From: a virus
Strand: one strand, 5' to 3'
DNA length: 29,598 bases
IMG/VR virus record: IMGVR_UViG_3300031525_000027
Coordinates: 1-29,598 of that record
In this document: positions 1 through 29,598 of the stretch, piece by piece
Numbering within the stretch: the stretch's first letter is position 1
Layout: the number at the start of each line of letters is the position of its first letter
Notes under the pieces: generated by a model
Databases searched by the model: none
What the model saw: only the letters and a program-made list of their open reading frames with translations
Told to the model about the DNA's origin: nothing
Translations under genes and position numbers: made by a program

Positions 1-1620
1 GGCTTTCGCGCGCGCCGCCTTGGCTATGGCTTCGGGGTGACCCGCAGGAAGACCAGCAGCCATCTCAAGGACGTCCTCATCTTTTCCGTCCGTCAGCTCC
101 GCCGTCTCTTCTTGGACCAGAGTCACGAGTATTCCGCACATCTGAATGACAAGCGCCTTCAGCTTTGCTGGTATTTCAGTGGCTTTATCATCCTCCATGA
201 ACTGCTCGAAGGCGACGGTGCTTTGCAGACTCTGAAGCTCATTGAGTAGATTGGCCATCCAACCCACTTGATGAAGCCCCTTCTGGAGATCAGTTGCGGG
301 CGCGGCCTTTTCTTTCTTGTCCTTCTTCTTGCCTTTCCAGTCATCGGGAAGGGCATCCTCGGCCCCAATCGCCTTGGCGCGCGCAATGATGTGCGCTTTC
401 ACTTCCGGCTTAGAACCGGCACGGCCCCAATCATGAACTGCATTCTCCACATCCTTCTTCGTCTTAATTGGGAATGAGCCATCTTCCATGGCTTCCTTGC
501 CGGCCATTTCCTTGTGCTCCTTGTCGGAATAATCCTTTTTCCCGAGCGCATCAGCAGCTGCTTTGTCGGCCTCTTCCTTGGCGGCTTTTTCCTTCGCGGC
601 CATTTCGGCATCGTCTTTCTCGGCCTTTTCCTTCGCCTTTTTGGCCTTCTCCTCGCGGCGCTCCTTCTTGGCCTTTTTCTCGTCTTCCGAGTCGCCGTCC
701 TTGTCCTCATCGTCCTCGGGCTTCTTAGCGGCTTTCAGTAGCTGATCCATTTGGGACAGCGCGGGTGCAAGCTCGGCTTGCTTTTCGAGGTGGAGATTAT
801 GGACTTCGGCTTCGCGCTTGCTGTCGAACGGAGTGCTGTCATTGGCGAGCCACTTCTGCACCGGCGCAGACTTGGGCTTTACTGCCTTGCCGTCCTTCAC
901 GAGCGCGGGCTTCGCATCAGTGGCAACCTTCGCCAGCAACGCCTTCTGCTCGTCCGTCGCCTCGCCTTTGGCATCCGCATCCTGAGCGGCTTTCAGCAAT
1001 TCCGCATCGGCCTGCGCAATGAGCGCCTTCTGTTCGTCAGTTGCAGTGCCTTTTGCCAGCGCCTCTTTGGCGGCAGTGAGTGCCTTGGGGTCCATGGAAT
1101 CCTCGTTGTGTGAAGGGGTGATGAATTTGCGCAGCTCGTGTGAGCCGTCCATTTTGATCGCGGTGAAAGTGGCCGTTGGAACACAGGGGTTATCGACGAG
1201 CGATATTTCGCTCAGCTCGGGAGTGAAACGCCAAAAACTGGGGTTATCCTTGTCCTGCCAGCGCTTCGTGTAAGAACCGCCGATGGAAAAGCCCGTATAG
1301 ACACCTTCACGGCACTTTTCCCACTCATCCTCGTCGATGATCTTGGCCACGCCTTCGATGCGTTTGTTGTCGTCATCGAAGGAAATATCTGTGAACTTGC
1401 CAGCGGCCACCTTATCGTGCATGGCACGTACATTGCCCAGCGATTTTCCACCCGAGGCGGCCTTAATCTCGTCGGACCATGCCTGAACGGCAGGCTTGCC
1501 GGATGCGTAATCAAAAATCTCTCCCGACTTATCCGGGCATTCCTCAGTCAGAACGCCATATACCAAGCGTTTTTCCTCGTCGATCTTCGTGATCGGAAGA
1601 AAGAGACGAAGCTCGGACAT
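1..1620 (-). CDS. Phage head maturation protease (XkdF/S78-like), 3' end outside window
   Basis: The frame is open for 540 codons from the ATG at 1620 to the window edge, so the C-terminus is missing. Residues about 1-155 look like a prohead protease: a candidate catalytic His at H68 (motif AMHDK), the YTGFSIGGS motif with S112, and LSEISLVDNPC near 137-146, which matches the family's usual end of the protease domain. A long Lys/Glu/Ala-rich, probably helical scaffold-like stretch follows (about 265-380). Then comes a DUF6582-like segment near 382-428 (KKDVENAVHDWGRAG and following). Known role of the family: cleaving scaffold and capsid proteins during head assembly. The location downstream of portal and MuF fits. 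No clear ribosome-binding site precedes the start, but it is the first in-frame ATG and the fold begins right there. Family assignment is by motif recognition. Confidence 0.75.
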   Translation of the reverse strand, partial: MSELRLFLPITKIDEEKRLVYGVLTEECPDKSGEIFDYASGKPAVQAWSDEIKAASGGKSLGNVRAMHDKVAAGKFTDISFDDDNKRIEGVAKIIDEDEWEKCREGVYTGFSIGGSYTKRWQDKDNPSFWRFTPELSEISLVDNPCVPTATFTAIKMDGSHELRKFITPSHNEDSMDPKALTAAKEALAKGTATDEQKALIAQADAELLKAAQDADAKGEATDEQKALLAKVATDAKPALVKDGKAVKPKSAPVQKWLANDSTPFDSKREAEVHNLHLEKQAELAPALSQMDQLLKAAKKPEDDEDKDGDSEDEKKAKKERREEKAKKAKEKAEKDDAEMAAKEKAAKEEADKAAADALGKKDYSDKEHKEMAGKEAMEDGSFPIKTKKDVENAVHDWGRAGSKPEVKAHIIARAKAIGAEDALPDDWKGKKKDKKEKAAPATDLQKGLHQVGWMANLLNELQSLQSTVAFEQFMEDDKATEIPAKLKALVIQMCGILVTLVQEETAELTDGKDEDVLEMAAGLPAGHPEAIAKAARAKA

Positions 1621-1642
1621 CGGGGCGACTCATGGAGTGGGT

Positions 1643-1681
1643 TAAAAAACAAAAGGGCTGCCCGGTTAAGAGCGGCCCTCA
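1643..1681 (-). terminator. Intrinsic terminator inside the head operon
   Basis: Read on the minus strand, AGGGC pairs with GCCCT, with an extra GC/GC pair after a mismatch and a loop of about 10 nt, followed by TTTTGTTTTTT. It lies between the 62-aa gene and the protease start, so it would reduce read-through into the protease gene. The stem is short, so efficiency may be partial. Confidence 0.55.
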
Positions 1682-1703
1682 GGGAACCAGCAACGAAAGG
1701 AAA

Positions 1704-1892
1704 TCAGTGTCTCGTAGCGGTGTGCACGTTTAGCTCGCATAACTGCACAAACCGTTGCGCATCGACATCGCCCAGCTTTGCCGCGCGCTGAATACGCGCC
1801 AGCAGCATGAACTTCTGCACGGAGAGGATGTTTGGGTTGTTCGAGTTGAGGATGGCGATGATGTTCTGCACGACGCTACTCGTCTGCGTCAT
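1704..1892 (-). CDS. Small hypothetical protein, 62 aa
   Basis: The ATG overlaps the stop of the upstream 56-aa gene in an ATGA arrangement, which indicates translational coupling. The protein is mostly helical in appearance, with an NSNNPN turn near residues 17-22 and RIQRAAKLGDVDAQRF near 34-49, where the phrase KLGDVDAQRF resembles a single Sel1-type helical repeat. I do not recognise a family. Position between MuF and the protease suggests a head-assembly or connector role (inference). A terminator lies just after its stop. Confidence 0.6.
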   Translation of the reverse strand: MTQTSSVVQNIIAILNSNNPNILSVQKFMLLARIQRAAKLGDVDAQRFVQLCELNVHTATRH

Positions 1893-2059
1893 CCGTCTTT
1901 TTTGCCAGATAGATCGAAACCCATTGGCTGTCTTGACTTGACGAAAGGCAGACCTGTATGGTCGTAGACGACCGGTTGTTGCGGCTTATCCTGTTCGAGT
2001 ACCGTTCTCACTTCCGGCACCCGACCGCCGTCAAACCACCAGTCATTCATCTTCGTCAT
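1889..2059 (-). CDS. Small hypothetical protein, 56 aa
   Basis: The start was placed at the ATG at 2059 because AAGGA lies 8-9 nt upstream; it overlaps the 3' end of MuF by 17 bp. The open frame extends further upstream, but only as antisense-like sequence inside MuF. The product begins MTKMNDWWFDGG, has a central PVVYDHTGLPF segment that looks like a short beta hairpin and ends in a basic GKKDG tail. No family is recognised. Small genes here often encode head-completion or decoration proteins; that is only a positional inference. Confidence 0.6.
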   Translation of the reverse strand: MTKMNDWWFDGGRVPEVRTVLEQDKPQQPVVYDHTGLPFVKSRQPMGFDLSGKKDG

Positions 2060-2573
2060 CGTTTGAATCCTTCTCGTCATCGACCACCGACTCCGTATGG
2101 CATTCGCAATTTGGATGGGCGGTTTCGCAGTCATCTCCGCTTGGAAAGGAGTCTTCGACGTCGATTTCGCCAGCATCCTGATTTTCTTCGCAGATAGGAC
2201 AAGGGTCTGAATCGCATACCCAAATCTTCTTCAGCTTCACGCCAGCCGCTTTCGCTTCCTTGTACCCCGCCAAGGCCCCCTGCCCGGTCGCCATCGCTAC
2301 TTCCGTATCGGCGATCAGCGTGGCGCGTTCTTGGCCGAAAATGCCAGACGCCATAATCTGGTCGATGATATCCTCCCGCATCGCTCCGGCTTCAAGGCCG
2401 TCACCGACGATCGTGCGCAGCATGTCGCGCGTCGAGTCGTCGATATCGGTCACCAACTCGGCGGCGCGTTGTTTTGCATACGCCGCCGCGCGCTCATTCG
2501 CATGGCTGAAGAAATCTGTTTCCTCGGAGATTCCAAGGGAAACCAATTCATCACCTGCTCGGTCTGCCGCCAC
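2043..2573 (-). CDS. MuF-type minor head / head morphogenesis protein
   Basis: From a GTG start this is 176 aa. It carries the C-terminal half of the MuF (SPP1 gp7-like) domain: ADTEVAMATGQGALAGY, then a cysteine cluster CDSDPCPIC and finally AHPNCECH, the usual zinc-ribbon-like end of the family. MuF proteins are minor head proteins that work with the portal during assembly. The start is questionable. The same frame stays open upstream to 2844 and reads like protein (for example DLELLAGLTAVHPWLE) but contains no ATG, GTG or TTG before 2573. The upstream part overlaps the end of the portal gene in the -1 frame, so the natural product may be a portal-MuF fusion made by frameshifting. The tail is very acidic (DDEKDSNDDEDE). 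Confidence 0.82.
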   Translation of the reverse strand: MAADRAGDELVSLGISEETDFFSHANERAAAYAKQRAAELVTDIDDSTRDMLRTIVGDGLEAGAMREDIIDQIMASGIFGQERATLIADTEVAMATGQGALAGYKEAKAAGVKLKKIWVCDSDPCPICEENQDAGEIDVEDSFPSGDDCETAHPNCECHTESVVDDEKDSNDDEDE

Positions 2574-2749
2574 ATTTTCAAGCCACGGATGAACGGCTGT
2601 GAGGCCAGCAAGTAATTCAAGGTCAAGATCGGTGACTATTCCATCGGATTCATCATCGCTATCGGCCTTGGCGAGTTTTCCCAGCGCTGTTTTTAGCTGC
2701 TTGGCTACCGACCTGCCGGTTTTCGCCAGAACCTTCGCGGCAAGCCGCT

Positions 2750-4363
2750 TTATGGCTCCGCGCGATTTCCGTGCCTGTAACCTGTCATGAGGAGATATGG
2801 ATTGGGCTTTTTTTTTAAGCCCTTGGCCATTTTGCTGTTTGTGTCAGCATGGTCATCCGGCTGCTTTTGTTTAGATTTTGGGTTATTAGGCGCTTTCTGG
2901 CCGCCACCATCACCCCCGCTGTGTTCATCGTCTATCTGACGACCGCCATTGTGACCCATGCGCGCCGCTGCGGCATCTGACATAGCCTGCTGCTGTGCCT
3001 GATTGTCGGCGTCCTGCTCTTCCGGTGATTTGATGGCAACATATCCGGTTGCGGTGAGTGCCATCGGCACTGCGAAAGCACCCCCTAAAGCATCTTCGCC
3101 CATACCATCGCGCGCTTCATCGATGGAGATAATTCCTGCTTTAACATCGCCCTGCCGGATGGTCGCCGCCACCTCTGGGTCCATTTCGCGGTCGTCCTGA
3201 TAGTCAAATACCAGATCAGGAGACTTGAAATCTTCGGCGATGATACGATTCCAGAATTTCCGGATGAACTTCATCAGCGGCGCAAGGCCTTCCTCGCGCG
3301 CCTGATCGTGCTGGTTTTCCGCTACCGCACGGTTATTCGCTTTCACCAGAGCAGTGGGCGATATCGAGAAGACGAAACAAATAACCCGTGTCAGGTAATC
3401 GTCATATTCATCCTTCAGTACCGGCTCTTTCGTGGCCTGGTACTTGAACTCACCGGGAAGAAACTTAAGATGACGGCGCTGCCCGAGATTCCCGGACATC
3501 ATCGAATCCCACCACTTCTGGAAATCCGTGATCTGTTCTTGCGTCCAATCCTTCGGGAGCCCAAGGAAGGCATCGGGTTGACTGCCTTCGCGGTAGTATT
3601 CCAGCTGGGACAGCGCCCGCCGGATGGCAGTGTTTACCGTGATGATTATCTGCTCAACATGGGAGTAGCCGTACAGCTTGTGACTGCGTGGATTCCGCAT
3701 CAGGTAGAGCAGCTCGTCCGAAGTGTAATCGACAGCCGGAACGCCTTTCAGCACTTCCTGATAAGCCGGATCGGGAGGTGAGGGCCGGAAGCCATAATCG
3801 TTAATAAGAGGCTTTATCCTCGCGCCGTCGATTATCCTAAGCGCGTAGAGATCACCCTTCCGGTCCGGCCAGCGATACACGCTCGCTGCGTCGATAACGA
3901 ACGCGTCTTCGAGTAACATCCGCATCCACTGATCGAAGCCCCGTTCCTTATCGGGACTCTCCATGAACGCGGTAATCTTTTCGATACGCTTCTGCTGGTC
4001 TGCAGTAGCCGTCACACGCTTTTTGTCGCCGTCAATCGGCTTGACCTTTACCCCCCAGTCCAGTGCTTCGATCTGATCCTTGCGGGTTTCGATGACGGCG
4101 CGCAGGATGTCGCAGTTATCGGCAAGTCCTCGCATGTCCGCGAAGGAAACACCCTCATTGCCGCGCGGGCTGTAGTTAAGATTCAGTCCGGTGGGATAGT
4201 CCCACGTGCGGCCCTTGACATCCGCAGGGGCCACGGGCGGCAGAGGCTGCAACGGCGAAAACCACCCGTTTGGTGCGACGCCGGAGACAACGTAGCGCGC
4301 AGCCTGCGTCACGCGCCTGACGATGCCGGGGGAGATCGGCGTTACCTTTCCCCCTTCCGGCAT
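2750..4363 (-). CDS. Phage portal protein (HK97/Phage_portal family)
   Basis: The protein is 537 aa. It forms the dodecameric ring at the capsid vertex through which DNA enters and leaves. Visible family features: an N-terminal LADNCDILRAVIETRKDQI helix around residues 80-98; a clip/stem region with LYALRIIDGARIKPL; YGYSHVEQIIITVNTAIRRALSQLEYYREG; and the hallmark ISPTALVKANN followed by ENQHDQAREEGLAPLMKFI. The C-terminus is low-complexity (Gln/Asp/Lys-rich, GGDGGGQKAPNN and similar) and ends 18 codons beyond an A9 slippery run. The start has a GAGGT ribosome-binding site about 6 nt upstream. Length and order (terminase, portal, MuF, protease) are standard for HK97-like phages. Confidence 0.95.
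   Translation of the reverse strand: MPEGGKVTPISPGIVRRVTQAARYVVSGVAPNGWFSPLQPLPPVAPADVKGRTWDYPTGLNLNYSPRGNEGVSFADMRGLADNCDILRAVIETRKDQIEALDWGVKVKPIDGDKKRVTATADQQKRIEKITAFMESPDKERGFDQWMRMLLEDAFVIDAASVYRWPDRKGDLYALRIIDGARIKPLINDYGFRPSPPDPAYQEVLKGVPAVDYTSDELLYLMRNPRSHKLYGYSHVEQIIITVNTAIRRALSQLEYYREGSQPDAFLGLPKDWTQEQITDFQKWWDSMMSGNLGQRRHLKFLPGEFKYQATKEPVLKDEYDDYLTRVICFVFSISPTALVKANNRAVAENQHDQAREEGLAPLMKFIRKFWNRIIAEDFKSPDLVFDYQDDREMDPEVAATIRQGDVKAGIISIDEARDGMGEDALGGAFAVPMALTATGYVAIKSPEEQDADNQAQQQAMSDAAAARMGHNGGRQIDDEHSGGDGGGQKAPNNPKSKQKQPDDHADTNSKMAKGLKKKPNPYLLMTGYRHGNRAEP
2807..2813 (-). other. Candidate -1 ribosomal frameshift site (A AAA AAG) near the portal 3' end
   Basis: In the portal frame the minus strand reads TTA AAA AAA AAG CCC, so the heptamer A AAA AAG is in the zero frame, as in the dnaX slippery site. 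A -1 slip enters the open MuF frame after portal residue 519 and skips the portal stop at 2750-2752, giving a product of about 773 aa. The run is nine A residues and is itself flanked by GGGC and GCCC. An AAGGG lies just upstream. A hairpin with arms CGCGGAGCC and GGCTtgCCGCG lies at 2736-2762, about 44 nt downstream. A sequencing or assembly indel in the A run is the main alternative. Confidence 0.5.
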
Positions 4364-4382
4364 GACCTACCTCGTGTAGTGG

Positions 4383-5117
4383 CTAGACGCCGAGCGAGAC
4401 GGCGGGCGTATCCGCGTTAAGCGTGAGCGTCGCGCTTGCCGGGAATGTTGCGGGCAATGCGCCGTAGGTGGCTGCGACCGAGATACCCGTGACCGCCTCG
4501 CCCGATGCCACAAGAGCATGCGCCGCGGTGTCGTAGCCCAGCTCGTTCGAGATCGTTCCGGTGTAAAGCGTCTTCACACCCTCTACGCTCGGGAACGTGC
4601 TGGAAGCCGTAAAGATCGAGGCAATCCAGTACCAACCGGGGGTGAGGGTCGGAGGAACGGTAGGTGTGGTGGTGGAGACAGCCGTGCCGGTCAATCCCGT
4701 TACCGCGCCGGAATCATAAATAAGCGCGCCGGGATAGCCGTTGCTGTCGGCATAGATACCCAGATGCGCCGCGCCACCGGTCTGGCCGGTCGTGACGCTA
4801 AGATTCAGCGTGGCGACGGAGACAGCATTCGGAACATAGATCGGGTAAGCATAGAGCGTGCCCGTCACCGTCAGCACGGGCTCAAGCGTCGCGCCGGGCG
4901 GCAGGCCGTAGAAGCGGCCTTTTACCCACGGGAGCACCGGAGCATTTTCGGGGCTGGGGATCAGCGAGCAGCCGCCCTTCAACAGGTCGGTTACGTCAGT
5001 GCCGACATTAACCGGCGTAACAACGCCATTGACGGCGGTGTACGTGTTCCCGCTCTGACACTGCTGGGTGTAATTGGGCTGGCCCGTGGGGGCCTGTAGG
5101 GTCGTAGTTGCCGTCAT
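4383..5117 (-). CDS. Putative virion structural protein with fibre/decoration-like beta domain
   Basis: The start was set at the ATG at 5117 because AAGGAG lies 6 nt upstream; the frame is open for 70 codons more, but that part overlaps the terminase end and has no ribosome-binding site. The 244-aa product is rich in Thr, Gly, Ala, Pro and Val. Its middle contains LGIYADSNGYPGALIYDSG and LTPGWYWIASIF, the pattern of beta-sandwich domains seen in phage fibres and decoration proteins. The N-terminus (NVGTDVTDLLKGGCSLI) resembles short phage surface proteins in which a GT..V..LL..GC stretch recurs. It sits between terminase and portal, an unusual slot for a fibre. Exact role unknown. Confidence 0.75.
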   Translation of the reverse strand: MTATTTLQAPTGQPNYTQQCQSGNTYTAVNGVVTPVNVGTDVTDLLKGGCSLIPSPENAPVLPWVKGRFYGLPPGATLEPVLTVTGTLYAYPIYVPNAVSVATLNLSVTTGQTGGAAHLGIYADSNGYPGALIYDSGAVTGLTGTAVSTTTPTVPPTLTPGWYWIASIFTASSTFPSVEGVKTLYTGTISNELGYDTAAHALVASGEAVTGISVAATYGALPATFPASATLTLNADTPAVSLGV

Positions 5118-5137
5118 AAGAACTCCTTGCGTGAGGT

Positions 5138-6556
5138 TTATGGTTGTTTCGTCTTTTCGGTAGATTTCTGTGCGGCCTTCGCCTGCGACTCCGCGTAGCC
5201 GAGCCAGCCGGCACCGGGAATGGGCTGCAGGATTGCGTTTACGGCACCGGCGAGCGCATCGACCTGATCGTCGTGGCCTTTCGTGGGAGGAAAATTCTCC
5301 AGCTCGCTGAAGAATGTTTCGTTCCACGCGCCCCGCACGACCTTGATATTGCCGACTTCAGCCTGCGAAGATGCCGGACCGGCACGCGTTACTTTATCGC
5401 CGGTCTCGCGCTCTGAGTGGACTATGTAGCCCGCAAGCTGCGTCGTCAGGTATGTTGACTGCGACTTTCCGGCCTGTCCGGGATCTTGGGGGATTCGTAT
5501 CCTTACGACCTTGCCGTCACCCGCAGCGATATTACTTATCGCGGTCTCCACGGTACGAGGGCTGCCCTGGAACCGCTCGACGTGCTCGACATAGAAGATT
5601 CCCCTGCCATCCCTCGAAAGCTTAAGGCCCACGGTCCAGTCGGGATCGCTGCCCTCTTTCTTTTCCGTCGCTGCCAGGTCCCAGCTTCTGATAGCTGGAA
5701 GCCCGGCAGGTGCGGCGTCTATCACCTCGAAATAGCTGCGCTTGAAATATAGACCGGCGCTCGGCCTGATTTTCCAGTTGCCCTTAAGAAGCCTCTCACG
5801 CTCGACCAGGGTCTGGGCTTTAAGATTCGCCTCATAATCCGGGTCCTTCTCCATGAGGATTTTGTTGTCCTCAAGCTTCGAGAGAATAAAGGTAACCGAT
5901 TTAGGCTCGTTGGCCTTGGTGCCCGGACTTCCCGCGATCAGTTCTTCTTTGCTATCGCCCCATACAAGGTCGTCGCCACGGCGGATAAACCACCGGACCA
6001 CGCCGCTGCGTTCCTGTATCGCATATCCGGTATCCGGGTCAATCCACCAAGCGATGAACTCCGCCACCCAGCTATCTGCATCGGGATTCGTCGTTGCGCG
6101 GATATAAGGCTTGACGCCGCATGTCGTGCGATTGCGGCTCAGCATGTAGAAGAACTGCGTTTTCGTGAAACCGGTCAACTCGTCAAAGCCGATGAACGGT
6201 ATCTGTGCGCCCTTCCAAGCGTATTTTGTGGATTCCTTTTCCAGATGCGAGAAGCTGACCCGCGCGCCGGAAGGAAATCGCCAGTCGAGATTCTGTTCTC
6301 TCGGAACAGCCCCCGGAATCTGTCCATAGAGGCCTGAGCTTTCATCCCACAAACCGCCCTGCTTGCGGATTTCGACCGATTCGCGCCGAAAGATTACTGC
6401 GCCGAACTTGGGGTTCGCCATGTGGCGGAGCGCTTCAAGAAGCAGCCCGTATGATTTGCCGCCACCCGCAGCACCACCAAAAATAACGATGTCGGCCGGA
6501 GTGGACAGGAAGGTCTCTTGCGGCCCTTCCTGCGGCCTAATTTCCGTCGCGTCCAT
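5138..6556 (-). CDS. terL: Terminase large subunit
   Basis: The protein is 472 aa and is the ATP-driven motor and nuclease that packages DNA into the prohead. The ATPase domain shows Walker A GGAAGGGKS at residues 27-35, Walker B-like IPFIGFDEL near 119-127 and a coupling motif RATTNP. The C-terminal RNase H-like nuclease has the expected acidic positions: RSWDLA, then IPQDPGQAGK and GHDDQVDALAGA near the end. It overlaps the upstream candidate small subunit by 20 bp, consistent with coupled translation. Length is typical of the family. Confidence 0.95.
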   Translation of the reverse strand: MDATEIRPQEGPQETFLSTPADIVIFGGAAGGGKSYGLLLEALRHMANPKFGAVIFRRESVEIRKQGGLWDESSGLYGQIPGAVPREQNLDWRFPSGARVSFSHLEKESTKYAWKGAQIPFIGFDELTGFTKTQFFYMLSRNRTTCGVKPYIRATTNPDADSWVAEFIAWWIDPDTGYAIQERSGVVRWFIRRGDDLVWGDSKEELIAGSPGTKANEPKSVTFILSKLEDNKILMEKDPDYEANLKAQTLVERERLLKGNWKIRPSAGLYFKRSYFEVIDAAPAGLPAIRSWDLAATEKKEGSDPDWTVGLKLSRDGRGIFYVEHVERFQGSPRTVETAISNIAAGDGKVVRIRIPQDPGQAGKSQSTYLTTQLAGYIVHSERETGDKVTRAGPASSQAEVGNIKVVRGAWNETFFSELENFPPTKGHDDQVDALAGAVNAILQPIPGAGWLGYAESQAKAAQKSTEKTKQP

Positions 6557-6911
6557 TGGACGGCAGGTAAATCACGGGCGCCTGCAGGTCCTTGCCGTCC
6601 TTGCCAGTGAATTGGTTTTCCTGCGGCAGTTTGCCGTCGATGTTCTCCGTCGCATATCCAATGGCCTGCATGTCGCCTTTCAGCGCCTTCTTAAGTGCCA
6701 CTGCGGCGATTAACTGCGCCACCGTGGGCTCGTTCTTGCCGAGTGCGTTGATTTCCTCGATGCTGTGATTGGCGAGATATTTCACTGACTGACGGATGGA
6801 CCATTTGGCCGGACCCTTCTTTGTCGCCTTGCGTGGGTCGGGACCATCGGGATCGCCGAAGCGATGCCCTTTCGATGCATCGGCTGTCAGGTTGTGGCCT
6901 CTCTTTCCCAT
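6537..6911 (-). CDS. Probable terminase small subunit
   Basis: The protein is 124 aa, encoded directly upstream of and overlapping terL, the normal place for the DNA-recognition subunit. It starts with a basic stretch (RGHNLTADASKGHRFG and DPRKATKKGPAKW) and continues with a helical part: IRQSVKYLANHSIEEINAL, then VALKKALKGDMQAIGYATENIDGKLPQ. The latter phrase is common in small terminase-like or DUF5681-like phage proteins. I see no decisive helix-turn-helix, so the call rests on position plus this phrase. Confidence 0.65.
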   Translation of the reverse strand: MGKRGHNLTADASKGHRFGDPDGPDPRKATKKGPAKWSIRQSVKYLANHSIEEINALGKNEPTVAQLIAAVALKKALKGDMQAIGYATENIDGKLPQENQFTGKDGKDLQAPVIYLPSNGRDGN

Positions 6912-6968
6912 CGGTCGTACTCAATACTTAATAAGTTGATGTTCTGGTATTAATGACTGAACGCCCGT

Positions 6969-7475
6969 TCATTTCTTCTTGGGGTTCTTCTCGGTAAGAA
7001 TACTGAATTCGTGATTGCACTTCGGGCAGTGCACGATGCGTGAGTCTTCCTCATCCGCCCCGGCTCCGGCCTTGTCGTCCTCCGGCCCGGTCTCTTCGCC
7101 CAGCCCCAACCACTTCTCCGGCATGCCGAAGTCCGTAAGCTCCTCGATGCTGAAATCCGCACTCAGCAACTCGAAATCCCATTCCCCGAACGGGAGATTA
7201 TCCTGGATCAGCAGGCGTCGGAATTGGTCATCCGTGAGGTCGCGATTGGGAACCAGGACCGGCACTTCCCTGATTTTCAGTTCCTGAAATATCTTCAGGC
7301 GCTGATGGCCGCCGATGATGCGCAAGTCCTTCGTTGCAAGGACGCGCTGATGGTAGCCGTTTTCCGTGATGCTTTTCTTCAGGCGCTCATAAGCTTCCGT
7401 CGAGATCCTGCGTGGATTCCGTTCAAACGGCGTGAGGTCTTTGACCTTAACCGTCTTCTCGGTCCACTTGATCAC
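6969..7475 (-). CDS. ParB-like N-terminal domain protein
   Basis: The start was placed at the GTG at 7475 (VIKWTEKTVKVKDLTPF); a TTG at 7529 in frame is possible but the extra residues do not look like the domain. The 168-aa protein has the ParB/Sulfiredoxin-type core: NPRRISTEAYERLKKSI, then the GGHQRLKIFQEL box and LIQDNLPFGEWDFELL. In cellular ParB the GERR box binds CTP; here it reads GGHQR, as in many phage versions. The end carries a single HCPKCNHEF zinc-knuckle-like motif after an acidic linker. ParB-like proteins often accompany phage terminase genes; the biochemical role here is not known. Confidence 0.85.
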   Translation of the reverse strand: MIKWTEKTVKVKDLTPFERNPRRISTEAYERLKKSITENGYHQRVLATKDLRIIGGHQRLKIFQELKIREVPVLVPNRDLTDDQFRRLLIQDNLPFGEWDFELLSADFSIEELTDFGMPEKWLGLGEETGPEDDKAGAGADEEDSRIVHCPKCNHEFSILTEKNPKKK

Positions 7476-7631
7476 ACGAAATCTCTGAAATGAATTAAAA
7501 TGGTGGTTTGGGCGACTAACCCCGCGCAAGGTGAAGTCGACTCCGCCGCCTGGTTGCTTGTTTTTCTGTTTTTCGCAGCGGTAAAGGCAGTTTCCAACGC
7601 GATGACCGAACTACGGTCTCAGGAGGTCGAC

Positions 7632-7712
7632 ATGATGGCAAATGTTAAATCGTTCGCAGCTGGGGTGGTAGAAACCATCTGGGCGGTTGGAGCCGGCGTC
7701 CTCGCGGCCTGA
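7632..7712 (+). CDS. Possible 26-aa hydrophobic peptide
   Basis: An AGGAGG is 5 nt upstream of ATG ATG at 7632, a near-perfect ribosome-binding site on the plus strand between two minus-strand genes. The peptide MMANVKSFAAGVVETIWAV continues with GAGVLAA and could form one membrane helix. The same frame is open back to an ATG at 7500, but that longer version lacks such a site. It could be a toxin-like or regulatory peptide, or a chance ORF. A terminator follows at 7962-7992. Confidence 0.35.
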   Translation: MMANVKSFAAGVVETIWAVGAGVLAA

Positions 7713-7725
7713 AGTTTTTCCCGCA

Positions 7726-7926
7726 CTACTTCGAATCGACGATCCCGTTCAGCTTGCGCCACGCCGCGAGCTTGCGCTCATAGGCAAGCTGCTTCATCTC
7801 GGATTCCTCGCGGGTCATGGTCGTGCGCACCACGGGCTTATCAAGGGTCGCCGAGATGCGTACCGCCTGGCAGGAGCCGGGGTCGAGAACAGAGGGCGGC
7901 GAGACACTGGATTTCAGGAAGGCCAT
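7726..7926 (-). CDS. Small hypothetical protein, 66 aa
   Basis: The start is taken at the ATG at 7926 (a GTG precedes it directly). The N-terminal half is extended and Pro/Ser-rich (SSVSPPSVLDPGS). The C-terminal half is a charged helix (TREESEMKQLAYERKLAAW). It lies just inside a strong terminator that separates it from the upstream moron, so it may be the first gene of the late minus-strand transcript. No family is recognised. Confidence 0.55.
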   Translation of the reverse strand: MAFLKSSVSPPSVLDPGSCQAVRISATLDKPVVRTTMTREESEMKQLAYERKLAAWRKLNGIVDSK

Positions 7927-7961
7927 CACGGAATCTTACCGGAGGCCAGCGCAAAGGCAAT

Positions 7962-7992
7962 AAAAAAGCCGCCTAAGGGCGGCCATATTTTT
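7962..7992 (-). terminator. Strong, largely bidirectional intrinsic terminator
   Basis: A perfect 6-bp stem, GCCGCC (7968-7973) and GGCGGC (7978-7983), encloses a TAAG loop. On the minus strand it is followed immediately by six T residues; on the plus strand the T run starts 6 nt later (ATTTTTG). It would stop leftward transcripts of the long early operon before the packaging genes. Confidence 0.75.
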
Positions 7993-8043
7993 GAGACACG
8001 AAGTGCGTGTCAGTGAAAGCACTCTAGCTCACCCATCTGTAAT

Positions 8044-8072
8044 TTGCAACACATTTTCTGCATCTTTAAAAA
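8044..8072 (+). promoter_or_regulatory. Candidate sigma70-type promoter for the moron at 8128
   Basis: TTGCAA (8044-8049) and TAAAAA (8067-8072) are separated by 17 nt; each matches 4 of 6 consensus bases. The region is AT-rich compared with its surroundings and lies directly upstream of the plus-strand gene. The predicted start would leave a leader of about 50 nt. Confidence 0.35.
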
Positions 8073-8127
8073 AGTAGCAACTTTCCATAGTCTTTCGGCA
8101 TCTACGTTATTGACGGAGGCTGACTCA

Positions 8128-8859
8128 ATGAATCGCCGTAGCTTTTTGGGCTACATGAGCCTCATTCCGACGCTGGCTCACGCGCAGGAAACCGAAGGAG
8201 TCAACACGTTCTCAGAGGACCTGTCCTTCTTCTCCGCTAGTCCAAACGATCCCGATCGTTTTAAGCTCTGTCGGAAGCGCTTCCCAATAGTCGAACACGA
8301 CTATTTCTATCAAGGCAAGCGGATTGCACTCTTGTCAGATATGCTCCATGTGTCAGCGAACATCCACGACATTGATCGCCGGTATGTTCGGGTCGCAAAA
8401 GACGGCACGCACACGTTTTACTTCAAAAGGCGCCCTCTTACACACGACCAAGCAGATTTTTGGCGGGGTGTGTTCATTAAGTATCGCGACAAGGCGGACT
8501 GGCTTCCACATTATTCGGTTGACGCCGCACTACTATTTGCTACTTGGATCGTGAGCACTGAGCTGGAGCCAGTAGTTGGGTTCGCGACTGGGGCCGTGGG
8601 CCTCTGGGAGCTTCTAACTAACGCATATAACGACTTCAGAGGAACCAGAGACGCACAGCACATCATAGATACGGCTAAGGGTGGTGTTAGCTTTATTTTT
8701 TCCCAGCTAGAATTCAAGCCGAACGACCCCCAGCACTGTGCCCTCGGAGTCTTTTACCAAGGCAACACTAACGATCGTGCAATCGCACTTTGGATGCAGA
8801 CGTACCATAACATGGTAGGTTTCCCGCTCCGCCCGGACCTTATCGAAGGCTGGTCGTAG
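8128..8859 (+). CDS. Tat-exported protein of unknown function (moron)
   Basis: The start was chosen at 8128 because GGAGG lies 9 nt upstream. The 243-aa product begins MNRRSFLGYM, a twin-arginine motif followed by a short hydrophobic stretch and a probable AHA/Q cleavage site near residue 20, so export by the Tat pathway is likely. The mature part is soluble-looking except for a hydrophobic patch (DAALLFATWIV and GFATGAVGLWELL) and has no motif I recognise. It runs against the direction of all neighbouring genes, has its own candidate promoter, and its base composition and codon choice look more AT-rich than the phage operons. Those are the usual signs of a lysogen-expressed cargo gene. Confidence 0.8.
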   Translation: MNRRSFLGYMSLIPTLAHAQETEGVNTFSEDLSFFSASPNDPDRFKLCRKRFPIVEHDYFYQGKRIALLSDMLHVSANIHDIDRRYVRVAKDGTHTFYFKRRPLTHDQADFWRGVFIKYRDKADWLPHYSVDAALLFATWIVSTELEPVVGFATGAVGLWELLTNAYNDFRGTRDAQHIIDTAKGGVSFIFSQLEFKPNDPQHCALGVFYQGNTNDRAIALWMQTYHNMVGFPLRPDLIEGWS

Positions 8860-8873
8860 CTCTACTCTCAGAC

Positions 8874-9407
8874 TCATTTTGCCGCGCGTATTCGCACAAG
8901 AATCGCCTCCCTCGCCTCCGATACCGCCTTATCCAACTCTTCGAACGCATATTGAATCCTCGGCCCGAGGCCATACAGCGCGCTGTAATCTGCTTCGCCC
9001 AAGAAATTGCCGTCGATATCCGGCTCGCAGAAACATACGAGGCTTACCAGCTTCCAGGACGTGCTGTGCCGCTTTATCACCCGCTCCGTGTTGATGAACA
9101 GCGTCATGGCGTCTATACCGCTGTCTCCCTCGCCAATATCGTTGTAGATTCTGCCCGCCGTTCGCGAAAACGCGCAATCGCGTATCGTCATGATGCGTTT
9201 GCCGCTGTCGTGGTGCTGCTGCTCGATGATCCCCCTTCGAAGGCACTGGTCGAGCGGGTGCTTGCTCTTCACAAGGATGCTGCCGTTGTTGTATTCCACG
9301 CTGCCGCGCGCTACCAGCGGGTCCGCATATGCCTTCACCTGCTTCGGCGCCAGTTGCTCACGCATGTCGATGAAACCCGTTTCCTCCACGGCCGCGGCTA
9401 TCCCCAT
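8874..9407 (-). CDS. Hypothetical protein, candidate late regulator (DUF6456-like)
   Basis: The start is at 9407 because AGGAGG lies 8 nt upstream; an ATG at 9434 overlapping the previous stop is the alternative. The 177-aa product has HPLDQCLRRGIIEQQH near residues 50-65, a central segment AGRIYNDIGEGDSGIDAM and STSWKLVSLVCFCEPDID, then a final helix. Together they faintly recall DUF6456 proteins of alphaproteobacterial phages and replication-control loci, which have a PLDRL..RG..D start and a short HTH-like end. It is the last gene of the long minus-strand operon and precedes the late genes, as a Q-type regulator does. Function is inference. Confidence 0.72.
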   Translation of the reverse strand: MGIAAAVEETGFIDMREQLAPKQVKAYADPLVARGSVEYNNGSILVKSKHPLDQCLRRGIIEQQHHDSGKRIMTIRDCAFSRTAGRIYNDIGEGDSGIDAMTLFINTERVIKRHSTSWKLVSLVCFCEPDIDGNFLGEADYSALYGLGPRIQYAFEELDKAVSEAREAILVRIRAAK

Positions 9408-9430
9408 AGGCTTGTCCTCCTGTTTGTTTT

Positions 9431-9844
9431 TCATGCAAGCGTTTCCCAGTTCAGTTTCCGCTCCGGCCCGCGCACGCGGATGATTTCACCGGTCTTCTCG
9501 CGCCACATCTGGCGGTATTTTTCAACCTGAGCATCGAACCATTCACCGGAGATACGCTCCGCTTCGAACGGTGAGGCGTTCTGAAGTGTGCAGAGCAACT
9601 GCGGGTCGCGGCTGAATTTGCGCAGGCAGGCGAGTTCGCCGTGGTTGTGTTGATAGGCGTGTTCGTGGAACGTCATCGGAACACAGGAAAACGGCGCTTT
9701 GTAACCCGTTCCGAACGTCGCCGCCCGCCGGACATGGCAGGCGATATTTCGCCATTCCCCGAGGTCCGGCATCCATTCGGAGAATTTACCACTGAGGCAG
9801 CTTGCGAGAGTTTCGATCCAGGAGCGGAAGGCGGCATCGGTCAT
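9431..9844 (-). CDS. HNH-like nuclease / DUF968-type recombination protein
   Basis: The protein is 137 aa. The key stretch is NIACHVRRAATFGTGYKAPF, then VPMTFHEHAYQHNHGEL. A Cys-His pair, a GTGYK loop and closely spaced histidines match the HNH-related phage proteins (DUF968/Ref-like) that usually read CHxR..GTG.KP...PLC..HH..QH.GE. Some expected cysteines are absent, so activity is uncertain. Its ATG follows the stop of a small membrane protein gene by one base, and its stop overlaps the alternative start of the next gene. Confidence 0.72.
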   Translation of the reverse strand: MTDAAFRSWIETLASCLSGKFSEWMPDLGEWRNIACHVRRAATFGTGYKAPFSCVPMTFHEHAYQHNHGELACLRKFSRDPQLLCTLQNASPFEAERISGEWFDAQVEKYRQMWREKTGEIIRVRGPERKLNWETLA

Positions 9845-9845
9845 T

Positions 9846-9986
9846 TCACTTGTGCTCCACGAAGGAGAATACGAAAAATATTACTGCAGCGACGTATGCC
9901 CCGAAGCGATCATTGGCACTCACAGCGCCAAGCCAGCCGAAATACGCGATGGCGGCCAAAATCATCCAGTATTGCTCACCAGTCAT
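9846..9986 (-). CDS. Small two-helix membrane protein, 46 aa
   Basis: Starts MTGEQYWMILAAIAYFGWLG and has two hydrophobic segments (about 7-22 and 29-43) separated by a short SANDRFG turn, so it should be a hairpin in the inner membrane with a short charged EHK end. The start overlaps the stop of a 13-codon micro-ORF by ATGA and has an AAAGGG/AGG-rich region upstream. Size and topology would fit a class II holin or superinfection-exclusion peptide, but its place in a replication operon argues against a holin. No family is recognised. Confidence 0.65.
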   Translation of the reverse strand: MTGEQYWMILAAIAYFGWLGAVSANDRFGAYVAAVIFFVFSFVEHK

Positions 9987-10024
9987 GCCGCCTGCCCTTT
10001 CCTGAATTCCTCGATGTCCGTCAT
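9983..10024 (-). CDS. 13-aa micro-ORF linking two genes
   Basis: MTDIEEFRKGQAA starts in an ATGA overlap with the stop of the replication-type gene and ends in an ATGA overlap with the membrane protein start. It may serve only to carry ribosomes across the junction. Its own sequence contains the purine-rich site for the next gene. It is very short, hence low confidence. Confidence 0.25.
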   Translation of the reverse strand: MTDIEEFRKGQAA

Positions 10025-11187
10025 TTGCTGGCTACCCGCTTGTTTTGGTTAAGCTTCTGCTCGATAACCTCTTCTCTGGTCATTCCGGCATACGGGCTGG
10101 GAGCGGACACAGCAGGTTTCGCCAGTGGTTTCGTCTTCGCGCCCAAGAACCGGCTATACGCCTCTGGAACAGCGTCATCGAAATATTTAAGGGATTTCGG
10201 CTTCTTGCCGCCGTCCTTCAGCATTCCGGCCATTCGTTCCAGAAACAGCGCTTTCAGGAAGGGAATGTCTGCGCCGATGCCAAGGAAACGCTCGGCATAC
10301 ACCCGGTCATCGGCAGCTGGGAAAGCGCGCTGGTGTTCCTTCCCAAAAACCTCCACCCTTGCCGCATCGAACGCACGGATTACCAAAAGCACCGGGTCAG
10401 GTGGCGCGGCGTCTTCAGACACTGCACTATCCGTTGTTTCTTTCTTGCTTTCTGAAGTAGAAGACTGAAGATCGAAGATAGAAGGGCCGTCATCTTGCCG
10501 ATGGGATGTTATTTCCTTCCCGCTAGCGTGGTTTTCACCAACCCGGCGGCATGGTGAAACAAACTCATGCGGCAAGGTGTCCTTTTTTGCTTGATTACAA
10601 GGCCTGCACGCGGGCACAAGATTTTCGATGGCATTCTTACCGCCCTTACTGACGGGAATGTAGTGGTCCATCTCCCAATCATATTGAAGTGAAGTTTCGC
10701 AGTAGAAACAGGTTCCCCCGGTTTTCGCGTGGACTTTCTTTCGCAATGCAGGCCTGTGCAGGCCATACGGTGATTGTTTCTTTTTCTCGGCGGTAAAACG
10801 AGTGGCTACGCCAGCATTAGCTTTGATGTATTCATCACGAACCATTCGGCTTGAATACCAGAGTGGCCCCGGCTGATTGGCAACGAGAATGACTTCGGCC
10901 CCTTCTGAACCGGCGTGTCTCGGGCGAAAGCCAAACGGCTCGACCTGCTCATCGATATCTGCGCCCTTCATTACACCCTTAGCGACGATGGCACGCAGTT
11001 GTGCCACCTTACACCCAACCGCTTGAGCTATTTCTTTTAATGTCCATCTGACTACCCCATACTCTTCCTGGTCATGGAGGAGACACATAACGTCTATCCA
11101 AATACCCTTTTCTTCATGGGTACAGCGCCGAAGATTCGAATTACTCTGCCAGTCACCGACATAAAATTGGAAGGAAGGGCGCTTCAT
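10021..11187 (-). CDS. Replication-type protein (DUF1376-like) with an inserted HNH nuclease domain
   Basis: The start was set at 11187 (GGAGG 8 nt upstream, ATGA overlap with the upstream gene). The 388-aa protein begins with FQFYVGDWQSNSNLRRCTHEE and a winged-helix-like section (about 8-110), the pattern of DUF1376 phage replication-initiation proteins. Residues about 145-212 are a complete HNH domain: C160/C163 (CFYC), DH at 174-175, GGKNAIENLVPACRPCN with C194/C197. The remaining C-terminal part has a Ser/Glu-rich linker and the alpha-helical segment PVLLVIRAFDAARVEVFGKEHQ and following, seen in replisome-organiser proteins. I read this as a replication protein invaded by an HNH module; whether it still initiates replication is unknown. 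Confidence 0.82.
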   Translation of the reverse strand: MKRPSFQFYVGDWQSNSNLRRCTHEEKGIWIDVMCLLHDQEEYGVVRWTLKEIAQAVGCKVAQLRAIVAKGVMKGADIDEQVEPFGFRPRHAGSEGAEVILVANQPGPLWYSSRMVRDEYIKANAGVATRFTAEKKKQSPYGLHRPALRKKVHAKTGGTCFYCETSLQYDWEMDHYIPVSKGGKNAIENLVPACRPCNQAKKDTLPHEFVSPCRRVGENHASGKEITSHRQDDGPSIFDLQSSTSESKKETTDSAVSEDAAPPDPVLLVIRAFDAARVEVFGKEHQRAFPAADDRVYAERFLGIGADIPFLKALFLERMAGMLKDGGKKPKSLKYFDDAVPEAYSRFLGAKTKPLAKPAVSAPSPYAGMTREEVIEQKLNQNKRVASK

Positions 11188-11570
11188 GCGGCGACCTCCA
11201 AACGTTTCCCCTTCCGGCAATTGCAAGTGCGGCACAGGGTCTGAAGATTCTGCATATCATCCGCGCCGCCATTAGCCCGAGCCTTTATGTGATCGACCGT
11301 AAGGTCCTCTGTGGCGTCACACTTTACGCATCTGAATCCGTCACGCCTCCAGACGGCCAGCATCGTGGTAGCCGAAAGCTGCTTCCTAGTCGGAGACTTG
11401 GCCGATTTCTGTGGATTCGGCCACGTCAGAAATTCGCCGCTATGCGCTTCGTACCAAAGATTAGCCACGCCCTCGGCGCAACTATCGCAAACATGTAGCC
11501 GAAACTGGTACATGAATTGGGCTGTCTGGGACTTCCCGCAAATGAGGCAGTGGAATGGATCTTGGCTCAT
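11184..11570 (-). CDS. HNH endonuclease with N-terminal zinc ribbon
   Basis: The ATG at 11570 overlaps the previous stop (ATGA) and has GGGAGAG about 6 nt upstream. The 128-aa product has an N-terminal C8-C11/C28-C31 zinc ribbon and a C-terminal HNH domain: C81/C84 (CVKC), DH at 93-94, NGGADDMQNLQTLCRTCN with C113/C116, and a basic end. All metal-binding and catalytic positions look intact. It is directly followed by the gene that carries an inserted HNH domain, so one may be the source of the other, although the two domains differ clearly in sequence. Confidence 0.85.
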   Translation of the reverse strand: MSQDPFHCLICGKSQTAQFMYQFRLHVCDSCAEGVANLWYEAHSGEFLTWPNPQKSAKSPTRKQLSATTMLAVWRRDGFRCVKCDATEDLTVDHIKARANGGADDMQNLQTLCRTCNCRKGKRLEVAA

Positions 11571-11818
11571 GGCGCTCTCTCCCACCCATACGCCGCATAG
11601 GCCGCGTCGCGTTCTGCGGCGGTCAGACCCTCACATGCAACCCAATTTTCAATGGCAAAGCGTCTTTCGGCCGGCGTGCACCGTTCCAGCCTCAGAACTA
11701 ATTCCATGCCCTTTCTGAATCCCTGCAGCCTAAGATCCTCCTCCCACTCGTGGCGAGAAGTGCGGGGGAAATCTTGCATGCGGATAACTTGCGCGCGAAA
11801 CACGGTGGGGGGCATCAT
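11567..11818 (-). CDS. Hypothetical protein, 83 aa
   Basis: The start has AAAGGAGG upstream and overlaps the previous stop (a second ATG follows directly). The product is helical and rich in Arg, Glu and Ala (EWEEDLRLQGFRKGMELVLRL in two phrases, then CTPAERRFAIENWVA). The ending GLTAAERDAAYAAYGWERAP suggests an amphipathic C-terminal helix. No known domain is recognised. It is part of the coupled replication operon. Confidence 0.75.
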   Translation of the reverse strand: MMPPTVFRAQVIRMQDFPRTSRHEWEEDLRLQGFRKGMELVLRLERCTPAERRFAIENWVACEGLTAAERDAAYAAYGWERAP

Positions 11819-12219
11819 GCGCCTCCTTTCACGGTCACGTTCCGTGGCGGATGTGTGCCGATGGCATAGCCAGGTGGATATTTCGTCACCTTGGCGCCGG
11901 TTTCTGGGTCTTTGTATTTTCCGGTGGGAACGGGTACGTCAATCTCCTGTTCATGGCCCCAGGTATTGCGCACGGTCTGCTTGCGGAATTTCATCTTGGG
12001 CTGTTGCGCCGCCGGTGCTACCTCTACGGCAGTCGCCTGTTTCTTCTCCGGCTTCACTGGCATCGGCCAGCCATCCTCGTCTGATGGATACCCATTTTTG
12101 ACCAGCTTGATATGCATGGCTTGAACCTGCGTTCCAGTCTTTCCCAACACGGAAGCAATTTCTATCCACCGTTTGCCGGCGGCTCGCATGGATAGGAGCT
12201 GTTGCTTTTGTTTAGGCAT
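11815..12219 (-). CDS. Small DNA-binding protein (N-terminal HTH), 134 aa
   Basis: Residues about 5-40 (QLLSMRAAGKRWIEIASVLG, then KTGTQVQAMHIKLVKNG) look like a GcrA/Myb-like helix-turn-helix that starts with the typical L..M...GK.W.EIA.VLG pattern. The C-terminal half is a flexible Pro/Lys/Val-rich tail with NTWGHEQEIDVPVPTG. It overlaps the upstream gene by 8 bp. Likely a transcription or DNA-binding accessory; target unknown. Confidence 0.75.
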   Translation of the reverse strand: MPKQKQQLLSMRAAGKRWIEIASVLGKTGTQVQAMHIKLVKNGYPSDEDGWPMPVKPEKKQATAVEVAPAAQQPKMKFRKQTVRNTWGHEQEIDVPVPTGKYKDPETGAKVTKYPPGYAIGTHPPRNVTVKGGA

Positions 12220-12598
12220 CCAGGACCCCTTTCTGGATGCGGGCTTTTCCTTCAGCGCGGCCCCCCCCCGTCCTCACCGAATCATTTTTACCGCTTGGGT
12301 CCTCTTCCCCGGCCGGGGTGCCATTCTCTTCTGCTTGGGCCATTTCCGGGCCAGCAAAGCGGGATTCATCATGGGATAGCGCTTCGGCGGGAAGTTTCCG
12401 AATCATCCCGGAGAGATTCGACACATCTACTACCGCCTTTCGGTCGCCGGTGATCACTGGCTCTATCCGCTCGCACGCGCACGCAATTTCGGCATCGATA
12501 ATGGCCTGCGCCACACCGGTTATGTCGGCATCGGCGCCCATGGCCTTCAAGTAGCCCTTGAGCGTCGCAGCGTTTATAAGCGTCTGGAGAGATTTCAT
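12212..12598 (-). CDS. Hypothetical protein, 128 aa, with a G9 tract near its 3' end
   Basis: Begins MKSLQTLINAATLKGYLKAM with a helical N-terminal half (AQAIIDAEIACACERIEPVI) and a disordered acidic to Gly/Arg-rich C-terminal half. No family is recognised. The coding strand has nine G residues (complement of 12261-12269). Losing one G, or a +1 slip, would put translation into the frame of the next gene (ATG at 12219), with no stop in between. The start overlaps the upstream stop by ATGA. Confidence 0.75.
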   Translation of the reverse strand: MKSLQTLINAATLKGYLKAMGADADITGVAQAIIDAEIACACERIEPVITGDRKAVVDVSNLSGMIRKLPAEALSHDESRFAGPEMAQAEENGTPAGEEDPSGKNDSVRTGGGRAEGKARIQKGVLDA

Positions 12599-12855
12599 TC
12601 TGAATCGCTCCTCTGCGCCCGCTCCTGCAGGCGCTTGAGCTTAATGTCCTGCTGGTTCAGCTTGATGTGCACTTCCCGCATTTCCTTGTCGTTGGCGTTG
12701 TGAGAATTCTCAAGCTTTCGCAGCCGCTTCTGAAGCTGCTCCAGCGCGTACTGGGTCACATCGATTTCGTTGAGCGGAACGCCCTTGGTGCGCTTGGCGA
12801 CGGTGCCGAGCTTTTTTCGTGCTGGTTTGGCGAGGGAGAGCGTCATTGCGGCCAT
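12595..12855 (-). CDS. Small coiled-coil protein, 86 aa
   Basis: The start at 12855 is chosen for its GGAGGA just upstream; an ATG three codons later is an alternative. A basic N-terminus (KPARKKLGTVAKRTKG) is followed by a long heptad-rich helix from about residue 34 to the end (YALEQLQKRLRKLENSH, then IKLNQQDIKLKRLQERAQ), so it is probably a parallel coiled coil. It may be an adaptor or DNA-associated protein. It overlaps its upstream neighbour by 13 bp. Confidence 0.7.
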   Translation of the reverse strand: MAAMTLSLAKPARKKLGTVAKRTKGVPLNEIDVTQYALEQLQKRLRKLENSHNANDKEMREVHIKLNQQDIKLKRLQERAQRSDSE

Positions 12856-13052
12856 ATCTCCTCCGGAAGAGCGATGCCTTCCTGCGGTGGCAGCATCTCT
12901 CTGCATGTAACGCACTGCACCGGAAACAGCCCGAGCCGGTGCAGCGTCACTTTCCCGTCCGCGAGCTTCGTCAGCCCGCAACCCGCTTTATGGGGCAGAT
13001 GCAGCGTTTGGTAGCTGGCGGATTTTGGTTTTCGGGAAGTGGGTTGGGTCAT
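12843..13052 (-). CDS. Small hypothetical protein, 69 aa
   Basis: ATGA overlap with the DUF1064 gene upstream supports the start. The N-terminus is basic (TSRKPKSASY). A central HLPHKAGCGLTKLADGKVTLH and a late VQCVTCREMLPPQEG give an unpaired CxxC plus a distant Cys and several His, so metal binding is possible but incomplete. No family is recognised. Confidence 0.7.
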   Translation of the reverse strand: MTQPTSRKPKSASYQTLHLPHKAGCGLTKLADGKVTLHRLGLFPVQCVTCREMLPPQEGIALPEEIWPQ

Positions 13053-13474
13053 CGGATAATCTCCACCTTCAGGCCCGTGTATGCCTCCAGAAGTTTCCTC
13101 TTTAAGCGTGACAGAGGGTTGTCGCGGCCCTTGACATCGATTAGGTGATATCTGGCTTCGGATATGTCCCTATAGGAGAAGTCCATCTCTACATCGCAGA
13201 CCTTCACGCCCTTGATCTCGATCGGAAACTTTGGATGCACCTTGAGTTCGCTGATTTCGCCCGCCATCACGCGGAGCTTTAGATTGCCGGCATAGTAGTC
13301 GCGCTCGTGTTTACTATCGAACCAGAAGCCGTCCAGCTCACAGCGCACGTTTCCGTATTTCTGCCGCTTGATCTTGCCAAGCCCCATCGCCTCGCGCGCC
13401 TCATCTACCGTGAGGGTGCCCGCGCCTTGGTACGCGGCGGCAAGAGCCGGGCTTATGCGGACGCGCTCTGTCAT
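13049..13474 (-). CDS. DUF1064 family nuclease-like protein
   Basis: The ATG at 13474 (MTERVRISPAL) overlaps the previous stop; the frame is open upstream but only as overlap. The 141-aa product has the DUF1064 layout from about residue 45: KYGNVRCELDGFWFDSKHER, then LKVHPKFPIEIKGVKVCDVEMDFSY and YHLIDVKG. These give a PD-(D/E)XK-like set: the E of the HER motif, the D of MDFSY and DVK. The family is found in phages as a small resolvase- or nuclease-like gene in replication operons. Catalytic activity is inferred from the motif only. Confidence 0.8.
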   Translation of the reverse strand: MTERVRISPALAAAYQGAGTLTVDEAREAMGLGKIKRQKYGNVRCELDGFWFDSKHERDYYAGNLKLRVMAGEISELKVHPKFPIEIKGVKVCDVEMDFSYRDISEARYHLIDVKGRDNPLSRLKRKLLEAYTGLKVEIIR

Positions 13475-13740
13475 TGGACGACCCATGATGGATTTGCGTT
13501 GATTTGCGACTTCCCCTTTGCCTTCAACCTGATGTTGGCCTGCCTGATGAATTCCGGAAGCTTGTATGGGCCATTCCATCTGCCCATGTCCCAGAACTCA
13601 TGACCCTTCCACGTATGGCGGTAATGCCCCTTGCCGCCGAACGCTTCGATGGCCTGATGGACGACATTCGGGCGTGGCACCCTGTCATCGTCATTGGCGA
13701 ACTTTCCAAACAGCGCCTCTTCATAAGCACTTGCGCGCAT
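13471..13740 (-). CDS. Hypothetical protein, 89 aa
   Basis: The start shares its A with the previous stop (TGATG). The product is rich in aromatic and basic residues (HYRHTWKGHEFWDMGRWNGP), with a VPRPNVVHQAIEAF helix before and a basic IRQANIRLKAKGKSQ segment after. This could be a nucleic-acid-binding protein, but I recognise no family. Confidence 0.7.
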   Translation of the reverse strand: MRASAYEEALFGKFANDDDRVPRPNVVHQAIEAFGGKGHYRHTWKGHEFWDMGRWNGPYKLPEFIRQANIRLKAKGKSQINANPSWVVQ

Positions 13741-14093
13741 CAGCTTGCCCTTCTCATTGCTTTTGTTTTTAAGAATCCATCCACGGCCTGAAGACCGTAG
13801 GAGAGTGCGGAATACGAAGGGTCCCAGGCGGCCTTCTCGGCATAGGCCGTCACTTCCTCGCCGAAGCCCGCGGAATCACCGATCGCCAACAGGGCGATGG
13901 CATTGCTGAGAACCATGCGGTTATTGCGGCCATCGTGGGCGATAACGCCCCCACCGTGCTTCGCCAGCTCGCGCGCGCGAGCGTCATGGGCGGCATAAGC
14001 GTCCATTTCAGCTTTGTAGAGTTCGCGAGCCGACAGCGCCGATCTTCCACGGCTCGCAGCTACAGCGTCTTGCCATGATTTCTCGGAAACCAT
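13740..14093 (-). CDS. Hypothetical protein, 117 aa
   Basis: GGGGAG lies 7 nt upstream of the ATG. The sequence is Ala-rich and helical throughout (WQDAVAASRGRSALSARELY, DAYAAHDARARELAKHGG) with a middle DGRNNRMVLSNAIALLAIGD. Its start lies after an 83-nt gap, so it may be a place of re-initiation or a weak internal promoter. No known domain. Confidence 0.7.
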   Translation of the reverse strand: MVSEKSWQDAVAASRGRSALSARELYKAEMDAYAAHDARARELAKHGGGVIAHDGRNNRMVLSNAIALLAIGDSAGFGEEVTAYAEKAAWDPSYSALSYGLQAVDGFLKTKAMRRAS

Positions 14094-14176
14094 GCAGGCA
14101 CTCCCCGTTATTGACCCGTTATTATTTGTTCTGGCGGTAGGCCCGGTCTTTGCCGGTGTTTTATTCGTTGACTTTC

Positions 14177-14494
14177 TTAGGCGTTTCCATCGGTGGGCAC
14201 ATGCTTGAGGGCAAATTCCTTCTCAAAACTCCGCAACTCGGCATCAATCAGATCCATCCGGCGCAGATCGGCATCACTGGGTTCCAGACCCGGATCGAGA
14301 ATATTCATGATGCTGGCAAAAAGGTGTTGCGCGCCGCCGAAGAAAGCCATCCGCATCTCATCAACCTGTATCTGCGGCGCGTCCCTCGGGATGACCAGCA
14401 GGCGAAACCCGGCGAAGCCACCTTCGATAACCTTTCCGGCGTCGCTCAAATCCTTCGTGAGCTTGCTGGCAATCTCTTGGACGGTCGGTTTCAT
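14177..14494 (-). CDS. Conserved phage protein, 105 aa
   Basis: ATGA overlap with the 236-aa gene fixes the start. The run DAGKVIEGGFAGFRLLVIPR, then PQIQVDEMRMAFFGGAQHLF and EPSDADLRRMDLIDAELRSF is a pattern I know from many alphaproteobacterial prophages, where it is annotated only as a conserved hypothetical protein. All-helical, soluble. Function unknown; the replication-operon context is the only hint. Confidence 0.78.
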   Translation of the reverse strand: MKPTVQEIASKLTKDLSDAGKVIEGGFAGFRLLVIPRDAPQIQVDEMRMAFFGGAQHLFASIMNILDPGLEPSDADLRRMDLIDAELRSFEKEFALKHVPTDGNA

Positions 14495-15201
14495 GCTGCT
14501 TGTCCCACTCGGCTTTGATCGTCACAGTTGGAATGCCATATGCGCGTGCCTTCCCAATCCCCAATTGCATCAATTCCCTTGGGAAAGCCGCGCTTGCCGC
14601 ATTTACCGCATTTATCCCAATAACGGCGCTTGAGGGCTTGCCAAGGATGAATCTGAAGCCGCCAATGCCATACGTGCCAGCGCGGATGCCTGTACCAAGG
14701 CAGATCGGCCCGGAGTATCCAGCCATAGATGATAGAAGCGAACCGCTCTATCCTATCCTCTTGTCTCTCCTGGCCATATTTGCAGGTCATCAACTCGAAG
14801 AGCGAATCCGTGGGATTCTCGGCAAACATGATAATTTCATAAAGGTGTTTCCGCATAAAGTTGCGCGGGCGCTCCCAGCCTTCTCCCCCCAAGTGACTCC
14901 ACAGGGCGCGTTGAAACATTGAGAGAGTTGTGCCAATGACGGAAAGGATGGGCTGGCCATCCTCCTTAAACCAGTCTTTCCATTCAAACTGAAAATCCTT
15001 GATGATTTTTGCGAGGACGGCCTTGTCGCCATGTTTGGCGCGCTTAAACCAGCCACACGAATCATCGGTTCCGTCGTGTTCCGGATCTCTATGCCAGATT
15101 GTAATGAACGATCTGCGGTATCCCATAGGCCATAGCTTGCTCGGGGGTTCTGAGGCCCACGGATATCGGATTTCGTGCGCGACGGTCATGGGGTCATACA
15201 T
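14491..15201 (-). CDS. Conserved phage protein with C-terminal zinc-binding motif, 236 aa
   Basis: The start was set at 15201 because GAAGGA lies about 8 nt upstream; an upstream TTG adds only 15 residues. The N-terminus reads WPMGYRRSFITIWHRDPEHD with several His and Asp. The centre is helical (KHLYEIIMFAENPTDSLFEL, then RQEDRIERFASIIYGWILR). Near the end WHWRLQIHPWQALKRRYWD is followed by KCGKCGKRG, a CxxC knuckle, and HSNCDD, giving a plausible four-ligand zinc site. I recognise it as a recurrent phage protein but not with a function. Confidence 0.78.
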   Translation of the reverse strand: MYDPMTVAHEIRYPWASEPPSKLWPMGYRRSFITIWHRDPEHDGTDDSCGWFKRAKHGDKAVLAKIIKDFQFEWKDWFKEDGQPILSVIGTTLSMFQRALWSHLGGEGWERPRNFMRKHLYEIIMFAENPTDSLFELMTCKYGQERQEDRIERFASIIYGWILRADLPWYRHPRWHVWHWRLQIHPWQALKRRYWDKCGKCGKRGFPKGIDAIGDWEGTRIWHSNCDDQSRVGQAA

Positions 15202-15374
15202 TGCTGATTCCTTCACTGATTCAGTTAAAGCAGGCACGGCACTCAAAGACTGCGGGCATCACCCTTTCTTCACCGGAACCCGAAGGCTTAACCCCTCGGC
15301 ATCGGCTCACGCGGCGTGTGATGCGCCACTAGCGCTTCAGCTTTCCGCAGTCTCCACGCCCTTCCGGGCATTCG

Positions 15375-16154
15375 TTATGCGGCCTCCTTCGCCGGTTCCG
15401 GCTTATTTCCCCGGATATGGTCACGAATGGCAATTGCTTCATCGATCCAATCCAGCGCGGCTTTCGCAAACGGACTGGTTTCCGGTGTGTGGCCAGGGCG
15501 AATTTGCATGAACCATTGCTCGCGCAATGAGCCGGAATCAGCGATAAAGGCGCACCCATTTTCCTGAATCTTGCCGCCGCTGGAGATTTCAACGCCGCGA
15601 TGCTTTGCAATAGTGCCAGCGAGACAGGCGCATTCTCCAGAGTAAGTCGAGCCGTCAATTTTCCCCGCGTTGAGCATATCGCGTAGGTTCTCAAGCTCAT
15701 CTGGAAGCTTGAGAACCTCCGCAATGAGGTCAGCTTTAAATCCGCGCAGGTTGGAGTCGCGCAGGTCGGAGCCGCTCAGGTTGGAGCCGCTCAGGTTGGA
15801 GCCGCTCAGGTCGGAGCCGCGCAGGTCGGAGCCGCTCAGGTCGGAGCCGCTCAGGTTGGAGCCGCTCAGGTCGGAGCCGCTCAGGTCGGAGCCGCTCAGG
15901 TTGGAGCCGCTCAGGTTGGAGCCGCTCAGGTTGGAGTCGCGCAGGTCGGAGCCGCGCAGGTTGGAGTCGCGCAGGTCGGAGCCGCTCAGGTCGGAGCCGC
16001 TCAGGTTGGAGCCGCTCAGGTTGGAGCCGCTCAGGTCGGCCTTTTTCGCTATCGCATCAAGCACGCATTCCCTGTGGGAAGCATACTCACCTTCAAAAAT
16101 GATCCGATCCGACCAACGAGCCGTGATCTTGAAATGTTTCTTTGTTGTTTCCAT
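15375..16154 (-). CDS. Pentapeptide-repeat protein, 259 aa
   Basis: The start has AAAGGAG 9 nt upstream. After a 39-residue N-terminal part come exactly 20 consecutive pentapeptides of the type (D/N)L(S/R)(G/D)S, then a C-terminal domain of about 120 residues (LRDMLNAGKIDGSTYSGECA, then REQWFMQIRPGHTPET and ALDWIDEAIAIRDHI). Pentapeptide repeats fold into a right-handed square beta-helix; some (Qnr, MfpA) mimic DNA and bind gyrase. Similar C-terminal domains follow short pentapeptide blocks in other phage proteins. The array here is almost perfectly regular, unlike Qnr. Partner and function are unknown. Confidence 0.88.
   Translation of the reverse strand: METTKKHFKITARWSDRIIFEGEYASHRECVLDAIAKKADLSGSNLSGSNLSGSDLSGSDLRDSNLRGSDLRDSNLSGSNLSGSNLSGSDLSGSDLSGSNLSGSDLSGSDLRGSDLSGSNLSGSNLSGSDLRDSNLRGFKADLIAEVLKLPDELENLRDMLNAGKIDGSTYSGECACLAGTIAKHRGVEISSGGKIQENGCAFIADSGSLREQWFMQIRPGHTPETSPFAKAALDWIDEAIAIRDHIRGNKPEPAKEAA
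15738..16037 (-). repeat. 20 tandem 15-bp repeats coding pentapeptides
   Basis: Exactly 300 bp. On the plus strand the unit is close to GGAGCCGCTCAGGTT; variation is limited to a few positions (GTT/GTC for Asn/Asp, CTC/CGC for Ser/Arg and a Gly/Asp switch). There are no spacers between the units. Such low divergence at the DNA level implies recent expansion or conversion, and the length is likely to vary between relatives. Confidence 0.95.
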
Positions 16155-16254
16155 AAGGCACGGCTCCTTTCGTTTGGGTTGATAGGCACGATGCCCGATA
16201 TTTACTTACGCGTCGGGTGCCGCGCGTTGCCCCTTAGCCTGGGCGGGGCTTTCG

Positions 16255-16509
16255 TCAGGACGATGCCGCCGTAGAGCCGGGAGCAGTTCCGGCGGGTGCA
16301 GCCGGCGTTCCCTGTGCGGCAGTGATAAATGCCTGCAGTGCAGCAGAGGTATCGGCAATCGTCGCCTCATCCGCTCCCTCTTCGGAATCGAGCTTGGTGA
16401 GGTGCGCGTCGATGGTAGCCAGGTGCGCGGCGTTGTTGGTGCTGTTGGCAGCGGTGGCGGCAGCGAGCTGCTGGCCGAGGGCGGTGAGGGCGTCTACGAG
16501 TGCGGACAT
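16255..16509 (-). CDS. Small Ala/Thr-rich protein, 84 aa
   Basis: The start at 16509 has AGGAG about 7 nt upstream (an ATG 9 codons earlier is less likely). The sequence is helical and low-complexity: VDALTALGQQLAAATAANST, then HLATIDAHLTKLDSEEGADE and an Ala/Pro/Gly/Ser tail. It is probably a short coiled-coil rod. Proteins of this kind are often small structural or accessory phage proteins; no firm family. Confidence 0.68.
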   Translation of the reverse strand: MSALVDALTALGQQLAAATAANSTNNAAHLATIDAHLTKLDSEEGADEATIADTSAALQAFITAAQGTPAAPAGTAPGSTAASS

Positions 16510-16584
16510 ATCGGTTCTCCTGTGTTTGTGTTTCATTGAAAATCCCTGTTTTGGGTTGAGGCACGGCACGCTTGTGAGTATTTA

Positions 16585-17454
16585 TCAGACGCGCATCGGC
16601 ATGATCACGCAGCGCACGCCATCAGCCTCAGATGATGTCAGCAGGTGCGGCTGGTTCTCCGCGTTCGTCTTGCTATCGATGCAGATATCCACCGCGGAAT
16701 TGTTCAGCGCCTTGAGTGCATCGATCAGATACCCGGCATTCAGGCCGGTTTGCAGCCTTACGGTGCCCTTGGGAATCAGCTTTTCGTAATCCGGGAAGTC
16801 CCCATCGACGGTTGTCGTGATGTATTCGAATTCGAAGAAATCGAATCGGATGTTGCCGCCGTCATCAATTACCTGCATGGTGAGGAATGGCGCATCCTTC
16901 GTGCCCGGAATCACCTTGATGAGATGATCGATTGCATTACGCGGGCAGATCACGGTAAAGGGTTCGAGGTTTTCAGATAGCTCCGCCTCGACATCGAATA
17001 TCTGTTCTTGCAGGATATGGCCGTTTGTGGCGCAAATCGTGACGCGCTGATTGTCGTACCGGATGAAAATGCCATTCAGGTAATAGCGCTCTACTTCCGT
17101 ACTCATAAACGGTTTCATCTTCTTCAGACGGGCCTTGAAGTCTTTGCCGTCCAGCTTGATGAGGGGGTAGCTCCGGCCTTCTTCTTCGGGAGGGAGTTTT
17201 TCGGCGGCAGCAGTCATGGAATCCTCATTCGCTTTGGGTTGTGGTGAAGTGCGGTGCCCACCTTCAGCAGCCTTCTTGAAGTGTTCCTTCAGTTTCTTCT
17301 CAGCTGCCTTGTCAAACGGCATCTCCGGGCCATCACCGATTTTGATGGTGCATTTGACGGCGGAGCCAGGGGCATCCTCTTCAGCCATCGCCCGCAGGCG
17401 CTCAGCAGCAGCTTCTGTGGAAACACGGTGGGGGGCATCTGTGGAGGGGGTCAT
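16585..17454 (-). CDS. DnaN-like sliding clamp with domains 2 and 3 only
   Basis: The start at 17454 is set by an ATGA overlap and GGGAGG upstream; a later ATG at 17217 with GAGG is possible. The 289-aa product has an 80-residue N-terminal extension rich in Ala, Glu and Lys. Then come two clamp domains. Domain 2 shows FMSTEVERYYLNGIFI and ICATNGHILQ (compare STEETRYYLNGI and ATDGHRL of DnaN). Domain 3 shows TTTVDGDFPDYEKLIPKG and ends VRCVIMPMRV (compare VDGxFPDY...IP and MPMRL). Domain 1 of bacterial DnaN is missing. A true clamp needs six domains in a ring, so this would have to trimerise or interact with the host clamp. Role in phage replication is likely. Confidence 0.8.
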   Translation of the reverse strand: MTPSTDAPHRVSTEAAAERLRAMAEEDAPGSAVKCTIKIGDGPEMPFDKAAEKKLKEHFKKAAEGGHRTSPQPKANEDSMTAAAEKLPPEEEGRSYPLIKLDGKDFKARLKKMKPFMSTEVERYYLNGIFIRYDNQRVTICATNGHILQEQIFDVEAELSENLEPFTVICPRNAIDHLIKVIPGTKDAPFLTMQVIDDGGNIRFDFFEFEYITTTVDGDFPDYEKLIPKGTVRLQTGLNAGYLIDALKALNNSAVDICIDSKTNAENQPHLLTSSEADGVRCVIMPMRV

Positions 17455-17708
17455 TTCTTCCTCCCCATCGGGGTAGGATTCGCGATATCTGGCCAAAGTG
17501 GTGCCTTATTGGAATCACACTCATCTGCCTTGTTTGTCGGCGCTGGGAGCGCCTTCAGGAAAGCAAGGTACGCATCGGCGCGCGCCGTCACCCACTCAGA
17601 TTCGTCAACAAGCACACCTTGGCCGGGAACCGGCTTATAGAACTCATTAGCGGCCTTAAGCGCTTCAATCCGCAAAAGTTGGTCAGGGGTGAGGGATGCG
17701 GAGGTCAT
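17451..17708 (-). CDS. Hypothetical protein, 85 aa
   Basis: ATGA overlaps at both ends couple it to the GIY-YIG gene and to the clamp gene. The N-terminal half is helical (SASLTPDQLLRIEALKAANE). A middle VLVDESEWVTARADAYLAFL has a weak amphipathic pattern, and the end is Pro/Asn-rich and basic (TPMGRKK). No family is recognised. Confidence 0.72.
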   Translation of the reverse strand: MTSASLTPDQLLRIEALKAANEFYKPVPGQGVLVDESEWVTARADAYLAFLKALPAPTNKADECDSNKAPLWPDIANPTPMGRKK

Positions 17709-18346
17709 GCGGCGGCTTGTTCTGTTGAGGGGGTCTTACTGGAGATTTCGAAGAAATGCCGTTGATGCACCGCGCCTTTTGTCCAGGCACGGATACGACG
17801 CAATTCTGGCAGGAACGGTAGACTTCCGCGCATGATTCGCTGGGCCCGATTGACATTAACTTTCAAGACTGCGGCAAGGTCTTCGATATCTTTGCCATGG
17901 GCTGTCATCCACTGGCGAAGCACTACGCCTCTGTCGGGCGGGATCGGCTTTTTCCGGACTCGCTGTATCGGAAGGCCGATGCGGTTGTAGGACCGTTCCT
18001 CCTTCCACAGAAGTGCGATAATTTCCAGCTCCCGCGCTTTAGCGATTTCGATTGAGTCGCACAACTCTATTATCTGGAAGACAAATGCTTCGTCGCCAAA
18101 CCGCACGAAATCATTTATCATCTCAATTCGGCGGTGGTATTCGCCGCGCATTCCGCGCGCATGACACCACATCCGCCGATAGACGTTCTCAGAAGATCCG
18201 ACATAAACCATGTTGGCCGGGACGCAAGTAACTGCGTAAACGCCGATCACTTCCTTGCGGTGGAATTGGGTCGCCATCGCCTTCAGTTCGCTAATCTTGA
18301 GCACTGGATGCCGGCTCGTAAGGATTGGAGTGTTGCGACCGTTCAT
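17705..18346 (-). CDS. GIY-YIG endonuclease fused to a Cro-like DNA-binding domain
   Basis: The protein is 213 aa. Residues 35-125 form a GIY-YIG domain: GVYAV (35-39), YVGSS (48-52), R58 in VYRRMW, an acidic residue in ARELEIIAL, and SYNRIG. Residues about 143-199 closely resemble the small Cro-like protein at 18813-19067: both have WM.A..K...DLA.V....RA.RI.RG.LP...E..RI..WT.GA, then a final F. GIY-YIG enzymes are often mobile (homing-type) nucleases; the Cro-like half should guide it to DNA, perhaps to the phage operators. Start chosen by the ATGA overlap with the upstream gene. Confidence 0.85.
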   Translation of the reverse strand: MNGRNTPILTSRHPVLKISELKAMATQFHRKEVIGVYAVTCVPANMVYVGSSENVYRRMWCHARGMRGEYHRRIEMINDFVRFGDEAFVFQIIELCDSIEIAKARELEIIALLWKEERSYNRIGLPIQRVRKKPIPPDRGVVLRQWMTAHGKDIEDLAAVLKVNVNRAQRIMRGSLPFLPELRRIRAWTKGAVHQRHFFEISSKTPSTEQAAA

Positions 18347-18816
18347 GCCGCCCTCGCTTTCCGGGGCGTGAGTGTCTTTTCCATCTGTGCAAGCACCCTG
18401 CGAATCGGCTCGATTCTATGCAGGATCATGACGCGGCACTTTTCTGAAAGCCTGCTCGCCTCCGCCAGCGCTGCCGGGTCGTCTATTTCGGATACAATTC
18501 TGCACAGCTCGCCATGCGCTGCGGTCATCATGTGTAGCTTACGATTCAAGTCTTCGTCATCTTCTGGGTCGCGGCGCGACGATGACATCTTGGCATGATC
18601 AGCCAGCGGCGTTTCTCCAACCTTCTCGGCGCACATGGCATCTAATTCCGCAGCTTGGCCATAGGTAATGTTCAACTCGTCAGGCGTTGCCGCATCGCAG
18701 CGGTCATAAATCGTCCAGACACTCACGCCTAAGAATTCTGCGCACACCTTTGCAGTGAGGATGTCCTTGACTCGGCTGAATGCGCCACCGGGGCTATGAG
18801 GACACCGTTGCTTCAT
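18343..18816 (-). CDS. Hypothetical phage regulator-like protein, 157 aa
   Basis: Second gene of the leftward early operon, overlapping the Cro-like gene by ATGA. Residues about 20-42 (LTAKVCAEFLGVSVWTIYDR) look like a helix-turn-helix of the excisionase/CII type. They are followed by LNITYGQAAELDAMCAEKVG and a long helical remainder (EIDDPAALAEASRLSEKCRV). Position next to the Cro-like gene suits a CII-like activator or copy-control protein; that is inference. Confidence 0.72.
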   Translation of the reverse strand: MKQRCPHSPGGAFSRVKDILTAKVCAEFLGVSVWTIYDRCDAATPDELNITYGQAAELDAMCAEKVGETPLADHAKMSSSRRDPEDDEDLNRKLHMMTAAHGELCRIVSEIDDPAALAEASRLSEKCRVMILHRIEPIRRVLAQMEKTLTPRKARAA

Positions 18817-19067
18817 CCCAAACGCCCCATGTGATTGGAATTGCCTTTACACTCCCGTTTCGGCACAACCGCGGTTGCGGAGGCCGGGTAGAAGTCACCC
18901 ATGATGATTGCGCCCTCAGTCCATTCACAGATGCGCGGAGCTTCTTCTTTATTTGGAAGCGCGCCTTTCCGGATGCGATGAGCGCGTGTCCGATCACGGC
19001 AAATGACTTCCGCCAGGTCAGTGGTCGATTTATGATTGGCGATCATCCAGTCATTCAATTTCGTCAT
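18813..19067 (-). CDS. Cro-like repressor, 84 aa
   Basis: First gene of the leftward operon, divergent from the CI repressor, so in the position of cro. It contains a compact helix-turn-helix-like sequence, LNDWMIANHKSTTDLAEVIC, then RTRAHRIRKGALPNKEEAPR. It has no ribosome-binding site upstream of its ATG, and the candidate promoter ends within a few bases of the ATG, so its mRNA may be leaderless. The tail (KRECKGNSNHMG) is basic. A related domain forms the C-terminus of the GIY-YIG gene downstream. Confidence 0.75.
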   Translation of the reverse strand: MTKLNDWMIANHKSTTDLAEVICRDRTRAHRIRKGALPNKEEAPRICEWTEGAIIMGDFYPASATAVVPKRECKGNSNHMGRLG

Positions 19068-19072
19068 AAACG

Positions 19073-19103
19073 ACTATGTTTCACATAATGCAACATGCGT
19101 CAA
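19073..19103 (-). promoter_or_regulatory. Candidate leftward early promoter (minus strand)
   Basis: Read leftward, TTGACG at 19103-19098 is a 5 of 6 match to -35. CATAGT at 19078-19073 is a 4 of 6 match to -10 with a 19-nt spacer, rather long. Operator 1 (19077-19095) covers the spacer, so a bound repressor would block the promoter. Transcription would start at about the ATG of the Cro-like gene. Confidence 0.4.
19077..19095 (+). promoter_or_regulatory. Operator 1 (left cluster)
   Basis: TGTTTCACATAATGCAACA is an imperfect 19-bp inverted repeat with half-sites TGTTTCA and TGCAACA. The same 19-bp design recurs at 20587 and 20620. It lies just upstream of the Cro-like gene and inside its candidate promoter. 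Confidence 0.75.
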
Positions 19104-19109
19104 GGGAAA

Positions 19110-19128
19110 TGTTTCAAACTATGCACTC
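19110..19128 (+). promoter_or_regulatory. Operator 2 (left cluster)
   Basis: The left half-site TGTTTCA is perfect, while the right half (TGCACTC) is degenerate. It lies 33 bp from operator 1, the same spacing as the two right-hand operators. Confidence 0.6.
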
Positions 19129-19134
19129 ACAATG

Positions 19135-19153
19135 CGTTTCGAAAAATGAAACT
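19135..19153 (+). promoter_or_regulatory. Possible operator 3 (left cluster)
   Basis: CGTTTCG and TGAAACT half-sites (5 of 7 and 6 of 7 matches) in the same 19-bp frame, ending 9 bp before the CI start codon. A repressor bound here could autoregulate CI, as at lambda OR3. Confidence 0.4.
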
Positions 19154-19162
19154 TTCACTGTC

Positions 19163-19810
19163 ATGCCAAGAACTCAGGGTCCTTACGCCAACAACTTGCA
19201 GAAGCTGCGCGTGCAAAATGGATTGACTCAACAGGCCATAGCGGATGCGACGAATACTAACAGGGGCCATATTTCAAAGCTGGAGGCGGGCAAGATCGGT
19301 ATGAATGAGGAGTGGATACGAAAGCTTGGCGGACGATTCGGCTGGACTCCATCGGAGCTTCTGGGGCATTTGCGGGTGCCCATCATCGGCGAAGTCGGGG
19401 CGGGTGGTGAGGTTTACCCGATCGATGATCTTCCGCTGTTGCCACGCAATATTAATCCCGCTGAACAAGATTACGTAAACTGTGAATGGGTTGATGCGCC
19501 ACCCGGAATCTACCCCACTGGCATTGTCGCCGTGCGCGTGAAAGGCAATTCTATGATGCCGTTCATGCCGCCAGGAACCATCGTATACTACGCGGAACGG
19601 TTCGACGGCGGAGCACCCGACCATTGCCTTTCCACCCTTTGCGTGGTACAGCTCCGGGACGGCAAGACCCTTCTTAAGATGGTCCGCAAGGGCCAATCAC
19701 ATGGAAAGTTCGATCTGCAGAGCTACAACATGGAAATGATTACAGACGTTGAGCTTGCATGGTGCGCGCCGGTCATATTCATCAAGCCATTTCTGAGGCA
19801 AACTTTATGA
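19163..19810 (+). CDS. CI-type repressor with S24 (LexA-like) autoprotease domain
   Basis: The start was placed at 19163 (MPRTQGPYANN) because the domain begins there; upstream ATGs fall within operator DNA. The 215-aa protein has an XRE helix-turn-helix at about residues 9-55 (LRVQNGLTQQAIADAT, then NRGHISKLEAGK). The cleavage site is probably A80-G81 in GEVGAGGEV. Catalytic Ser130 sits in VKGNSMMPFMPPG and catalytic Lys about 172 in GKTLLKMV. It should maintain lysogeny and be cleaved after DNA damage via RecA. There is no ribosome-binding site, so translation may be leaderless. Its stop overlaps the lipoprotein gene (ATGA). Confidence 0.93.
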   Translation: MPRTQGPYANNLQKLRVQNGLTQQAIADATNTNRGHISKLEAGKIGMNEEWIRKLGGRFGWTPSELLGHLRVPIIGEVGAGGEVYPIDDLPLLPRNINPAEQDYVNCEWVDAPPGIYPTGIVAVRVKGNSMMPFMPPGTIVYYAERFDGGAPDHCLSTLCVVQLRDGKTLLKMVRKGQSHGKFDLQSYNMEMITDVELAWCAPVIFIKPFLRQTL

Positions 19811-20346
19811 GATCCGTTATCGCCGGCGCATGTGCGCTGCTCCTCTTTCTTTCGGCATGCCACCAGCCAGGCCAGAGCCAGTACGGCTATCAGGATGTCG
19901 GCAAGACGACGGTTGTCGAGTACGGCATCATCTCGGATGAGCGACCGGTGGATATCACCGGACAAAATAGCGGAACGGGGGCAATGGCGGGCGTAGGCGC
20001 CGGGGCGCTCGCGGGTTCGGCATTCGGACAGGGGCGCGGAACGCTAGGCACCATGCTTGTCGGCGCTATCGTCGGCGGTTTGGCTGGCGCTGCTGCGGAA
20101 CAGGCGTTGGCTGACCGCAAGGGCATCGAATATACGATAGACCTCGACCTAAGCAAAACCATCACGATTGTCCAGAACATCAAGAAAGAAGACAAGCCGC
20201 TTAGCGTCGGAGAGCGGTGCATGGTCCAGACTTCCGGCCAGTATCAGCGCGTTCTCCCCTCACACAAGCCGTTCCCGGATGAACAACCGAAGCAGAAGAA
20301 GAAGCATCACCGCGATGAAGATGATGACGACGACGATGAGCAATAG
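19807..20346 (+). CDS. SlyB-like glycine-zipper lipoprotein co-expressed with CI
   Basis: The start overlaps the CI stop (ATGA). The 179-aa product has a lipoprotein signal peptide with lipobox LSAC and C18 as the lipidated residue. A glycine-zipper 2TM region (GAMAGVGAGALAGSAFGQG, then GTMLVGAIVGGLAGAAAEQ, about 58-100) matches the Rickettsia 17-kDa/SlyB family. SlyB-like proteins sit in the outer membrane or periplasm and affect envelope stability. The end is unusual: KQKKKHHRD followed by a run of Asp and Glu. Its linkage to the repressor means it should be made in lysogens, for example for envelope change or superinfection exclusion. Confidence 0.87.
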   Translation: MRSVIAGACALLLFLSACHQPGQSQYGYQDVGKTTVVEYGIISDERPVDITGQNSGTGAMAGVGAGALAGSAFGQGRGTLGTMLVGAIVGGLAGAAAEQALADRKGIEYTIDLDLSKTITIVQNIKKEDKPLSVGERCMVQTSGQYQRVLPSHKPFPDEQPKQKKKHHRDEDDDDDDEQ

Positions 20347-20506
20347 CAGGGGCATCGCCGTCCACTTGCGCCTGGTCGAGCCCGAGCCAAGCGAACCCGA
20401 CTATTCTCCGGAAAGTGGCTCTGCGGCGCTCGCGGTCATTCTCGCCATGGCCATGGCGACTGGCGTTTTCGCCGGCATTCTCATCGGCTGGATGATTTGG
20501 GCCTAA
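20336..20506 (+). CDS. Small single-span membrane protein, 56 aa
   Basis: The ATG at 20336 lies inside the end of the lipoprotein gene (11-bp overlap). A cytoplasmic or periplasmic leader with RLVEPEPSEPDYSPESG is followed by one strong helix, AALAVILAMAMATGVFAGIL, with the WMIWA end. It is the last gene of the CI operon. It may be a partner of the lipoprotein; function is unknown. No clear terminator follows, only an imperfect inverted repeat at 20504-20554. Confidence 0.7.
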   Translation: MSNSRGIAVHLRLVEPEPSEPDYSPESGSAALAVILAMAMATGVFAGILIGWMIWA

Positions 20507-20554
20507 CCGCCTTACAAGTACCATGTAACTCAAGCAGGCCATGTTGTACGGTTA
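20504..20554. repeat. Imperfect inverted repeat after the CI operon
   Basis: The left arm carries TAACCG, TACAA and CATG, interrupted by CCT and GTAC bulges. The right arm is CATGTTGTACGGTTA. There is no T run, so a rho-independent terminator is not supported; it may mark an mRNA end structure. Confidence 0.3.
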
Positions 20555-20586
20555 AACTCCGCAACTAAAACAGCGGCTTATAAATA

Positions 20587-20605
20587 TGTTGCATTAAGTG
20601 AAACA
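20587..20605 (+). promoter_or_regulatory. Operator 4 (right cluster)
   Basis: TGTTGCATTAAGTGAAACA, half-sites TGTTGCA and TGAAACA; it is operator 1 in reverse orientation with 17 of 19 bases the same. It lies upstream of the rightward early operon. Confidence 0.72.
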
Positions 20606-20619
20606 TTTCCCTTGCGGGA

Positions 20620-20638
20620 TGTTTCAGATTATGCAACG
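20620..20638 (+). promoter_or_regulatory. Operator 5 (right cluster), overlapping candidate rightward promoter
   Basis: TGTTTCAGATTATGCAACG, half-sites TGTTTCA and TGCAACG, 33 bp from operator 4. A candidate -35 TTGCGG (20612-20617) precedes it, as TTGACG does in the left cluster. A recognisable -10 is not clear (CGTTAC at 20637-20642 by analogy). Confidence 0.7.
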
Positions 20639-20667
20639 TTACACCTCACATAACCAGTGAGGCCCCC

Positions 20668-20976
20668 ATGTTACCCACCCAACCTGAAACCTTCGAGCAG
20701 TTTTACGCTCGCATCTCGGCGAATCGCAAGACGGAGATACTCGCCTGCACCGATCCGGTGAAGCGTGCGGAGCTTCAGAAGTGGGATGACCACTTCGAGG
20801 CGCAATGGAAGGCCGCGTGGCAGATAGAGCAGAACCGTAAGGCCGGTTTCCAGTCTGCCGTGACGGAAGAAGAGCAGCGCGACCGCCGCGACCAGCACAA
20901 GGCCGAGAACTGGAGCCGTCGCGAGGTAAGCGAGGACAACGGCACGTATCGGGTCATCAACGGGGAGGCGGCATAA
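20668..20976 (+). CDS. First gene of rightward early operon, hypothetical, 102 aa
   Basis: GTGAGG lies 5 nt upstream of the ATG. The product is highly charged and helical (FEQFYARISANRKTEILACT, then WDDHFEAQWKAAWQIEQNRK) with an acidic/basic end and no Cys cluster. As the first gene after the operators it should be expressed earliest. I do not recognise a family; an N-like antiterminator would be expected at this place, and the protein lacks an obvious Arg-rich N motif. Confidence 0.75.
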   Translation: MLPTQPETFEQFYARISANRKTEILACTDPVKRAELQKWDDHFEAQWKAAWQIEQNRKAGFQSAVTEEEQRDRRDQHKAENWSRREVSEDNGTYRVINGEAA

Positions 20977-20977
20977 C

Positions 20978-21328
20978 ATGGCGCAAGCAAAGCACTCTCC
21001 CGCTCCTTGGAAGAATGGTCGCGATGCCAATGGCGAAGTCGTCATCTGCCAAGCCGATTACAGCACTGGCCCTGATCGCAATGAAGAGTACCAGGCGAAT
21101 CGTGCGTTATTCGATGCTGCGCCGGATTTGCTGATCGCCCTGAAGGCCATAGCGAGCAGTCCGACTGCTGGCGAGTACGAGTCCGAGTATGACGGTCGAG
21201 TATATATCCTCTGTTCCGGCTGCAATTTTCAAGATGATGTTCGCCCTCAACACGCCGAAGATTGTGTCTTCGTACAAGCCCGCGCCGCCATCACCAAAGC
21301 CACAACAACCAATGGAGACCAATCATGA
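20978..21328 (+). CDS. Conserved phage protein, 116 aa
   Basis: GGAGG lies about 10 nt upstream. The product contains EEYQANRALFDAAPDLLIAL, the ANA.L..AAPDLL.AL signature known from many phage early regions. A middle ILCSGCNFQDD and a C-terminal HAEDCVFVQARAAITKA resemble a truncated zinc-binding form. The signature family is annotated as hypothetical. Confidence 0.78.
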   Translation: MAQAKHSPAPWKNGRDANGEVVICQADYSTGPDRNEEYQANRALFDAAPDLLIALKAIASSPTAGEYESEYDGRVYILCSGCNFQDDVRPQHAEDCVFVQARAAITKATTTNGDQS

Positions 21329-21762
21329 AAGTCCTCGACAAAGGCCACAAATACGAACTCGACCACCTCGACGGCGACGGCAAGCAGCTCTTGCAATTCT
21401 GCAACCGCGAGGCCGGTACGGAAGCCGAGGGCGTCACCACGCAGGAAGTCATCCGCTGTCTGATTGACCGCACCTGGTACTGCAATGACTGCCTGCCGTG
21501 GACCGGCAATAAGCTCATCGTTGACCACCTTCGCATGGCGCTGATGCTCCATGAGGTTCGCGCCATGATCCGCAAAGTCGAGAAAGGCGAGCTTGAGCCT
21601 GAAAGGCTGGCGGTCGGCAAGGATGGCCATTTCATTTTGTCCTGCGACATCTACGGGACATTGAGCGGCTATGCCCGCATGCCTGATACCGACACGGAAA
21701 CCGGCAGCCTCAATCCCGGCACGTGCAAGCATTACGAGCTGCGCAGGCAGGGAGGTAAGTAG
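21325..21762 (+). CDS. Conserved phage protein, 145 aa
   Basis: ATGA overlap with the upstream gene and GGAGA about 7 nt upstream fix the start. The product opens KVLDKGHKYELDHLDGDGKQ, then LLQFCNREAGTEAEGVTTQEV, and has WYCNDCLPWTGNKLIVDHLR and HEVRAMIRKVEKGELEPERL. The start is common in phage early genes of unknown function; the CNDC motif could bind metal with the other cysteines. Confidence 0.75.
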   Translation: MKVLDKGHKYELDHLDGDGKQLLQFCNREAGTEAEGVTTQEVIRCLIDRTWYCNDCLPWTGNKLIVDHLRMALMLHEVRAMIRKVEKGELEPERLAVGKDGHFILSCDIYGTLSGYARMPDTDTETGSLNPGTCKHYELRRQGGK

Positions 21763-21764
21763 CC

Positions 21765-22022
21765 ATGACCAAGCTCGCACATTCATCCACCGACGAAATG
21801 ATGGACGTCATCGAACGCGATGCCCGCGTCCGTGAGGATGCCGAATCCGCAGCGATGGATGAATCCGAACTGCGGGCAGAGTACCATCAGTTTTGCCAGG
21901 ACATCAAGCGCGATCTGTCATCCATCGAAGCTGAATATGGGGGCGTTCCTACTTTCAAGGAGTGGCTCGCGGAATATCGACACAATGAGACTGGCTTTGA
22001 AGAGGTGAACCGCTATGCGTGA
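21765..22022 (+). CDS. Small acidic hypothetical protein, 85 aa
   Basis: GGAGG lies about 9 nt upstream of the ATG. The protein is acidic and helical (MDVIERDARVREDAESAAMD, then ESELRAEYHQFCQDIKRDLS). Acidic early proteins may act as DNA mimics, but nothing beyond charge supports this. No family is recognised. Confidence 0.72.
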   Translation: MTKLAHSSTDEMMDVIERDARVREDAESAAMDESELRAEYHQFCQDIKRDLSSIEAEYGGVPTFKEWLAEYRHNETGFEEVNRYA

Positions 22023-22164
22023 AACCATCAGAAACTTACTCGATCTTTCGTATACGCCATCGTGGCGCGAGATCCTGACGGACCTCGCCGGTGCCTTAGC
22101 CGTATTCGCCATCCCTGCGCTGTTCGTGCTGTGGGCGGTGGCTTTTGGGTGGAGCGATAAATGA
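22015..22164 (+). CDS. Small membrane protein, 49 aa
   Basis: The start lies in the end of the preceding gene (8-bp overlap) with GAGGTG upstream. A soluble N-terminus (RETIRNLLDLSYTPSWREIL) is followed by one helix (LAGALAVFAIPALFVLWAVA) and a short GWSDK tail. It is one of three neighbouring membrane or exported small proteins (22015-22515). Function unknown. Confidence 0.7.
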   Translation: MRETIRNLLDLSYTPSWREILTDLAGALAVFAIPALFVLWAVAFGWSDK

Positions 22165-22355
22165 TCCGCCCGTTCCTCAGCACCCTCCTCCTTATCAACG
22201 GCTCCATCGCCTTAGCCTTCGGCATCTTCTACGCCCTGGTGAAGCTGTGCCTGTATTTCAGCGTTTCGCCTTACTGGGCCGGTGTCGTTTACGTGGCCGC
22301 ATACGTTGCATGGTGGCGCAATGCCAGGAAGGAGGCTTGCCATGTTGAGGCTTAG
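22161..22355 (+). CDS. Small two-helix membrane protein, 64 aa
   Basis: ATGA overlap with the preceding gene. The N-terminal helix (about 5-32) and second helix (36-52) leave a basic C-terminus (WRNARKEACHVEA), so the end is probably cytoplasmic. Could be an antiholin or exclusion protein by size; no sequence support for either. Confidence 0.7.
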   Translation: MIRPFLSTLLLINGSIALAFGIFYALVKLCLYFSVSPYWAGVVYVAAYVAWWRNARKEACHVEA

Positions 22356-22515
22356 CCTGCTTCTTGGCCTGCTCGCCCTCTGCCGATCGGCACGCGCCGA
22401 TGGAGTGGACGGCGATGGTATTGTGGCCGTGCTGTCCGCTCCGGTGGACGCGGTGATTGACGCTGCGTTCGATGCGGTCGGATATGACCTTGACGATGGA
22501 GACGGCGATGACTGA
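22342..22515 (+). CDS. Small exported protein, 57 aa
   Basis: GGAGG lies 7 nt upstream of the ATG, inside the end of the previous gene. A typical Sec signal peptide (MLRLSLLLGLLALCRSARAD, cleavage probably after ARA) is followed by a short acidic mature peptide ending DLDDGDGDD. The mature part is only about 37 residues. No family is recognised. Confidence 0.68.
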   Translation: MLRLSLLLGLLALCRSARADGVDGDGIVAVLSAPVDAVIDAAFDAVGYDLDDGDGDD

Positions 22516-22735
22516 GCCCCTCATGTGCCCGATGTGCCCATTTACGCCGCTTGATGCCGATGGCCGCTGCCCAGATTGCTGGCGCGAATGGGAGGAGCGC
22601 GAAAGCGCCGGCGAGCGCTATATGGCAAGCAAGCGGCGCCGTGTCAGGATTGTCGCCCCTCTCGCTCAGGGCGCGAGGATTGACGACTGCATAAAGCCCT
22701 ATGAAACCCGCGAACCCGACCAACACGGAGAGTGA
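22508..22735 (+). CDS. Small zinc-ribbon protein, 75 aa
   Basis: The ATG overlaps the previous gene end by 8 bp, with GGAGA nearby. CPMC near residues 7-10 and CPDC near 22-25 make a compact zinc ribbon, followed by a basic stretch (ASKRRRVRIVAPL). Possible nucleic-acid or protein-interaction adaptor; no specific family is recognised. Confidence 0.72.
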   Translation: MTEPLMCPMCPFTPLDADGRCPDCWREWEERESAGERYMASKRRRVRIVAPLAQGARIDDCIKPYETREPDQHGE

Positions 22736-22737
22736 GC

Positions 22738-23100
22738 ATGACGCCCAAAAAGTTCAACCGTGCCTTGGGAGCGGCAATCCGGGAGCAACGCCTCGTGCGC
22801 GGTCTTACAATGGAGGCCATTGCGCAGCAGCTCGGCTTCACCCACCAACAGCAAGGTAAATACGAACACGGGCAAAATGCCTGCACGGCGCATCTGGCAG
22901 CAAAATACGCCACACTGTTCGGAATTTCCATTGCGGCCTTTTACGAGCTTGCCGGGATGCAGGAGTATAGAGAGCCGTCCGCCACCGATAATGATGCCTT
23001 CCTCGCCGCCCGGTATGTATCTCGCATCCCGGATGAAAAACAGCGCAGCGCCCTCATCGACTACATAAGGAAGCTGGCTTATCAGGGAGGCGAGGCATGA
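22738..23100 (+). CDS. XRE-family transcriptional regulator, 120 aa
   Basis: The ATG at 22738 with GGAG about 7 nt upstream is preferred to a GTG 2 codons before. Residues 9-65 form an XRE/Cro-C1 helix-turn-helix (ALGAAIREQRLVRGLTMEAI, then QQLGFTHQQQGKYEHGQNAC). The C-terminus ends RIPDEKQRSALIDYIRKLA, a helix common in alphaproteobacterial XRE regulators. Probably a middle-phase regulator within the early operon. Confidence 0.85.
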   Translation: MTPKKFNRALGAAIREQRLVRGLTMEAIAQQLGFTHQQQGKYEHGQNACTAHLAAKYATLFGISIAAFYELAGMQEYREPSATDNDAFLAARYVSRIPDEKQRSALIDYIRKLAYQGGEA

Positions 23101-23408
23101 CCGACGCCGACAAATTCTGGAAGGATTTCGACGACTGCCAGGCCCAGGTGCGCGCGGAGATCATCGCTCACCGCCGCGTCGTGTCATTACGTCCCGATAT
23201 GACGGTGGAGCAGCGCGCCATCGTCGCCATTGAGGCGTTCACCGCGGCCATGGAGGGTCTGGACCATCAGGGCAACTCCATTTCCGCCAGCGCGGAGACG
23301 ATAGGGAAGCTCGAAGGGTGCGCAAGAAGCCTCGCGCTATTGCTCGGGCGTCTTCGGATGAGGCAGGGCTTGATGCATCTTACCGGGATATTCGGGAAGG
23401 CGCCATGA
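23097..23408 (+). CDS. Hypothetical protein, 103 aa
   Basis: ATGA overlaps on both sides. The product is helical, with FWKDFDDCQAQVRAEIIAHR, then LRPDMTVEQRAIVAIEAFTA and a late GCARSLALLLGRLRM. No domain is recognised. Coupling to the XRE gene before it and the HNH gene after it is the only contextual information. Confidence 0.75.
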   Translation: MTDADKFWKDFDDCQAQVRAEIIAHRRVVSLRPDMTVEQRAIVAIEAFTAAMEGLDHQGNSISASAETIGKLEGCARSLALLLGRLRMRQGLMHLTGIFGKAP

Positions 23409-24049
23409 AGAAGAACCACGACATTATCGAGATCGCCGGAGAGCTGCGCCACGAAACGGATTTCACCGCCCTACTCACGGCTTTACTTCGTCGCAAAGAT
23501 CGACTGCTCCGGGAGATGGCAATAGTGCGCTTGGCGGAAAAAGTAATCTTAGGCCCGACCGGGTGCTGGAACTGGACAGGCCATATTTCCAGTAATGGGT
23601 ACGGCTGGACAACGTGTTTTGGGAGGCGGCAGGCAGTCCATCGAATCTCCTATCAACTGTTTATTGGACCGATACCTACCGGCTGCGTTCTCGACCATCT
23701 CTGCCGCAACCGCTGTTGCATTAATCCAGAGCATTTAGACCCGGTTACCCAACTAGAGAATATGCGGCGCGGGATCGGTTTTATAGCCGCTCAAATGAAG
23801 CGAACAGCATGCCCTAAAGGACATCCACTCACGGGCGACAACCTTGTTACTCACTCTCTCAATATTCATGGGAAGCGGACATGTCGCAGATGTAGAGCCG
23901 ATAAGCAAAGTGCCTACTACTACAAGTTAAGAGATGAGATCAATGCAAGGCGGCGCGAACGGCACAAAACATTGCGCGCTCAAAGGAGCAACAATCCCAA
24001 AACCATGCAGATGGCCGAATGGGTTGCGCTGGAGAAAGGGCTTATATGA
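23405..24049 (+). CDS. HNH endonuclease, 214 aa
   Basis: The start at 23405 overlaps the previous stop (ATGA), with GGAAGG upstream. From about residue 50 there is an HNH_3-type domain: GCWNWTGHISSNGYG, then QAVHRISYQLFIGPIPTGCV, LDHLCRNRCCINPEHL and VTQLENMRRG. The catalytic His is in LDHLC and the CC motif precedes INPEHL. A second part has ACPKGHPLTGDN and TCRRCRADKQSAYY (zinc finger) and a basic tail. Such genes are usually mobile homing nucleases. The first 40 residues (IIEIAGELRHETDFTALL) look like the start of a different phage protein family. Confidence 0.85.
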   Translation: MKKNHDIIEIAGELRHETDFTALLTALLRRKDRLLREMAIVRLAEKVILGPTGCWNWTGHISSNGYGWTTCFGRRQAVHRISYQLFIGPIPTGCVLDHLCRNRCCINPEHLDPVTQLENMRRGIGFIAAQMKRTACPKGHPLTGDNLVTHSLNIHGKRTCRRCRADKQSAYYYKLRDEINARRRERHKTLRAQRSNNPKTMQMAEWVALEKGLI

Positions 24050-25002
24050 CGCTCACCGCTCCGATGCTCAGCAATCCGCCACCCGGATCACCCGAATGGC
24101 TTAACGCTCGAAAGCACGGAATTGGTGCAAGCGAGACTGCCGCCATCCTCGGCCTTTCCCGCTATAAATCTGCGATAGATGTCTATGTCGATAAGACGAA
24201 AGAAATCATTTCTCCCCGGCCCGATTCTGCTGCCAGCAAGCGCGGCAGGAGGCTCGAACCCGTGGTCTTGGATATGTACGAGGAGCAGTACGGCGCCATC
24301 CATCGCAATCCCCCGCAGGTCACTTCCGAAGAATATCCGTTTATGTTTGCAAGCCTCGACGCCGCGCGAGTAGATGACGGCCGCCCGGTCGAGGCGAAGA
24401 CGGCGGGCAAGTTTGTGGCGTATCAGTGGGGAGAGGCAGAAACCGATGATATTCCGCAAGAGTATCTCATACAGGTCACGCATCAGGCCATCGTCGTCAA
24501 AAATGAGTACGCCGATCTTCCAGCCCTCCTGACTCTGGACGACTTCCGAAAATACACAATAACCATCGATCCTGAGCTTGCCGGAATGATCATCGAGGGT
24601 TTGCGGCTTTTCTGGCAGCGTGTCGAGAACCAAGAGCCGCCCGAGCCAACAACGGGCGAGGAAGTGGAGCGGCTGTATCGCAAATCCGTTCCGAACCCTG
24701 TTGAGGCAGATGAAGCCACGATGACGGCATTTCGGGAGTTGCTTGAGGTACGCCGCGCCATGTCGCCGCTGAAGGCCCGCGAATCGAAGCTCATCGACGA
24801 TATCAAGTTATTCATGCTCGATCGGGAGGCTCTGATTGTGGACGCCGCGCCGGTGGTGTCATGGAAAACGGCAAATGGAGGCCGCCGCATGGATGTAAAG
24901 CGCTTCCAGTCTGACCATCCTGCCCTGTACGCCCAATACCTGACACAAAGCGCGGACAGCAGGAAGTTTCTCATCAAAGGAGAGTCCAATGCCACACCCT
25001 GA
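24046..25002 (+). CDS. YqaJ-type exonuclease (lambda exonuclease family)
   Basis: The ATG at 24046 overlaps the HNH stop and has GGAGAAAGGG upstream. The 318-aa product has the YqaJ motifs: HGIGASETAAILGLSRY near 24-40, GRRLEP with E71, FASLDA with D105 and PVEAKT with E116 and K118, then QVTHQ near 143-147. Family role: 5'-3' double-strand exonuclease making 3' single-strand ends for annealing-based recombination. The gene overlaps the next, as expected for an exonuclease-annealing protein pair. The C-terminal third is a helical extension. Confidence 0.9.
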   Translation: MTLTAPMLSNPPPGSPEWLNARKHGIGASETAAILGLSRYKSAIDVYVDKTKEIISPRPDSAASKRGRRLEPVVLDMYEEQYGAIHRNPPQVTSEEYPFMFASLDAARVDDGRPVEAKTAGKFVAYQWGEAETDDIPQEYLIQVTHQAIVVKNEYADLPALLTLDDFRKYTITIDPELAGMIIEGLRLFWQRVENQEPPEPTTGEEVERLYRKSVPNPVEADEATMTAFRELLEVRRAMSPLKARESKLIDDIKLFMLDREALIVDAAPVVSWKTANGGRRMDVKRFQSDHPALYAQYLTQSADSRKFLIKGESNATP

Positions 25003-26167
25003 TCAACATGAAGTCCAGGTTCAGAACGTCGATACCGCGCTTGCCGAGTTGGTGACGCGCGCCGAATATGACGTGCAGATAGCAACCGCCCGGAAATATC
25101 CACGCTCGATTAAAGAGTTCATCAACCGTGCAACCGAAATGGTGACGCTCAATGAAACCGTCGCCGACGATTGCATTTATGCTCTTCCACGTGACGGGAA
25201 GACCATTGAGGGGCCGAGTGCACGCTTCGCGGAACTCATTCTCCATGCCTGGGGCCACACCCGCGCAGGTGCCCGCATCGTGAACGAGGACAGCCGCTTC
25301 ATAACTGCCCAAGGTGTCTGCCACGACTTGCAGAGCAATACGTTGATCGCCTATGAGGTCCGCCGCCGCATCACCAAAAGCAACGGAAACAAGTATTCCG
25401 ACGATATGGTGGGCGTCACCGGCAATGCTGCCAGCTCCATCGCCCTGCGAAATGCCATCACCAAAGTAATTCCGAAGGCGCTATGGAGCCCGATTTACGA
25501 GGAAGCCCGCAAGGTTGTCGTCGGAGACGCAAGCACGCTTGCAAACCGGCGCGCCAAAGCGCTTGAGCATCTTCAGAAATTCGGGGCGACCGCGGATATG
25601 GTATTCAAGAAGCTCGCCGTGAAAGGCGTCGAGGAAATTACACTCGATCATCTTGTTGTTCTACGTGGAATCGCCACTGCTCTGAAGGAAGGCGATACCA
25701 CGGTTGATGAAGTATTCGCCGACGAAAAGCCCGCACCGGCCAGCAAGACGGACGCCGTGAAGGAAAAGCTGAAGGCCAAAGCAGGTGAGGCACCTGCACC
25801 GGCCAGCCAGGGCGCAGGCAATTCCTCCCCTCCCGAAGTGAAGCCATCGGAACCCAAGCCCATCCTCCCCACGTTCGACATCAACGGCTACAACATCCAA
25901 AATGCTGAGGGAGTTAAAGCCGCAGCGCACGCGCTCATAGCCGTCCTCTCCGCATATCCACAGGAAGACCGCCCCGGCGTGTTCCTTGGCAGCTCCGGCG
26001 TGATGGTGGTGGAGGCCATGCGGACGCACGGCCTTGCGCTCGACATCAAGAAGATCGAGGCGCTTGGTATCGTGCTTCCGCCGGAGCAGCTCGACGGGCC
26101 GCCAGCGGATGAAAAGCCCACCGGCAAAACCATGTTCAAGAAGAAGGCGGAAGGAGCGGCGGCATGA
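24989..26167 (+). CDS. Candidate single-strand annealing protein (unassigned family), 392 aa
   Basis: AAAGGAGAG lies upstream of the ATG, which overlaps the exonuclease gene by 14 bp. Motifs: LPRDGKTIEGPSARFAELIL, HAWGHTRAGARIV, AQGVCHDLQSNTLIAYEVRR and GNAASSIALRNAITKVIPKA. They are typical of a conserved phage family often seen next to YqaJ genes. It occupies the place of RecT/Red-beta, but I see no RecT, Erf or Sak motif. A Pro/Ala/Lys-rich linker near 245-295 is followed by a second small helical domain (ALIAVLSAYPQEDRPGVFLG). Annealing activity is inferred from context. Confidence 0.82.
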   Translation: MPHPDQHEVQVQNVDTALAELVTRAEYDVQIATARKYPRSIKEFINRATEMVTLNETVADDCIYALPRDGKTIEGPSARFAELILHAWGHTRAGARIVNEDSRFITAQGVCHDLQSNTLIAYEVRRRITKSNGNKYSDDMVGVTGNAASSIALRNAITKVIPKALWSPIYEEARKVVVGDASTLANRRAKALEHLQKFGATADMVFKKLAVKGVEEITLDHLVVLRGIATALKEGDTTVDEVFADEKPAPASKTDAVKEKLKAKAGEAPAPASQGAGNSSPPEVKPSEPKPILPTFDINGYNIQNAEGVKAAAHALIAVLSAYPQEDRPGVFLGSSGVMVVEAMRTHGLALDIKKIEALGIVLPPEQLDGPPADEKPTGKTMFKKKAEGAAA

Positions 26168-26382
26168 GCTTTCACCTTGAGTTCACGGAACGGCGGGCTT
26201 CGGGTTACATGGATGACATCTTGGCCCTGTTCAAGCCGGGAGCGAAGATAACCGTTGTCGTCCGGAATCCCACCGTTCCGGGCGACACGGATTTCATCCT
26301 CACCAGCGATGACCTTGACGAGGCTGTGAAGGCCATCCATCGTCAGCAGCGGCGCCACTCCAAGCTGGCGAGTCCGACATGA
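26164..26382 (+). CDS. Hypothetical protein, 72 aa
   Basis: ATGA overlap with the previous gene. The product has a beta-like centre (AKITVVVRNPTVPGDTDFIL, then SDDLDEAVKAIHRQQRR). It may be a small ferredoxin-like fold protein; no known family. Coupled to the recombination pair and the ASCH-like gene. Confidence 0.7.
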   Translation: MSFHLEFTERRASGYMDDILALFKPGAKITVVVRNPTVPGDTDFILTSDDLDEAVKAIHRQQRRHSKLASPT

Positions 26383-27029
26383 AGGTCACGCCAATTATCA
26401 TGAGCGCGCCCATGGTTCGCGCTCTTCTGGAAGGTCGGAAGACGCAAACGCGCAGGATTGTAAAACCTCAAACACTGTTTGAAGGAAAAGACGCCATTAT
26501 CGCGCGCTTCCCGAACCAACGAGGATGCCCCTACGGAGAGTCCGGCGAGTCATTCCTATGGGTGCGCGAGACATGGGCGCGCCACTATACATCGATGGAA
26601 GGTATGCCGGTCCACTACCGAGCCGATCTACCAGTTGACCCTTCTGATGCCATGACCGCAAACCACGCGTTCGGACTCATGAAGTGGAAGCCGTCGATCC
26701 ACATGCCGCGCCGTGCATCTCGCCTCACACTTGAGCTGACCGGCGTGCGCGTGGAGCGCCTTCAGGACATAACGGAGGATGACGCCATTGCCGAAGGCAT
26801 AGAGCCGGTCCTCACCGGCGCCAATGAACACTGCGGATGGCTCGATTATCAGCATGTCGGGGAGGGCGTAGGCTATTTCCCGAATCCGATTGATTCCTAC
26901 CACAGCCTTTTCAGATTGCTGCATGGTGACGACGTGGTCGGAAAGAACCCTTGGCTCTGGGTTCTCCATTTTTCTACCCACCAGGTCAACATCGACACCT
27001 TTCTTAAGACGCGGGAGGCGGCAGCATGA
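26379..27029 (+). CDS. ASCH/PUA-like domain protein, 216 aa
   Basis: ATGA overlap fixes the start. The N-terminal phrase PIIMSAPMVRALLEGRKTQT, then RRIVKPQ, and the later IHMPRRASRLTLELTGVRVE with LQDITEDDAIAEGIE are the signature of a frequent phage family with an ASCH-like (RNA-binding or base-modification-linked) fold. WVRETWA is another family hallmark. The biochemical role in phages is not established. Confidence 0.85.
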   Translation: MKVTPIIMSAPMVRALLEGRKTQTRRIVKPQTLFEGKDAIIARFPNQRGCPYGESGESFLWVRETWARHYTSMEGMPVHYRADLPVDPSDAMTANHAFGLMKWKPSIHMPRRASRLTLELTGVRVERLQDITEDDAIAEGIEPVLTGANEHCGWLDYQHVGEGVGYFPNPIDSYHSLFRLLHGDDVVGKNPWLWVLHFSTHQVNIDTFLKTREAAA

Positions 27030-27238
27030 TTATTCCCTCAAGCTATCCATCTGAAGCAATTGCAGCCTGCATAACCGGGCTCATCATGTCTGTAGCGATA
27101 ATGCCAGTTTTGATCTGGGCTACCAGAAAGATTTTCGGCAAAGACGCTTGGTATGAAGGCTTTCTGTGGGGTTCTTTTGTCGCCGCCCCGTGGGCCGCCC
27201 AAGTAATTGATCCCATCGTTGACGCGTGGCTCAAATGA
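27026..27238 (+). CDS. Small two-helix membrane protein, 70 aa
   Basis: ATGA overlap with the ASCH gene. Two hydrophobic segments (about 10-31, AIAACITGLIMSVAIMPVLI, and 46-63) are separated by a basic, aromatic loop (ATRKIFGKDAWYEG). No family is recognised. Another of the many small membrane proteins in this operon. Confidence 0.7.
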   Translation: MIIPSSYPSEAIAACITGLIMSVAIMPVLIWATRKIFGKDAWYEGFLWGSFVAAPWAAQVIDPIVDAWLK

Positions 27239-27276
27239 ACAAACCCACGACAGCTACAAGGAGGTTTCCGGCATGA
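27235..27276 (+). CDS. 13-aa micro-ORF linking two genes
   Basis: MNKPTTATRRFPA starts in an ATGA overlap with the preceding gene and ends in an ATGA overlap with the next. It contains the AAGGAGG that serves the downstream start. It is as long as the micro-ORF at 9983-10024 in the other operon. Possibly only a coupling element. Confidence 0.25.
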   Translation: MNKPTTATRRFPA

Positions 27277-27539
27277 ACCCTTCCCGCCGCCGGGCCGAAG
27301 TGACCGGCAGATTCGTTCAGTTTTTCAGCCGCGATACGAAGATCGCCACCGTGCGCTGGCATTCCCGCTTCAAATGCGAATACCGCACGCGCAAGGACGC
27401 CATGGCGGCAAAGGCAGCGTGGGAGGAACGGGGGAAGATTTTGTGGCCGGAGGATGTGCGGAAGGCTCCGGAGCCGAAAGCGGCGAAGCAGCCGGTTCGG
27501 CGGTACAGAGAAACGGCTCAGGGGGAGATGCGGGTATGA
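27273..27539 (+). CDS. Small basic hypothetical protein, 88 aa
   Basis: AAGGAGG lies 8 nt upstream of the ATG. Starts PSRRRAEVTGRFVQFFSRDT and is basic throughout (KIATVRWHSRFKCEYRTRKD, then AKAAWEERGK and a Lys/Pro/Arg-rich end). Nucleic-acid binding is plausible from charge; no family is recognised. Its stop overlaps an ATG that would start the long upstream version of the next ORF. Confidence 0.72.
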   Translation: MNPSRRRAEVTGRFVQFFSRDTKIATVRWHSRFKCEYRTRKDAMAAKAAWEERGKILWPEDVRKAPEPKAAKQPVRRYRETAQGEMRV

Positions 27540-27643
27540 GCAGCGCGGAGCCTCTAATCCGGAGTCCATCGACAGGTCGGCGGGGAATCAGATCAACCCC
27601 GTTCCGCAGTAAAATAGATCGCACCGTACAAAGCGCCGCAACC

Positions 27644-28783
27644 ATGAAACCACTACATCCGGCTGGCTCCAAGCACCGAACGCCGCTGCAAACCATTCAT
27701 TTGCTGGCGCTGTTAGCCTCGATCTCCATCTTTTGGGGTGCAGTTCTTCCTGGCATTGTTGCGTACGAGGCTCATGTGTTCGACACAGCTTCGTTGCGGC
27801 AACGTGTACTATCACGTTACCCCGATGCCGCGGCGCTCTTGTCTCAGTACGAGAACTCCCAGGCCCAGACCAAAAAAGCGCTCGCATCGCTAGATGCCCA
27901 GGTGATCGCAGGAACCTCAGGCCCTCTTGCCAGCGTCACGGCCCTGCGCCAGGCCTATGAGCAAGAACTCGCGAAGCCCGCGCCCATCAGCATCCAACCC
28001 TACAGCTTTCATCTAATCGATTATTTCTGGCCGATCATGTATTTCGGCCTTGCCACTTCGATAATCGTGATCCGCCCTTCCGACGATTATGCCCTCAGGC
28101 AAGACATCCGTGGATCTGTGCTTTGGCTATCATTAGGTATCTTCGTGTTTAGCGCAGGACCATTGATGTGTCGCGTCTTGTTGGCTACACAGCTATCGAG
28201 CGGTCGAACTGTTTACGCGTGGACAAATTTCGATCTATCGCCCGCTTGCTTTTTGATGCAGCTTGGTAACTTCGTGGTGTTTTCCTTGTGCCTCGCCTTC
28301 ATCTGGAGTCAGTGGTCCTCGTTTACAGAAAGCAATCGTGTCGTTGCTAACCACCAGGTCCAAACTGCCACGATTGACATCAACCTACTTAGCAATCTTA
28401 CCCGGCTGCTGTACCGCTGGCAGATAACCTTCATTTCAATTTCTGGCGGTTTCATTCTCTACACTGCAATTTTCTGGAACCAGATTGTGAGACACAGGGA
28501 TGCGCGATTCTACTTTGAGGCCATAGTGGCGCACGTATTGTGGATTGCAACCATAGTGATCACTGTGGGGCCATTAGTCGCCACGTGGCGCGCTTGGCAT
28601 CAACAAAAGCTAAGTGCTATCACGGCTCTCATAAATGAAACCGAAAAGCCAACCGAGAATCTCGAAGCCAAGATCTCAGCGATTACGGATCTCGATCCCA
28701 TCCCAGGCTGGAATCTTACGGCATCCGCTGCTGCCGTCATAACGTCTCTCATCGGTCCTTTTATTCAAGCCCTTATCAAATAG
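27644..28783 (+). CDS. Multi-pass membrane protein of unknown function (probable cargo)
   Basis: From the ATG at 27644 the product is 379 aa. An in-frame ATG at 27536 with GGGGGAG upstream would add 36 residues that do not look like the rest. Predicted helices: about 17-39, 127-143, 157-180, 201-221, 259-278, 292-314 and perhaps 358-376. A helical extracytoplasmic or cytoplasmic loop (40-120, YENSQAQTKKALASLDAQVI) sits between the first two. No family is recognised. Codon use is more AT-rich than the flanking genes, and a possible -10 (TAAAAT at 27610) lies upstream. It resembles an inserted moron for exclusion or defence; that is inference. Confidence 0.78.
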   Translation: MKPLHPAGSKHRTPLQTIHLLALLASISIFWGAVLPGIVAYEAHVFDTASLRQRVLSRYPDAAALLSQYENSQAQTKKALASLDAQVIAGTSGPLASVTALRQAYEQELAKPAPISIQPYSFHLIDYFWPIMYFGLATSIIVIRPSDDYALRQDIRGSVLWLSLGIFVFSAGPLMCRVLLATQLSSGRTVYAWTNFDLSPACFLMQLGNFVVFSLCLAFIWSQWSSFTESNRVVANHQVQTATIDINLLSNLTRLLYRWQITFISISGGFILYTAIFWNQIVRHRDARFYFEAIVAHVLWIATIVITVGPLVATWRAWHQQKLSAITALINETEKPTENLEAKISAITDLDPIPGWNLTASAAAVITSLIGPFIQALIK

Positions 28784-28987
28784 TGTCCGGATGTACCTAA
28801 GTCCACTGCTTTCCCGTCCGTTGTTGGCTCCCGGTGCCTGGCAGAACGCCGCGCCATCGCCGCAAATTCGTTCCGCCCGGCTTCCGCGCTTCGCTTGTGC
28901 AGCCGGTTCCCCGCGAACTCATCTTGCGGCCGCGCCGCGCCCTGCCCTCCGGCACTCGCCAACAACTTGAACTGAAAGGAAACATCC

Positions 28988-29598
28988 ATGGCTACCAAAT
29001 CAACTGCAAAGCGCAAACCTGCTCCGACTCCGGTGAAAGCCCCGAAAACCCGCCTCAATAAGACAACCAAAGAATTGCTCCTCACCCACATGGAGCAGCA
29101 ATTCGATTCCCGCATCGACGATACCGAGCTTCGCGCAACATTCGAGCGGCTCCTGCAGGCGACAAACGGAATTCTGCGCGCGAAATATCCCGAGGCTGAC
29201 ATGCCGACGCTCCGCAAATATAACCTTGCTCTGGTCGATACGTGCCTGAGATTCAACCGCAACGAGACAGGGCGGCTATTTTATCTCCGCTTTGGAGGCC
29301 AGACCGACATTGACAAGCGCCTGGCTGATGTTCCTTGCCGGGGCGGTTGTCACAACAATGATGTTTTTCCAGTCGATGCCGATTTTGAGAAGCTGGCGGA
29401 CACGTGGGAAAAAATGGTTGAGGCGCGCGCCAAACGGGTGTCGGACAAGCGCGCAGAGTACCGCGGCTTCCTCGAAGCCTGCCGCTATTTGGAAGAAGTC
29501 GAGGCGGTCGTTCCTCTCACTGACGAGATGCGCAAACAGATCGGCGCGCAGAGCCGTAGTCTTGCCGTCATTAACCCCGAGATTATCAGTCGCATAAA
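28988..29598 (+). CDS. Hypothetical protein, 3' end beyond window
   Basis: AAAGGA lies about 7 nt upstream of the ATG; 203 residues are visible before the window ends. A Lys/Pro-rich tail (STAKRKPAPTPVKAPKTRL) is followed by helical sequence: KELLLTHMEQQFDSRIDDTE, then TLRKYNLALVDTCLRFNRNE. A CRGGCHNND loop near 119 follows, then further charged helices (ADTWEKMVEARAKRVSDKRA). The basic tail suggests nucleic-acid contact. No family is recognised. Confidence 0.78.
   Translation, partial: MATKSTAKRKPAPTPVKAPKTRLNKTTKELLLTHMEQQFDSRIDDTELRATFERLLQATNGILRAKYPEADMPTLRKYNLALVDTCLRFNRNETGRLFYLRFGGQTDIDKRLADVPCRGGCHNNDVFPVDADFEKLADTWEKMVEARAKRVSDKRAEYRGFLEACRYLEEVEAVVPLTDEMRKQIGAQSRSLAVINPEIISRI

Follow-up and report, generated by a model that had tools for sequence, protein, structure and literature searches.

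A conserved run of nine or ten A at the portal/MuF junction of phage head genes as a probable slippage site

Portal/MuF Locus

The DNA analyzed here, referred to as the window, is a viral contig of 29.6 kb (IMGVR_UViG_3300031525_000027) taken at its full length of 29,598 nucleotides. Its head genes are encoded on the minus strand in the order terminase, a 314-aa ORF, portal, MuF, two small ORFs and an XkdF-like protease. The features considered below are the following:

5138..6556 (-): terminase large subunit, PHROG 979 (E 1.5e-165), upstream of the portal gene and in the same direction
2750..4363 (-): portal protein ORF, 537 aa, the 0-frame product; stop at 2752-2750
2820..2824 (-): AAGGG upstream of the A-run, weakly Shine-Dalgarno-like, not conserved
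2808..2816 (-): A9 run, putative slippage site, read in the portal frame as TTA AAA AAA AAG and followed by CCC
2807..2813 (-): A_AAA_AAG heptamer in the portal phase, a -1 site if the ribosome slips
2750..2806 (-): 0-frame tail past the A-run, 18 codons and the stop, overlapping the MuF frame
2043..2806 (-): MuF frame that a slip would enter, 254 aa, -1 relative to portal; stop at 2045-2043
2574..2806 (-): 5' part of the MuF frame without a start codon; its predicted helices would be lost or truncated if translation began at GTG 2573
1..1620 (-): XkdF-like prohead protease, PF14550 (E 4e-4, just under the curated cut-off), with a charged C-terminal region; runs off the window

The portal ORF is a member of the Pfam family Phage_portal (PF04860, E 3.7e-17) and also matches PHROG 2662 (E 1e-72). 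The frame lying directly after it matches PF04233 (Phage_Mu_F) with E 3.4e-8 and 34.7 bits, against a curated cut-off of 29.6, which bears out the proposal of an earlier note on this DNA that the -1 frame is the MuF frame. The same note had placed an in-frame A_AAA_AAG within a run of nine A, 18 codons before the portal stop, and the sequence agrees; this run is the only run of at least eight A or T in the 29.6 kb of the window (56% GC). The MuF frame is indeed open, from 2843 to 2043 rather than from the previously given 2844, and its first ATG, GTG or TTG is, as had been stated, the GTG at 2573, located 234 nt past the A-run. A slip after portal codon 519 would append 254 residues (519 + 254), giving a predicted portal-MuF protein of 773 aa, the size estimated before, with the predicted junction peptide ..KKKAQSISPHDR..

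The 314-aa ORF between terminase and portal (4383-5327, minus strand) overlaps the end of the terminase gene, an unusual place for such a gene, and shows a weak match to PHROG 25864, a family of unknown function. The XkdF-like protease (1-1620, minus strand) continues into a long region rich in lysine, alanine and glutamate that may be a fused scaffold; the ORF is cut by the contig end. The ORF at 16585-17496 (minus strand) matches the DNA polymerase processivity factor family PHROG 947 together with the RusA-like resolvases of PHROG 3007. Several HNH and GIY-YIG endonuclease genes are also present in the 29.6-kb window, at 10021-11585 (minus strand), 17705-18346 (minus strand) and 23318-24049 (plus strand).

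Conservation of the A-Run

Relatives (313 sequences) were drawn from IMG/VR, GTDB contigs, and phage and plasmid records, and were sorted with portal and MuF profiles built for this work into 120 nonredundant portal+MuF loci. As every locus was recovered through similarity, the counts are not frequencies in nature; the -1 loci are nearly all metagenomic. Portal and MuF share one frame in 73 loci, MuF lies in the -1 frame in 38 and in the +1 frame in 8, and in one locus it follows in frame after a stop. A run of nine or ten A occupies the homologous junction in 53 of the 120, comprising 30 of the 38 -1 loci (A9 in 14, A10 in 16) and 23 of the 73 in-frame fusions (A9 in 13, A10 in 10). Junction runs of 8, or of 11 and more, are absent from all 120 loci. 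A run of at least 6 is present in 31 -1 loci; its length is 9-10 in 30 of them and 6 in one, with none at 7-8. Whenever an A-run locus is not fused, its MuF frame is in -1 (30:0 against +1).

Alignment of relatives, suggested earlier as a check on the A-run and the frame relation, shows that the run recurs at the same place, with MuF in -1, in 30 nonredundant loci from many lineages. Outside the junction, a single run of at least nine A occurs in 740,811 bases, corresponding to 0.016 expected, compared with 46 of 100 loci. Only two KKK tricodons are present in all portal cores, and neither is an unbroken A-run; consequently, the A-run seems to be retained for its own sake and not for lysine coding.

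The frame offset might also be ascribed to a sequencing or assembly indel, or to a decayed fusion gene, since homopolymers are error-prone and the family contains in-frame fusions. Five relatives with 72-79% MuF identity have exactly A9 each, which makes an assembly indel very unlikely. An overlapping contig identical to the window (L002/L006, 7.36 kb at 100%) has the same A9 and may not be independent. Furthermore, the same A9, the -1 relation and MuF-frame selection recur in relatives whose MuF identity is as low as 72%, as well as in distant lineages, and the sequences come from different metagenomes. Assembly error was rejected, and error or decay is regarded as an extremely improbable origin of the arrangement.

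In a quick tree of 111 portal cores, strongly supported branches force at least eight label changes of the -1/A-run state, which is interleaved with in-frame fusions keeping the run. The sister loci L056/L182 and L196/L283 differ in codon phase and have the same run class. The family has such a run in both -1 and in-frame arrangements, which could indicate a phase-variable contingency locus, in which replication slippage in the A-run toggles the fusion between genomes. However, the relatives include no near-identical pair with unequal run lengths, the lengths are confined to 9-10, and the close kin L296, L299 and L301 (A10) and L308 and L309 (A9) differ in length and are nonetheless all in frame. 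The equal run lengths of near relatives argue against both phase variation and assembly noise; phase variation was rejected on this ground and is considered highly unlikely.

The earlier note had held that relatives in which the A-run makes a single fusion would speak against slippage. Such loci do exist in form, namely the 23 in-frame fusions, yet the slippery run is kept in them. Probably the run gives rise to both products whether the encoded MuF frame is fused or in -1, so that a fused locus does not mean absence of slippage.

No close -1 relative was found among cultured phages by tblastn with three MuF queries. Brevundimonas phage Strzyga carries a plain in-frame portal-MuF fusion, a Herbaspirillum phage-plasmid (H95/L241) carries an in-frame fusion with A7, and the genomes sampled around Limnobacter have portals mostly without MuF of this kind. 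Culturable members that do have the run are Thermoanaerobacterium phage THSA-485A and the Limnobacter litoralis prophage, each an in-frame fusion with A9.

Translation and Fold of the MuF Frame

MuF homology precedes any start codon in all 30 of the -1 A-run loci. With 30 such loci at hand, the central proposal of the earlier note, a programmed frame change at the A-run that joins portal to MuF, is upheld. Sequence differences peak at MuF codon position 3 in two clades, one of them that of the window, both in the overlap with the portal tail and in the start-free stretch past the portal stop. Within the overlap, MuF codon position 3 coincides with portal position 2, and the overlap alone is not significant; the third-position bias reaches p = 0.005 for the window with L004 and L009 (three sequences, no start in 71 codons). 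As judged from this substitution pattern, which shows selection in the MuF frame, the start-free stretch is translated in that frame.

The AlphaFold model of MuF was poor with 9 sequences (pLDDT 60) and reached pLDDT 86 with 65. In the latter model, helices span residues 12-48, 53-61 and 66-92, and GTG 2573 corresponds to residue 81. Since all three helices lie before or across this residue, a start at GTG 2573 would break the MuF domain and cut helix 3. A PDB fold search with the model returned nothing significant; its BFVD matches are MuF/minor capsid proteins.

These results bear on the alternative that MuF is made as a separate protein, by internal initiation or by reinitiation coupled to the portal stop. 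A TTG or GTG overlaps the portal stop in 6 of the 30 A-run loci, and the -1 loci L190 and L205, which are without the run, have an ATG at -4; an ordinary gene overlap is plausible for both. Against a separate MuF stand the homology ahead of any start in every A-run locus and, in the window, the distance of the first start from the run and the damage that it would do to helix 3. Moreover, the A9/A10 run would be left unexplained, and a separately initiated MuF is thought very improbable.

RNA Polymerase or Ribosome

Slippage at the A-run, whether by RNA polymerase or by the ribosome, is highly probable from the sequence, and plain portal and portal-MuF are very probably both made through programmed slippage. 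Because the A-run would be slippery for either machine, both may act; in E. coli the same A-run would be expected to slip on the ribosome too.

Several features point to the polymerase. The run lengths of 9 and 10 only were counted toward it: nine A's slip and eight do not (PMC1088944), and the hybrid of RNA polymerase is 9-10 bp, with extra A's being inserted (PMC5009743). A run of at least nine A or T within a coding region, as looked for in transcriptional slippage, is present in the window (A9), and its relatives have A9-A10 only. Near stops in the non-productive frames, a second mark of transcriptional slippage, are also found. The maximum over both frames has a median of 12 codons, compared with 37 in run-free fusions (p = 8e-6); in the within-gene control, p was 3e-7 in fusions (+1 frame) and 1.5e-4 in -1 loci (third frame). 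All statistical tests of this work count loci as independent except in thinned sets (the within-gene stop control). Near stops occur also in a frame that a -1 ribosomal shift never enters, which favors the polymerase. A published criterion for transcriptional slippage is that orthologues are not limited to one frameshift direction (PMC3711429); with the A-run, -1 and in-frame arrangements are both seen and +1 never. The -1-only direction of the non-fused loci is a counterpoint, fitting a ribosomal -1 shift equally with insertion-biased polymerase slippage.

The earlier note had favored programmed -1 ribosomal frameshifting of the dnaX type, in which the tRNA-Lys pair on A_AAA_AAG slips back one base on an unchanged mRNA and the same 773-aa fusion results. 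The part of this reading that stands is the heptamer, which is in phase in the window; the A_AAA_AAG/AAC phase is found in 23 of the 30 -1 A-run loci, compared with 11 of the 23 fused ones (Fisher p = 0.04, loci counted as independent). The constant -1 direction of the non-fused A-run loci agrees with it as well. In addition, nine fused loci with short runs (A6/A7) have A_AAA_AAR in frame at the junction, where 0.16 would be expected (p = 7e-14, same genes as background), and two -1 relatives are without a long run, L160 having TCA AAA AAG after GGAG and L032 the CGA AAG site of B. subtilis cdd (reference within PMC5009743). These A6G, CGA_AAG and A6/A7 sites are too short for the polymerase.

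The part that does not stand is the stimulation expected of a dnaX-type site. The AAGGG of the window pairs with the anti-SD at dG -4.2, and 18% of background windows pair as strongly, which removes its standing as a special element; the downstream hairpin proposed as a helper is likewise unsupported, the MFE of the 60 nt past the run having z = +1.2. Across 46 loci, neither an SD-like nor a structural stimulator is enriched at the junction (mean z -0.2 to -0.4; anti-SD pairing near background). Furthermore, A6G would suffice for the ribosome, yet all but one of the -1 runs of at least 6 have 9-10 A; the codon phase is unequal between the two pairs of sister loci, and near stops lie also where no -1 shift leads. 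A ribosomal route to the fusion is accordingly judged possible but not probable. The polymerase route, in which slippage of RNA polymerase at the A-run gives portal and portal-MuF, is favored with modest confidence.

Proposed Mechanism and Mixed Portal Ring

It is proposed that the portal gene and the MuF frame constitute one expression unit holding a site of programmed slippage. On messages that keep the encoded A9, translation would end at the portal stop 18 codons further on and give the plain portal of 537 aa. At the A9, RNA polymerase would realign on the RNA-DNA hybrid and add A, mostly one, to a fraction of the transcripts, and these would be read into the -1 frame to give the 773-aa portal with its MuF domain on a flexible linker. 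Both portal forms would co-assemble, and the 12-subunit ring would carry a few MuF domains inside the head. In fused relatives, where the in-frame fusion is encoded, slippage would shorten some copies to the plain portal.

At ~10-20% slippage, a 12-mer would contain about one to two MuF-tagged subunits; the rate for tssM1 is ~20% (PMC4256274). In SPP1, the MuF protein gp7 is reported to be present in 1-2 copies per capsid (PMC5576092), and the proposed few-MuF ring, inferred here from genes, matches this copy number. The twelve subunits of a portal ring are usually taken to be identical, and it is not obvious how one or two MuF would be accommodated in a 12-fold ring. If the proposal is true, the tagging of a fraction of portal subunits with MuF through slippage answers this copy-number question in these phages and explains the start-less MuF frames beside portal genes. 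It would further place a frequent and apparently undescribed recoding site among phage head genes, and provide natural A9/A10 sites for comparing polymerase with ribosome slippage.

The 39 fused loci without any run of 6 or more indicate that in some relatives every subunit can carry MuF. Consequently, the mixed ring is proposed here without being a general rule, and not every phage of the family needs one. In a broader form, many uncultured phages would set the make-up of their portal ring via RNA-polymerase slippage, with 9-10 A matching the polymerase hybrid and a fixed fraction of the 12 subunits bearing MuF, and lineages would have repeatedly swapped lengthening and shortening versions; we hold this wider view to be evenly poised.

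Comparison with Known Systems

The portal/MuF locus resembles Thermus thermophilus dnaX, an A9 case of transcriptional slippage, in its A9 run, in a predicted pair of proteins with a common N-terminus, and in near stops in both non-zero frames (PMC5009743 for Thermus; measured here for portal/MuF). In contrast to the Thermus gene, where the long form is encoded, the window encodes the short form, and the proteins concerned are structural phage proteins instead of replication proteins. Citrobacter rodentium tssM1 and Yersinia tssM3 (PMC4256274) also have a poly-A run just ahead of a stop, and slippage lengthens one of these proteins and shortens the other, as is proposed for -1 compared with fused loci. 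The differences are the A11 of tssM1, the product (a secretion-system membrane protein) and the kind of evidence, which is measured transcripts for tssM and gene sequences for portal/MuF. With E. coli dnaX the locus shares the identical A_AAA_AAG heptamer in phase; unlike it, the portal/MuF run is longer than needed and lacks a conserved upstream SD or downstream hairpin.

Among phage structural genes, lambda gpG/gpGT, the T3/T7 coat protein, A2, PSA and SPP1 17.1/17.5 offer parallels, each with a ratio-setting frame change and a C-terminally extended minor form. These frameshifts concern other genes, and none joins portal to MuF in the literature searched. The site of the window lies between portal and MuF, and not between the major tail and tape-measure genes as in the lambda gpG/gpGT tail chaperones. 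Single-gene portal-MuF fusions (PHROG 2662, Brevundimonas phage Strzyga, Microbacterium EA/EB and Arthrobacter Sonali phages) contain the same two domains in the same order; they do so in one frame, whereas the window needs a frame change. The KL1/AH2 phages were considered as a prior case and rejected, having separate portal and head genes, each with its own RBS. No published portal-MuF frameshift was found in the open-access papers searched, and the setting of a mixed ring by slippage in a virus head appears to be undescribed so far.

Further Observations on the Relatives

At the -1 junction of L032 (4778-4815), which is without the A-run, the sequence reads AAG AGA GGT AAG CGA AAG CCC, so that the CGA AAG known from cdd is preceded by an SD-like AGAGGT. 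In L160 (3898-3959), the A6G site stands alone, with the GGAG 8 nt upstream; this locus is sister to an A10 clade and may represent a switch to a ribosomal site. Finally, the MuF frames of L142 (4007-5404), L176 (4007-5398), L187 (2735-3850) and L114 (3534-4607) are ~100-200 residues longer than usual, and their C-terminal part, which carries no Pfam name, could comprise portal-tethered cargo or effector domains.
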